Origin: Trichodelitschia bisporula
Taxonomy: Eukaryota > Ascomycota > Dothideomycetes > Phaeotrichales > Phaeotrichaceae
Length of the DNA stretch: 64,000 nt
NCBI GenBank assembly: GCA_010356995.1
Contig: ML996697.1
Span: forward strand, 904,105 to 968,104
Reading direction: 5' to 3'
Part shown: positions 1-64,000 of the stretch, piece after piece
Numbering within the stretch: the stretch's first letter is position 1
Layout: the number at the start of each line of letters is the position of its first letter
Translations under genes and position numbers: made by a program
The notes under the pieces: generated by a model
The model's input: the letters and a program-made list of their open reading frames with translations, nothing else
The model's database searches: none
Told to the model about the DNA's origin: nothing

Positions 1-28
1 CAACTACCTCGCCCAAGCATCCAACGCC

Positions 29-685
29 ATGGCCGGCCGCAAACGCTCCCACGACGACGCAGCCCCGGACCTCGACGACGAAGCTCCAGCCGCGCCGGTC
101 TCCTCCCCCGACGCCCCTGCTGCAGCCACCAAGGTTGTAACATCCCGTCCTCATCTCCCAACGCGTAAATCCCAGCGCATGTCCACCGCCGCCTCCCCCA
201 CTGCTACCTCAGTCGACGAACCCATCGACCCCGCCGCCCTAGCCCTCGGGCTAGGCTGGGCGCGCCGCGACCCGTCTTCCTCGGACAGCAGCCTCAGCGC
301 CCAAGACACATTCATCAAAAACCACTTCCCGAACATGCGGTCCCCGCGCATCACACTCTACAACCGCGGGCTGGGGTACGCAGTCGTGCTGTCCGCGCCG
401 CATACGCCGCTCGAGCGCGCCCATTGGTGGCTGTTCGATCTCGATCTCAAGCGAGCGAGGTTTCTGTGCGAGGCGGATGGGGGGGAGGAGGGGGAGTTGC
501 TTGCTAGGCTGGGGAATAAGGTGTGTGAGGGGGGACGGTGGGAGGGGAGGATTTTGAGTCAGGCGCCGATGCTTTTTGCGAAGCCGACTGCTATTCCTGC
601 GCCGACGATGACGACAACGACGACGACGACGGAGGGGATGATGGGGGGGCCGGTGAGGGGGGTGGATGCCATGGAGGTGGATTAG
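29..685 (+). CDS. hypothetical protein, possibly 5'-truncated by the window edge
   Basis: A 218-residue protein of no family I recognise. The N-terminal third is Ala/Pro/Ser-rich and probably disordered. It starts with a basic cluster, GRKRSH, that could serve in nuclear targeting. The centre (about residues 85-175) looks folded, with the stretches ITLYNRGLGYAVVLSAP and WWLFDLDLKRARFLCEADG. The tail has a run of eight Thr. The ATG at 29 is the first in frame, but the frame stays open back to base 1, so an upstream exon or earlier start is possible. No intron is needed. CCT3 lies 2 kb downstream on the same strand with no sign of coupling. Confidence 0.6.
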   Translation: MAGRKRSHDDAAPDLDDEAPAAPVSSPDAPAAATKVVTSRPHLPTRKSQRMSTAASPTATSVDEPIDPAALALGLGWARRDPSSSDSSLSAQDTFIKNHFPNMRSPRITLYNRGLGYAVVLSAPHTPLERAHWWLFDLDLKRARFLCEADGGEEGELLARLGNKVCEGGRWEGRILSQAPMLFAKPTAIPAPTMTTTTTTTEGMMGGPVRGVDAMEVD

Positions 686-1950
686 GTGCAACTGGTTTGG
701 TCTTTCCTTCGTTCAATGTATTTTTGAGGGTGGGAGCTGGCGTTTCGTTTCGCTGGCTATATATACAAGGTAAACATTTGACCAATGCAATCACTACTAC
801 AGAAGACGAGGCTGGCGTGGACGATGCGATTGTGTGTGCGACTAGGCAGAGGAGGATGTGCGGTGGTGGTTGCGGGAATCACGTGACGCTTGACGGATCG
901 ATCGTGTGGAGCTACGCGCCGCGCTTCCGATTTACTTCCGATGAGAGTGGAGCCATTCGTTCGCAGCTGCTTCGGTCCCGGATGGTTAGTGCCCGCGCGG
1001 TTCCGTGGGTGCCGTACGGGGCCGGGAGTGATGTAAGGGCTGGGTTATGGACATGGAGCTCACGGACCTTGAGCTGGAGATGGAGCGTTTCAGTGATTAG
1101 TGATTTGGTCAATGGTCATGTGACTAGGGTCTGAGAACTGCGAGATCGGGGGCGTGAAACGGCTAGAGTAGAGTGCAGCAGGTGCCGTGAGGGACATGGC
1201 AAGGGACAGATGTGTGGGATGGGGAGCGTTGCTGATTCGGGTGTGTGGTGAGGGGGGTTAGGGCTTTGTGCGACGGGTGGTGCATGGGTTGGAAGAGAGT
1301 GAATGATTGGGAGGTTGGTGAGGGCAGGGCTGGGTTGGAGGTAGGAGGAGGAGGGAAGAGGGATGCGCTTTGTCAGGCTGGTGATGGGGTTGTTGCCCTG
1401 CTGTGGTGGGAATGGGAATTAGGATGGGAGATGGGAGTTCACCGGAAGCTGCGGTGATGGGGATGGGTGATGGTCATACGGGTTTTGCGCCTGTTTGGAG
1501 TGGGAGTGTGAGGGGGGGGAGGGGGGGTGAGGCTGGCGGGCGACGTGAGGCGAGTGCATCTCGATGGCGGGTGCTTCGCCTTGCCTTTGGATGGGAGGAG
1601 TAAGATCCGACAGCGGAGGCTTTGTCTTCACGATCAACCGTGGGACGGTCAGCGTCGCCTCTCTTTGATCGCGAACCAGAGTTGAGGGGGCATCTGTTGC
1701 TCGTCGACCCTGAGCAGATGATAAGGTCGATGGTGCTGGACATACCGGTAGAGGAGAGACTGCGGCGGGTTCTGCGGTTCAAGTGCGGATCGAATACTTG
1801 CGAGGCGAGGCTGCGGGCGTGAGATCTGCTGCTCACCATTCGACTGTTCGGACCTGGCTCGGACTTCTGCGCCGAAATGTCGCTCGAGCACCGTCCTCTC
1901 AACATTTATAAAAGTGAGATAAAGCCCAACACAATCAGTGTTATCGAAAG
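686..1950. other. intergenic, no gene seen
   Basis: The plus strand is G-rich and the frames here are overlapping low-complexity readings with no domain. A TATATA element sits at 758 without a recognisable gene behind it. Confidence 0.5.
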
Positions 1951-1959
1951 GTCTCAAAG

Positions 1960-2340
1960 TTCACTTTCACAAACTCTGCAGCTCTGAAGTTCACTCTCAA
2001 AGCTTACTCTCTCCTCTACAACCTTACTTTCCCAATCGGCTTTGAGGTAGGGGTGCTTGAGGATGCATTCATCTTCTGTGTAGTAGTCTTTCTTGTAGAA
2101 CGTCTTATTATAGTTAATGCCTTCTCTTTGCTCGAAGCCCTTGACAGCCCAGCGTGCTTTGTAGCGTAGCATCTCCCCGGCTGGATCTTTACGCTTCGTT
2201 AGCTCAAGAGGGGACCAACTGGGGAGATCCTACGCCACAAAGCACGCTGCGTTGTCAAAGGCTTTGAACAAAGAAAAGGCATTAACTACAGTGTTGAGGT
2301 TTTAGAGGAGAGAGTGAGCTTTGAGACTGAACTTACGGCT
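1960..2340. mobile_element. Ty1/Copia reverse-transcriptase fragments, two arms in inverted orientation
   Basis: The minus strand of about 1985-2172 encodes the Copia-type RT motif RYKARWAVKGFEQREG. The plus strand of about 2222-2337 encodes a diverged version of the same stretch, HKARCVVKGFEQRKG. The two arms also share a segment about 35 nt long further along, so they are inverted copies of one fragment facing each other across about 50 bp. No LTRs, gag, integrase or RNase H are visible. The element is a heavily degraded old fossil with several breaks. That it is Copia follows from the YKAR(W/L)V(V/A)KGF(E/S)Q signature known for that superfamily. Confidence 0.7.
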
Positions 2341-2469
2341 TTATATCCATTTATAATCTTCCCCGGCTTTCTGCGGGACACAACGATCGCACCCAAAGTG
2401 TTTGCCGAAGTTGCTGACGTTTCTTCGGAGTATCTGCTCCTGGGTCCCATCACATGATTGCAGCAAACA

Positions 2470-2612
2470 TGTTAGTGCCTTGGTGCCTTGATGCCGTGAT
2501 GCTGCGGTGTCTTTGAGCCTTAATGCCTTACGGCCTTTATGCCTTATCGCCTTCGGTCTTTCTGCCTTGACACCTTGATGCCTTGGAGCTTGACTGCCTT
2601 ACCGCCTCGCTG
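2470..2612. repeat. degenerate TGCCTT minisatellite upstream of CCT3
   Basis: A run of about a dozen imperfect units of 9-12 nt, each centred on TGCCTT, such as TTGATGCCTT, TTATGCCTTA and TTCTGCCTTG. It ends about 145 bp before the CCT3 start codon. A shorter piece of the same kind appears near 37385. Confidence 0.6.
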
Positions 2613-2756
2613 CCTGCAGAGATGCCCTCCGCACCACCAAAAGTTCCGGAAGAATCGCGCCTCCGAAGCGGCGGGACAGTAACGCGTCCATTTTGATATA
2701 TCCACCCCCCACCACTCCACACGCCCTCCCCTCTCCAACCTCAAAACGCCCGCAAA

Positions 2757-4538
2757 ATGCAGGCCCCAGTCGTAGTCCTCAGTACGTATTCCCCCCTCGC
2801 AAAACCTTCCCCCCACACCGCATAGCAGACCTCCTCCCCTCCCCGCAGAGCCTACCTCCCCCTCCCCGCAGAGCCTACCTCCCCCCACCCCGCAAAGCTA
2901 ACCCCCCACAGACACCCAAGCCGGCGAGCGCCAGTTCGGCCGCAAAGCCCAACTCTCCAACATCACCGCCGCCAAAACCGTCGCCGACATCATCCGCTCA
3001 TGCCTAGGCCCCAAGGCCATGCTCAAAATGCTGCTCGACCCCATGGGCGGCATCGTGCTCACCAACGACGGCCATGCCATCCTCCGCGAGATCGAGGTCG
3101 GGCATCCGGCTGCGAAGAGCATGATTGAGTTGAGTCGGACGCAGGATGAAGAGGTGGGGGATGGGACGACTACGGTTATCATATTGGCGGGCGAGATTCT
3201 GGCGCAGGCGCTGCCGCAGCTCGAGAGGAATATTCACCCGGTGGTCATCATTTCGGCGTTTAAGCGCGCGCTGGCGGATGCGCTGGAGATTATTGAGCAG
3301 GTGTCGGTACCGGTCGATGTTAACGATGACAAGGCGATGATGACGCTGATTTCGTCGTCTATCGGGACGAAGTTTGTCTCGCGTTGGTCGGAACTCATGT
3401 GTGGGCTGGCGCTCAAGGCGGTGCGGACGGTCATGTGGGACAAGGGCGGGCACAAGGAGGTGGATATCAAGCGGTATGCGCGGATTGAGAAGATTCCCGG
3501 TGGGGAGATTGAGGATAGCTGTGTGCTTGACGGGGTGATGTTGAATAAGGATATCACGCATCCGAAGATGAGGAGGCGGATAGAGAAGCCGCGGATTGTG
3601 CTGCTGGATTGCACGCTGGAGTACAAGAAGGGGGAGAGTCAGACGAACATTGAGGTTACGAAGGAGGAGGATTGGAACCGCATTCTGCAGATTGAGGAGG
3701 AGCAGGTCAAGGAGATGTGCGATGCTATCATCGCTGTGAAGCCGGATCTCGTCATCACCGAGAAGGGCGTCAGCGGTACGTTCCTCGTTACTCTTCTCAA
3801 CCTATCTAACGCCCCACAGATCTCGCGCAGCACTTCCTCATGAAGAACAACATCACCGCCCTCCGCCGCGTCCGCAAAACTGACAACAACCGCATCGCCC
3901 GCGCCACGGGCGCCACCATCGTCAACGACGTCCGCAACCTCGCCGCCTCCGACGTCGGCACCGGCTGCGGGCTATTCGAAATCTCCAAAATCGGCGACGA
4001 GTACTTCACCTTCCTGACCCAGTGCACCGAGCCCCACGCCTGCACCATCATGCTCCGTGGCCCGTCCAAGGATATTCTCAACGAGGTTGAGCGCAACTTG
4101 CATGATGCTATGGGTGTGGCTCGTAATGTGCTGTTCCACCCGCGTCTCTGCCCCGGCGGCGGCGCCACCGAAATGGCCATCGCGGTGGGGCTGGAGCGCC
4201 GCGCGAAGGCGGTTGAGGGCGTGGCGCAGTGGCCGTATCGCTCGGTGGCGGAGAGCATGGAGGTTATTCCGCGGACGCTGATTCAGAACGCGGGGTCGAG
4301 TCCTATTCGGGTGCTTACACAGCTCCGTGCGAAACACGCTGAGGGTCTGTCGACGTGGGGTATTGATGGCGATGCGGGGCGTGTTGTGGATATGACGGAG
4401 TATGGCGTGTGGGAGCCTATGGCGGTGAAGCAGCAGAGTGTCAAGACGGCGGTGGAGAGCGCGTGTCTCCTCCTGCGCGTGGATGATATTTGTGCGGCGA
4501 AGCAGGCGCGCACTGGGGGGGGTGGTGGGGAGGAGTAG
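2757..4538 (+). CDS. CCT3: T-complex protein 1 subunit gamma (CCT3), three exons
   Basis: Gamma subunit of the cytosolic chaperonin TRiC/CCT, which folds actin, tubulin and many other proteins using ATP. Exons are 2757-2781, 2912-3775 and 3820-4538, giving 535 residues, the usual length. The first intron splits the N-terminus after MQAPVVVL (donor GTACGT, acceptor CCCACAG). The second lies inside EKGVSD (donor GTACGT, acceptor CCCACAG). Group II chaperonin signatures are plain: GPKAMLKMLLDPMGG and NDGHAILRE near the N-terminus, the nucleotide-binding EVGDGTTTVI, and CPGGGATEMAIAVGL in the C-terminal equatorial half. The tail is Gly/Glu-rich. The long first frame alone would miss the 25-nt first exon, which supplies the conserved N-terminus. 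It is an essential housekeeping gene and appears intact. Confidence 0.96.
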
Positions 4539-4626
4539 ATAGTAGGACTGGCATTGCGAGGGTAATACAAAAACGCCTGTGAACCCCGTTCCTTTCCTGT
4601 TGCCTCGAGCTGCTTTATGAAATCCC

Positions 4627-5544
4627 TCACTTGTTGTCCTCCGCAATCACACTGCTCCCCCCGCCAAAGGCCGAACTCGTCACCCGCGTGCTAACAACGC
4701 GGCCCTGCCCGTCCAGCACAACCGTACTCACAACCTCCAGCCCCGGCAGCGGCACGTAGACCCACTGCTCCTCTGCCCCCTCGCCGCTCGCATCCCTCCG
4801 CCTTAACTTCATATCCACAGCATAATACCCCACCGCGCGCTCACTGTGCACAACCCCCTCATTATCCAGCTCCACATCCAAAATCCGCCCGTCCTGCCCA
4901 AGCACGCGGTTCGTATGCGTCCGCCCGCTGTAATCATTCACAGCGTACAGTATCCCGTGCTCCGCGTACACGCTCCGCGGTACATGCATCCGAGCCGCGC
5001 CGCCCGCTTGTCCGACTGCGGCGGAGGGTTTGGCTCCCTTGGCTCCCGGGGGTTTCTCGAGGATGCCGACTGTGTTGTTCACGATGCTGCTGACATCCCT
5101 GCCCAGCTCCGCGATAATCGGGTTCAAGTCGATACTGCTCAGCACGTCGTCCACCATACGCACTATGTTCTCCAGCCTTGCCTCAAGCGTAACCCGCGCA
5201 TCCACCTCCTGAATCAGCAGCCTAACCCGCGCAATGCTCGCCGTGACGCCCGCGTTGAACGTGAGCAGGCCGCGGACCTGCAGCGCTAAGTTGATCTTCG
5301 CAGCGATGTTGGTGACCACGAGACTGATTTCGCCGACGTGCACGCTGGCGTTGAGGAACACGTCTGGTGGGCCCAGGGCGCTGATGTTAGGCCGCGTGTT
5401 GGCGGTGCTGTAGACGGCGGAGTTGGGGTCGCCGTGTTGGTTGAGGGTGTAGTTTGTGTACCCGTACGGTGGGCTTTGCGCTATGGCGGGGAGGGCGAAG
5501 GTGAAGGGAAGGAGGAGGAGGGCGGTGAGGGGCGGGGGCTTCAT
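4627..5544 (-). CDS. secreted protein, paralogue of the divergent neighbour
   Basis: A 305-residue intronless protein with a clear signal peptide (about residues 1-22, ending ALPAIA). Several N-glycosylation sequons follow (NYT, NIS, NAS, NNT). The central region (about 85-145) matches the divergently transcribed neighbour at 5967-7217 over 61 positions without gaps, about 29 identical, ending in a shared D-L-N-P motif. The pattern of alternating hydrophobic residues suggests amphipathic helices or beta structure packing against a surface. The C-terminal half has YAVNDYSGRTHTNRVLG and a Val-rich end. I do not recognise a named domain. An extracellular or wall-associated role is inference from the signal peptide. 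Confidence 0.75.
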   Translation of the reverse strand: MKPPPLTALLLLPFTFALPAIAQSPPYGYTNYTLNQHGDPNSAVYSTANTRPNISALGPPDVFLNASVHVGEISLVVTNIAAKINLALQVRGLLTFNAGVTASIARVRLLIQEVDARVTLEARLENIVRMVDDVLSSIDLNPIIAELGRDVSSIVNNTVGILEKPPGAKGAKPSAAVGQAGGAARMHVPRSVYAEHGILYAVNDYSGRTHTNRVLGQDGRILDVELDNEGVVHSERAVGYYAVDMKLRRRDASGEGAEEQWVYVPLPGLEVVSTVVLDGQGRVVSTRVTSSAFGGGSSVIAEDNK

Positions 5545-5966
5545 TGCTGCGGTGCTGTGGGCGCGGGGCTGTGGGCTGCGTGAGGCTGGAAGGGCGACGG
5601 GGCGCGAGGCTGAAGGGTAACGACGGCAACGACAATGACCACGACCACAACGAGAAGCACAGCAGAAGGGAAGGAGATAAACCCCACCCCCCCCCTCACG
5701 CTCAATGCTACCGGGATAAAGCGCACGACCTCCGCCGCCCTATGGCGAAAAAAACAGGAATCCGACCTACCGCCCGCGCCGGGTAGAGTGTGCAATATCG
5801 CGTTCCCTGCCCCGCGGAGGGGAGGGGAGATATGGTATCGCGCGCGGCCGGGCGGGGTGTGTTCTTCTCCTCCTTCGGTTTCCAGTTTTCAGCTTCTACA
5901 GAACGATTGCGCTTTACTAGTTTCTAGTACGCGAATCGCTCGCTTGCTACGCACGCTACGCTCGCC
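5545..5966. promoter_or_regulatory. shared divergent promoter region of the secreted-protein pair
   Basis: 422 bp separate the two start codons of the head-to-head paralogues. The middle carries GC-rich stretches (for example CGCGCGCGGCCGGGCGGGG near 5838). No factor site can be named with confidence. Co-regulation is inference from the arrangement. Confidence 0.4.
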
Positions 5967-7217
5967 ATGACCCGGCACTGGCTCCTCGCGCTCTTCGTCG
6001 CGGCTGCCGTCGCGCAATCTGCAACACCCACCACGCCGCCGACGCCGGCACCAGCGACACCACCAAAAGCACCAGAGACCAGTCAATCTTCGCGGCCCGC
6101 AACCGCCCAACCACCAAAGCCCCCGAACCCGAATCCGAACAACCAAAACAACCCAAAAGGAAACCCCAAGGGCCAGCCCAGGTCCCACGGCGGCCGCGGC
6201 TCCCGCTACGAAAACGGCACGCTCTTCACGACGAACACCACGATCCCGGATGTCGACCTCAGCGTGCCGAATCTCAGCGTCAAGAAGATCGAGCTGGACG
6301 TCGACATGCTGCAGGCGGACATCAACCTGAACGCCAACGTCGCGAATCTGGTTACCATCAACGCGGGCGTGGCGATCAGCATCGAGAAAGTGAACCTGAC
6401 GATCAGCGACGTCAAGGCGGAACTCGAACTCATCGTGCGCCTGGGACACCTCGTCGACGTGGTAAACCGCGTCTTCGAGTCGCTCGACCTGAACCCGCTC
6501 ATCCTCGGCGTGCTCAACAACGTAACGCACATCGTCAACGACGTCATCGGGGCCGTCGACGGGCTGCTCGGGAGCATTGTGCAGGGCGACAGCACGCTCA
6601 GCTTCCTCATCGACAACTTGGGGAATATCGTGCAGCAGGTGGTGGGGAGCGTGGGCGCGTCGCCCGTGTCCAGTATCGTCGGGAACTATCAGCAGAATAT
6701 GACGTACACGGGACAGTCGACGCCGTTGCAGGGCGGGTTGACGCAGAAGAGATATAGTTATGGGCCGCTGAATGCGTTGGTGGATATTGTGTTCAATACC
6801 GTTGGGCAGGTGGTGCAGGCTACGGTTGTCAAGAAGCCGGATCAGCCGGGAGGAGGGGGAGGTGCGCCGGGTGGTGGGGGAGGGGGACAGCAGCAAGGAG
6901 GGGGACAATCGCAGCAGCAGCAGGGCGGATATGCGCCGCAACAGCAGCAACCGTATCCGCCGCAGCAGCAGGGAGCGCCACAGCAGCAAGCTGCACCGGA
7001 GCAGCAAGCAGCGCCGGAGCAACAGGCGGCACCAGAGCAACAGCAAGCAGCACCGCAGCAGCAAGCAGTGCCTCAGCAGCAGCAAGCAGCGCCTCAACAA
7101 CAAGCGGGATACCCACCGCAGCAGCAGCCAGCAGCACCACAGCAGCAACAAGCCGCCCCCCCTCAGCAAGCAGCCCCGCAGGCGGCGGCCGGCAGCGCAC
7201 AAGGACGGTGGTACTAA
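5967..7217 (+). CDS. secreted protein with Gln/Pro-rich tail
   Basis: A 416-residue intronless protein. The signal peptide covers about residues 1-16 (MTRHWLLALFVAAAVA). A Pro/Thr-rich, then Pro/Asn-rich linker runs to about residue 75. Next comes the conserved core (about 90-190), homologous to the minus-strand neighbour at 4627-5544, with several NxT sequons. A Gly-rich hinge follows near residue 290, and the last 110 or so residues are dominated by short QQQ(A/G)AP units. Such tails are common in fungal wall and surface proteins and change length easily. No catalytic motif and no C-terminal hydrophobic GPI signal is seen. Function unknown. Confidence 0.75.
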   Translation: MTRHWLLALFVAAAVAQSATPTTPPTPAPATPPKAPETSQSSRPATAQPPKPPNPNPNNQNNPKGNPKGQPRSHGGRGSRYENGTLFTTNTTIPDVDLSVPNLSVKKIELDVDMLQADINLNANVANLVTINAGVAISIEKVNLTISDVKAELELIVRLGHLVDVVNRVFESLDLNPLILGVLNNVTHIVNDVIGAVDGLLGSIVQGDSTLSFLIDNLGNIVQQVVGSVGASPVSSIVGNYQQNMTYTGQSTPLQGGLTQKRYSYGPLNALVDIVFNTVGQVVQATVVKKPDQPGGGGGAPGGGGGGQQQGGGQSQQQQGGYAPQQQQPYPPQQQGAPQQQAAPEQQAAPEQQAAPEQQQAAPQQQAVPQQQQAAPQQQAGYPPQQQPAAPQQQQAAPPQQAAPQAAAGSAQGRWY

Positions 7218-8080
7218 GGGCGACTCAGGAGTTCAGGCGTTGAGACCCAGGTGCACGATAGCAATAATGCCCATATTCATACCTCGATGCCATATCCCTC
7301 TCAATGCCATGCCGTGACGCGAATGCGACGCTCCGTCTCCGTAGAGGACCGCATTCCACGGAGGACAGGCTGCGAAACGCCTGGCCCGGGCGAGGGACGG
7401 GCCCTGTACGGGCGCTGTGCTTTCATATAGATAGATGAAGGGCTGGAACATGGAAAGGTAAGTTGATGAGGGGACGCTTTGGGCGCGGAGATGATGGCCT
7501 TTGCCGCGGGTGGAGGATGCCGTTGCCCTTGGGGTGAGGCGGCGAAAGGCTTCTCCGCTTGCGAACTTCACGCACGATATTTGCGACTCGAAGTCTGGAC
7601 GCTCTACGGCGGTACTGACGAGCAATCTCTTCTGCTTTTCCTAATCGGTGCTGGGCCGCTGGAGAGGACATGACGGGAGAGTTCTGGACAAGTGCTGAGG
7701 TGTTGCTCCTGTGTTACACCCGTCCATGCTCTATGGTCCAAGGGCTCATCAAAAAAGTTATGTCCACCCCGGCGACATGACCTCTGCCAAATTTTGGAGA
7801 GGTTGAGACATGACTTTTTCGGGTAGCCTTGGTCATAAAACCGGACGCTCTGATGACGATCTGCCCGACATGCTTCAATACTTGCATAAATCGCAACGCC
7901 ATTCTAAATGAAAAGTGAAGGGATTGAACGATTGAGCCGAACCACTGAAGAGAAAATGCACTTGAATCTCTGCGCTCCGCCGAAATAGCTTGCCGTGTGC
8001 CAGCAACGAAGCAAGGCGTCTCCGCTCACGGGCAGCCCATCTCATCAGATATGCATTTTAGCAGCAATCCGTCATCAATT
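7218..8080. other. intergenic, no gene seen
   Basis: 863 bp between the secreted-protein gene and tRNA-Ala. Only short overlapping frames without domains are present. Confidence 0.45.
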
Positions 8081-8152
8081 GGGCTTGTGGTTTAGTGGTA
8101 TAATATCCGCTTAGCATGCGGATGGTCCCGGGTTCGATTCCCGGCGAGTCCA
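8081..8152 (+). tRNA. tRNA-Ala (anticodon AGC)
   Basis: A complete 72-nt cloverleaf with no intron. Acceptor stem GGGCTTG pairs with CGAGTCC and carries a G3:U70 wobble, the universal alanine identity pair. The anticodon stem TCCGC/GCGGA encloses the loop TTAGCAT (anticodon 8113-8115), and the T arm has GGTTCGATTCC. Discriminator base is A. The same isotype recurs at 60001-60088 with anticodon TGC. Confidence 0.95.
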
Positions 8153-8792
8153 AGGAGTTTGCGCTCTCTTTTTGCTGGCTGAGGATTGTGGGGTGGCTCG
8201 GGTGCGGGGAGGCGAAGCCGAGGCGGGAGACGTTACGGCCCGAGTTCGCAACGGCGTGTTCCGAAGGATGCTATAGGAATTTTTTTTTTCATCTGAGCAG
8301 AGGAAGCATAGAACTCGGAGTAATGACATGACGAGTTAGAGGCCTGATACTCTCCTTTAAAGGTCAAAAAAATTACAGGATCGCAGAGTTGTTGCGGATG
8401 TTTTTACCGACTAGAAGTTCCATTGAATGCTAGCCATTGTGAGGAGCGGTGGAAGTCTGACGTAAAGTTCATGAAGCCTATGAAGACAAGGCTGTATGCT
8501 CTCAGACATGGGCCATGCGATCCAAGATGATTTCATATCAGACTTCGCAGGTTGGTTAAGCGCACAGCAACATTTGCTGGCTTTCTGGCAATGGGCACCA
8601 CGTCGACGGGTACTTCCAAGCACGTACAAAGTGCTTCACCACCTGACCTTTGGTTTTGCCAACTACGTAAGGATGTAAGCATCATCATCAAGCACATGCG
8701 GCCATAGGTCGCATACCGTTAACTACGGCACTCTTCAGTCTCTGAGCTCAATGAGGAAAGTGCTAAATCTGGACTAGTTTGTCATCTTAGGC

Positions 8793-8967
8793 AACCAATA
8801 CCTCTCTCCGACTTTGCCGCCAAATTCAGCGCTAGATTTCCTACAATTGAAATGTAAATTACTGACGCACTAAGACATTTTGGACGGGCAGTAATGTGCT
8901 CGTCCTGCCTCCGTATAAAACCACCACCAGCCCGCTTCCTGTCTTCGACCTGCCGCCGGTTCCCCTT
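8793..8967 (+). repeat. promoter-like duplicated segment, copy 1
   Basis: About 175 bp that reappears in direct orientation at 10870-11046 with small indels. Shared landmarks are AGATTTCCT, AAATTACTGACGC, ATTTTGGA and GTGCTCGTCCTGCC. This copy has a TATA-like GTATAAAACC at about 8915, which copy 2 lacks. The pair brackets the zinc-finger gene at 9805-10544. Confidence 0.7.
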
Positions 8968-9384
8968 CACATCGCCTCCCGTCCTGCGCCGCCATTCAAT
9001 TTCAACGCCGCGTCCGCCTCCCTACCCATTACTTTCAGTCCTATCCTATCACGCCTCTCCCTTCGCCTTCCCCGCCCGCCGCAACAGCTTAGCTCCGCAG
9101 CGACGTACTCCGTCCTCTTGCCCTCTCGCTTTCCTCATGGGACGCACACATCGCCTCCTGCTTCCATGTGCCGACTGTACCGCAATGCGCATAAGCCGAC
9201 GCATCCGTGCTGATCAGTCAGGAGATGGTTTGAGCAGCGTTCCACACCCAATTCCTCTGTCGGGATAACACCACGCTGGCCTTCAAGGTGGATTTGCATT
9301 GACGTTGACCATAATAGGAGACCCGAACATGAAGGTGATACTCACGCCTCGCCTCGTCTGACAAAATGAGTTCGCCGCCCCGAC

Positions 9385-9595
9385 AATGCGAGTGCGTCCC
9401 TTCGCTTGCGTGAGTGATGGATGAACCGCGCTCAGCAACCGCTACCCCTTCATCCGCCGTCAAGGGATGCTTTGAGCGGCGGCGCCTCCCCATTATTGAT
9501 GGATACCCGCCTGATGATGCGAGTGCGCTCCTTCGCGGGGAGGCGTCGACGTGATGAACCGCGCCCCAGCAGCCGCTCCTCCCTTTATCCATCCT
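9385..9595 (+). repeat. direct repeat of about 78 bp, two copies
   Basis: 9385-9462 and 9516-9595 share GCGAGTGCG, TCCTTCGC/TCCCTTCGC, GATGAACCGCGC, CAGC(A)(A/G)CCGCT and a (T/C)ATCC end. The copies are clearly related but not identical, so the duplication is not very recent. They sit in the upstream region of the zinc-finger gene. Confidence 0.55.
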
Positions 9596-9804
9596 GTGAC
9601 ACCTCGCCGCTCGGGGGTTGTAGGCATTGCAATCAGCCCCCACATTAAGGCTAGCCAGAGCCCACAAAGATCCAAAGCACGACGCGAACCTACCTTGCAA
9701 AAGCTGCACGAAGGAGACATTTGCAGAGTGCGACAGGATCTGATATCCCGCCCCCTAGGTTTTTCATTCTCTCCGCTAATATTCTGGCCAAAGACCGTGA
9801 TGCC

Positions 9805-10544
9805 ATGTCGGCTGGGATATACAAATGCTCGCAATGCCCCAAGACGCACACGCGTCCGTGGAATGCCCGCGACCACGAAGCGACTCATCGAGGAAGGTTC
9901 GCCCACCCTTGCATGCGCGAAGGATGCAACAAGAAATACGGCCGGCGGGATCACCTTGCTCGGCATGTAAACACGGCGCATAAGCGGGTACGCCCTCGGA
10001 ACACCCGCAGAGAAAAGGCGCCGCGGTCAGCAACGGAAAGGGCTCGGGCCGTGACAGCAGCGGCAACGACCACGACATCAGCAACAACTCGAGGGGCCAA
10101 AACCTAGGCAGCTCAGACGCGGAGCACAAAGCGCCGGACTCCACGGGCAGAGAAGCATACGTTTAGGGTGTTGCTTTGCGTCCCGGACGAGGCTCTTGTT
10201 ATCTTGTTGACATCTATGTTCATCCCGAGACGGACGGGGTGGCTGACGCTTCTGCCCCCGAGGCGCTGTACATCTGCCAGTTTCCCGGCTGCGGGAGTGG
10301 TTATTCATGGTCGAAAAGCTTTACCCGACATCAGCGCACTCACGCCGGGGAGAGGCCGTACCCTTGCAGCGTTGCCAACTGCGGCATGGCCGTTTCACGG
10401 TCGGACACCTTGATGGACCACCAGCGCACCCATACCGGGGAAAAGCCGTTTGCCTGTGAATGTGGCCAGAAATTTTCCCAACATGGGAACCTCGCCATCC
10501 ACAAGCGCAGTTGTCCCCAACTCAGTGACGCTAACTCGCGATGA
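9805..10544 (+). CDS. C2H2 zinc-finger protein, five fingers, two exons
   Basis: Likely a DNA-binding regulator. The model is 9805-9987 joined to 10167-10544 (186 residues). The intron (179 nt) has donor GTACGC and acceptor TTTAG in phase 0, and the donor falls just after the second histidine of finger 2. Fingers in order: CSQC...HEATH (about residues 8-28), CMREGC...HVNTAH (about 36-58), CQFPGC...HQRTH, CSVANC...HQRTH and CECG...HKRSC. The last three are joined by GERPY and TGEKPF linkers, the classic DNA-contacting kind. ATG 9805 is the first in-frame ATG near finger 1; further 5' exons cannot be excluded. Targets are unknown. Confidence 0.7.
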
Positions 10545-10869
10545 AAATTCAATATGTCATAGGCGGTTGACAGGGCAATCCGGCTCCTGTTCGAGTTATG
10601 CGCGTTTCTTTGGTGACTCAGGTGGGGGTCGTCTTGATAGCGCAGGCGGGTTTCCTGGTCGACAAATTTACGTCACGGGCTTCAGCAGGAGGCCATTATT
10701 TTCAATTTTATTTTGTCCGTTTTGACTCTCATGGTTCGAAAGCTCTTGTCATTCTAGCGAACATGCTCATTCTTCCATGCCAAAACCTTTTCTAATCAAG
10801 CCAAAGTCAATACACGAATACGAGGAATGGGTGTCCTGACTGTTGAAAGGTGATGTGTGATCAATGGAA

Positions 10870-11046
10870 GCTAATACCTTCCTCCGTCTTGCCGCCAACC
10901 CCAGCGCCAGATTTCCTTCAATTGGAAATTACTGACGCGCTAAGAGATTTTGGATGGGCAGCAACATGTGCTCGTCCTGCCCTCCGCATTGAACAACAAC
11001 GCCTCCCTCAAATCGCCCCGTCTTCGGCCTGTCGCCGGTTCCCTTC
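10870..11046 (+). repeat. promoter-like duplicated segment, copy 2
   Basis: Direct counterpart of 8793-8967, about 2.08 kb downstream. It runs through AGATTTCCTTCAATTGG, AAATTACTGACGCGC, ATTTTGGATGGGCAG and CCTGTCGCCGGTTCCC. No coding region follows it before the low-complexity tract at 11265, so it looks like the promoter half of a duplication whose gene is gone, or a duplicated regulatory element. Confidence 0.7.
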
Positions 11047-11264
11047 TCCAGAACTGACCCTGCAAGCGAAGTATCATGAGTATCGGGAGGGTCATATCTC
11101 AATCAAGCGGGGGCACCAGTTGGGACCCCTGTTCCGTCTCCGCAGCGTCACCTCTGCCTGAACGTGACTCAAGCAACGCTACCCCGCACTCCGGTTCTCC
11201 GAGTGGGGTGGCTAGCGGGCTAAGTGCGGGGTTGTACCGTTGTGGGGGAAGGGAAGACAAGTTG

Positions 11265-11373
11265 AGGCAGTGGCGGGGGTGGCGCAGGTGGGCGGAGGTG
11301 GCGGGTGGGGAGGTGGTGGCGCGGGTGGAGGTGGTGGCGTGGGTGGAGGTGGCGGCGTGGGTGGAGGTGGCGC
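11265..11373 (+). repeat. G-rich minisatellite, 18-bp unit
   Basis: GGTGG-dominated tract whose last part repeats the unit GCGTGGGTGGAGGTGGCG about three times. The density of G runs on the plus strand gives it G-quadruplex potential. No gene reads through it convincingly. Confidence 0.6.
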
Positions 11374-11859
11374 TCAAAAATTATGCTCTCTGTGTAGGGT
11401 CTCAGATGACATACACAGGATTATCAGCCTAGCATCCTAACATAGCTTCACGTCTTTATCAATGGAGGCTAATGAGAGGACATAGTGTACGTGACCGTCT
11501 CCCATTTCCGGCTTGGACCAGGTTGAGCTAGGGCCTGGTCCCGTCTTCATCAACGCTCTGCTCGACACAAGAGCTGGGAGTGGCAAACATTGAACACAGC
11601 CACCACATTCCATCATATCTTCTCGGTGCACTGGAGGAATGGTTAATTCCAGATATTTCCAGATCCCCAATGCATTGAAGCCATTACATCACTGATGTGG
11701 CGACATTTTTGTACGCCACTGTTACCATTCGCTATTGGAGTGCTTGATTTCAAAGCTGTGCCATTCCCATTTGTAATCCTTTGCCAATTTCACTTTCAAA
11801 AAGGTATAAAAGGGCTAGGACCGCAACGGAGGGGGGTGGGGACGAGGTTAAGAGAAACT

Positions 11860-14800
11860 TTAGCAAATGAATTCCATGATCAGCACCCGGCCAGACGGAC
11901 ATCCCCAGCCTACCTTACCCTCGTGGACAGCAGCGCCAAATTTCGAACTGCGATACTCGGCTGGAAGCCAAAGAAGCTTTTCCGTGCCTATGGCTACCCA
12001 TTGCTCCTGGAAAATTATGGACCGTGGAAGATTCGATGCCGACGCCAGCTGGTTGCCGTCCGGCGAGAAGGCCACGGCCCTGAACGGACCCGAATGGCCC
12101 TTGAGCTCCTGCAGCGCCTTTCCCGACCCGGCGTCCCACAGCCTGNNNNNNNNNNNNNNNNNNNNNNNNNNNNNNNNNNNNNNNNNNNNNNNNNNNNNNN
12201 NNNNNNNNNNNNNNNNNNNNNNNNNNNNNNNNNNNNNNNNNNNNNNNNNNNNNNNNNNNNNNNNNNNNNNNNNNNNNNNNNNNNNNNNNNNNNNNNNNNN
12301 NNNNNNNNNNNNNNNNNNNNNNNNNNNNNNNNNNNNNNNNNNNNNNNNNNNNNNNNNNNNNNNNNNNNNNNNNNNNNNNNNNNNNNNNNNNNNNNNNNNN
12401 NNNNNNNNNNNNNNNNNNNNNNNNNNNNNNNNNNNNNNNNNNNNNNNNNNNNNNNNNNNNNNNNNNNNNNNNNNNNNNNNNNNNNNNNNNNNNNNNNNNN
12501 NNNNNNNNNNNNNNNNNNNNNNNNNNNNNNNNNNNNNNNNNNNNNNNNNNNNNNNNNNNNNNNNNNNNNNNNNNNNNNNNNNNNNNNNNNNNNNNNNNNN
12601 NNNNNNNNNNNNNNNNNNNNNNNNNNNNNNNNNNNNNNNNNNNNNNNNNNNNNNNNNNNNNNNNNNNNNNNNNNNNNNNNNNNNNNNNNNNNNNNNNNNN
12701 NNNNNNNNNNNNNNNNNNNNNNNNNNNNNNNNNNNNNNNNNNNNNNNNNNNNNNNNNNNNNNNNNNNNNNNNNNNNNNNNNNNNNNNNNNNNNNNNNNNN
12801 NNNNNNNNNNNNNNNNNNNNNNNNNNNNNNNNNNNNNNNNNNNNNNNNNNNNNNNNNNNNNNNNNNNNNNNNNNNNNNNNNNNNNNNNNNNNNNNNNNNN
12901 NNNNNNNNNNNNNNNNNNNNNNNNNNNNNNNNNNNNNNNNNNNNNNNNNNNNNNNNNNNNNNNNNNNNNNNNNNNNNNNNNNNNNNNNNNNNGATGCCGA
13001 CGCCAGCTGCTTGCCGTCCGGCGAGAAGGCCACGACCCTGACCGCACCCGAATGGCCCTCGAGCGTCTGCAGCGCCGCATCCCACGTATCTTGCATGTTA
13101 GGTTGGAAGAGTATCCAGTCGGGTATCTGCATCTGGAATTGCTTTCGAATGATACTCATTTCCGGAGCAAAGATGAGTGCAGAAATGTATGTTTGCAGCG
13201 GCGCGTGCTCGATAATCCACCGGTTCTTTAGGAGAAATCTCTTTGCGTCGAAAAGAAAACTCTGGAGTTCGGTATTTTTGCCGCTCTCGGCCTATTGCGT
13301 TAGCTAACTTTTGAGCAAAAAATTGCGGCTCTCATACCGAAAATAGCGACTGCAGTGTGTTAACTGCATTGACCGACTCCGTCATTCTCTCAATGAGGCC
13401 CATGGCTTCGAGCCAATGCAAAAAATGCTCCTTCAGGAAGACCTGCACTGCGTCTTGGTAGAGCAAAGGTTCTTTGCTGTTCTCAAGATGGTGCACCCAG
13501 TACTGGCAGGCGTACTGGACTTCGGCTGGCAAGTACATTTTTATTGTTTTATCGCTGATTTCGGCCCGCAGTTTTCCAGGATCTTGGATTCCGATGCTGC
13601 AGATGTCGTTTTTGAGGCCTTTAGACATGAGCTGGAGACATTTGATGGCAACCTTTCCATGCATTTCGTGCTCATCCACCCAAAATTCACCCGCAGCCTT
13701 TTCGGTGTCCACAAGGAAGTCGCGAAAAGAAAGATGCAGGAGCCTTACCGGCTTCTTTTTGTCCTCCGGGATACTGAGGACGGAGTGTAGCGAATCTAAT
13801 CTGATCTCGATGTCGTCTTCTGAAACTCCAAGGAGTTGAGCAATTGAAATAATGGAGAGTGGAGTAGCAAGAGTGATGATGATGCCAACAATCTCACGAA
13901 ACTCTGCCACAAGCTTAGCTTTGGCCTTGTTGCCGGGTTGATCGGCAATCTGCTGGTCCAAAATCGGGAGATATGTCCTTTCAAGGTTGGATCCCTCATG
14001 CTGGTGCTCCAGGATAGCGGCAAGAGTCTTCTTAGGATTCCATTTTAGATCGGCGATGAACCGACACACCGTAGCAGCGAAGATGAACAATGGGATCGCC
14101 ATCTCAACCAGCTTTTGGATCGTTTCATCTCCTGGCCAGTCTGACGGCAATCGGGCACGACTGAGGAAATTGTGTTTCCTTCGTATCCTGGCAAACTCGT
14201 GATGCAGGTACAAGGCAAGATCGCGCCTGATTGTGTCTTGCTGGATTACGTGGAGGACGACATCAAGATGTGTTTCTTTTGACATCTCGATGAACCCAAG
14301 ACGAATCGGAAGCTCCGGACGGCTGGTTATGAATATCCGGAGCTGGACTGAAGACACATCCTTCCCCTGCTCTAGGATCTGAATGAGGCTCCTCACGTCC
14401 TGCTCCTGCTCACACTCGTCCAACGCGTCAACCACAACGATCAGAGGCGAGAAGTTTAACGGAGCATCTTTCAACGGCTGAATAATGAGTTTTTGAAACT
14501 GTTCGTGTGAAGACTTGTCGACGATAGTGGGGTCATTATCAATGGTCCGCGCAATGAATGGTGACAATTGGGGCCGCCTGATCGCAAGTTGAGAGGCGAT
14601 AGTGGTGAAAAACTTGGCCACATTGCCGCGGTCGTCTTCACCTCGCTTGAAGAAGAAACTTGCCCCAAGCTGCCCCTTTCCCTCGAAACTCCGAGCAACC
14701 GTGCGAGAAATGGTGGACTTTCCAGTACCGGCAACGCCATTCAGCCAGAATATGAACTTGCCGTGAGGATCCTCGGCCCAGTCAGAAATGTCTCGTAGCA

Positions 14801-16313
14801 GCTCGGTCCTGGTATCTTGCAGACATTCCACTGAATGCTCATCTTGGTGTGAGTCGAATGCCGCGCCCGTAGCCATGGGCAATGTCGGGATCACCCTGAG
14901 CGTGAATGGGTCCATCTCAACTTTGGCCATCTCGACTTTGGCCGGCGGAAGCAACAACAAAAGCTCTTTAGCGTACGCTGCCGCCGTCCCCGCCGCGTAC
15001 GGCTGCCAGCTCTTGCTCTTGTGAGAGTCCGAGTAGTCGCAGATTCCCCGCACAGGCAGGCATTGAAAACTGTTCATCACCCCGGCGGCTTCCATTTCGA
15101 AGCACAGGACGCCTCCGAGTTTCGCGCTGACTTTGTCTCGTTCCTTGGCATCGCGCATGACTTGATTCCCCGAGGCGATCGTACCGTAGTGAATCATGAC
15201 ATGTTCACCACGCGTCTGGCGCCGCACGCTATGTTCTTGCTTACAATTGTTGCAGTTTTCCTCTCCCTCCTCATGGTTGTACTCAGGGTCGTATAGGACA
15301 TCGGGCCCGGCCTTGTCGCGAGCAAAAAGAGATTGGTTGCTGAGCTTGGCAAGATGTTCTACGAAACCAAATCTTCCAGTCAGATGGCTGGCCTTCAGCC
15401 TCGCCACCGCGTTCAGCAAGGCCATTGAGGGAGCGTTCAGAAATCCAGTCCGTTCAACCCCATCCGGCCTTGTCTTGCCCGAGTCGTACTGAATCACTCC
15501 GCCACAATCCTTGGACGGCTGGCAAACAACAACGTCCCCAAGCCGGATGTCGGCTTTTGCGCTCGGCACACCGCCTCCGATGCCGACCATGACGCCGAGT
15601 TGAACCGAAGTGAAGGTTGACTTCATTTGAGCAGCCGCCGAGGCCGCCGAGTTTGTGCCCGTCAGTCCCAGGACCATGAGGACGGTATTGTGTTTGCCAA
15701 CGCGGCCGAGCGTGTAGCTATTGGGATCGGACGCGTGCTGGGGGAGAGGTTGGTGCTCTTCATCGAGCATCTCCTTGGCTGCCGCAAGTTCAACCGGGAG
15801 AGCGCAAATCCACCCTATTGTGTAGTCTACGTGACGAAGTCGGCGGGCTGGCCCTCTGTTGGTGGCTCTCTGAAGGGCAAGTGGTGAAGATGAGGTCCGG
15901 AGAGTCGACGGATGCGGCTGCAAAGGAGCCGTCGGCGCAATCGGTGTTGCCGCTTGGGTATAAGAAGCTACCGATATGTTTAGGGATGGCGATGGTAGCG
16001 CCAAAAGAACGGTCTGGCTGACACTGCTCGCGGGGACAGGTGTGGTGGTCTCGCCAGCAACAGATGAGGAGGGACGCGAAAGGCTGGAAGAGGCACGAAA
16101 TTGGCCCCGTGTCCGGATCCGCTTTGCAGGTGGCATCTTGAAAACAATGGTGCTAGTCAAGAAATTGCGGACTTGTGAAAATGCAGGAGTGGAACTCGAG
16201 GTTGAAGGCGAGGCTTTGGGGCTTCCAGCTGAGCTCAACTGCGGAGCAGAATGCCAAGAATGGGGCTGTGAGCTGTCGACGACGAGATTGGAGGAGACAC
16301 TGCGACATGCCAC
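11860..16313 (-). CDS. NLR-like STAND protein: PNP_UDP_1 - NACHT - WD40 repeats (interrupted by assembly gap)
   Basis: Fungal NOD-like receptor architecture, as in proteins linked to heterokaryon incompatibility and non-self recognition. Exon 1 is 16313-13338 and exon 2 runs from 13291 to 11860. The 46-nt intron has donor GTATGA, branch GCTAAC and acceptor CAATAG. Residues 1-160 are Ser/Pro-rich. The nucleoside-phosphorylase-like domain (about 163-455) begins YTIGWICALPVELAAAK and contains GIGGGVP, RLGDVVV and CFEMEAAGVMN. The NACHT has Walker A GVAGTGKST (526-534) and Walker B LIVVVDALDEC (624-634), followed by FITSRPELPI. After the intron come FLFDAKRFLLKN and WD40 units with EGHSGAVRVVAFSPDG. 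The end, LWLPAEYR...SGRV, is the usual close of this family. The frames on either side of the gap differ only because the gap length is arbitrary. ATG 16313 gives the longest form; Met60 (16136) is an alternative start. Confidence 0.9.
12146..12992. other. assembly gap (847 N) inside the WD40 array
   Basis: Run of N. The sequence on both sides is a WD40 unit of nearly the same DNA sequence (GATGCCGACGCCAGCTG appears at 12034 and again at 12993). Collapse of near-identical repeats is therefore the likely cause. At 126 nt per unit the stated gap would hold about seven units, if its length is real. Confidence 0.95.
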
Positions 16314-17206
16314 GGAGCATCAAGTTCTCATGCCAACTGATCAGTTCGTAGACGAAGACTTCGCTGGAGGACATATCCGGTCGTTCATCCATGTACGCCG
16401 CCCACGCTGCTTGCGCCGTCTATGCCCGCATCGTAGGTGCTGTTTGCATGTCACTAATATGCAGATTGTGGATGTGTGAATATTGCTATGTGTATTGTGT
16501 GTGTATCTAGCTAAGAGAGAGAGTGCAAGAGCCCGCTCAGCAGGTGGAGAGTTGACTGCCAAGCCATGAGGCCGGCCTAGTCCATTACGTCTGATCTCAT
16601 CTTGCTATCTGACCTTGGGTCAACAGGTGCTCTACGGGATATCGAGACTGACCAGGGCTCGAGCATAAACAGGCTCGGGAGGTACGGGAGTGGCGGTCAT
16701 GGTTTGGGCGGGAGTTTAGCAGCACAGTGAGGGGCGGACAAGGCATGCAGACTGTTCCGATAGAGAAGATACGTAGTTGATTCTGCAGAAGAGGTGGCCG
16801 GATAATGTGTGAAATGGGTGTGGGGAGGAGCCCTGGTGCTGGATTGACGGCTCGATTGGAGTTGAGCAGACGACATCATATCAGTCATGTTGTTTCGAGT
16901 GTCATCATCGCGGGACTCGAGAAACATGCAGTACCGCAGCACAATTGAGCCCGCGGGAGCGTGCGACCATTCCAACTGCGAAGGAAAGATCTCATCCCCA
17001 TCGAGCAGAAAAAATTGCCCATCCCCAACTCCACGACTTGTCGTCAACAGACCATCAATGGCAAAAGGTTGAAGTGATAGACAGCGCCTAGCTTCCCCTC
17101 GAACTAGCCTAGCGGCTCCTCCCGTCCATCAAGCGGCCCCGCGTAGCCCGTAGTCTATCCCTCGCATTCCCGGCCTCACAAATATTTTACTCTATCACAG
17201 TTCGGC
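16314..17206. other. intergenic, no gene supported
   Basis: A minus-strand frame at about 16697-17047 contains LDGDEIFPSQLEWSHAP, but it has no ATG at its head and low-complexity sequence after it, so I do not call a gene. Confidence 0.4.
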
Positions 17207-17324
17207 ACATACGGCCACAGGTCGCTGAATACACCAGTCCCCGTCTGCTCACTGAAGTTAAACAGCGAACCGGTTGATTAGTAGTTGCGTGGGTGACCAG
17301 CAGCGAATCCCAACTGCTGTATGT
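17207..17324 (+). rRNA. 5S ribosomal RNA
   Basis: 118 nt matching the fungal 5S consensus. The 5' end ACATACGGCC pairs with the 3' end GTATGT. Inside are CCCGTCTGCTCACTGAAG, GTTAAACAGCG, TTAGTAGTTG, GTGGGTGACCA and GCGAATCCC. A T5 tract begins at the 3' end, as expected for RNA polymerase III termination. It stands alone, as 5S genes usually do in Pezizomycotina. Confidence 0.93.
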
Positions 17325-18190
17325 TTTTGATGTTTTTGCCCTGGCAGGGTGCGATGGTCGTCATGCGGATTCTCCGCAGCTATCGTTTTGCTGACGCGCC
17401 TTGGGCCGACAGCTCCCAGAGAGACAGATACTGCAAACTGAGTGTCCGCAGTGCGGACAGGAAGGCAGTATGCATAGTACCGGCCACCGGTTTCTGGGTG
17501 GGGATAACGTACAGCACAGAAGAGTGGGCGAAGCGAATGGATAGTGGCACGTTCTACCCGACCTGGAGTTGCAGGCCATGTGCTGGTTACCCGGCGGAGA
17601 GTCCTGAGGATTTTGGCGGTGTCCCGTGGACTGGAATGGAGGACATTTGTACATTTGCTTACCTGGCAGAGAGCCTCCGAAGAGATGTTGTCCATTGTGT
17701 GCCGGGTAGGTGTAGGACGAAGACAAGTGCAGTATACTCCGCTTACCCGGCATGGACATGGTGCAGCTTACCCGGCACGGAGGCTTGAAAAGATCAGTCT
17801 CAGGTTCAAATTTGAACAAAACATACGGCACCAGACCAGTGTCACGCTTCCAGAGTATGCGATCCAGAAGCGTGAAGGCGGTCTGCTGGACTGGCGAGAG
17901 TTGGCGGTGTGTTGTGCGTCGTGTAGACATGGGGGGGTGGAGCTTACCCGGCTCTCGGCCATCGTCGAAGAAAAATAGATCAACCATCCCATGATCTATC
18001 ATTCACCACCCAAACCACCCATAGCGTGGAGCAAAACCACAAGTCTCCTCTCTCTTTCCCCAATGCCTTTCAGACTGGCATCCTCCGGTAAACCCGCCTT
18101 CACATATATCCTCCCGCCCCAAACCCCCCACTCACTTCGGGCAAAAGGAAAGAAAGACCACCCCACGCACTATGGAACAAAATGCAAAAA
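17325..18190. other. unassigned stretch with repeated CCGGGTAAGC motifs on the minus strand
   Basis: An open minus-strand frame (17361-18002) starts MIDHGMVDLFFFDDGREPG and includes LLDRILWKRDTGLVPYVLF, which looks protein-like. The frame also contains four splice-donor-like G/GTAAGC sites (near 17668, 17748, 17773 and 17949) and a related GGGTAACC near 17592. It may be an intron-rich small gene or a chance reading. No family is recognised. Confidence 0.25.
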
Positions 18191-18281
18191 TGATTCTGCC
18201 CGGGCTCGAACCGGGGACCACTTGTGTCCAAACATTGGAAGAATGTTAGACAAGTGTGATAACCAGCTACACCACAGAACC
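18191..18281 (-). tRNA. tRNA-Val (anticodon AAC) with a 17-nt intron
   Basis: 91 nt. Acceptor stem GGTTCTG pairs with CAGAATC, T arm has GGTTCGAGCC, discriminator A. The anticodon stem CTTGT/ACAAG encloses the mature loop CTAACAC. The intron occupies 18227-18243 and sits in the canonical place, one base 3' of the anticodon. Removing it leaves a 74-nt tRNA. Confidence 0.93.
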
Positions 18282-18861
18282 ACTTGATGATTTTCTATTA
18301 AAGTGTACTTTAAATAAGGGAGGCCAAAGAAAGCGGATGATCTCGAGGGCGCGAGCGGGGAGCGATGAATGGGTGGTGGCGGGTTTAAATAATGACTGAT
18401 TTGGAGAAAAGGTGGGCCTCCGTGCGTTGATGATCTCGGCGAAGTGATAAACTCGGAGACCCGGTGATGAAGACGGGGACATAATCAAGACGGGGAAACT
18501 GATGAAGTCGGTGAAACTGATGAACAAGGTGCCCGCGCCGAGCCCCAAACGTGGCCTTGCGGTCGATGATTGGCCCGACGCAACGTACTACCACAAGGCC
18601 GAGAAACAACGACCACACCTCAAACAAGCAAGCGCACATGCCCGTCCCAGGCAAGGAAAATAAAGCATAAGTCATAGATGCGGAGTAGTATGCAACACGT
18701 AAAGCGGCCCAAAGTCATCGACGTCGTCACTCATTCGTTTTGCCTCCGCGCCGCCGTGATCATCCAACGCGAAAGCATGCGTGCCCAACGCCGCTAAGCC
18801 GACCCATCCAATACCGCCCCTAAACGCCGATTTGCCATCCGCCTCGCACCAATGCCGGACC

Positions 18862-20326
18862 TCAGTCTCGCATCAGACACCCCTTCGCCTTGACATGCTC
18901 GATCCGCTCGCGCCACGTCTCGAACACAAGCGGGCACTCGCCGCGCCCACACCTGAGGAACCGCACCTCAACCGCATTAACCCTCCCCCAGTGCCCCAGT
19001 CTGCCCATCCGCTCTGTGTCCTGGTTAGGAGAGTGCTTCTGCCGGATATGTTGAGTGAGCTGATCCTTGCGCGCGAACACGCGGTGCTCCTCCGGCTTCG
19101 CCCGACACTCCTGGTACCTGTGCTCGGCCAGGTGCTTCTCGTCCACATCCGTCGCGTCGCAGAAGGGGCATAGCCCACCTATGACATCTGGCACATCCTC
19201 GGCGCAGCACACCCACTGTACAGGGCGCGCGTGGATCGCCTCCTCGTGCCGTTGCCACTTATCTGGCCTGTTGAAGCTCTCGTGGCAAAAGGTGCACTGG
19301 TGCACGCAGTCGCCCTGCCCGTGTCCCGACTTCTTCACATATGGGTGAAAACGTTTCTTGCCCTGCCGCCGTACCTCCTTGCCCCCAAAGCGCGGGCTTG
19401 GCGACGACGGCTGCGACACGGGACTGATAGGCAGCGGGGGCGCACGATCGCGCAAAAGCGGAGGAATGGCAAGCTTGGGCAGCGAAATGGGACCCGGGCG
19501 GATGGGAATGAGGAACTGTGGGGGATGAGCGTCGTCTAGCGAGCCGTCAGCCTTGTCTTGGCAAAGTGACAGCGAGGGATAACCCACCAGTCTTGCAGCG
19601 CGCGCGCGTGTTGTTGAAGAAAGTCTTGACCACAGCAAGATCGAGCTCCAGCTTATCGGCCAACTGCCTCAGGGCCTCCTGCGTCGGGTACTTGTCCTTC
19701 TCAAAGGTCTCTTTGAGCTTGGTTTTGGCGGACTTGGGGATCGGGGTCTTGGGCGCGTAGCGGCGGCGGTTGCGCACGGGCTCGTTGGCGGCGGGCGTGT
19801 CCTCCGGTGGCGTCGAGGGCGTCGATGGCATCGGAACGTCGCCCAGATCCGACGATGCTAGGCCATAAGGAGAGTGATCCGAAATGTGGGGTGACAGGTC
19901 TTGTGCATTTCCGATCGGGGACGAGGAAGGTGAGCCTAGCAGCGAACCATCCCACGCCGGCGAGTCGGACGCCGGCGAGTCGAGCTGCCCGAAGGAGCCA
20001 AGGGACGGGCACGAGTCGCTGACACCAGAAGGGGAGTGCGGTTGATCAAAGGGTGAAGAATAACTGGACACCGAGGTGCTGTCATCTGGGACAAGGAAGA
20101 TTGACAGGTCGTCGAGCGGGGGACTCCACTCCTCCTGCCATATAATGCCGTCGTCCCAATCCGAGAGAGCGTCAGCGGCCGCCGGGGGCCACTGCAAATT
20201 ACAGGCGGGATCCGACTTCCCGCTTGCATCTATGATCCCATTTGCGGTATCACAGGGCGCTTGGGGATTCACGGTGGCTGTTGCTTCGCAACTTTCAGAA
20301 ACACCACTAGGGGAAAAAGCATGCAA
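18862..20326 (-). CDS. homeobox and C2H2 zinc-finger transcription factor
   Basis: Nuclear regulator combining a homeodomain with zinc-finger-like modules, a combination seen in Pezizomycotina. The model is 20326-19588 joined to 19535-18862 (470 residues). The 52-nt intron has donor GTGGGT, branch GGCTGACG and acceptor GCTAG in phase 1. Residues 1-185 are acidic and Ser/Pro-rich, a plausible activation region. The homeodomain part (about 185-245) includes RRRYAPKTPIPKSAKTKLKE and helix 3 VVKTFFNNTRARCK. The second half has CTFCHESFNRPDKWQRHEEAIH, followed by Cys/His-rich segments CPFCDATD and RKDQLTQHIRQKH. The 5' end is uncertain: a perfect GTAAGT donor just upstream (20344) could join an earlier exon to 20306 and bypass ATG 20326, but that intron would be only 38 nt. 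Confidence 0.8.
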
Positions 20327-20344
20327 TGCAGGATTTAGACTTAC

Positions 20345-22290
20345 TGCGTGCCATAATTCTTACGAAGCTGGGTAAAACACTTTGTTTCTTTAGCGGGACG
20401 CCAAACACGCGGGTAATCACAGCAATGAATCTTGTAGGTCGCCGTGGACTTCGAGGGCTGATTTTCCCCACGCCTCCATATGCCCAGCCAAAATGATGAT
20501 CTCGGGGAAGCACCTTCGCTGATTGTCACGTTGGCCAAGGACAGGGCTGACGGGACTGGTTCAAGGGCACCATGGCTGCTGGGGGAGCCTTGCGCGGAGC
20601 GGTGCGCTGATTGGCGCATCATGACGGTTAGGAAAAAGCAACAACGGGCGTTCACGAGAGCTGGCAGCGGGGAAGATTGGGGATGTAAATACATTATACT
20701 TCTATCAGACGTCAGTGGAATCGATGTCAGAGATGGAGAGAGGGGTACCTGAAGACGGTGAAGCTTTGATACCTAAACAATTGGGGTTAGTAACGACCTG
20801 CACGAGAGGGGCTTTGTTCAACGCATCGCGCTGCATTGTGCTCCCGAAGATGATCGAGGCAGAAGTGCCAGATCAAAACGCCACAGTGGTAGCCGAGGGA
20901 CACAGAGGAACACAGGCCCGTATTTACCGTTAGATGGCACATTCAGCAGTCCAGGTTGGGGCGGAAGGTATGGGAGCCGTCGCCGCAAGGGAAGGCGGGC
21001 CTTGGGGTGCCATAAGTTGGCGACCCAAAAAACTCCAGACTGAACCCATTGCCAGATGAAGGCAAACGATTTCAACTGGTCTGTCAGTCAGCCAATCCAG
21101 CAGGTATTCCGGTAATGCTGTCGAGTTTGATGTCTCCAGAGTCTCTGGTATACGACGAAGCGAACGGTAAAATGAAAAGATGGTGTCCACGAAAGAAATG
21201 ATGCCCGGTCCCCGATCTGGACGGCAAGAAGAGCGGGTCACCAATGGAGCAGCTGTCGGGTCATCAAAACCAAAGGCATGCGAAGCGGGTTAAGTCCAGG
21301 GAAACAGAGGGCGGGGGGCACGCTCTTTATGTGCTCGAACTCGCGCCACGCTGCACTTGCCATGCTGTCCTCTGCAATGACGGTGAGTTGTCCGCAAGAA
21401 CAGCGAACCAGAGCGGTGCAAGGTGCATTGGCATATGCAGAGTTTTCCCGAAGGCCAGAATTGGAGGTGAGGTATGCAAGGCGAAGGTGTTGCGGTGTTG
21501 GCAGATGCGGGTGCAAGATCTGGGAGGGTGGGGAGTTTATGAGCCTCGAGGGTGGAGGGTTAGCACATGGATGGTAGGATGTTTCGCTATGCACTTGGAT
21601 GCATGAGATGTAGGTACGGAGGAGCAAGCAGCACGCATGAGAGTGGCTGGGATAGGGTGGGAGAAAGTGTTTGATGGGATTGGAGATGAAGGCGCGGGGG
21701 ATGCAAAAACTTCTGCCTCAGGACAACATGGGCCGACTATAGTACCGTCAGTGGCGGTGCAGCAAAGAATTGCGCCAAAAGTGGCTGAGCAGTGTGGCGA
21801 GTGCTGCAGGCAAACAAGCATGACGCTAGACAAGTGCTAACGCACTTCGGGAAGAAAGGCAACCAATGGAAAGCTGCGTTGCCCTGGTTATCCAGATGGA
21901 CATGGCCTGTGCACGACCACAACTATTCCGCTCTCGTCTCTCGGTGAACCAGGCAAGCTGAGCTCAACCCCTCCCGTCAACTGGTGAGTAGAGCCACGGA
22001 CACCGCAACTCTTCCCGTTCCCCCAGTTACACTCTCTGCAAAAGCATCCAGATCTTTATCGCATTCCCCGCTCCATATCTTCAGGTGACTTTGGGATACC
22101 TTTGACCTTCGGATTCTCGGCAAAACGTCACAGTTCACGCTCAGCTCCCGACAGCTTCACCACTCTCAAGGCTATCGCGCTACAACAATAACCGCATTGC
22201 ACACACTCAACGCCGCCCGAGAGATGGCGCGCTGCCATTCCTAAGCACCTTTTAAACTTCTCTTTAGCAAGTGAACGGCACATAGCAATC
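20345..22290. other. intergenic, no gene seen apart from a possible 5' exon of the homeobox gene
   Basis: The minus frame ending at 20345 (HCCDYPRVWRPAKETKC...) could be an upstream exon of the homeobox gene. The rest, about 1.6 kb, shows only short conflicting frames. The last 350 bp before 22291 are the presumed promoter and leader of the b561-like gene. Confidence 0.4.
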
Positions 22291-24665
22291 ATGTCGGCCG
22301 CCCTCCCTCCTCCGGGGAGCAGCTCCTACTCCTCCAACACGATGAACGTCGGCGATGGCACCTGGGATTCGCAGCGGCAGACTTTCCTGCTGCCGAATCT
22401 CATGGGCTTGAACTTCAAAACGATGCAGTACAATGGTATGTTGATGTCTGTATCCGCTCGACAGCAGCTCTAACTTCCTAGGAATGGGCAATCGCTTCAA
22501 GGACCTGCCGTACTACCACGGCATCGTTGCGGCACATGGCTCGCTCGCTGCCATTACCTTCCTCGGCATCATTCCTGCCGCCATCTTCTTCGCACGCTTC
22601 TACCACCGGGACAGCCGCTTGGCGCTGCGTCTGCATATCATGCTGCAGATTCTGACCGTGCTCTTCGCAACAGTCATACTGGTACTCGGCTGGTTCGCCG
22701 TGGGGCCGAAGCGCAGCTTGACCAATCCGCACCACGGAATTGGCCTCGCACTCTACGTGCTGGTGCTCTTCCAGTTCCTCTTCGGGGCGTGGATTCACCA
22801 CCGCGAGAAGAACAAGGTTCGGTACCGTCTTCCAGCAAAGCTTATGGTGAGCTACACCCTATTGGTAATCTCTTATATCATCCTAACTAGTAATGCAGTT
22901 ACACCAGTGGCTCGGCAGAGCAATTGCTCTTCTGGGCATTGCGCAAGTTCCGCTTGGCCTCACCCTCTATGGCGCCTCCAAAGTCTTCTTCATCCTGTAT
23001 TCGCTCTGGATGTTCTTCCTCTTTATAGCCTATTTCGTACTCAGCTTCCAGCATCAGACAGTGCTCTCGGTCGACGAGCATGGGAGCTACGTTTCGGGCT
23101 CGCACCGCACGGAAATTACAGAGGAAAGTCGACACCATGGACGCCTTGGATTACTGGGAGCGGCAGGTGCAGGAGCGGCGTTGGCTGCTCTGGGGCGCAG
23201 ACGGAGCAAGCGGGAGTCGAGCCGCGAGCGTACCGACCACAGCTCACGACGAAGCCACTCTGGGTCTTATGACGAAAAGTCCACCGAGTCCCACCGCGAC
23301 CACGGCATGCGCAACCGCCTTGCGACCGGTGCGGCGGGCGTCGGCCTGTTCGCACTCGCACGAAACCTGTTTAGCAGGCGCAAGGATGAGTCGGAGAGTA
23401 GCGATGTGTCCGCTAGCTACCACCGTCCCCTCGGCGGCAACCACCCGATCAGCCAGTCCGACCTCAGCCGCGTGGAACAGGGCCTGCCGCCATCGACGCC
23501 AACTGGCCGCCGCTACAATGACGACGGTACCACCATACCTCCAGCGATTGCTAGCACCGGCCGACGCCGTCGCAGCGGCGGTTCAGTTTACTCGGATGAC
23601 AGCCGCGACAGCCGATCGCAGTTCTACAGTCCCGGCAAAGACAAGCGGCGCAACCACGGGACGCGAAACACGCTTGCGGCACTCGGCGCGATGGGCTATC
23701 TCAGGCATAAGATGAATCAGCGCAAGGAAGACAAGGAGAACCGCCGCGTGGCCGAAATGCGGGAGCGCGAGCGGCATAATGAGCGCATAAACCGTGCCAA
23801 CTCGAAACGCTACACAGGAGACGGCACACCCAGCCGATCCCACCGACGCCAGTCCTCTGTCCACGAGTCCGACTACAGTGAGAGCGACCTCACGCCTATC
23901 GGTGGTAGCCATCCCGAGCTCTCGCGCAACACCTTGCCCCGTCCTTCGGCTGGTGCCACCCTTGGCACCAACCAACCCGGGACGGGCATGCCACCTCCAC
24001 CCCCCATGCACTCAACCATCTACGAGAGCTCGAACGATCCGTACGTGCATCCGCGGCACCGACACGAGGGTGCCGCCACAGCCGGTGCGCTTGCTACAGG
24101 AGCTGCCCTCGAAGCTGCCTCGGCACGGCGCGACACCAGCAGGCGCCGCTCAAGTAACGGCACGCCGCAGTCGCAAACACCCGTGTCGGTGCAAGTGAAC
24201 ATGCAAAAGGACGGTGGACGTGTAACGCTGCGGCGCCTGACGCCAGAAGAAGCCGCTGCGAAGCGCGATGCGCGGCGTCGTGAGCGAGGCAGCCGCACGC
24301 GCACGGGCAGCGTGAGCTCGGCCGGTGCGTCGGGCGATGACCGGTGGCGGCGTGTCGAGGAGCGTGAGGCACGCGAGGCGGCGCAAGCGGCGCAGCAGCA
24401 CAACCTCCCGCCCCCTGCCGCCGGGCCGTCGGCACTTCCCGGCCCGCCGCCCGGTCCGCCGCCGCCGCTCGCCATGTCGGATCTCCCACCCCCGCCACCG
24501 ATTCCGGCGACGCAGAGCTACGGACCTGGCAGTCCTGGCGGTGGGTATGAGACCACGACTAGCGTGGCGGATAGTCGTGCAAATAGTAATCGCCGGCGGC
24601 GCCGAGCAGAGCGGGCACGTATCGATCAAACGGTCGGCCGGGGCAGTCGCGTCGACTTTACGTAG
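22291..24665 (+). CDS. cytochrome b561-like membrane protein with long disordered tail
   Basis: A 758-residue protein from exons 22291-22435, 22482-22846 and 22899-24665. Both introns are short and have GTATGT/GTGAGC donors and CTAAC branches. Five hydrophobic segments lie between about residues 60 and 240. Histidines are placed as in cytochrome b561 transmembrane domains: AAHGSLA, RLHIMLQ, NPHHGIG and LHQWLGR. Such domains bind two haems and pass electrons across membranes; haem binding here is inference. From about residue 260 the chain is Arg/Ser-rich and disordered, with Gly/Ala zipper-like patches (LGLLGAAGAGAALAALG, NTLAALGAMG, AATAGALATGAALEAA). A charged coiled-coil-prone stretch (QRKEDKENRRVAEMRERERH) and a polyproline region follow near the end. 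The tail may tether partners at the membrane. Confidence 0.85.
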
Positions 24666-27045
24666 GACGTAGGTTTAGTACTGCTTGTTCTGCGATGGCG
24701 TTGTCGGCGTTTCTTCATGTTTTTCGGGGTGGTTGATGGGAAATTTTGACGGTTGACGGTCGATGGCTTCTTCACGCGACGTGCTGGCTTGTACAAGTAT
24801 TAATGAGATTGCGACGGCAGCGACACTGTAGATAGCGGCTGAGGGTCACGCAACTACAGCGTAAAAGCTGCAGTTATGTCACTGGAAGCTAGAGATTAGG
24901 ACTGCATCATGGTGGACAGAGAGATGATGGGAATGCAAGCGAGTCATGATGTTCGCAACTGATCTGGTGTGGCTGTGTCAAGAAAACGTGCTGGGAAGAG
25001 CCACAGTTTGGGAGGACTTTCCGTATCGGGGTGGGGTCATAGCAACGATGCTGTCACCTGTGCTCACATTACGACGCTTGTAGTATATAAGAGGCGCAAG
25101 TCCCGGCTTCGGCTCGCCTCTGGCCCATTCTCGCCTTTGCCAACTCCATCCGCTCAATTTATGTCCTGACCACCGGCGACCCATTGCAGCAATAATGGCC
25201 CCCACCTCCACCACATCCGTCAGCCTTCCCAACAGCTGGGTCGACCTCAGCCAGCCTCCGTCCAATCTCGGCTCTTTCTCCGAATGGGTTTCAGCAAGAG
25301 GCTCTGCGCTTGGCGTGGAACGGGATAAAACCCGGTCCTGGTGATGAGCCGACGTCTGCTCTGATAGTTGTGAGATTCCCTACTTAAACGCGCTGGGAGA
25401 CGACCGAGCTGTTTCATCCGCGTCACGTCTATCTCCCAATACCTCGAAAAACGGCCGGTGGAACGCTGGTTCGTTTCTTCCTGCGGTGGATTCACACGCT
25501 AGGCACGCGGCGCGACGCCGGACAACTGGGGCTCGATGATAACGGTCTGTAATGTGTGCCTCTTCTACTGTACCTGGTGGAATAGATGTTTTGCTAATTC
25601 TCCCCAGATAGAACTCTTAGCAATGAGCATCGTTGTTCTATACTTGGCTTCATTCGGCTTCACCTTCCTAGCGCACCTCACCCACCATGTTAGCGTCGTT
25701 TTAAACCCCAGCTAAGAGATAGTGGCTCTGGGGGAAGGGGAAGGGTCGACGGGAACGGGTTGTTGACGGCTATGGGTTGTTGACCTTGCTGCTCGCCCTC
25801 TCTTTCTCCCCTCCCCACTCTGCCAACTCCTCCCCACTCTTCCCTTTCCTTCCTCCCCCACTCTTCTCTCCATTTTTCTTCATTGTGCCCATCATGTGCT
25901 CCACGCTCATTTTATCGGCCTGGCTTTGACCTCTCCTGATGTCCTCGATTCGCTTTGTCTACGGTACATCACCAAACCCCGCTCTTATGCACGTCAAGCG
26001 CCGTCTCAAGGCTCCAATTGTGTGAGGGAAGGGTTTGCGTAGCCGAAGGCGACTCTCTCCCGGCCTTCCCTCTCTTGGCTTTGACAAGACTTCTTCCCCT
26101 CGAAGCGTGACAAGTGAGCGAAGTGAGCGAGCAGGCAGCCAACCAAGGCGACAGCGAGCATCCCCCAAAATAGCCTGTGACGACATCCGGGGCGCTCTCT
26201 GGCGGACCAGTTGCTCCACTAGTGGTGCACGCTTGCGAGCTTCGCATACCGGACTCCTTGTTCGTCAACCGCTTCTGCCGGGTGTTTCTCAGTGCAGCTC
26301 ATGGTTGCCAACCCTACGTGGAAGGGCTTCCTGCCCGCCATCTGCACCACCGGCAGTAGGCAAAAGCCGCCCTGAACTTGGCACAGCCGAGAAGGAGCGG
26401 AAGAAGACCCGACCAGCCTTTCCCCCTCTCTCACGCACTAACAACCTTTCACATCCGTCTCGGCGAACTGCCACCGATTATTCCCTCCAATTCCGGGCTC
26501 TTCGAACCGAGAGAGGGGGATTCAAGCTTTTGGTGGTCTTCCTTCTTCCCGACGCCCATCACCTCCGCTGTCATCAGAGTTACGGATGATGGTACGACCA
26601 CGCCGTGGGAAGATGCTTGAATGGGCTACCCTGCCTCATATATCCGTCTCTCTTTAGTCCATAACCCCGATCCAGCGCAACTCACGGTCCCTAACACGGC
26701 TCCCGCTTGCTACTGCGTTTCCCCATTGGCTCCCCACTATCCCGATTCAACCCTAAAGGCCTAGCTGTGCCCCTCTCTCGTGGCTTGGTCCGTTGCTTGG
26801 CCTTTAATGACGGTGGGCATCCTCGACTTGCACTTGCGGGTGCGTATGCGGGTCCCCCTCTTCCCCTCTTCTGACAACCTCATCTCTCCCCACATCTTCC
26901 CTCTCTCCCTCTTCCCCACACTCAGATATCCTCCTCGCATCCCATCCTGCTCAACTGCGGCCGCAAAGATGACCTGCTGACCCCCCCGCAAGTCCATGGG
27001 CCAAGAGTCACTGATGTCCCCGCCTCAGCGTCGGCGGTCCCTAAC
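24666..27045. other. intergenic, no gene supported
   Basis: 2.4 kb. A 184-codon plus-strand frame at 26035-26589 is Arg/Ser/Pro-rich, has no domain and opposes similar minus-strand frames, so I read it as non-coding. The pyrimidine-rich sequence of 25790-25880 and 26380-26940 is typical of fungal promoters and leaders and probably serves the Zn2Cys6 gene. Confidence 0.45.
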
Positions 27046-28979
27046 ATGTCCTCTTCGACACGCACCTCCGCCACGCCGCCGCCCGGCGGCGCGCCTGCAG
27101 GGCCAGGCGGAGCTCTCGCCACTACCAGTACCACGAAGCGCGCGTGCGACAAGTCAGTCTCGGGCTTCCCACAGTATCACCTCGCAGCCCCACCCCTAAC
27201 ACCCTTCCAGCTGCCACCGCCGTAAAATCAAATGCACCGTCGAACCCTCTGCCCCCAATGCACGTTGCACGAACTGCGCCACCTCCGGCCTGGCATGTAC
27301 CTACAACGCGATTCCGCAGAAGAAGGGGCCCAAGGGCAGCCGCGCGAAGGTACTCAATGAACTCCGCCGTCAGAATAGCGGCGACCTGGGCCCTTCCCGC
27401 GCTTCTGCCTCCCTAAGCCAGGCCCCTCGCACGCCTGGCCTCTTGCCACCCGACGTCGTTCGCGCTTGCATCGACTTCTTCTTCAAGAAGCTGTATCCCA
27501 TGCAACCCGTGGTGCACTTTGCCCAGATTGAGACGGTGGCGGGACGGATGGGCGGCTCCGCAGAGGCGTATGCCGAGATTGCCTCGCTCTGTGCGTTTGC
27601 CCTCCTGTATGCGGGCATGAGCGGCATGGGCCCGACTGAGGGGCTGGATCCGGCACGGGGTCGCGCGCTGCTGGATGAAGCGCTTGCGGTGCGGCGTGCG
27701 GTGGATGGGGTGGAAGCAGCGAGTCTGGGAGCCGTGTACACGGCGTACTGGGCCAGCTGCTGCTATTTGTGCCTCGATAACTCGACTGCGGCGTGGATCT
27801 GGCTGCGGCAGGCGACCACGGTCGCGCATGTTCTGGGTTTGCATGACGAGGCGACATATGACGATGAGGACTATGTGGAGAATAGTCGGAAGAGGCGGCT
27901 GTACTGGGTGATGTTCATGACGGAGCGGTGGGGATACGCCTTCCTCGCCAGTATCCCGAGCACAAAAGCTGACAAAGCAGGACCTACGCCATCCGCACCC
28001 ACCGCCCTCTCACCCTGTACGCCACCATCCGCATGCCCGTCGCCGACGACGACCCATCGGAAACCGTGCCACTATCCGGCTTCTTCCACGTGGCCACGCT
28101 CTTCCTGCCGCTCGACGACAAGTTCTTCAGCGTCCTCCACCGGCGCACCGAATTCCCGGGCGCGGCTTGGATTGTCACGCTCCAGGCACGCCTGGCCGAT
28201 GCGTTCCACTACATGGACAGCACGCACCGGCAAGTACTCTGCCTCAAGGTGACGCAGGCCTGGCTGCGCGTCCAAGTTTGGCGTCTCGCGTTGCGACACG
28301 ACTGCATCTCCCCGCTCGCGCCCGAAGCCTGTCTAACCTATGGCTTTCCAGTCGATGTGGCGCGGGAACTAGTCGAGATGGTAAATGTGTACCTAACGCC
28401 GCAGATCGAGAACATGCTCGGCCTCGTACGTCTCCCGTCCCCTGGCCTAAGCGGTACTAATCCCCGCAGGCCGAGAAGCTAGCCGATGTAGCGGACACAC
28501 TTGCCGATATCCTGGCGCTCGGCATAGTCCCGCCCTTTGCGCCCGCAAGCATACTCAACTCACTCACCTCTTCCATCGCCAGCGCCCGCGGGCCCGCATG
28601 GTCCGGCCTCGCGCGGCTACAGAGCAAAATCGCACAGCTGCCGAATCTGCGCGGCTTTCCACCGCAAGCGCAGCAGGTGGCCTACTCGCCCGACACAGGG
28701 TTGACCGCGAGTCCGCCGCCTCACCCCGCGGGACTAGCGGGCTACGGCGTGCCGATGCCTGGCCTGCCGTATCATCCGTTTCCAGCTCAGCACGGGCAGG
28801 GAAGCTTCCCGGGGGCACCGGGTGTGGAAAGCGGTGGATTCCAAACGCCTGAGGGAGGTGATTTTGCGGAGAGTTCGCGTGGACAGGCTGGACAGGCGCC
28901 CGGACAGGGAGGAGGAGGGTATGAGCCACCCGGGCAAGGTGGGGGTGGATATGAGCATGGAATGTTTCATGGGAGGTAG
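27046..28979 (+). CDS. Zn2Cys6 fungal-type transcription factor
   Basis: A 592-residue nuclear regulator from four exons: 27046-27152, 27211-27927, 27981-28425 and 28470-28979. The first intron splits the zinc cluster, so the DNA-binding domain appears only after splicing. Cysteines then fall at 34, 37, 44, 54, 57 and 64 (C-x2-C-x6-C-x9-C-x2-C-x6-C). The linker PQKKGPKGSRAKVLNELRR follows directly. The middle is the fungal-specific transcription factor domain, with LYPMQPVVHFAQIE, AWIWLRQATTVAHVLGLHDE, RRLYWVMFMTERTYAIRTH and HRPLTLYATIRMP. The third-exon join (donor GTGGGG at 27928) is chosen because it restores the conserved TERTYAI...RPLTL motif. The C-terminus is Gly/Pro/Gln-rich. The regulated pathway cannot be told from sequence alone. 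Confidence 0.88.
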
Positions 28980-29600
28980 CATGTTTACGGGGCGTTGACC
29001 AAAGCGTAGATACACTGGGGATGTTGGGCGGAAATCTGATTTGAGCATTTACTACAGTACTAGAGGGCGGTTAAAATGAAGGGCATTTTGCATGCATTGC
29101 GGGCCGGGATTGGGCTGTGGTGTGGTGTGGTGCTTGGACTTGGCGTGTGTCACGGGTTTGAGGGCCAGGGTCTCGGGAACGTGGTCTGGTGTGGGGCGCA
29201 GGTGGGGCGAGCGGGTATGTGGTTCCATGGGGGTGGGAGGTGGTGTGATTTGGGCCCGAAATCGGAGGGGGCGTGGGGATGCGGGGATGGAGAAGTTGAG
29301 TGATGGGTTTTGGCTGCGGGCTTATGGTTCGGATGACGGGCTTCGGTTGCGGGCTCGAGCGTCCGGACGGCCGGCTTAGGGCAAGGGCGTGTCCGGAACG
29401 AAACGTGTGCGGCGGGCGGGCGTGGGAGCGGGGGCGGGCGTGGGAGCGGGGGCGGGAGGGGGAGCGCAGGGTTAGTACAACAAACGCACGTGTACATAGC
29501 ACAGGGAGCATAAGGTTGATTCCATATCGTCTTTGAATTAATTTTATGAGCCGAGCGGCGCAAGTGCTAGCTGTAGATGACCGAGCCTGCGATCCCCCTC
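28980..29600. other. low-complexity intergenic stretch
   Basis: G/T-rich plus strand with GGTGTGG runs and an 18-nt unit CGGGCGTGGGAGCGGGGG in two copies near 29417-29452. Overlapping Pro/His-rich minus-strand frames reflect composition only. Confidence 0.45.
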
Positions 29601-29846
29601 CCCCTTCCTCCCCCAGAGATACGATTGCAAACGTGCTCGGTGGTGCGAAGACCCATACACCCATCATGTTGAAAGTGATGCTTGCGCTGACTGGGAGGGT
29701 TGGGTTGCGGGGTATATGTCCAATTTAGATTGTGAGGTGAGGCGGAAGTGGAGGTGCGGTGGGATAGCGCGCTCAAGTTCGTCCATGGCTTTCTTGTATA
29801 CCCCGTCGGGCGGGGAGAAGAGCGCTTTATATACCCCGCGGCCTGC

Positions 29847-30414
29847 GGACATGGCCTGGGTTGTAGTTGTCGTTTGTGGTGGTGAGTGATGAAGTGGTGT
29901 GGAAGTTGTGGAGAGAGTTGGAAAAGGTGATGGGCCGTACTCGGGTATATTCCCCCCGGAAGAGCAGTAGACACAGAGAATGCTGTATATATATGCCGCC
30001 GGCCGGGTAGTGGGCCAGTTTGGGTATGTACCAGCCGTTGTTTTATAAACCCTGCAACCCGCGGGCCGGCTGTGAGGTCTCGTTGCTGTAGTGTTGGATG
30101 ATGCGAGGGTGGAGGTGCGGGGCGGGGTATTGCTCAGCCTCGTGCGTACGCTGCTGATGGGGCGCTGGGTATACCCCGTAGNNNNNNNNNNNNNNNNNNN
30201 NNNNNNNNNNNNNNNNNNNNNNNNNNNNNNNNNNNNNNNNNNNNNNNNNNNNNNNNNNNNNNNNNNNNNNNNNNGGCGGCGGACGGTGATGATGAATGTT
30301 GGTGATGAAGTGGAGTGGAAGTTGTGGGGAGAGATGGACGGGGGGGCGGAGATGCTGAGGTGTATATATCCCTCCCACCCCTGGGTGGAAACAGTAAACA
30401 CTGAGAATGTGGTT
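29847..30414 (+). repeat. diverged tandem repeat, two copies about 428 bp apart
   Basis: 29847-29983 and 30275-30414 share GTGATGAAGTGG, GTGGAAGTTGTGG, a GTATAT(T/A) site and then ACACAGAGAATG / ACACTGAGAATG. An assembly gap (30182-30274) begins inside the unit, so the second copy is incomplete. Confidence 0.6.
30182..30274. other. assembly gap (93 N)
   Basis: Run of N that abuts a GGGTATACCCCGTAG palindrome-like element and the start of a repeat copy. Confidence 0.95.
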
Positions 30415-31499
30415 GATGAAGGGTGCTCGGAGTCTTGCTTGGGTTGTTGGGTTTTGCGGAGTACTTGTGGCGCGAGGGGCGCGAGGGCAGACTGGTCGTG
30501 GTGGAGGATGTGTCCTGTATATACGCTGTCGGCCGGGCGGCGGGCGGGTTCGACATGCGGCACCCATTTTTTTGTCTACCATTCCGGTTTCGGGGGCACT
30601 TTTATGCACCTCGCGCCCCGCGGGATAAGCGTTCTGTAGATGGAGAATGTTGATGGGAATGTTGAGTGATGCGGGGGTGAAGGAGGAGGCGGAGGCGGAG
30701 ATGGCAATGCCATTACTGGGCTGCGTTCCGTTGTTGAACACCATGAGAGCGATCGGAGATAACAGCAAGCAAGATGAAGGACAAGAAGAGCAAGGCGGTT
30801 TTCCTGCCACCAGCCCTGAGGAGACTGGGAGGGTATAGAGCTCGGTGGAGGATGAGATGTGTATATATTGCATGTTCCCTCCGGGAGGAGCGGAGGATGC
30901 TGGGAGCGCGAAACGGTGCAGAGGTTTCAGTCGAATGTGGTGTCCTTGAAATCGCAGAAGCATCACCCGCATGGAATTCAGTTTGCGTAGTAAACAGTCG
31001 CAGACCGGGCGGAGTGCCTGAGATATATAGAGCAGGCCTTTTCGGAGCCGTTTCGAAGGGGAGGCGCCCCACGAGTAATGAGAGAAGTTGCCGGTGCACA
31101 AGTTCGAGTCCCTCAATATATATTCTGGTGGGAGGATAGTGAGGCGAGAGCGATGTGTGATGAGTTGGTGGAGAAGAAGAAGAGGAAGCGAAGCCAAGAG
31201 CGTATATACAGCCCCTCCGCCGTATATAAGGCCGGCTGTCAAGCCCGGCGGGACGCGCCGAGGACATGGTTACTGTCAGTCGTGTGTGCTGTAAGGGGCG
31301 CCGGCGCGGCGCATATATACCCGGCACTCCCCTCCGCGAGCATCTTCCGGGTGTGAGCGAGAACGGCCGCCGATTTTCACCGGGGATTCCCTTTTAGACG
31401 TGTCGGGGTGTTTCTTCAAACAGTTATTGTTTGTAGGCTGCGGGGAAAGTGACGGGAGATTGTTGCGCGTGCGAGCCCCGGATGGGCCGAGGACGCGCT

Positions 31500-32204
31500 T
31501 TATACATACCCCGCGAGCCGCGGTTCGGGTATAGACAGGTCGAGTGTGCGCCGGAGGTTGATTGATGCGATTGAGGTGTTGAGGCGGAGGCCGTGGCGGT
31601 GAGAGACTGCGATGGACGAAGCCACCGAAACAGCCAATGCGACCGGAATGAGAACGAAGAGAATCGACGGAACGCTCCGGCCAGCCTGATTGTATATAGC
31701 CGTTACGGCAAAGGCCAGCAACGTCGTATACCTGAAGAACCGGAGCAACCGGAGGAATTTGAATCCGGGGCGCGCCCCCAGTGCCGGCCCCGGTGATATG
31801 ACGTCCAGGAGGATAACTGCGAGCCCAGCTGCCCCTATATAGACTCGAGAGATCCAGTCCCATCTCACTGTACTTGGGAGGTAAAGGTAAAGTAGACTCG
31901 AAGACATTTGCAAAGAGCCGGAGGTTGCTATGTCCGCAGCAGAATGACCAACGGGGATGTTGCGGTACTTCTTCTTGTCGCGGCACCTTGGCAGCGTGAA
32001 GAGGATCCAGAAGTTCGGTTGAACAAATCGGTATATATCTTCCTCCCCGATATGACCGAGGGAGCAGAGAATATAGGCTTTTTGAGATTTCCGGATTTGC
32101 TGGTGTTTGAAACTGAGCTTCCGCAGGCAGTCACAACGGGGACAAATCTCTGGAGGAACGAACGGACAGTCTGAGTCATATATAGAATGCGGATGACGTA
32201 CCAT
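31500..32204 (-). CDS. hypothetical multi-pass membrane protein (boundaries uncertain)
   Basis: An open frame of 234 codons starting at ATG 32204. The N-terminal half is Cys-containing (CPFVPPEICPRCDCLRKL). The C-terminal half has three convincing hydrophobic spans: VYIGAAGLAVILLDVIS, YTTLLAFAVTAIYN and SILFVLIPVALAVSVASS. Between the first two lies a basic loop with FKFLRLLRFFR. Two of the spans contain a TATATA site at DNA level. I recognise no family. It could be one exon of a longer intron-containing gene. Confidence 0.4.
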   Translation of the reverse strand: MVRHPHSIYDSDCPFVPPEICPRCDCLRKLSFKHQQIRKSQKAYILCSLGHIGEEDIYRFVQPNFWILFTLPRCRDKKKYRNIPVGHSAADIATSGSLQMSSSLLYLYLPSTVRWDWISRVYIGAAGLAVILLDVISPGPALGARPGFKFLRLLRFFRYTTLLAFAVTAIYNQAGRSVPSILFVLIPVALAVSVASSIAVSHRHGLRLNTSIASINLRRTLDLSIPEPRLAGYV

Positions 32205-34089
32205 ACCAGTTCGGCCTCAGAGACGAAATATGCCGTCTTGCATATACCCGGCCTCGGAGGCGGACTTCGGCCTTGGAGGCGGACTTCGACCCAGGATCGG
32301 AGGCAGGGCTGTACACCCCTTTGCCCGCTCTTCTGAAGAATGTTTGCCTTTGGGCACGTGAGGGAACAGATGTGAGGACTTGGGAGTGGAACTGGTGAAT
32401 GGGAAGGCCGACAGCATCGCAATCGCTACCCTTGCGAAGGCGGGCCCCAGTTGTATGAACATGCGCATTCTCAGGTCATATGCCGGAATGACGGAGGGTG
32501 GTACCAGGCCCGGTAGTATTTATATTGGCCACCTGGGCCGCATATAGAGGTGACTTCAAATAGTTAGTCCCATCTGAAGAGTGGCCGGATATCTCAAATG
32601 CTTACCAGGAAATAAATCCCTCGGACCAGCGAACTGCTTCCGCCACGAATCTCTCCACAGTCTCGCCGGGCGCCGGATATTTGGGCGTATAATGTGGAGC
32701 AAGGGTGTAGATGGAAAGCGTTGAAGAGATAAGAAAGCATCGTGAAGCTGCAGGAGGTTTCGCTGGCGAGGACAATGTTCGGATAGAAAACAAACGAGAC
32801 AAGCTTCGGCACAATGCCGAAAGCGGAAAGGACGGTTCGGCCCGTATATCACTGGCCCGCCGCCTTCTTGCAGCGCAATACAGGGATCCGCTGGTGTTTG
32901 CGTGAGGCTTCGATCGCACACTTCGACCCCATTTTTGAAGGTCGTACCCTTGCCGTCGTATTTTGGGGGAAGTTGTGGAGATGATGATGTAGTAGGCAGA
33001 TGGATTGTGTGGGACCAACGGGCGACCGCGCCGCGTTGGATTGCGGCGGGTATAATATTGCGGACAAGCAGTAGAGATGTTGGTAATGAGGGTCTGCCGC
33101 TCTTTCGAAGTGGCAATTGCAGAGCCGACGAGTGTCTGGGGCCGGCCGCTGCCTCAGTATATTTTGAGGAGAGTTTGAAGATGGCGAAGTTTTGTTGGTG
33201 AAGTTTTTGCTGACGATGAGAGGTTTGAGAGCTTCGAGACGGTGGAATTTTGCTGACGATGCTGTATATGAGAGAGGAAGGTTACGAGGCCGGGAACCTA
33301 GCCTTCTTCTACCATATATCTTCCTCTTCTGGCAAGTACAGAGCTAACAAGACCAACAGCATTGCATCACTCAAGGGAACACGAGGAGCTCATACTGTCA
33401 TGGTTCTGGCCATCCACGGTGAGATGCCTCAGGCTATGATATGGTTTGGGTGGCAGCACAGTACCGAGGCGACGTATGGGGACTAGCGCAGTCATGTGAC
33501 TGGAGCCAAGCCCCCACATTGCGGTTACACACCCATCCTGTATATTACTTCTCCAACTCTTTATCATCGTCTCGAAGCAATCTATGATTTTTGCACCGCT
33601 CTTCGCTGGCACCGTGACACATACTGAAGTCAGCCCCGACCTGGAGGAATATCCAGTGGCAAACTCCGGCGAAATTGTGTTACCCTCAAGTTGCTGCTGC
33701 ATGAATTGAACGGTATGATGATTTTCGTCGTTTCCGGCGTCGGAGCCCCGGGTTGCACTTCAGCCTGATCAGAATATAGAGGAGGTGGCGCCTACCGGAG
33801 CCGTCTTGGAGCTTGCGCTGAACCATAGTCCAGGGGAGAGGCTCGCAATCGTCGAGATGTAAACGACGTAATTCATGTCCGGAGTCCAGTTGTTGAACGT
33901 CTCTGCCCAGGCCGGAGGCTGTCGGCCACAGGTATACCGGTTTTGAAAGTGTGGATGGGTTGAGGCGCAGGCGGCAAGTAAGGGGTGTGAAGAACAAGAC
34001 TGGAGCCCATATATGCGCACCATATAGCGTCTGACCGCCGGTAGGTCGTGCTGGTACCGGGTCCAGATGTCGGACGTTGTGTGTCGCAA

Positions 34090-34502
34090 CTGTCGGCATA
34101 CCCAATGTCGGGATACCCGAAAGGCAGGCTTGGCACGGCGAACATCGAATTTGGTCAAGACGAATGGCCATCGATGGAAATCCACAAGCCCACAAACCTG
34201 CATTCCCCGCCAGCAACCGGCCAACGAGACCGAAGGACGGAGCGACACGAGGCACCCGAACCCCCAGTCGAAACTCCAGTCATCGAGCAAGACTCACCCC
34301 GTGAGAGGGAGTTGGACGAGCCGCGCGAGCCGAGTCCTGCATCAGAGCATCACGACGAGCCCATTGAGCTGCGCGAGCCAACCGAGCCAAATACGCCAAC
34401 CGAGCCAGATCAGCCAAACGAGCCGCACGAGCCTGGCCCCACGGAGGATGAAAGCCGAACTCGAAACACCAGGGACTGCACCTTAAGTGTAATCCACGTT
34501 GC
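34090..34502 (+). repeat. left arm of a 413-bp inverted repeat
   Basis: Pairs with 34557-34969 in reverse orientation across a 54-bp spacer. The arms have equal length and I see one difference (T at about 34477 versus the complementary C/G in the other arm). The arm encodes a Glu/Pro-rich reading (EPTEPNTPTEPDQPNEP) when read outward to inward on either strand. No terminal target duplication is apparent. Confidence 0.95.
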
Positions 34503-34556
34503 ACTGCCGATGATCGAAAACGAAGCGCAATACCCAGAGACAGAGATCCTGGAGTC

Positions 34557-34969
34557 GCAACGTGGATTACACTTAAGGTGCGGTCCCTGGTGTTTCGAGT
34601 TCGGCTTTCATCCTCCGTGGGGCCAGGCTCGTGCGGCTCGTTTGGCTGATCTGGCTCGGTTGGCGTATTTGGCTCGGTTGGCTCGCGCAGCTCAATGGGC
34701 TCGTCGTGATGCTCTGATGCAGGACTCGGCTCGCGCGGCTCGTCCAACTCCCTCTCACGGGGTGAGTCTTGCTCGATGACTGGAGTTTCGACTGGGGGTT
34801 CGGGTGCCTCGTGTCGCTCCGTCCTTCGGTCTCGTTGGCCGGTTGCTGGCGGGGAATGCAGGTTTGTGGGCTTGTGGATTTCCATCGATGGCCATTCGTC
34901 TTGACCAAATTCGATGTTCGCCGTGCCAAGCCTGCCTTTCGGGTATCCCGACATTGGGTATGCCGACAG
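34557..34969 (-). repeat. right arm of a 413-bp inverted repeat
   Basis: Reverse complement of 34090-34502. Arm boundaries are sharp: outside CTGTCGGCATACCCAATG the flanks diverge at once, and inside GTAATCCACGTTGC the spacer begins. Confidence 0.95.
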
Positions 34970-35740
34970 AAAATGAGGAAAGAGGTTTGTGGGTCGCTTG
35001 TGGATTAAGCCGCAGGTTGCAACGCTGGAGAGGGTGAGTTTGTTTAGAGACTGAGGATGAAGAAAAAGATTTAGGGGGGGCTAGTGAATTGAAGTGGCCA
35101 AGCCTTTGTGTCAAAGTGCCGTGGTCTTGCGGCCAAGAAGGAAAAGCCCCTCGCCCAGTGTATGGGAGTTTTACCGGCCGCGGCCTCCATCAAGAAGGAG
35201 ACTGAAACTTGAGGTTGCAACCATACATGCTTAGGCTGAGAGGTTCAGCAAAAGAGGGCTGGTCCCGGTGAGTATAAGGCATTCCTGACACTGAGCGCAG
35301 GTCAGCAGAGACAATATACTGTGGAGGTACGGCAGACTTGCGAGGATTTGATATATCCGATAAATGAGTCGAATCGGAGTGCCTGGCGGAACATCCCTTA
35401 TATAGGATCGATTCCATTGTTCGGCTGTTTGAGGCATCGAAGCAAACGGAAAAGATAGGTCATTCAATCTTGCCGACAAGAGCAATCAGAGTTATCAGAC
35501 TTCCTGTGTCACAGAACCCTCTGGTGAATGCCAGAAGCTCACGAGCCTACGTAGTCCGCAGGAGCCATCTGGGTCCAGGCATGACTTCCGGGCCTAGCCC
35601 CAGTCCTACCCAGGGCACTTGCCTCAAAGACGGAGACTGGTATATGTACAATAGTAGATTTCTTTTTTCACGTCGCGCTTTGATCATGATGGAGATGGTT
35701 GTCTACGCTTGAACAGCTCGCTAAACGCCTTCGCTGAACT

Positions 35741-35805
35741 GATTACCCGCCAAACCGACTACCCGTTCAACATGTTACCCGTTTAACAGGTTACCCGCGA
35801 AACTG
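35741..35805 (+). repeat. short tandem array, four units of 16-17 bp
   Basis: Units GATTACCCGCCAAACC, GACTACCCGTTCAACAT, GTTACCCGTTTAACAG and GTTACCCGCGAAACTG all share TACCCG followed by AAC. The array lies just beyond the 3' end of the duplicated gene copy at 35811-36900. Confidence 0.75.
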
Positions 35806-35810
35806 GGTTT

Positions 35811-36900
35811 TCACAAAGGCCATCGCCACCCACAAATCACAAAGTACACTGCAGAAGTAAACGGCCCCGCCTTTCCGGCCGGATCAGACACCACTGCGTC
35901 TCCCTCAAAGATCCCAGTGGAATCATTGTCACCCACTTCCGCATAACCATCTTCACTCGAGCTTGACAATGACCCGCTCGGCAATGACGAGCTCTCTCCC
36001 TGCCGAGACGGACTGATTAGTCTGATAATAGACGGTATCGGTGGTACGGTCGCAATCGGCATGTTTAGAGGCGGTTCGAGCGGGTACGGCTCCGGTGTGA
36101 CATGGTCCGAATGGCATATTTACGGAGGTCCAAGGGTTATTTAAACTGGTCTGAGACGGGGCGTTCAAAGGCGGTGCGGTCTGTGCGGGGCAGACTGAGG
36201 TCCGAAGTGGTGCATTCTCAGGCGGTGCGTTCAGATGCGGCCCGGTCTCGCGCCGTCTGAGTTGCTGAATTGCGGGGTTCAAGGGCCTATGAGGGGTTAA
36301 TATGATTTGAAACCAGGGACTACGAGGGCTATGTAGAAACATGAAAAGGGAGTCTAAAAGGCTTACAGTCCCAACCCAAAGAAATTTCCCTGCCTGGACG
36401 GCGTAACCGGGGCTGGCCGGACCGGGGCTAGCCGTATAGGACGAAAGTTCATCTCAGACCCACGCATGGCGGCAGCTTCGGCGAAGGGGGGTTGGCCGGC
36501 GGCGTTGGTAGGTAGTACCGGCAGTGGTATGAGGGGTGCCGGTAATAGTAGCAGGAAGAGTTTGCGCTTCTTCTACTTCACGTGAGTACCTATATGATAT
36601 TTGACGGATTGAGCATTGGTACCCTGGGGTTCTCTATTAATGGTACTCCTGCGAACCCCCCCCGCGGAACGAAGCCGTAAGACGTCTGGACCGGCGCGGA
36701 GCCGTAAGGTGTCTGGGCCGGTACGGGTGGAATAAGCTTCTGGATAGCCACGACGACGCGAAGGCGCCCCAGCAGCCATGAATTCATCCGAACCCACGGC
36801 GACGCCATGCGCCCAATCACCACCTCCAATCGCTCGGAAGGCCGCCAGGAAATCGTGCCCATCGTCTATGGGGTTCATGCGGCACTTTGACCCGATCGAG
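35811..36900 (-). pseudogene. diverged copy A of a tandemly duplicated hypothetical gene
   Basis: Homologous to copy B at 37779-39068, in the same orientation. The parts correspond in order. SWLLGRLRVVVAIQ in the first coding part matches TLGRIRVVVSVLE. The second part begins KKRKLFLLL and contains AEAAAMRGSEMN (copy B: KKRKLS, AEAAAQRGSERN). Then comes a GTAAGC intron whose whole sequence is still alignable between the copies, and a third part starting PLNPAIQQL. Matches to copy B continue in different frames near 36060 and near 36790, and no intact first exon is visible. I therefore read it as probably decayed, though unrecognised introns could explain the shifts. Function unknown. Confidence 0.5.
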
Positions 36901-37778
36901 CTCGAGGATCAGAATGTCGGGTTGCGACCGCAAGAACATCAAGTCACCTGCGGTTTGACACCATCTCGTGAGCGCCATGTTCCAGTCCTAAGCGCACTCG
37001 ATTCTCTGGAACGCCAGCGTATGCGTATCGATGATGCGCCTGGTGTGGAAAAGGACACACAACCGGCAGCGTAAGCAAAAGCTGAGTGAAAAGACGATTC
37101 AACTCACTGGGTCAGGGGAACCACGCGACTAAGTATGAGGCTCCACCGAGGCCTCCTTCTCAGCTGTCGGTGATGAGGTATGGCAGCACCTAGACACGTA
37201 CAAAGCATAGGGTGAATTGAGGCATTGATTGGAAGACGAGGAAAGGAAAAGAAGAGTCAGAAGACTCTGCTGCTTGATACAGGATATGGCCGGTCCTCCG
37301 TAGCTCCTTCCTTCACTTGACTTGTCACGTTATTTAGGTTGCAATGCTCCTTCCATACAAACGATACGGTCATGTGGCCTTGACTGCCTTGATGCCTTAC
37401 ACTTGACCCACGCCCACATCAGGTGTACACCGGGCCTTGCCTCCTACCATACATTGGTAGGCTCTTGCTAAGATATTCAAATGAGCCTTCTCTATGAGTC
37501 AATGCGTGAGGCATTCTTGCTCTAACCTGTGAGCGTTATCACTGAGAACACACAGCATGAAGAGAATGTGAATTCGATTGTACAGGTGAAGTGTGAGAGT
37601 GATCTCAGAAATCTATGGTGTGTGCGAGTGGCCTGTGCGCAGAGTCGCGTCATGTGTGGCACAGCTGCTGAGGCAGTGCGCAATCACGTGACTCATCAAG
37701 CTCAGTATCCTCCACACAACTGAGGAACCACACTCATGGAGTGTCGGTTGACATAACCCCCTATGTTCCTTCCCTACA

Positions 37779-39068
37779 TCAGGAGCTCGGCTCTTCACTC
37801 GAGCTCGGCTTTTGTGCGATGTGCTCAGGATGCTCCCGATGGGACGGAGTGATCGGTCTGGTAATACGCGGTACCGGTATAGTCTGAACCGGCCTGCTCA
37901 GAAGCGACTCACGCGGGAGCACCCCGGGCGGAGGTGGTCCGAATGGCCCGTCTCCGGCCATTAAAAGCCAATTCGAAGTTGTCTTAGGCTGTACGTTTTG
38001 CACCGGCTCGAGCTGGAATGTCTCGGTCTCAAGCGGTCCAGGATGCAAGTTTGTGGGCTTCAAAGGACTACGAGGACTTAATATGATTTGAAACCAAGCA
38101 CCATGAGGGCTATATTGGAACACGAAAAGAGAGTCTCAAAAGCTTACAGGTCCAACCCAAACAAATCCTCGTCGCTGAACAACCCGGCCGGTGCTGTCGC
38201 TGTGAGACTAGAGTTCCTCTCAGACCCACGTTGTGCGGCAGCTTCGGCTAAGGCGGGCTGGCTGGTGGTACCGGTTGGTGGTACTGGTAGTGCTAGTTGG
38301 GGTGCCTGCTGTGGTGTTGGGGAGAGCTTGCGCTTTTTCTACTTTGCGTTAGTATCTGTGGGATATATTAGGATCGAGCATACACTCATTAGGGCTCTCC
38401 ATTACTCCTGCGACCCTGCTCTGCGGGCCGGACCCGTATGACCTCGGGAACGGATTGGAGCCGTAAGTCATCTGGGGCGGAGCGGAGCCAAAATGCGTCG
38501 TAGACGGAACCGGACCGAAAGCCATCTGTGACAGGGCGGAGCCGCGAGACAGATGGGACGGAGGAAAGCCGCAAGACAGATGGGACGGAGCAGAGCCACG
38601 AGATATCTGTGACGGAGCAGAGCCGCGAGACATCTGTAACGGAGCAGAGCCGCGAGACATCTGTGACGGCTCGCGCACATCAGGCTCCAGGACAGATACG
38701 ACGACGCGAATGCGCCCCAGCGTCCATGCCTTCGTTTGAATCCACTGCCGCGCCATATCCCAGTGCGCAGCGCTCGCGATTCTCTGAAGTCCCTCCGTAT
38801 GGGCATAAACGAAGCACTCCACAGTGGTAAAATCCCGTGTGTCCATTATGATGCCGACCCCGTAGTTTATCACGGCGTACAGGTACGCGTAGTTCAGTAG
38901 ATATCCGGAACTTTGATCTAGCAGGCGCAGGTCGACGCGGCCTTTGCGTACAAAGACGATTTCAGTCTCACTACTGCCGGAGATTGGGAAGGACTGAAAA
39001 TCTGTGCCGGTGGGCGCCCTGGTGCAGGGCAGGTTGAAGATCGTGGAAGGAATAGGTTGCTGCGCCAT
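37779..39068 (-). CDS. hypothetical protein with nine-residue tandem repeats (copy B)
   Basis: Three exons: about 39068-38384, 38338-38148 and 38067-37779. The second intron (38068-38147) is clear, with donor GTAAGC and acceptor TCGTAG in phase 2. The first intron's acceptor (GCAAAGTAG before KKRKLS) is clear, but its donor is ambiguous. The ATG-led N-terminus reads MAQQPIPSTIFNLPCTRAP. A folded-looking part (about residues 25-125) has IVFVRKGRVDLRLLDQ and NYAYLYAVINYGVGIIMDTR. Next come about nine units modelled on PSQMSRGSA, a basic KKRKL nuclear-signal-like motif, and a Pro/Ser-rich end. It has no named family. A paralogue lies directly downstream at 35811-36900. Low-complexity repeats plus a basic patch would fit a nuclear or effector-like protein, but that is speculation. 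Confidence 0.6.
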
Positions 39069-40960
39069 CGTGCTTGGAGAAGCCTGTGCTCTGGCAAATG
39101 TGGGAGCAGGCCGTGGACCGGTTGTGATGTGCGCGGACAGCGGCGTCTGGGGGTGTTAGTGACTGACTTAAACCTCATTCTTCCTGGAGACGTGGAACAA
39201 GACTCCTCCTGGAGAGGAGGGAAACTCATTTTCTCTTGGGGACGGGGAACAAAATATGTGATGGAGATATGGGAACAAGCTTCCTCATAGAAATGAGGCA
39301 ATGAATATCTTCCGGGAGGTGAAGGCTGAACGCCTGTCGGTATACGTACCCCTCGGAAGATATTGCGACGGCCGTCCAACGATATTGCTGGGAGCAGCGC
39401 AAGCAGAGGAGACAGGCTTAATCTTTGTTGGTAAGGGAGATTGCACCAAGAGCCTAACCCAGGACTGTTCCATGCATGAGGGCCTGTAGAGTCAGTTTGG
39501 AAATTTTTGGGTTGAGCTTGCCACATGCAACAGGCTACGGTGTAAGCAGAAGACTCAGGTAAGGACAAACGGAGGAGGAGGGAAAGAGACGCTCAAGACC
39601 AAATATTTGATACCCGTATCCTCCTGTGCTCCTTCCGTTCTCTCATGCACACATTATACTATGTCCAGCCTATTACTTCCGGACATAACAATGCTCCTAC
39701 CTTGTCACAGATGGAGCACTCTACAGTCCCGGGGCATTCCTTAGAAGGGGCTCGGTAGACTTTGGGTTTCTTGTAGCCTCAGGACGAATGAAGAAGTATG
39801 CGGTTTGGTCTTTTTGATAGAGAAGAGTGGTGCAAATATGAGGTTTCGGGTCGTCGGCAGGTGAGAACGCTCATGAAACTTCCGCGAAGAATACCTGAAT
39901 ACCATGAGGCCGTACCTTCGGTTAGAGGTGAGCTCAGAAACACCATGAAGCTCACATGCTGTGAGTGTAACGCACAGTTGCTCATTGCCGGCCATGACGA
40001 GCATCTATATTTTTTTGAACAGAGCTTTGTGTGCAATAGCCTTCGTGACCTGAGGTGTGTTGCTTTGGATGGGAGACGTGTAAACAGGTACAGAGTAAAA
40101 GCCTTGAAAAGGACAGAGAACAAGCAAAGGGAGCTGCGGAGGCGGTCGACTCAATAGTTCTACAACGTTGGGCTTGTGAAGTTTTCTCTTGATGGGTGCA
40201 TCATGTTCGGGATCTCCATGTCGGGGTCTCCGGGTCTGGGCCCTTTCCTAAGGTCCAATACTCATACCCAATACTGACGTCATGAGAGCTGGAGCAGACG
40301 ATCATCCAGTTATCAGATTTCACGGGCAACCAGCAGCTTACGTGCACTCAGAATGTTAATAGTGTTTCATTGATGCCTTGTTTATTCCAATGTACAAGAT
40401 ACAATCGCCTCGGTCGCGGTGGAACCTCAGCCGCATTGGAAGTCTGTGCTGCAGTGACAGCCGCAGAGACAAGGTCATGAGCTTGGATTTCTTCTTGATT
40501 GGTGACTGCTCGTCGTATAGCTGCTCCTCAGGAACCTTCTCACTGGATATATACCCTCGACACCAACTTGACTGATTGCTTCAGAAGCGGCGTTGACGGC
40601 TTCCTGATCGTCGATGAGGTCCTGCCTCCATCCCGCCGAGCACCTTCTGGATGGCACGCCGAGCCGCAGCCGCCAGAGTCGCATGAGGACGAGGGACTCT
40701 GTAATGTTTGGCGGATAAAGCTTTCAGCGAAATATAGAATCCTAAGGCCGTTCAGGAAGTCATGCCACCAACAACACCCACGAGGCCATTTGTCGACATG
40801 ATAGTTCATACCATAGGAGCAGCCGGAGCTGTCGTCCTGGGCGGCGTTGGCGGCGGTGATGGGAATGCGTCCTCCATCACAATGTCTCCCGCGCTGACTG
40901 GCTTCTGAACCGGCGGCTGAGTCGTAGCCTTGGACCAGAGGAGGACATTTGAGCCAGGCG
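39069..40960. other. unassigned part of the accessory block
   Basis: A plus-strand frame at 39798-40157 (MRFGLFDREEWCKYEV... with CCECNAQLLIAGHDEH) and a minus-strand frame at 40475-40684 (VEGIYPVRRFLRS, with TATATA at 40548) could be small exons. Neither can be joined to a gene with confidence. Confidence 0.3.
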
Positions 40961-41061
40961 CGTCGATCATCTCCAGCTCGGGCGAAGCTGGAGCGAGGAC
41001 GGCCTGATCCCGAATATAATACTTAGGGCCACGGGTATGTGTATATATGTAGCGTATGAGA

Positions 41062-41115
41062 CTGCATCTCCGTTAGCGTCTGTGCCGGTGAGGATGGAGC
41101 GGTGTTGGAACTTAC
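41062..41115 (-). other. 54-nt spliceosomal intron resembling the one at 41823-41876
   Basis: Donor GTAAGT, branch GACGCTAACG, acceptor GATGCAG. It aligns without gaps to the intron at 41823-41876 at about 37 of 54 positions, strongest in CTCACCGG and GACGCTAACG. Confidence 0.6.
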
Positions 41116-41822
41116 TTGTGCACGAGCGCGCTTCGCTCAGGAGTATAGAGAATGAAGAATAGCCCCGCAAATGGTCACACCTTCCATGGGTAGAAGGATG
41201 CTGCCGTTGTTGGCCTCGAGTTCGATTGCCGCGTGGGTGTATACAAGCTTGATGAGGTCCTCGAACACCTCGTAATGGCCAGCCGGGCGAGTAAAGAATT
41301 ATCTCGTTCTGGCGCTGCAATGAAGTCTCTACGTTATGAGACCTCAGTAAGTATATAGGCTTCAGTCCCTTCAAACCACCCCGACAATGATTTGTGTTTG
41401 TCGGCGTAGAAAGTTTGGACAGAGGCAGAGCCCGTTCGCGAGAGTGAACTCGAGTATATATGCATGCCACCGTATAGGCTTTCTCAAAAGGCTTTATACT
41501 GTTCGCAGTTGTGGCTTCCAGATCAGTGGCGGGGACAGGATCCGGTCTAACCCTCAATAGAGGATGCTTTGCAGGTTGGCGGATTTTGAGGGACTTGTTC
41601 AGTGGAGTGTTGTGCACTCTTTTGTGAGGACGTGGTGGAAGATGGATTGTGCCAGCACTGCAATATGGGTACAACTGTTGCAGCGGTTTGGTCTCTCACC
41701 GAGTGCCATGGTCGACGATGCGTAGATTGTTCTTGATGCCGGAAGACGCACCCGCCCACGCCAGTGGCATGGCAAGGCGAGCGACGATACACGGCCGTAC
41801 CGCGCATATATATGGTGTATGG

Positions 41823-41876
41823 CTAAGCATTCGTTAGCGTCTTCACCGGTGAGCATTAAGCAAAGTCGGAACCTAC
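41823..41876 (-). other. 54-nt spliceosomal intron resembling the one at 41062-41115
   Basis: Donor GTAGGT, branch GACGCTAACG, acceptor GCTTAG. Equal in length to its partner. The exon just after it, like that of its partner, begins with a CATAC...CATATATA stretch. Confidence 0.6.
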
Positions 41877-42691
41877 CGGTATAATAACCGCGCTGTCCGA
41901 CGGCGCGCTAGGCCATGAGGTAGTTGGCGCTACGGATCAGGTGAAGCCAACCACATTTTCTCGAGGACAGCTATGATATTTTTGCCCCGCCCATGGGCCG
42001 ATGTAACCCAGGATCAAGGTCAATTCGAGCCGAGTGCAAAAAGACCCTACTGAGAATGGCAAAGATGATGGGCAGGCAGCGGCGCGATGTATCGCTTCAT
42101 TCGCCCCGGCATTCCTGATAGTGGGGAAATTCTTGATTTCGGCCGTGGAAGGCGAAGTATACAGTGCGAGCCGAGAGAAATTGATGAAGTTTGCAATAAG
42201 GAGCCATTGTGTTCGCCGCTCGTATATAGCCTCCAGTTCTCACAGCATACGTGCACTCCACCGGCCGAGATAACCAGCTCAAGAACCCAAACCCAGCAGC
42301 CGCAATCACCCAACATCCGAAAGAGATTGTTCGCAGCCGCAATCGAATCCGATCTTGGTAGCTTTTGTTTGCTTCCTTGGCCTGTTGCTCCGGCTTCGTG
42401 CTCACGATTGCTGAAGAGATTTTGGAGCTTGGGGGAGACAAGGTACGTCTGGACTCCACCAGCCTAGATCTTAAGATGATAAGCGTGCGGCTAGGGGCTG
42501 TTAGCATACCTCCGACGTTGTCATTCGTTAGGGTGACTTGCCGTATATATAATTAGACCCGAAGCCTAGTGATCTTACTATGATCAGGATCATAGAAGCC
42601 AGTAAAGACTGAAACGTCCTCTTCAACGATCCCATCGTCAGCCATTTCGGCGAGCACCTATATGACGGCAAGCCCGTGAATTGAATGTCCA

Positions 42692-43458
42692 TCAAGGCCA
42701 GAAATAATTCATGAGAATGAGGCCGTCAGAGAACCCGGCCGGCAGGCTTAGCGTCATATATCCGGTATCCACGGAAGAGGCAGGCAGTGAGGAGTTTTTG
42801 AAGATGGTGCCGCCCACAGATGAGGTCGTTCCGCAAATCCGCGCAGCCTTCGCTTCGGGCGCCTCTGGCTCTATATAACTGGGGTTTTCTTGATGGCCGG
42901 CTTCTCCGACGCAAGCTTGCGCGGAAAGCCGGGGTTGAGCCGAATGTGGACGCTGAAGCCGAACGGCCGTGGATGCAGAGTCCGAAGGGGACGTGGATGC
43001 GGTAGCGGGATTTGAGGTGGACGGGGCGCCGAGGGCCAATTCGTAACCTGGGCTCAAGATGAAGGTGAGGTTGTGTGGGACGTATAAAGGCGTCTTCTCC
43101 GGGGTATGAGAAGCTCCGCCGCTCCGGACATCAGTGGAGGGTGGGAATAGCTTGACTTTCCGGATATACCCCTCCATTGCGATGTCGGTGCAGCGTGTTG
43201 AAGGAAGTATAGCGGGTGTTAGGCGTTGTGCTATCGATATCGTAAGGGTATAGGAAGTATAGTCCTGCCGCATTCATTAGTTGAGAACATCGAAGGAAGC
43301 ACCCGTATTCTTACCTGCCGAGGAGGCGGGAGAAGCATCTTGGGCGACTCAAAGGACCAGTCCATTGCATTTGGGTCGGTCGTACTGCTAGCGGAGTTGC
43401 GGCTCCTCCGTACTCCCCCGGCAAATATATACCCATCCACGAGGGAGTTGCGGGCCAT
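42692..43458 (-). CDS. hypothetical protein, two exons
   Basis: 43458-43315 joined to 43264-42692 (238 residues). The 50-nt intron has donor GTAAGA, branch CTAATGA and acceptor GCGGCAG in phase 0, and the frame flows through it. The N-terminus reads MARNSLVDGYIFAGG, the middle MEGYIRKVKLFPPSTD and LTFILSPGYELALGAPS, followed by a Ser/Thr/Pro-rich linker. The end has SVDTGYMTLSLPAGFSDG. No signal peptide and no family are recognised. Tyr-Ile or Tyr-Met after Gly recurs (DGYIF, EGYIR, TGYMT) and coincides with TATAT-type sites in the DNA, as elsewhere in this block. Further exons at either end are possible. Confidence 0.5.
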
Positions 43459-45022
43459 GTATATCAATGCTACCAGACCCGATCAGGATCTCAAGCTGCA
43501 ATGGCTAGCGGCTGTCAGCAAATCTCCTACGTCGACGTCCGTTGGGCAACTTACGGCGTTTCCATGGGTCTGGTAGTCATTCCCGCCGTGCTCGCCTTCC
43601 TCATCCGCTACTTTATAAGCCGCGACGGCCGCTTTCTCCGCATTACATTAAGCGCTTCCAGGAGAATGCAGCGCGCTATAGCCGGCGAGTGACAGAACGA
43701 CGGGTACGGCGCACAGCGCGCTTGATCGTTTTTCGGTGTTGTCGGGTTGGTCGAGCCAGCCGCCGGGTTCGAGGAGAAAAAGAGTTGCTGAGGGCCGGCT
43801 TCGCTGTCGGCACCATCGAGGACTGCTTCATCTTTTTGTCGCTTTTTGGCGCGGTTGGTGGGCCTGGTCCGGAAGGAAAACGGGTGAAGATTGGGAAATG
43901 AAGGCCATTTTGATGGTGGCGTCGAGTTGTGTGGAGACGGTGGTGGTAAAGGTGTCAGTGGTGCTTGCTGTGGACCTGACGGTGCTAGAGGACAGGTGCT
44001 AGAGCCGGGACGAGCACCCCATCAATACGAGGGAAATAACGGCAGACCCGATTTCGACGGGGCAGAACAGGAGGATCTTCATGAGCAGTGATCTCGTCCT
44101 CCAGGAACTGGGCGGCAACTTGACTCCACCTTGGCTCTCCTCATCCGCGGACTCTTACCCATCAGTGGTTTTCGCCGTCCCGCATATATCGGTATAAGAA
44201 GAGCTACATGGGAGGGAATATTTTGACGTTTAGAAATAATGATTGATGTGTGGATGTGTTGATGTGCGGTTGTGTTGATGTGTGGGTGTTGTGGATGTGG
44301 GGATGTCGTGGAATATGGTGGATGTGTGGAAGTGTGATTGTATGAATGTGTGTGGATGCAGGTTTAGGTTTTGGAGCGCGAGGCTGTGGAGGTCAAGGCG
44401 AGGTTGGGTGACTGGGCGCGGGCGGAAAACAGTTAATCCGGGTGATGGCACGGGCCTCCTTCACCATTCATGGGGAGTGGAGGAAGAAGCGAGGCTGAAG
44501 TTGCTGCCCTGTGGCGGTGCCCGGTGGGTGGCTGAGAATGTAGAAAGTGTGGGGAGGATTGGTGGTGATGGAAGGTCTAGGTGGTGATTATTCACGAGGC
44601 GAGGAATTTCACGTCACTAAATCGCATCACGGGAGATTGGTGACGGTGTTCTGTGATCGCGCTGTGTATAAGGCATGAAAATGTTGTTGGAGTACGTCCA
44701 TGGCATATTTCTGAGTTCGAGATATCAAGAAGCAGTCGTGATATTGTAGGAAGATTTCAGCCAAAGTGACATTTCGTCAGTGTCTCAGCATTAGACTTGG
44801 TCAATTGCACCATTTGGACATGGAAACCAGGGCAGGATACCCCATAGTAACGCGACATCAATTCTAGTCCACCTCCATCCAATTCCCTACATCGTGAGGT
44901 ACAGCCTCCACTGAACCCATATTCAAAACACCAGACAACCCGAAACACCAGGTATCGTGAGCACATATCCCAGATCATCATCACTATCATCGCCCTATGC
45001 CGGATCCCACCAATCTTACATC
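43459..45022. other. no gene supported
   Basis: A short plus-strand frame at 43501-43692 contains a good hydrophobic span (VSMGLVVIPAVLAFLIRYF) and could be a terminal exon of a plus-strand gene, but nothing joins it convincingly. 44240-44350 is a TGTGGATGTG-type low-complexity tract. Confidence 0.35.
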
Positions 45023-46261
45023 TCAAAACCCATCGCCCTCCCTCCACACCCTCCCCGCCATCCTCGCCCTCACCCTCGGATCTTCCCCCCTCTTCAAAGC
45101 CTTCTCTCGTTCGTAATCGAGCCATTTCCACCCATCTTCAACCCTCTTCTTTACTTCCTCCACTTTCCCCTTCTCTGGCCTCGGCAAAGAACCCGCCTTC
45201 CTCCCCTCCCCCATCCTCAACCACTCCTCCCTACCCGTTTCAATAACCCCCCAAGCCAGCAACTCCCACTCATCCCGGCGGACATAATACCTCATCTCAA
45301 ACCACTTCTGAAAGCTCCCCTCATCCTCCCAACATAACCCATACCCATCACAATAACACTCATGCATACCAGGACAATACACGCCCACACCGCGCCAAAC
45401 CCACTGCCACGCATACTCCAGCACCCGCCCCGAAACACCGTCCTCTAACTCCGTCTTCAGAAGCCAGTCCCTTATCCCCTCATACCGCCCCCTCTCCACC
45501 ATCTTCAACCGTTCCCCACTAACCGCAAACTGCGCACAACACGCCTGCCCCAGTACCTCCGGCACCCGCTCACCAGGGAACATCTCCCCCCACGCCCCCG
45601 CCACATACCCCTCCTCCCCCTTCTCCCCCCCACCATCCCCACCACCCCCACCAGCATTCTCCACCGGCCTCAACCACCCCGGACACCCCGGATACCACTG
45701 ACACCTGAGGTTAACGTACCCCTCCCTGACGACCCTCCTCCTCCTAATCAACTTCAACATCTCAACCACATCCCCATGCAACGCATCATTATTATGCCAC
45801 GCAAAGCGGCTCGCGTGCGTGAAGACCACAATATCCGGGAAACCCACCTCATAGTTATCCAGGATGTACGTCAGATACGCCATCGCCTCTCTCCCCTTAT
45901 TCTTCAGCACCCGATGTTCATCCCGCCCCAACTTCTCACCCTCCGGGGCATCAACGACATAAACCGCCTTCTTAACCCCGGGGACTAAGTCCAACCAGGA
46001 CACATCCTCACTCTTCAGCCGCGGCACCACTACGGTGACAGAGTAATTCCCCTCGCCCTTCCCATCAACCTTGCCAGGCGGGTATATCGAGCCCGTGAGT
46101 TCGGGCGGCGCGGCAGCGGGCGCGGCGTGTAGGGAGGCGAGTTCTGCATCCAGGATCCCGCGGCCGAAGGAGTAGATTTGAGGGGGTGGGCGGTGGTAGA
46201 AATATGCCAGGAGGAGGAGAGGTGGGAGGAGGAGCAGGAGGCGGCGGCGGGGGAGAGGCAT
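45023..46261 (-). CDS. DUF3431 family protein, type II membrane anchor
   Basis: A 412-residue intronless protein. The N-terminus is a signal anchor: basic MPLPRRR, then a Leu-rich span to about residue 21, placing the bulk in the secretory lumen. The fungal DUF3431 domain follows, with VTVVVPRLKSEDVSWLD, VYVVDAPEG, NKGREAMAYLTYILDNY, PDIVVFTHASRFAWHNND and CCAQFAVSGERLKMVERGRY. The name rests on this motif order. The family is widespread in ascomycetes, and I know of no settled biochemical role, though its layout recalls glycan-related Golgi proteins. A Gly-rich insertion (about residues 208-220) and a basic Arg-rich tail are the only unusual parts. Confidence 0.85.
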   Translation of the reverse strand: MPLPRRRLLLLLPPLLLLAYFYHRPPPQIYSFGRGILDAELASLHAAPAAAPPELTGSIYPPGKVDGKGEGNYSVTVVVPRLKSEDVSWLDLVPGVKKAVYVVDAPEGEKLGRDEHRVLKNKGREAMAYLTYILDNYEVGFPDIVVFTHASRFAWHNNDALHGDVVEMLKLIRRRRVVREGYVNLRCQWYPGCPGWLRPVENAGGGGGDGGGEKGEEGYVAGAWGEMFPGERVPEVLGQACCAQFAVSGERLKMVERGRYEGIRDWLLKTELEDGVSGRVLEYAWQWVWRGVGVYCPGMHECYCDGYGLCWEDEGSFQKWFEMRYYVRRDEWELLAWGVIETGREEWLRMGEGRKAGSLPRPEKGKVEEVKKRVEDGWKWLDYEREKALKRGEDPRVRARMAGRVWREGDGF

Positions 46262-48080
46262 TGTGCGTTGGAGGGACGGTGGGAGAAGTAGTTTGTAGGA
46301 TGTGGAGGGTATTCTAGTCCATTAGTTACTGTATCGCCGTAGGTGAGCGGAAAGACGTACATGAAGCCATGCGACCGGCGCAAAGCAAAGCGCGATTGTG
46401 TCTTTCAGCTAGCGCAGCGCGCGTCAACAAGCAAGCGGCAAACCACACAATCCAAGCGCAGCAAAGGAGCGTAAGGGTAGGATACGCGTGTAAGAATGAA
46501 TGCAAAGGTCGCGATGTTGATGGCGATATGTACAGTTCCCAAGTGCGAGACCACAGTGACGTGGGACGCGCACAGAACATCGCCTCCCCCACAGAACACC
46601 GCGCCAAGTCTCCGCACCTCCGCAACCGCAACGCCGCCAGATCGCACGTTGAGCCTCAACGCCACGGCCCAATCGTCAACTCTTGACATCACGACAGGCG
46701 AATCGCAGGGGAACCCCAGTTGTCGATACTTAGGGCAGCGAATAAACGCGTGGGCGGCACAGTCACTTCACACAAGATAGATTGAGATAGGCGCAAAATC
46801 GTTCGCAGAGCGAGGGTTCTATATTACTTGCTTGTTTACGGAGCGCGGATCTGAGATACAGCTTGTTTTCTCGAGGCGAGCGGCCACGGCCCCGATGCTT
46901 ACTGGACGAAGTGCTATACAGGCGTATATGGCTGGAAAAGCTGCCGTCTGGTGCTTGAAGGTACAGTCCATACAGTTGAGATATGCGACTTCCGAGAGCG
47001 GCTGGACGAAGCTCGAGATGTGCGCAGCTACGATATGGGATCACATGCAGACAGGGGACGAAGTTTACAGAAAACTATTAACAGTTCGACTTACCTAGAC
47101 TCACCAAAGACGGGCCATTGAGCAGCAACTAAGTGCAGCTCGATAACCCCACCAGGCATATCTCGACAACAAACTGATTGTTGCTGCGCCTTGAGTCGTT
47201 AACCCTCTGTTCTGCGAAGCCCGAATACCAAAGGCGTCGATGGTAGGCAGTCGCGCTCCCATCCACGGCAAGCCTGGCCCTAGTCAGTTCCACCCATGAA
47301 GGAGAAAGAGCACACTCGTTACCACCACATCGGGACGTAGATCAGCTACGAGCGCTGAAACAACACTCGCCGTGTTCCACGCAGCACTTCTGCCGCTGAT
47401 TAAATAGATGGGCGATAACGTCGATACGTCGATTACGTCGATCAGTTGCTACGTCGAACAGTCGCACCCGGAACATGTCGCACGTCGTCACAGGCGAAAG
47501 TTGCCGAAATGGCGCATGCCGAACAGGTGGTTGCGCGAAAGTTGTTTATGAAACTGCCGCGCGGCGCACGAGGATTTGCATTTGCTTAAGGCGACAGAGG
47601 GCGACAGAGGGCGACAAGGAAAATGGTGAACAGTGTCGAACTTTTGCCGACTTGCTGGATGGGGGGAATAATGGAGTTGGGGAAGTTGCCGAAGCCACAG
47701 CGAACAGTGATAGTAGTACAATTTTAAGTCGAGCCAGAGACGGTCAGCCGAGCCGCCTTGATAATCCGTTTGCCCAGAGCCGAAATGTCAATCGAAGAGT
47801 TGCCCAATGAAACAAACCGTTGGAATCCCGTCGCGCCGTTCGTGAAATGGCCCGGACTTGGACTGTCTTGCTGCTTCAACCGGGTGAGAGTGTCGCCCGA
47901 AGATTGTAGAATTATCCGTATCATTCCCCAGCTCAACCGCAAAGAGCACGATGAAAGGAAAATGTGTCAAAGAAAACTAGTCGAGAAAGGCGTTTTTGAT
48001 CCGACCCCCAAGCGATTGTACTGAGCCGAAGAGCTGCGAGCTCAAGTGCGCTTGGAATCTGAGGGAGTCAGTTGCGGGAT
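46262..48080. other. intergenic, no gene seen
   Basis: 1.8 kb. Short repeats occur: TACGTCGA-type units at 47419-47459 and three copies of GGCGACAGAG at about 47590-47620. Frames of 60-110 codons overlap on both strands without domains. Confidence 0.45.
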
Positions 48081-49213
48081 TCAGCGACGCGAGTATCTGT
48101 CGTCACCCCTATCGTCGTAGGTACGACCGCCGCTGCCACTGCCACCGCCACCGCCGGTGTAGGCCTCGCGACCCTCACGAGGAGCAGCATCGGCACCACC
48201 ACTGTACGACGCAGCGGCGCGATCCTCACGGGGGTAGGAACCGCCGCCGTAGCCACCACCACCGCCGCCGCCGCGAGGCTCGTCACGTCCACCACCGCCG
48301 CCGTAGCGGTCCTCGCGAGGTTCACGGTTGTCACGACCACCGGCGTAACGGTCGATACGGCTGCTGCTACCACCGTAGCCACCACCGCTGCTATTGTAGT
48401 CATCGCGCTCACGGTACCGACGACCGTAGCCACGGTCACGGTCATCGTAGCGGTCACCGTAGCGCGAGCCACGCGAGCCGCCACCGCCGCCATAGTAGTC
48501 GTCACGGCGGCCACCGTAGCCACGGCGGTCATCGAAGCGGTCGCGACCACCACCACGACGCACAGGGAAGTCGTCTGTCCTGGTCAGTCCTGTTGCTGAT
48601 GCTGATGAGTCGTCCAAACCTTTCTTTGGTGGGCCATGGTATTTGCCTGGAGTCGGTGTGCGCGGGCGGTTGCGACGCGCCTTCTCGATGCTCAGAGTGC
48701 GGCCTTCATAGTTCTGGCCGTGCAGCTCCGCAATGCAAGCGTCGGCCTGCTCGACAAGGGCGTACTTGACGAAGCCGAAGCCACGCGAGTCGCCCGAGTG
48801 AGGGTCACGCATGATGTGGCAGTTCTGCACCTCGCCATGCTTCTCGAAGAGACCAGACAGCTCCTGCTCCGAGACACGCGACGCGATACCGGTGACGAAG
48901 AGGTTGGAGCCAGGGTTCTCGGCGCCCTCCTCTAGGTCGCCACGGTTACCACCACTGGCGAGTTAGCGACGCGTCGTACAGAGAGCACAAAACTTACCGG
49001 TGATCTTGGTGCGAGCGGCTGGGCGACGCGCTGCGTTGACGCATGTCGCTATCATCGCGGCGGTCGCGACGGGGTGAGCGCGAGCGGTCACGGCCGTCAC
49101 GATCGTAGTCGCGATGGTCATCACCGGCTATCTGATGAGCGGATGATGCATTGCGATGGGGTAATCTTACCGTCATAACCACGCGGCTCGGCGTCAAAGT
49201 CCATGGCACTCAT
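48081..49213 (-). CDS. Tra2-like RNA-binding protein (RRM plus RGG tail)
   Basis: A 348-residue SR-like splicing-factor candidate. Exons are 49213-49171, 49127-48998 and 48954-48081. Both introns are 43 nt (donors GTAAGA and GTAAGT). Residues 1-60 are an RS/RD-rich head (RDRSRSPRRDRRDDS). The RRM spans about 75-150, with RNP2 LFVTGI and RNP1 SRGFGFVKY, and helix 1 SEQELSGLFEKHGEV. The rest is Arg/Gly/Tyr/Asp-rich, typical of RNA-binding proteins that phase-separate. The RS-RRM-basic tail order and the linker PRTPTPGKYHGPPKK fit the transformer-2/transformer-SR group of fungi. A 45-nt in-frame segment of exon 3 could itself be an optional intron. Strand confusion is easy here because the opposite strand is open too. 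Confidence 0.85.
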
Positions 49214-50030
49214 GGCTGGTTTGCGAGTATTACAGAGGGAACGAGGGGCTAGATTGACAGGCAGGGGAAAACAGTGCGGAGAAAGGTGAATGGGGAGATG
49301 AAAAAGCGGGTGAATCTGGAGATGTGGTGATGGAAGGGGTGAAAGAGGAGGAGAGGGAGGTGTTTTTGTCGTAGCAGAAGAAGGCGAAGGAAAAGGCCTT
49401 GGCGCGCGTCGCAGGGCAAGGACCGGCCGCACGGACTCACCGCTTGGCCGCTTTCGGCTGTATTAGGGCTTGGCACAGCCACCTTCCTTTGGACGCGCGC
49501 GACTGGCTCCTCCTTCCCTCTGTGGGAGGAGTGGGAAGCTGCGACCGTGTCATGTGCCTTACCGTCCTCGCTGTGCACCAGGCATCTACCTTTCCATCGC
49601 ACTGGGATTTGGACGTCCGCGTCCATTGGCCAGCCTCGTTGAACAAGATGCAGGAAGTGAGGCCGCACCCGATGAAGGATACGGGGGCTCAGTCTGCAGT
49701 ATGCACGATGTATGCACGCTAAAGTGCAAGGCGGAAAACATCAAGGGTTTATCTATCTGGCGGCTCAAGGCGTCGTTTTCGAAAAGAATCAGGCTCGAGA
49801 AACTCGAGGATAAAGCACTCGAGAATGAAGAATATCCGAATTGACGAATGGGCAATGACACTGCCCGCTAACAGTACATTCCGAGTGAATTGCGCCCTGG
49901 ATGCTCTCAACGAGTAGGATCCGACTCCATAGTGTACATTCCCGCAAATAACCCCGCCGCAAACACCCGTATCCATACCGAAAGCATGCCGTAGCACATA
50001 ACGCCCGCTCCCGTCAAAACACCTATCCCA
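49214..50030. other. intergenic, no gene seen
   Basis: The leader of the Tra2-like gene and the 3' flank of NTO1. Short plus-strand frames near 49400-49840 lack domains. Confidence 0.45.
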
Positions 50031-53000
50031 CTAACGAGCGCGGCGCCTCTTCGCCCGTGCCTTCTTCTTAGCAGCCGCCTCAGCAGCAGCCGCCACCTCC
50101 GCAGCATTATCCTCCTCTGCCGTCTGTGTCAGCTCATCCGGACTCTGCTCCACAAGCCCATTCAGCGCTTCGTCATCCAGCTCGCTAAGGTCTTCACTCA
50201 TGTCGCGCGGCGTCTCCACGCGCTCGTCGTACACCGTCGTGCCGTCAGGATCGAACGCGCTGAGATACCACGGCACACCGCCCCGCGACCGCGATGCGAG
50301 TAGTTGCTCCGTCGTGAGGGGCGTTGCGGGGCCGACGCGCGGAGATGGGTCTGTGCTGGCTGAGATGGAGAGCGTGGGCACGGCGGGTGTGTTGCGCTGA
50401 CTACGGAATGAAGTTGTGGTGATGGAAATACCTGGGATTGGGGTCGAATGGTTGAGTGCACCGTTGGGCGTGCCGTTGACTTCGCCGTTGATTGTACCAT
50501 TGACCTTGAGTGTGTCGTTGAGAGACTCAACAGCAGTTTCGGCGTCAGCCATGACAATGTCAGCATCATTGGCCGTGTTGTTCGCAGTATCGTCGGCAGT
50601 ACCATTAGCCGTGCCGTTAGTCGTGCCGTTCGTCATGCCGTTCGTCGTCCCATTTGTGGAATCCTCGTGGGTAGGCTCATGCAGTTGGTCGTTCGGATCG
50701 AGCAAGTCGACCATTTCAACGTCATCAGCAGGCTGCTCGGTTTCAACGGCGGCCTGAACTTCACCGCCCTGCTCCTCCGCGTTGACACGCTCGGTGCCTT
50801 CAGCAGGCTCCTCGCCCGCTCCGACAGGATTCGCTTGCCCAGACTCCTCCCCGTTGTCAGGCCCGTCACCGTTGACATGTTCCACGTCCCCATTGGTTGG
50901 TGCGTCCGCATCGGGCAACACGGACTCTTGTTGGTCCCCTTCGGGCTCTAGGCTCACGCTCTTGCGCTTCCTGTTGACCTTCTTTGCGCTCTTGATCTTG
51001 TCTTCCTTGATGTGCGTTTCGCCCTTGCTCACGCGGCTCGTGCCATCATCCGCGTACTCGAGACGCTCGCCGGGAAGCAAGACGCTCTTGTCCAAGATGG
51101 CCTTGAAGATACGCTCGGTGTCGTTTATCGAGTCCGTGTTGTTGGGACAAAGCTCGGCCTCGTTGCGCGCCGCTTCCATGAGCATGGGCATAACGTACTT
51201 AGCGATACGCTGAGCTCGCCCGCGAACGTGCTTCTGAAACTCCGGGGGCTCGGTACGCAGCTGCGCAAGCCGCGTTGTGAAGGCGTGGGCCAGGTCCTCG
51301 ACGAGGCTCAGTACAGTCTCGTACTGGCGGAGAATGAGCTTCTCTTTTAGCTCGTTTAGCTGGTCTTTGAAGTAGGACCGATTATTCGTATCGATCCTAG
51401 GAATGTCAGTAGGGGGATCCTGCTCGTGATCAACCTCAACATACGAAAGCGCCTTGTCCACGACAGGCCAGAGCAACGGAATGATAGGAAAGTAAATAGT
51501 GTCCACGAGCGAGCTCATAAGCTGCATGTCCTGGTACTTCAAGTCCTCGCGCTGCTGTATCTGATCGCAGATCTCCAGGACCTTGTGAATATCCTGGGAC
51601 AGCATCTCTGCGAACTCGATGCGGCGCTGCAGAGGGGGACCTCCAGCAGCACCTTCGGCGGCAAAGTCGCGCACCGGTAGCTGCACCGTCTTAGACGGCT
51701 CCGCCTGCACGTCCAGGCCGCGAAGTAGCGGCGCATTGCGGCGAGCCTCGCGTTTGAGCGTCCAGTAGGCGCACACCTTGGCCAGATACTCCGGGCGCTT
51801 GCGGACCATGAAGCGCGTCAACGTGTTGAGCACGCGATCGAAGATGTAGGCGGGGATAATAGGCGCACCAAACGGCAGACGCCACTCATTGTCGTGTTGT
51901 GAATTTTGAGCCGCCTGGCGCTTGCGCTTGCTGTTAGGTGATACTTCCACTTCTGCCTCGGGCATCGCCACTATGGCCGCGACGTTCTGCTGGCGGGCAC
52001 CCCACTTGCGACCTTTGAAGAAGCGCTTGAAATAGGCCTTGGCCTCAACAATGCCCTTTTCCACGTTATGCTCCTTGCGCCAGTCAGCTGGCGTGTGCTT
52101 ATCGCAATAGCACTTGTACACGCTCGTGTCGGTAATCGAGTTCGCATCGTTTTTCATCCGCAGGCAGAGCTGGGCGCGGCGGGCACACGTCACGTGGAAG
52201 GCTGAGTAGCAGTTGATGTTGTGGCACTGCACGCACGCCCCGGTCTTCTGCTGGCAGATGTAGCACACCAGCTTGTAGCGCGCCTTGGGAACTTTTTCGA
52301 CGTCCTGAACGGGTTCCATAAAGGTCATGTTGCCAACCGAGAGCTCGGAGATCCAGAGCGCGCAGAGCAGATGCGACCAGACCTCGGGATCATTGGACGG
52401 CTTGAAGGCGCCCTCGCTGCTGGGGCAGAACTCACACATCTGAAGAGGGGTTAGTACGGGGGATGTGAGCGATGAATGACACTAACCGTCGGCATGTGAG
52501 GGCGCATCTGGCACTTGCGGCAATGCCACTGGCCTTCGGGGATAAAAGGCACGCCGTAGCACTCCTGGTGGACTGCTAGATCGCACCCGTCACAGAAGAC
52601 AATAGCGTTTGTATTTTCACAATCTCCATCGTCGCAGACAGCGCACTTGGTATCGAGCTCCTCGCCAGGTGGCTCACCGTTGACGGCAGCGGAGGAACCC
52701 GCGCGAGGGCGTGTATGCGGCCCCTTGTATGGAGGCTTAGGGATACCTGAGTAGTCAGCGCTCTGTTACTTGCACACAGTGTGTGTATACTCCTTACGCT
52801 TGTTCAGTGCGTGCCACTCTCGCTCAATTTGCGTCATGGTGATCTCAAAAATGGCAGGGCGGATACTGTCCAAACCCTCTTTGGAGCGATTCTCATTGAG
52901 CTTCTGCAGCCAGATGGAATCTTGCTCGTCCATGTCGTACTCGGAGCGTATGGTCTGTTGACCGGTTTTCGGCACATCGTAAACATCATAATCTGGATCA

Positions 53001-53857
53001 ATTCCCAAAGGATCGCTCGGAGCGATGATGTAGCCTTCAGGTCGGATGAAGATGTCGTTCTCGAGGTATCCACAGCGCGCGAGCTGCTTGTCGACGAAGT
53101 TGATACCGACCGTCGGATCGTCTTCAAACTTTTTCCAAGGGTCAACTTTCCGGAAGCTGGGCTTTGGCAGACTAAGTCGCTCCTTGGGATTGTTGACCGG
53201 AAGTGGAAGAATCTTGCGCGGCGGTGACATGATACCGGTAAGCATGTGGGAACGCGGGCGTCCCACACGACGCTTGAGGGTGCCGGGTGTGTTCATAACA
53301 ACAGTGTCATCATTTGGAGGGCTGTTAATGGGAGGAGGCACTTTGGAGGGCGTTCCGTCGCGGCTGTCACCTATGGCAGGGTCTTGCGCGTCAACCTGGT
53401 CGGCGCTGAAGGTCGCGAGCGAGATGTTTGTGTCGAGGTCCGGGTGGAATTCCTCCCACCCGCGCTCCTCACGTGGCTTGTATCCTTCGTAGTTCGTCAT
53501 TGCCACTGCTGCGGCAGCAGAAGTGTATCGTGGCCGGGGTGGAGGTGGTTCGCGACGCAGGCGAGAGTAGGTTGCGGTGGGGGAGCGTGAGTAGCTGGGG
53601 GAGCGGGCCTGCTCCTCGTTGCGCCTCTTGGGGCGTGTACGCGAACTCGTCGCTGAAGGTCTTGGCGTGGAGTTCTGCTGAGGGGATATCTCGTTGCCGT
53701 TGTCATCGATGTATCGACCGCCGCCTCCTACGCCGCCAGGCACGTACCTGACCTTCTTGCGCGGTGGCTCCGAGCTGTCTGCCGTGCTTGCCCTGGCGCG
53801 TGGACGACCAGGCCGGCGTTGCGCACTTCGATTCGGCGTGGTGAGTGCTGGGGCCAT
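50031..53857 (-). CDS. NTO1: NTO1/BRPF-type PHD-finger protein, NuA3 histone acetyltransferase subunit
   Basis: A 1242-residue chromatin scaffold; in yeast, Nto1 is part of the NuA3 acetyltransferase complex acting on histone H3. Exons are 53857-52798, 52746-52487 and 52439-50031, with introns of 51 and 47 nt. Residues 1-130 are basic and Ser/Pro-rich. The Enhancer-of-polycomb-like region (about 225-355) includes [15 protein letters not shown] and ends [21 protein letters not shown]1 occupies 388-432 ([13 protein letters not shown]...[11 protein letters not shown]...WHCRKC). The second, extended PHD runs about 441-590 ([41 protein letters not shown]). A helical region near 720-850 sits where BRPF proteins have a bromodomain, but I see only weak resemblance. 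The C-terminus is acidic with a run of Thr-Asn-Gly triplets. PHD1 and the extended PHD are separated by the second intron. Confidence 0.9.
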
Positions 53858-54564
53858 CTGAGGATGATCTGGAGTGGGATTGTGGGGTGTTGGTTGGTGT
53901 CGAGGACCAGATGGGATGTGACTAGGAGGTTGTAGGTTGAGGTCGGGGAGGATCTAGAAGACGCGGGTAGATCGCGGTCGCGGACGCGATTTGGACGGGG
54001 CAAATGAGTCGCACATCTGCGGAGAAAAGGACAACTGGTGGTTGAGAGAGTCTCGTTGATGGGAAGAGAGGACAGATGGTACGCGTTTCGTCTCTTGTTC
54101 TGTCGGTTCCGTCTCGTCGTAGCCCCCCAGATCTTGGACGTCGTTCGTCCGGGGGGGGGAGTTGGTCTTGGCGCGCTGTTGGGGCGATTTGATTATGTAA
54201 GGGGGTCACATGGCAGGGATGCGAGCCGGGGGGTATTCGAGATGCATTGCGCAATTGGGGTAGTTGGTGATGCACCTACGGTGTACTTCACACTCACGCG
54301 AAATATTTACGTTACTCACGCTGTTGACATTGTTGACGCCGTTGACGCTGCATTTTCTGTTGCTCGGTGCTCCTCCTTGACCTCTCTTCTGTGTCGCATC
54401 TCCGATTACTCATCCTGATCCCCCATCTGTTGTAGCTCTCGTCGCCCATCGCGACATCGTGTTTACCCCTCCCGCCCCTCTCCGCCATGTAGCGAACCTC
54501 GCGCCAACCAATACTACGAACAGCCTCAACAGCTACAACAGCTACAACAGCTACAACAGCTACA
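53858..54564. promoter_or_regulatory. divergent promoter between NTO1 and the cystinosin-like gene
   Basis: 707 bp separate the two start codons. It contains a run of G (about 54150) and TTGTTGAC/GTTGACGC-type repeats at about 54325-54350. No binding site is assigned. Confidence 0.4.
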
Positions 54565-54565
54565 A
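54522..54565 (+). repeat. 9-bp tandem repeat abutting a start codon
   Basis: One diverged (AGCCTCAAC) and three perfect AGCTACAAC units, then a partial unit whose last A is the first base of the ATG at 54565. It makes up the immediate 5' leader of the cystinosin-like gene. Confidence 0.8.
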
Positions 54566-55562
54566 TGCCCTCTGCGCTCGAGATCATCTCCAGTGTGCTG
54601 GGTTGGACCTAGTACGCAAGCTGCCATTCCGCCCCTCCTAAGCTCCTAACTAACCCACCAGCTTCCTCTGCTGGTCCGTCTCCTTCTACCCACAGCCACT
54701 CCTCAACTTTCGCCGGCGCTCGACCCACGGCCTCGCTATCGACTTCCCCACACTCAACGTGCTCGGCTTCGGTGCCTACAGCATCACAACCCTCGCATTC
54801 TTCTACTCCCCCACAATCCGCTCGCAGTATGCATTCAGACACCCGGCGTCGCCGGAACCAACGGTGCGCTTCAACGACGTTGCCTTTGCGCTGCACGCCT
54901 TCGTGCTCTGTGTCATCACGTATAGCCAGTTCTTCCGCTGGATATGGGGATTTGCCGTCGGCGCAAGGCAGCGCGCTACGTTACCCACACTGCTGATTCT
55001 CTGGGGAAGCTTGGGCGCGATGGTGGGTGTGGTGACGGTTGTGGGTTTTGCGCCTGGCGCTGGCAACGATCCCAGGACGTGGGCGTGGCTCGACGTGGTC
55101 AGTTATGGGTAATGCGCACTGTTGATACGCAAAGCTAACGGCTGGTTGCAGATCTACGCCCTTGGGTACGTCAAGCTAGCGTGTACAGTGGTCAAGTACT
55201 GTCCACAGGCATACTTCAACTACAAGCGGAAGTCTACAGTCGGATGGAGCATTGGGCAGATCTTGCTCGACTTTAGCGGCGGCATCTTGTCGCTGCTGCA
55301 GCTGGTGATTGATTCGTCGATGCAGGGCGACTGGTCAGGGATTGCGGGCAATCCGGTCAAGCTTGGGCTGAGCAACATCAGCGTCGTGTTTGATGTCATC
55401 TTTATCACGCAGCACTACATGTAAGTTGGTCGATCGACCTGACGGGCACCACTGACGATTTGTAGATTGTACCACGGCGCGACCAACGAGGACGAGGAAG
55501 ATAAGGGCTGGGTGGGCGAGAGAAGTCCGCTGGTAGGTGATCGGGGGGATGCGGAGATATAA
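54565..55562 (+). CDS. cystinosin/ERS1-like PQ-loop transporter
   Basis: A 282-residue seven-helix membrane protein of the lysosomal cystine transporter family (human cystinosin, yeast Ers1), expected in the vacuolar or endosomal membrane exporting cystine with protons. Exons are 54565-54611, 54662-55097, 55152-55420 and 55466-55562. All introns are about 45-54 nt with standard signals, and the first lies after only 15 codons. Two PQ motifs are visible: [14 protein letters not shown] (PQ at 26-27) and [15 protein letters not shown] (PQ at 179-180), the latter followed by [20 protein letters not shown]. The C-terminal tail is acidic. The choice of GTCAGT as the second-intron donor is guided by the conserved run into IYALGYVKL. 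Confidence 0.9.
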
Positions 55563-57051
55563 TAGCCCTCATCACTGTCATTTCGAGCCACATCTAAGGC
55601 GCAAGGCATCTGGTAGGCATCCGAGATAGCATCACAGATGCATAAATAGCCCACTACCAAATAATTATGCAAACAAGCACAACGGTCGCCAGTCGCGGCA
55701 ACAGTGACGGCAAATTAGCCCCTTATCGGCAGCCACGCGACGTGCCGCAACGGAAGACGGGACATTTTGCGCGCCAATGGATGCGAGGCGGGAGTCGGAT
55801 GGGTTCGCTGGGATAGCACGGACAGATACGATGTTCCTGCATAAGTGCATTGGCTATCAAGTCTTGGAGAGGGGAAGAGAGAAGCGGACTGGAGGAGAGA
55901 AAGAGAAGCGACTGGGGATGCGGAAGGCGGAGCCGTTTAGCATTGCGCTATTCTCCGCCCGTTCCCCTGAGCTGGGTGTGGAGCCTTGCATGTGGGGGTT
56001 ATGGAGCTCGAACTACTGCATGTTACCAGTATCTTCAGCTCGACCGGCTGGACTTCATATGACCAGCTGCATCAATTGAACTCCCTATCCTCAGTCTAGT
56101 CTAGATCTCGCAGTCAGAGCAGAGCAGCTGAAGAAGCAGTGCAATTCGCGGCTGCAGACCAATAACCAGCATCAGCCGCGTTTGCCTTCCCCGTACGGAT
56201 GTACTTATCGACCTGCCTGTTCGATGCTGCATCACCACCACTCCCACCATCACCTCTCACAGTCCCGATGCCAGGTTTCCTGGATCCCGACATCTGCATA
56301 GTAGTCCGTGCTGTGCTGCTGCTAGATTGCTTGTTTGCATTGCTTCCGCGTCCCTCTCCCGACATTGCTTCATGTCGACTCGACGCTCTGCTTCCGCTGT
56401 CAGCGCATGCAGAGCGCATGCGACTATCTCCCGCGTCAAGCCCAAAGCCATCGCCTACCGTACCAGCAGAAGAAGAAGAAAAGGCGTTTCAAGTCTCAAT
56501 GTGCCGCGTGCAAAGCCCACAAGGCGCAAACGCAGAGGCCCATTGAGTGGCGTCAGCACCTCAATCACCCCCCTAGTTGGACCCAAAGATTAAAATGGCC
56601 CGGCTTGGGATTTGGCTTTTCGGAATGCTTTCAGATGGAAGAGGGGGGGGACTGAAGCATAGCGACATCAACTTCACTTCCTCACTTCCTCTCGCCATCT
56701 CCTCCTCTCCCGCAATATCTCGAGATCAGCGCGCTGTGCGTTTGTTTGTTTGTTTACCGAACCCGCTTGCGCTTCACCAACCATCGCAAGCTCTCCCAAA
56801 CTCCCTCGCTATCTCGTCTCCCAAACTCCCTCCCTATCTCGTCCCCCACTGGCCACTCCACCGTCCACCCAGGCAAGGGGACCCCGGAGTCACCCCCATC
56901 CGCACTCTCAGCAGTCCACTCTCCGCGCGGGGTCGTGACCTGCGATGGCGTACACCTTGGTACATCCCCCATCTACCCTCTCCCCGCCACCACTCTCTGT
57001 CAATCTTCCACACATCCATTGTACACCACGCCCTCCGCCCCTCCACCAGCC
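55563..57051. other. intergenic, no gene supported
   Basis: 1.5 kb. Overlapping Ser/Arg/Pro-rich frames only. The last 350 bp are pyrimidine-rich and probably the leader of the RGS-LOV gene. Confidence 0.45.
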
Positions 57052-59383
57052 ATGTCCCTCCGCCGCGTCTGGTACAAACTCTTCTCTAACGAACACACCC
57101 AGTTCCCCCCCTCCGACGCCCCGCCCTCCGTCCCACGCACCCGCTCCCTCTCGCGCCAGCGCTCCAAATCCCCCGCCCTCACCAGCATCCTCGAGGCCAC
57201 GCCTCCCCGCCCACAGGCGCCAGTCGAGCACAACCCCTCCTCCGCCTACCCCGCCGAAGCCGATAACGAAGATGCCTCCTCTGAGCCCCTCATAACCGAC
57301 CTTGCAACCCGCAGCATCCCTCCCGAATACGCGCCTCTCAAATCCGCAACCCCAGAGCCAGGCACGCGGCGCGAGGCGAGTCGGCGCGCGGGGAAGCGCC
57401 CGGCAAGTTTTGCGTGTGATGGCGATTCTGTGTCCATGTATGGCAGTCTAGGGCTGGGGCAGAGGGAGATCCACATTCCGACGCGGACGAGGTGAGTGAC
57501 GGTTGTCGGGCACACGCTCGGCCTCGGGTGCGCAGTAGATACTGATACCCCTCAGCAGCAGCCGCGTCGTAAGCAACGGCACGGGCACGAGCCGCAGGCG
57601 CAAGCGGCAAGGACGTGAGTTCTCCGCCTCCTCGTCCGCCCCCACGACCCCGGACCTGCGCTTAGGCAGCTCAGACGACAGCGTTCGCTCCTACTCCACC
57701 CACACATCGAGCGTCACGCGCAGCCCCCCCCTTCTCTCGAAACCGAGTATAGATGCGGATCGCCTGGCGCCGGTCACCGAAGACGACCCCCGGAGCTTCG
57801 ATCTCGTGCAACCGGCGAGCGCCCCGGTGGGCGGCGGATTTGAGCTGGAGAAGAGGGTGGAGGAGATGTTCAGCGCGCAGCATCTGAGGGAGGTATTTGC
57901 TGACCCGGGGTTGTTACTGCGGTTTACGCATTTCTTGTCTAGTGGGAGGCCGGGGCGCATTCCGCTGCTGATATATTACCTCGATGCGCTCAAGGCGCTC
58001 CGGGCACTGGCGTACGCGAATGCGGTGAGCGAGGCGCTGGAACCCATTCCGGGACATGCGTTCACGGACAACCCACCGGGCCCGACGGTGAATGGCGTGT
58101 TGGAGGAGCGCGCGGAGCAGGCGTTCGATGCTCTGGTGCGCGATGATTTACCGGCCTTCGTGGGCCATGTGTTCACGCAGATCGCGGCGGATGCGATACA
58201 CAAGCGCATCACGGGCGCGGAGCCGCTGGAGCTCGCGGATGCGGAGGGATTGGCGGAGGTGTTCTGCCTCACGGACCCGAGTCGGGCGGATAACCCCATC
58301 GTCTATGCCTCCGAAGGTACCTTTCCCCTCCCCCCCCAAATGCCCATTCCCCCTAACCCGAAGCCAGAATTCCACAAAACAACCCAATACGGCGTCACCT
58401 ACTCCCTCGGCCGCAACCCCCGCTTCCTCCAAGGCCCCCGCACAACACCCTCCTCCATAACCACCCTTCAAGCAGCCCTCGCTCAACCAACAGAGTCCAC
58501 GCACCTCCTCCTCAACTACCGCCGCGACGGCTCGCCCTTCCTGAATCTCCTCCTCCTCGCGCCGCTCACCGACTCGCGCGGCCAGCTTAGGTACTGGCTA
58601 GGCGCACACGTCGACGCTACGCCCCTCGCACGGTCCTGCGCGGGGCTAGATGGGCTGCAGCGCTTACTTTCCCGCGGCGGCGAAGGCGGTGAAGCAGGCG
58701 CGCAGAACGAGTTGCAGGACCTATGCGAAATGTTCAACCTCGACGAGCTCGCCACCATATCCCGGCGCGGCGGCGCCATGCACCGGGACCTGCTCTCCCC
58801 CACACCCAACTTACACACCAAACGCAGTTTCAGCGGCGCGCCGCCGCCCGCGCATTTCTCCCCCGGTGTCGGGGTGCGGAGTTTGTTTCCGAAATACCTG
58901 ATCCTGAGGCCGCATCCGAGTCTGCGGATTTTGTTCGCGAGTCCCGCGTTAAGGACGCCAAGGCTGTTGCAGACCCCATTTTTGAGTAGGATTGGCGGGA
59001 GTCCGAGGGTTAGGGATGAGCTTACGGCTGCGCTTGCGGGGGGGCGAGGGGTTACGGCTAAGGTGCGCTGGTTGAGTGCGCGGGAGGGAGAAGGGGATGG
59101 GGAAGATGGGGAGGAGGGAAGGGTGAGGTGGATTCATTGTACGCCCCTGCTGGGACGGGAGGGGGTTGTGGGTGCTTGGGTTGTGCTTGTTGTTGATGAG
59201 GAGAGTGCGGGGGGGGAGGGAAGGAGGGTTAGTACGGGGTGGAAGCCGGCGCCGGTGGTGGAGGGGCGGAAGAAGGTTGCTGGACTTGGGGTTATTAGAG
59301 ACAGGACGGATGAGGCGCCGTTTGAGAGGGGGATGTCGGTAGGGGGGGGGAGTGAGAGGGGGGAGGAATGGGGACTCGAGTGA
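57052..59383 (+). CDS. RGS-LOV protein with a LOV domain lacking the photoactive cysteine
   Basis: A 755-residue signalling protein resembling the fungal RGS-LOV group (such as Botrytis BcLOV4). Exons are 57052-57491 and 57556-59383 (donor GTGAGT, acceptor CCCTCAG, phase 2). The start MSLRRVWYKLF begins a basic amphipathic segment, then a Ser/Pro-rich linker. The RGS-like domain covers about 250-365 (LREVFADPGLLLRFTHFL...VFTQIAADAIHKRI). The LOV domain covers about 395-510: NPIVYASE, TTQYGVTYSLGRNPRFLQGP, NYRRDGSPFLNLLLLAPL and RYWLGAHVDATP. In photoactive LOV domains the motif is GRNCRFLQG; here codon 58418-58420 is CCC, so residue 435 is Pro. The flavin-contacting Gln in the GAQVD motif is His. 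The two conserved Asn (NYRRDG, FLNLL) remain. The C-terminal region (KYLILRPHPSLRILFASPALR) matches the domain seen after LOV in this group. Light signalling by cysteinyl adduct is impossible. Confidence 0.88.
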
Positions 59384-60000
59384 GGGAATCTGAACTTTGG
59401 ATGAACAATTTGGAGTTGTGGGTATGATGTCGGAAGGATTATGCGGCGATATAAGGCGATATAAGGTGTTTTGAGCGCGAGCTGGATGGCATGGGATGAA
59501 GATTGTCACTCTTGGTGCTTTGAGGGGGGTTTTGGCGCAGGCGCTTCTGGATATATGGGTATGACATATGGCTAGCGGATAGATTTCTGTTTTGCGAGAG
59601 AATGTATAGTGTGTAAGCTGTCTGCTCCGTTACGTTGTGGTGGCGATGTCCGTTGCATCTTGAAGTGCGGTTTAGGATCCACGATGGATACTTGATTTCG
59701 GGGTGAAACTGTTAGCGCATATTCAAGTTATAAATCGACGACCGGCACATTTCGCTTCTAGATCATCAAAACATCCTCGTTTACCTCTTCTCACTCATTT
59801 AACTAAACCTTTTCCACACCAAATATCATCGCGAAAGCGGTGCAAAAAGAAAGAAGTTCAGATACTCGTGACCGCATCTTCAAATGCCTCCCGCAAACGC
59901 CACCGCATAATCCCATCGCAGCGCTGATACGATTTCACCTCCGACTCCGGGTCCCAAAAAAAATCCGTTCTCATAATCAGATGAAAAGAAAAAAGAACAC
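59384..60000. other. intergenic, no gene seen
   Basis: 617 bp between RGS-LOV and tRNA-Ala; only a 74-codon low-information frame. Confidence 0.45.
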
Positions 60001-60088
60001 TGGACGCGGAGGGAATTGAACCCCCGACCGTTCACAATATTGCATCAGGCAATGCAAAGCGAAAATCATACCCCTAGACCACGCGCCC
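60001..60088 (-). tRNA. tRNA-Ala (anticodon TGC) with a 16-nt intron
   Basis: 88 nt. Acceptor stem GGGCGCG pairs with CGCGTCC, including the G3:U70 alanine identity pair. Anticodon stem is TTCGC/GTGAA (one G:U) and the mature loop TTTGCAT. The intron occupies 60037-60052, one base 3' of the anticodon. The T arm GGGGGTTCAATTCCCTC has one G:U pair, and the discriminator is A. Confidence 0.92.
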
Positions 60089-60396
60089 TTTCTGGTTCTT
60101 GATACGTTTAACATATGTGGAATATATAATTGCTTAAAGTGCAGGGATAAGGTGGCGACGAAGAGTGGGGTTGGCGGCCATAGGACAGGTCAGCCTTGTG
60201 ATCTGCATTTTTCGGGGTCTGAATCGCGCCGACCGACAACTTGGACAAGATGAAGTGACTATGTTGGGAGTCGAAAGGCTGCTGGGCGATGGAGACCAAA
60301 TATCAAGGTGAGAGTGCTTTGGAAAAAAGTCGGATGGTGAACGCAACTTGAGCCAAACAGCATCCGGGCACCGGTCAACTCACGGAACACCTTCTT

Positions 60397-60920
60397 TCAT
60401 TTCTCACACTGTATGCTTTCGACTACATAACCATCCATCATCGTCGTCTGAAGCTCCACTATCCCCACGCAAATCCCATCAAGAAATCGGAGCGCCTCGA
60501 TGAGTCGAGGCTCACCATGCTTGACGATGTCGCCAGGTGAAAGGTGACTGCTCAGAACGTCGAAGGACACTACAGCCACTAAGCAGCGCAATTCGCCCAC
60601 AGCTTACAACGTCAGCCTCGCTCACTCAAAAAGAATCACAACTTACCGTTCCCCAAATTGTATTAACCCACCCCCCAATCCCAGGACAGAAATTCCAGAT
60701 CCGCATCATAGCATCATAGCACTCATCGTAATTAAACGCCATATGGCTTGGGTCACTGATATTCTCTGGTGCAATGCGATCGACGGTGATCATTCCTGCC
60801 AGCATTAGCACCTTTTTCACAAGCGAGCACGTCACCGTGCTCCTTCCCATCATTACCCTTGGTCCTTCACAAAAGTAATCTTCTCCTTCTAATGTCAAGT
60901 ATGCCGTTGCAATGCCTTAT
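60397..60920 (-). CDS. hypothetical protein, two coding segments, join unresolved
   Basis: The upstream segment (about 60920-60655) reads VMMGRSTVTCSLVKKVLMLA and YDECYDAMMRIWNFCPGIGG, then meets a perfect GTAAGT donor. The downstream segment (about 60590-60397) reads FDVLSSHLSPGDIVKHGEP and ALRFLDGICVGIVELQTTMM. Both look protein-like and are separated by about 45-60 nt holding a GGCTGACG branch-like site. However, the frames do not meet cleanly with the obvious acceptor (TTGTAAG), and no ATG heads the first segment. It is a real but mis-modelled gene, a longer gene with more exons upstream, or a decayed one. No family is recognised. Confidence 0.35.
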
Positions 60921-63900
60921 CCCCATCGTGTCCACATCAACTCCAAACCATAATATTACTCTTTTTTGCTACGCCCGCAAGCCACTTGCACCGGGGAGCA
61001 GGAGTGCTTGACTAATAAACGGCCGTCGTATTGCCGATTTCAACTGGGAGCCGTGTTATTCCATTGTGCAATCGGCAGTACCGAAAAGTAGCGCTAGGCA
61101 CGAGATACAGGAGTTGCCGAGGCCGTGCCGGTTAGATTCACGATGTCGCGGCGAACAAACTTCCGCCGGCTGTCTGGGAAAGTCAACTTGTCACGGGTAG
61201 TACGCCCAGGCACTGGTAACCCGGAGATATGGACGGCGTAACGTCGCATGTCACCGTGAACTGTGGGCTTAGAAACCCCGGTCGAGGGCAGGTTGGAGGC
61301 GAGGATGACTCCCTAAATTCCAGAGGGATATGAGAACCATCAGTGTCGCCGGTCAAATGTACTCAGTACTGAAGTGCTTCTATTGGAGTCAATGGTAGAG
61401 CAGGCGGACTTGATGGGAGGCGAATGTGCTAAGGGACGGCCCACGGATGCGGTCGGGACCAAATGACATTTGTATGACCTGCGGACTGCCGACATTTGAG
61501 TGTGTAAAATCTAGACGGACGGAAGTGATAATGTCACTGTGACAAATGGAGGCTGGGCAAGAGGGCGCCGTAGACGTTGACCATGGTCATGGTGATTTCT
61601 AGATGCTGGTCAGTCTAAAGACGGGTTGAGCAGCGGAATGTAATGCGAATTCATACAGCGCGCCCACCATCGGTAATGTTTCATTCCGAATGCCTTTGCC
61701 TGGTGGACCAATTCCAATCAAACTCGTACGCAAAGGCGTATCCGTCGGGGAAAGTGGTCTCGTGAGCTTCACGGTCGGAGATTGACTCTCCGTTACAAGC
61801 ACCTGACGCGAGGAGCTTTGACACGGGAACTTGAATCATAGGCCATCGGCACGCACATATCGGGCAAGATAGTAGCAGCAGTTGCCCATCGACGGCAGCG
61901 GATCCAAGTCGCCTCTGGCTGGCAGTGCCTGGAATGCTGAACCTCTGAAGGCGGATAGGAGCATAACGTGAGGATACGCTTGACATGGACGCATTGTCGA
62001 CTCCCACGTACGGGTGTAGAGCGTTCGCCGAGGAAGAGAAAAGAGGTCTATCATTCGGGACGCGTGATGCCGCAATCGTTGTCATCAATCCTTGAGCAGC
62101 TGTCTTCATTAGCAATGTACCGAGGAGTATCATGAGTTATTTTGCGGATGTTTCTCTACAGAATTCAGCCCACCGAAGCCGATGTCGCTGCAGAAGACAA
62201 CCGCTCCTTCTTTCTCTTCAATCGTCGGTGTCGTCATCGCCGCCGTTGCGCCCCATTGAATGTGGACCCCATTTCCCCACGTGATGTAACGACATGTCGA
62301 GATCTTCGTCGTCGTCCTCGACTTCAGCTCTCCGCCCCATCTTCATCTCGGCCAGTCTATTTCGGTCACATCGGGATGGCCGAGTCTTCGAGCTGCTCTG
62401 CTGCCTTCGGCTCCCGACCCACTTCGCGACAACCGCTCGCCACTGGAGCAGAGACAGGAGCATCTCATCTCACCCTTCACACCCTCACGACGCCGAACTC
62501 CCGTTCTCATTCTCATTCCCGCCTCATCCGCGATGCCGTCCCACTCGCGAAACCGCTATCACAGAACAGACTCTGACCCGAAACGCATGGAAGCCGGACC
62601 GCAACCCCAGCGACCGCAAGCGCAAGGCTGAAGGAGCACCCACAAATACCCGTCCCGTCAAGACGAAACGCAGCGCGCGGGAGAGAAAACTCGAAAATGG
62701 TCCCGTTTCGCTCCGCCCGCAGCAGTCTGGACCAGTTTCACGCCCGGCCGCCAATGACAGCCTCACCCTACCATGACTCCCCACCTTGCGCCCAATCACC
62801 GTTTCCGCCCCAAGCCCTCCCGGAGCGCGGACCACTCGCCCCGCGGCCCTACTGTTACCCCCCATGCCTAGGGCGAGGCCGAGGATCGGCGCTCGAGACG
62901 GGCAAACAGGTTGCTGGGCCCCCGCGCAACCAATGACGCGGCCGCGCGGCCTGATGAACGCAAAAACGTCCAAGGAACGGACCGGCCGGGACGCTCATCT
63001 TGCGGTCGACGAGTGAGGTGCGCGAGCCCGGCGACGGAGGCACGAGCTAGGCCGATGTCCAAGGTGGGGCGCGGGCGACGCCTGACGGAGGGGGCTGAGC
63101 ACGAGAGGGCGAGTGGGAGCGCCGGCGCAACGCTGATTGGTGTGTGCCCGGGCGTCGCGGCTGCAGTAGCGCGGCTTGCTTTTGGCGGATGGTGGTGCAG
63201 CGGAAGCCGCGCGCAGGTACCCTTGATTGCAGGCGGGATCTTCAGCCTGGTCGGATAGAAGAGCTGAGGGGGGGGGGGGCACGCCTTGATACGGCGGGAC
63301 TTTGGGGCGTGCGTCATGGTATTGGATGGGTGTGTGGGTTGTGTGTGTGCATGGAGGGGGAACCTGGAATGAGAAGTCTCGCCGGGATGTTGCGACGAAC
63401 AGCCGCGGGCCTCGCCGCACGGATTGAGGCACCACATTTGCAATCGCATCGAGGCGAAGAAGGCAACTGGGAGGCGACAGCAGTTCTTCGGCGGTTCCTG
63501 GATTGCGCAAGTCGGCGACGCATCCGAAGGCTTTTCCTTTTCACGACCAGTCGTCTTGCACAATTCACGCCAGGCATCTCAAATCCACCATCCATGATTG
63601 AGGATCATCCACCATCATCCATGTCCCAGGTCTATCGATAGCAACCCCGACGGGCGGCGTGTGGCTTCCCGGTGGCTTACGACACGGGGTCACGAGCCCT
63701 GCTGACGGACTGATCACAGGCTTTTCCTGCGAACACCCGGCGCACACAATTGCGTCGAGCATGTGGGCTGCGACCCGGGAAGAGAGTTGAGCAGCGAGGC
63801 TTGCATCATGTTGCAAGGGAAGCATACTGGAGATGGAGTGTTGCTAACCGTTTGGAGTTGCCCCGATGGGCCCGACGCTGGAGGCTCGCGAGGAGCTGCT

Positions 63901-64000
63901 AAACTCGAAATGGCGAATGGCGTTGCCTTTGCGTTGCGCTAGGTGCTGCTTGGCGCACGCTGCGGAGAGCGGGTTGGTGGATGGGGACTGGGGGGTGATG
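60921..64000. other. no gene supported to the window end
   Basis: A minus-strand frame with ATG at 62133 (MILLGTLLMKTAAQGL...) and plus-strand Ser/Arg-rich frames at 62142-62776 have no recognisable domains and overlap each other. 62800-63560 is GC-rich with competing frames on both strands. A gene truncated by the window end cannot be excluded. Confidence 0.35.

What the first reader, a model, noticed from the sequence alone, without database searches (positions are those of the whole stretch)
58300..58620. LOV photoreceptor domain with Pro in place of the adduct cysteine and His in place of the flavin Gln
The LOV core is otherwise well kept (NPIVYASE, TTQYGV, GRNPRFLQGP, NYRRDG, YWLGAHVDA). 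The cysteine that forms the flavin adduct, within GRNCRFLQG, is encoded here by CCC (58418-58420). The Gln that senses flavin protonation is His. Keeping the fold and the two flavin-binding Asn while losing both photochemical residues suggests a light-blind or redox/flavin-sensing RGS regulator. Loss of both key residues in one protein is not what random decay of the whole gene would look like.
Basis: partly seen in the sequence, partly recalled or inferred. Interest (0 to 1): 0.78.

Follow-up and report, generated by a model that had tools for sequence, protein, structure and literature searches.

The report
Fungal light-sensor domain lacking light-chemistry residues
A fungal gene encodes a protein with a well-kept blue-light-sensor (LOV) domain in which the two amino acids that normally do the light chemistry are replaced, so it has probably lost normal light sensing and may respond to something else; domains of this kind are already known from bacteria and archaea.

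Summary
An intact three-exon gene (57052-59383, + strand, 738 aa) encodes a LOV domain (aa 377-504) matching Avena phototropin LOV2 (PDB search E about 1e-24; 47 of 120 residues identical). The adduct cysteine is Pro418 (CCC, 58418-58420), the flavin-sensing glutamine is His481 (CAC, 58607-58609); both flavin-binding Asn are kept. The finding's interval contains a 51-base in-frame intron. 'RGS' is not shown: no Pfam hit, and a low-confidence model had no fold match with E <= 0.001.

Natural Cys-less (including Pro) and Gln-less (including His) LOV domains are in print. Of 97 prokaryotic Pro-type domains examined, 21 of 94 readable ones also lack Gln; none has His. So double loss recurs in nature and does not by itself argue against relaxed selection. 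Best reading: a LOV-like domain without canonical photochemistry, probably still flavin-binding, possibly redox-set. No fungal orthologue could be fetched, so fixation and selection remain untested.

The parts
57052..57491 (+). exon 1 of the LOV protein gene (N-terminus, disordered-looking by eye)
   Evidence: open frame and GT..AG splice model
57492..57555 (+). intron 1 (acceptor could also be 57558 or 57561, all in frame)
   Evidence: GTGAGT...CAG; three in-frame acceptors
57556..58316 (+). exon 2; holds the region aa 242-376 in the place where RGS-LOV proteins carry RGS, and the start of the LOV domain
   Evidence: no Pfam RGS hit
57839..58255 (+). region (aa 242-380) tested for RGS: not identified
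   Evidence: AlphaFold single-sequence model pLDDT 58.7, six helices; no PDB match with E <= 0.001
58244..58316 (+). LOV domain, first part (aa 377 to the intron)
   Evidence: PDB alignment, gene model
58265..58267 (+). TGC = Cys384, at the position of AsLOV2 Val416
   Evidence: sequence, alignment; Val416 side chain lies near Cys450 in AsLOV2 (PMC3867380, passages)
58317..58367 (+). intron 2, 51 nt, in frame and without stop
   Evidence: GTACCT...CTAAC...CAG; removal makes the LOV core alignment gap-free
58368..58678 (+). LOV domain, second part (to aa 504)
58418..58420 (+). [quoted passage not shown]
58514..58516 (+). AAC = Asn450 (AsLOV2 Asn482), kept
58544..58546 (+). AAT = Asn460 (AsLOV2 Asn492), kept
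58607..58609 (+). CAC = His481 in place of the flavin-sensing Gln
58679..59383 (+). linker and C-terminal region with a weak PAS-like stretch (aa 613-677)
   Evidence: PF08448 E = 0.096 and 0.06, below its cut-off

Best explanation
The gene encodes a fungal LOV-type signalling protein whose LOV domain has lost the canonical photocycle. Shown: the frame is intact, the LOV core is kept, Cys is Pro and Gln is His, the two Asn that hold the flavin ring are kept. Inferred: no flavin-cysteine adduct can form at the usual site, because Pro has no thiol; flavin is probably still bound; the domain acts as a light-independent module, fixed in one state or shifted by the redox state of the bound flavin (N5 protonation on reduction), and passes that to the flanking helical and C-terminal regions. 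The redox step is the least certain part.
For: Residues and intact frame. In print: natural BAT-LOV with Pro at this site bound modest amounts of flavin, could be reconstituted with more, is poorly photoreduced, and shifts conformation on chemical reduction (PMC4682037, section 7 read). AsLOV2 Q513H binds flavin but failed canonical photochemistry; the His variants of YF1 and NmPAL lost light response (PMC9098866, passages). 97 prokaryotic Pro-type LOV-like domains in the genome scan show that the type persists in nature, many of them from related haloarchaea. Third-position GC of the LOV part is 0.766, against 0.605 to 0.773 in four other reading frames of the window.
Against: No flavin binding or selection was measured. 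Pocket residues besides these differ (10 of the 23 positions compared, Pro and His included; among them Arg467 -> Gln and Phe509 -> Trp), which could mean that flavin is lost. BAT keeps Gln, which reads out N5; here it is His, so redox read-out may fail too. PMC3903614 Table 1 gives AsLOV2 Q513H a photocycle of 30 s, although its text groups Q513H with a variant without evident flavin reduction. Second-position GC of the LOV part, 0.516, is above that of the four control frames, 0.383 to 0.456.
Confidence: 0.48

Rival explanations
1. Relaxed selection on light sensing: the LOV domain is only a structural scaffold, possibly without flavin, and Pro and His accumulated once light sensing no longer mattered.
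For: Gln is lost in 21 of 94 readable Pro-type domains; in the class sample both Cys-less stretches that could be read at the Gln position lacked Gln (L139 Ser, L147 Leu). Several other pocket positions differ.
Against: Both flavin-binding Asn, the GRN-RFLQG core and the frame are kept. Of the 21 prokaryotic Pro-type, Gln-less domains only 5 keep the second Asn, as this one does. Gln is also missing in 7 of 23 readable Cys-bearing stretches of the class sample, so its loss alone is a weak sign of relaxation.
Confidence: 0.27
2. Relocated cysteine: Cys384, at the AsLOV2 Val416 position beside the old adduct site, forms an adduct or donates an electron to the excited flavin, so that some light sensing remains.
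For: Cys384 aligns with Val416, whose side chain is directed toward Cys450 and within 4 (the unit sign is missing in the held text, presumably angstrom) of it in AsLOV2 (PMC3867380, passages). Moving the cysteine to 494 or 513 in AsLOV2 gave photocycles of 69 and 44 s, at under 10% bleaching (PMC3903614, section 9). 4 of 96 readable prokaryotic Pro-type domains also have Cys in this column.
Against: The 453 relocation gave no measurable photocycle, and position 416 was not tested there. Cys at this position may be common in the fungal family irrespective of Pro (recalled, no call); one Cys-bearing stretch of the class sample, L131, also has it. His481 may quench or block.
Confidence: 0.1
3. 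Cysteine-independent light sensing: blue light photoreduces the flavin to the neutral semiquinone, which signals without an adduct.
For: Shown for Vivid and YF1 with Cys removed (PMC4682037, abstract and passages). In Pro-type BAT-LOV the Trp 16 residues before the Pro was found to hold photoreduction down: with it and two Tyr changed to Phe, photoreduction was similar to that of a Vivid variant, while changing the Tyr alone did little. This protein has Phe402 at that spacing (counted from the sequence).
Against: In those cases Gln was not the residue removed. WT BAT-LOV is poorly photoreduced. Another Trp, Trp477 (AsLOV2 Phe509), is new here and might quench (inference). His at the Gln site ended light response in YF1 and NmPAL.
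Confidence: 0.1
4. Assembly or base-calling error, or a pseudogene.
For: Reads were not available; the window has two runs of N elsewhere.
Against: At least two base changes are needed for Cys to CCC and one more for His; 738 codons are open with splice sites and coding periodicity.
Confidence: 0.05

Closest known systems
Natural cysteine-less LOV-like domains (LOV*), e.g. haloarchaeal BAT-LOV (Yee et al. 2015, PMC4682037)
   Same: Pro at the adduct-Cys position inside an otherwise kept LOV core
   Different: BAT keeps the Gln and has no Cys or Met; here Gln is His and Cys384 lies beside the site; archaeal regulator with a DNA-binding module versus fungal protein
Natural glutamine-deficient LOV receptors (Dietler et al. 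2022, PMC9098866)
   Same: Gln replaced, His among the replacements reported
   Different: The member tested there responds to light with Met at this site; here Cys is lost as well
Fungal RGS-LOV proteins (BcLOV4, MoRgs5, F. fujikuroi LovB; PMC12941744, PMC3248559, PMC10056346, passages)
   Same: LOV (or PAS/PAC) domain following an N-terminal region in a fungal protein
   Different: RGS not detected here; BcLOV4 is photoactive through a flavin adduct (PMC10793642 and PMC9308134, passages)
Fungal LOV proteins without a recognised output domain (F. fujikuroi LovA, 674 aa; PMC10056346, passages)
   Same: LOV without a recognised output domain
   Different: Orthology could not be tested

Membership tests
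Canonical LOV photoreceptor | LOV/PAS sequence similarity | tested here: met
   PDB hits E about 1e-24; PF13426 E = 8e-9, above its cut-off
Canonical LOV photoreceptor | adduct-forming Cys | tested here: not met
   Pro418
Canonical LOV photoreceptor | Gln in the last strand | tested here: not met
   His481
Canonical LOV photoreceptor | two flavin-binding Asn | tested here: met
   Asn450, Asn460
Canonical LOV photoreceptor | flavin binding and light-induced 390-nm species | not testable with these tools
   needs protein
Natural Cys-less LOV* (Yee et al. filter) | Cys absent, at least 9 of the other 10 conserved residues present | tested here: inconclusive
   Of the 9 residues that the paper's method text lists, 8 are kept and Gln is not; the text says 10 but lists 9
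Gln-less LOV (Dietler et al.) | Gln absent, several other conserved LOV residues present | tested here: met
   His481; whether Cys was required is not stated in the parts read
Fungal RGS-LOV | RGS domain before LOV | tested here: inconclusive
   No Pfam RGS (whole protein E up to 1; region E up to 10); low-confidence model, no fold match with E <= 0.001
Fungal RGS-LOV | orthology with BcLOV4 or MoRgs5 | not testable with these tools
   no fungal collection on hand; two viral-contig scans gave no relative
Fungal RGS-LOV | light-driven binding to anionic membrane lipids | not testable with these tools
   needs protein

The most novel reading that the evidence does not exclude
A fungal LOV domain that has moved its photochemistry: with Pro at the classic site and His at the Gln site, Cys384 beside the flavin serves as an alternative thiol and His481 as the proton relay, giving a light or redox switch with a different geometry.
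Probability: 0.08. Interest if true: 0.78.

Novelty: new variant of a known kind. Interest (0 to 1): 0.42.

Why it matters
If the domain binds flavin, it is a natural eukaryotic case in which both light-chemistry residues are gone while the flavin-binding Asn pair is kept. That would bear directly on whether LOV domains can revert to redox sensing, as proposed for their ancestry (abstracts of PMC4682037 and PMC9098866), and on whether a cysteine elsewhere in the pocket can take over.

Tried and rejected
Fungal orthologues: own genome not held; viral contigs gave no relative (3 stretches matched a pattern, none confirmed; 0). The genome collection scanned is bacterial and archaeal. The window itself holds no exact match to the Cys-bearing motif GRNCRFLQG on either strand. 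Pseudogene: held unlikely on frame and periodicity. RIP-like mutation: dinucleotide ratios of the gene (0.72, 1.10) do not stand out from the window (0.64, 1.22). Literature: nine searches listed no title about a fungal LOV protein naturally without the adduct Cys. Lists were cut (20 of 25; 20 of 261; 12 of 111), only an open-access library is held, and most listed papers were seen as listings only. The two Glantz et al. papers looked up by DOI, on RGS-LOV and on LOV diversity (DOIs recalled; the second title recalled), are not held.

Dropped rows: of 119 stretches (80 printed there, all 119 in the files), 20 did not reach E < 1e-3 by phmmer and 2 more (L002, L118) were short chance matches, leaving 97; at the Gln column 3 of these were unreadable (2 gaps, 1 X), leaving 94; at the Val416 column 1 was a gap, leaving 96. 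These are not independent: many are closely related haloarchaea. L120 and L014 lie in the same genome and show the same Phe at the Gln column, so they look like one domain; L120 and L121 come from a genome chosen for its Pro match and are left out of the class-sample statements. The class sample is L122-L150 (29 loci, 30 matched stretches), one locus each from 29 of the 82 genomes with a match, of 385 searched, so it leans to sequences like the query.

That favours the semiquinone rival, so I moved it from 0.08 to 0.10 and the best explanation from 0.50 to 0.48.

Full report
What is there. The window looks like DNA of a filamentous ascomycete (short GT-AG introns, fungal-type genes; my reading, no call names the organism, and no genome is held). 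On the + strand a three-exon gene, 57052-57491, 57556-58316 and 58368-59383, encodes 738 residues. Without it the LOV core aligns gap-free to Avena phototropin LOV2.

The domain. phmmer against PDB sequences gives LOV proteins, best E = 1.4e-24, query residues 377-504. Pfam gives PAS_9 at 8e-9, above its cut-off. Over 120 aligned positions 47 are identical to AsLOV2. Cys450 is Pro418, Gln513 is His481; Asn482 and Asn492 are kept as Asn450 and Asn460. Of 23 pocket positions compared (list partly recalled) 13 are identical and 10 differ: 414, 416, 450, 463, 466, 467, 470, 494, 509, 513. Position 494 is occasionally Leu in LOV domains (PMC3903614, passages), as here; the others were not assessed one by one.

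Is the gene intact? Base shuffles of exon 3 never stayed open (0 of 2000), and the two other forward frames hold 11 and 13 stops. GC by codon position in the LOV part is 0.656, 0.516, 0.766; four other reading frames of the window range over 0.578-0.623, 0.383-0.456 and 0.605-0.773, so the third position fits and the first two are higher. Cys to CCC takes at least two base changes, so a single miscall cannot explain it. Reads were not available.

The rest of the protein. The region aa 242-380 has no Pfam match up to E = 10 and one PDB sequence match, at E = 1.6, to a plant receptor kinase. A single-sequence AlphaFold model of it (pLDDT 58.7) is all helical, and Foldseek found no PDB match with E <= 0.001; a model of this quality cannot decide. 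A review describes two kinds of such fungal LOV proteins, with an RGS domain or without recognisable regulatory domains, and says that RGS5 of Magnaporthe interacts with two of three G-alpha subunits (PMC10056346, passages). This protein could be either kind.

How unusual is the pair of substitutions? A scan of bacterial and archaeal genome contigs for GRNPRFLQG found 119 stretches; 97 are LOV-like after dropping 20 that missed the threshold and 2 short chance matches. At the Gln column 94 are readable: Gln 73, Glu 8, Ala 4, Ser 3, Val 2, and Phe, Lys, Leu and Ile once each; His in none. Of the 21 without Gln, 5 keep the second flavin Asn. Many of the 97 are close relatives of each other. In a sample of genomes of one class, 82 of 385 had a match. 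Of the loci taken up (L122-L150, 30 matched stretches), 27 stretches have Cys; of the 23 of these readable at the Gln column, 16 have Gln and 7 do not (Met 3, Cys, Phe, Ile and His once each); the two Cys-less stretches that are readable there both lack Gln. The Pro + His pair was not seen in either set.

What is known. Yee et al. (PMC4682037; passages; section 7) report about 70 natural Cys-less LOV-like entries with replacements including Ala, His and Pro, and a Pro-type archaeal domain that binds flavin, is poorly photoreduced and changes shape on reduction. Its poor photoreduction was put down to a Trp (172) 16 residues before the Pro (188); with Phe there, and two Tyr changed as well, it was photoreduced like a Vivid variant. 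This protein has Phe402 at that spacing (counted from the sequence), which speaks for the semiquinone rival. Dietler et al. (PMC9098866; passages; section 9) report about 350 natural Gln-less receptors, His among the replacements. AsLOV2 Q513H bound flavin but failed canonical photochemistry, and the His variants of YF1 and NmPAL lost light response. PMC3903614 (passages) lists a 30 s photocycle for Q513H, while its text elsewhere groups Q513H with a variant without evident flavin reduction; the reports conflict.

A further observation. Cys384 (TGC, 58265-58267) aligns with AsLOV2 Val416. In AsLOV2 that side chain is directed toward Cys450 (PMC3867380, passages). Cysteines moved to 494 or 513 supported weak photocycles, one moved to 453 did not (PMC3903614, section 9). 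4 of 96 prokaryotic Pro-type domains also have Cys in this column. It may be a family trait in fungi (recalled, untested). It makes a relocated-cysteine mechanism testable, though not likely.

Verdict. I file it as a variant of the known Cys-less LOV-like kind, not as a canonical LOV photoreceptor, since two defining residues were tested and are absent.

Noticed in passing
34090-34502 and 34557-34969: A 413-nt inverted repeat, 100% complementary, with 54 nt between the arms; similar long open frames occur on both strands there. Could be a mobile element or an assembly palindrome.
   Followed up: partly
12146-12992 and 30182-30274: Runs of N, 847 and 93 bases. The first lies beside a NACHT-like frame at 13332-16319 and among WD40-like stretches (frames; the names come from reading the sequence, no call).
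   Followed up: no
60001-60088, - strand: tRNA-like gene with an unresolved four-base anticodon call, perhaps an intron-bearing tRNA.
   Followed up: no
   Followed up: no
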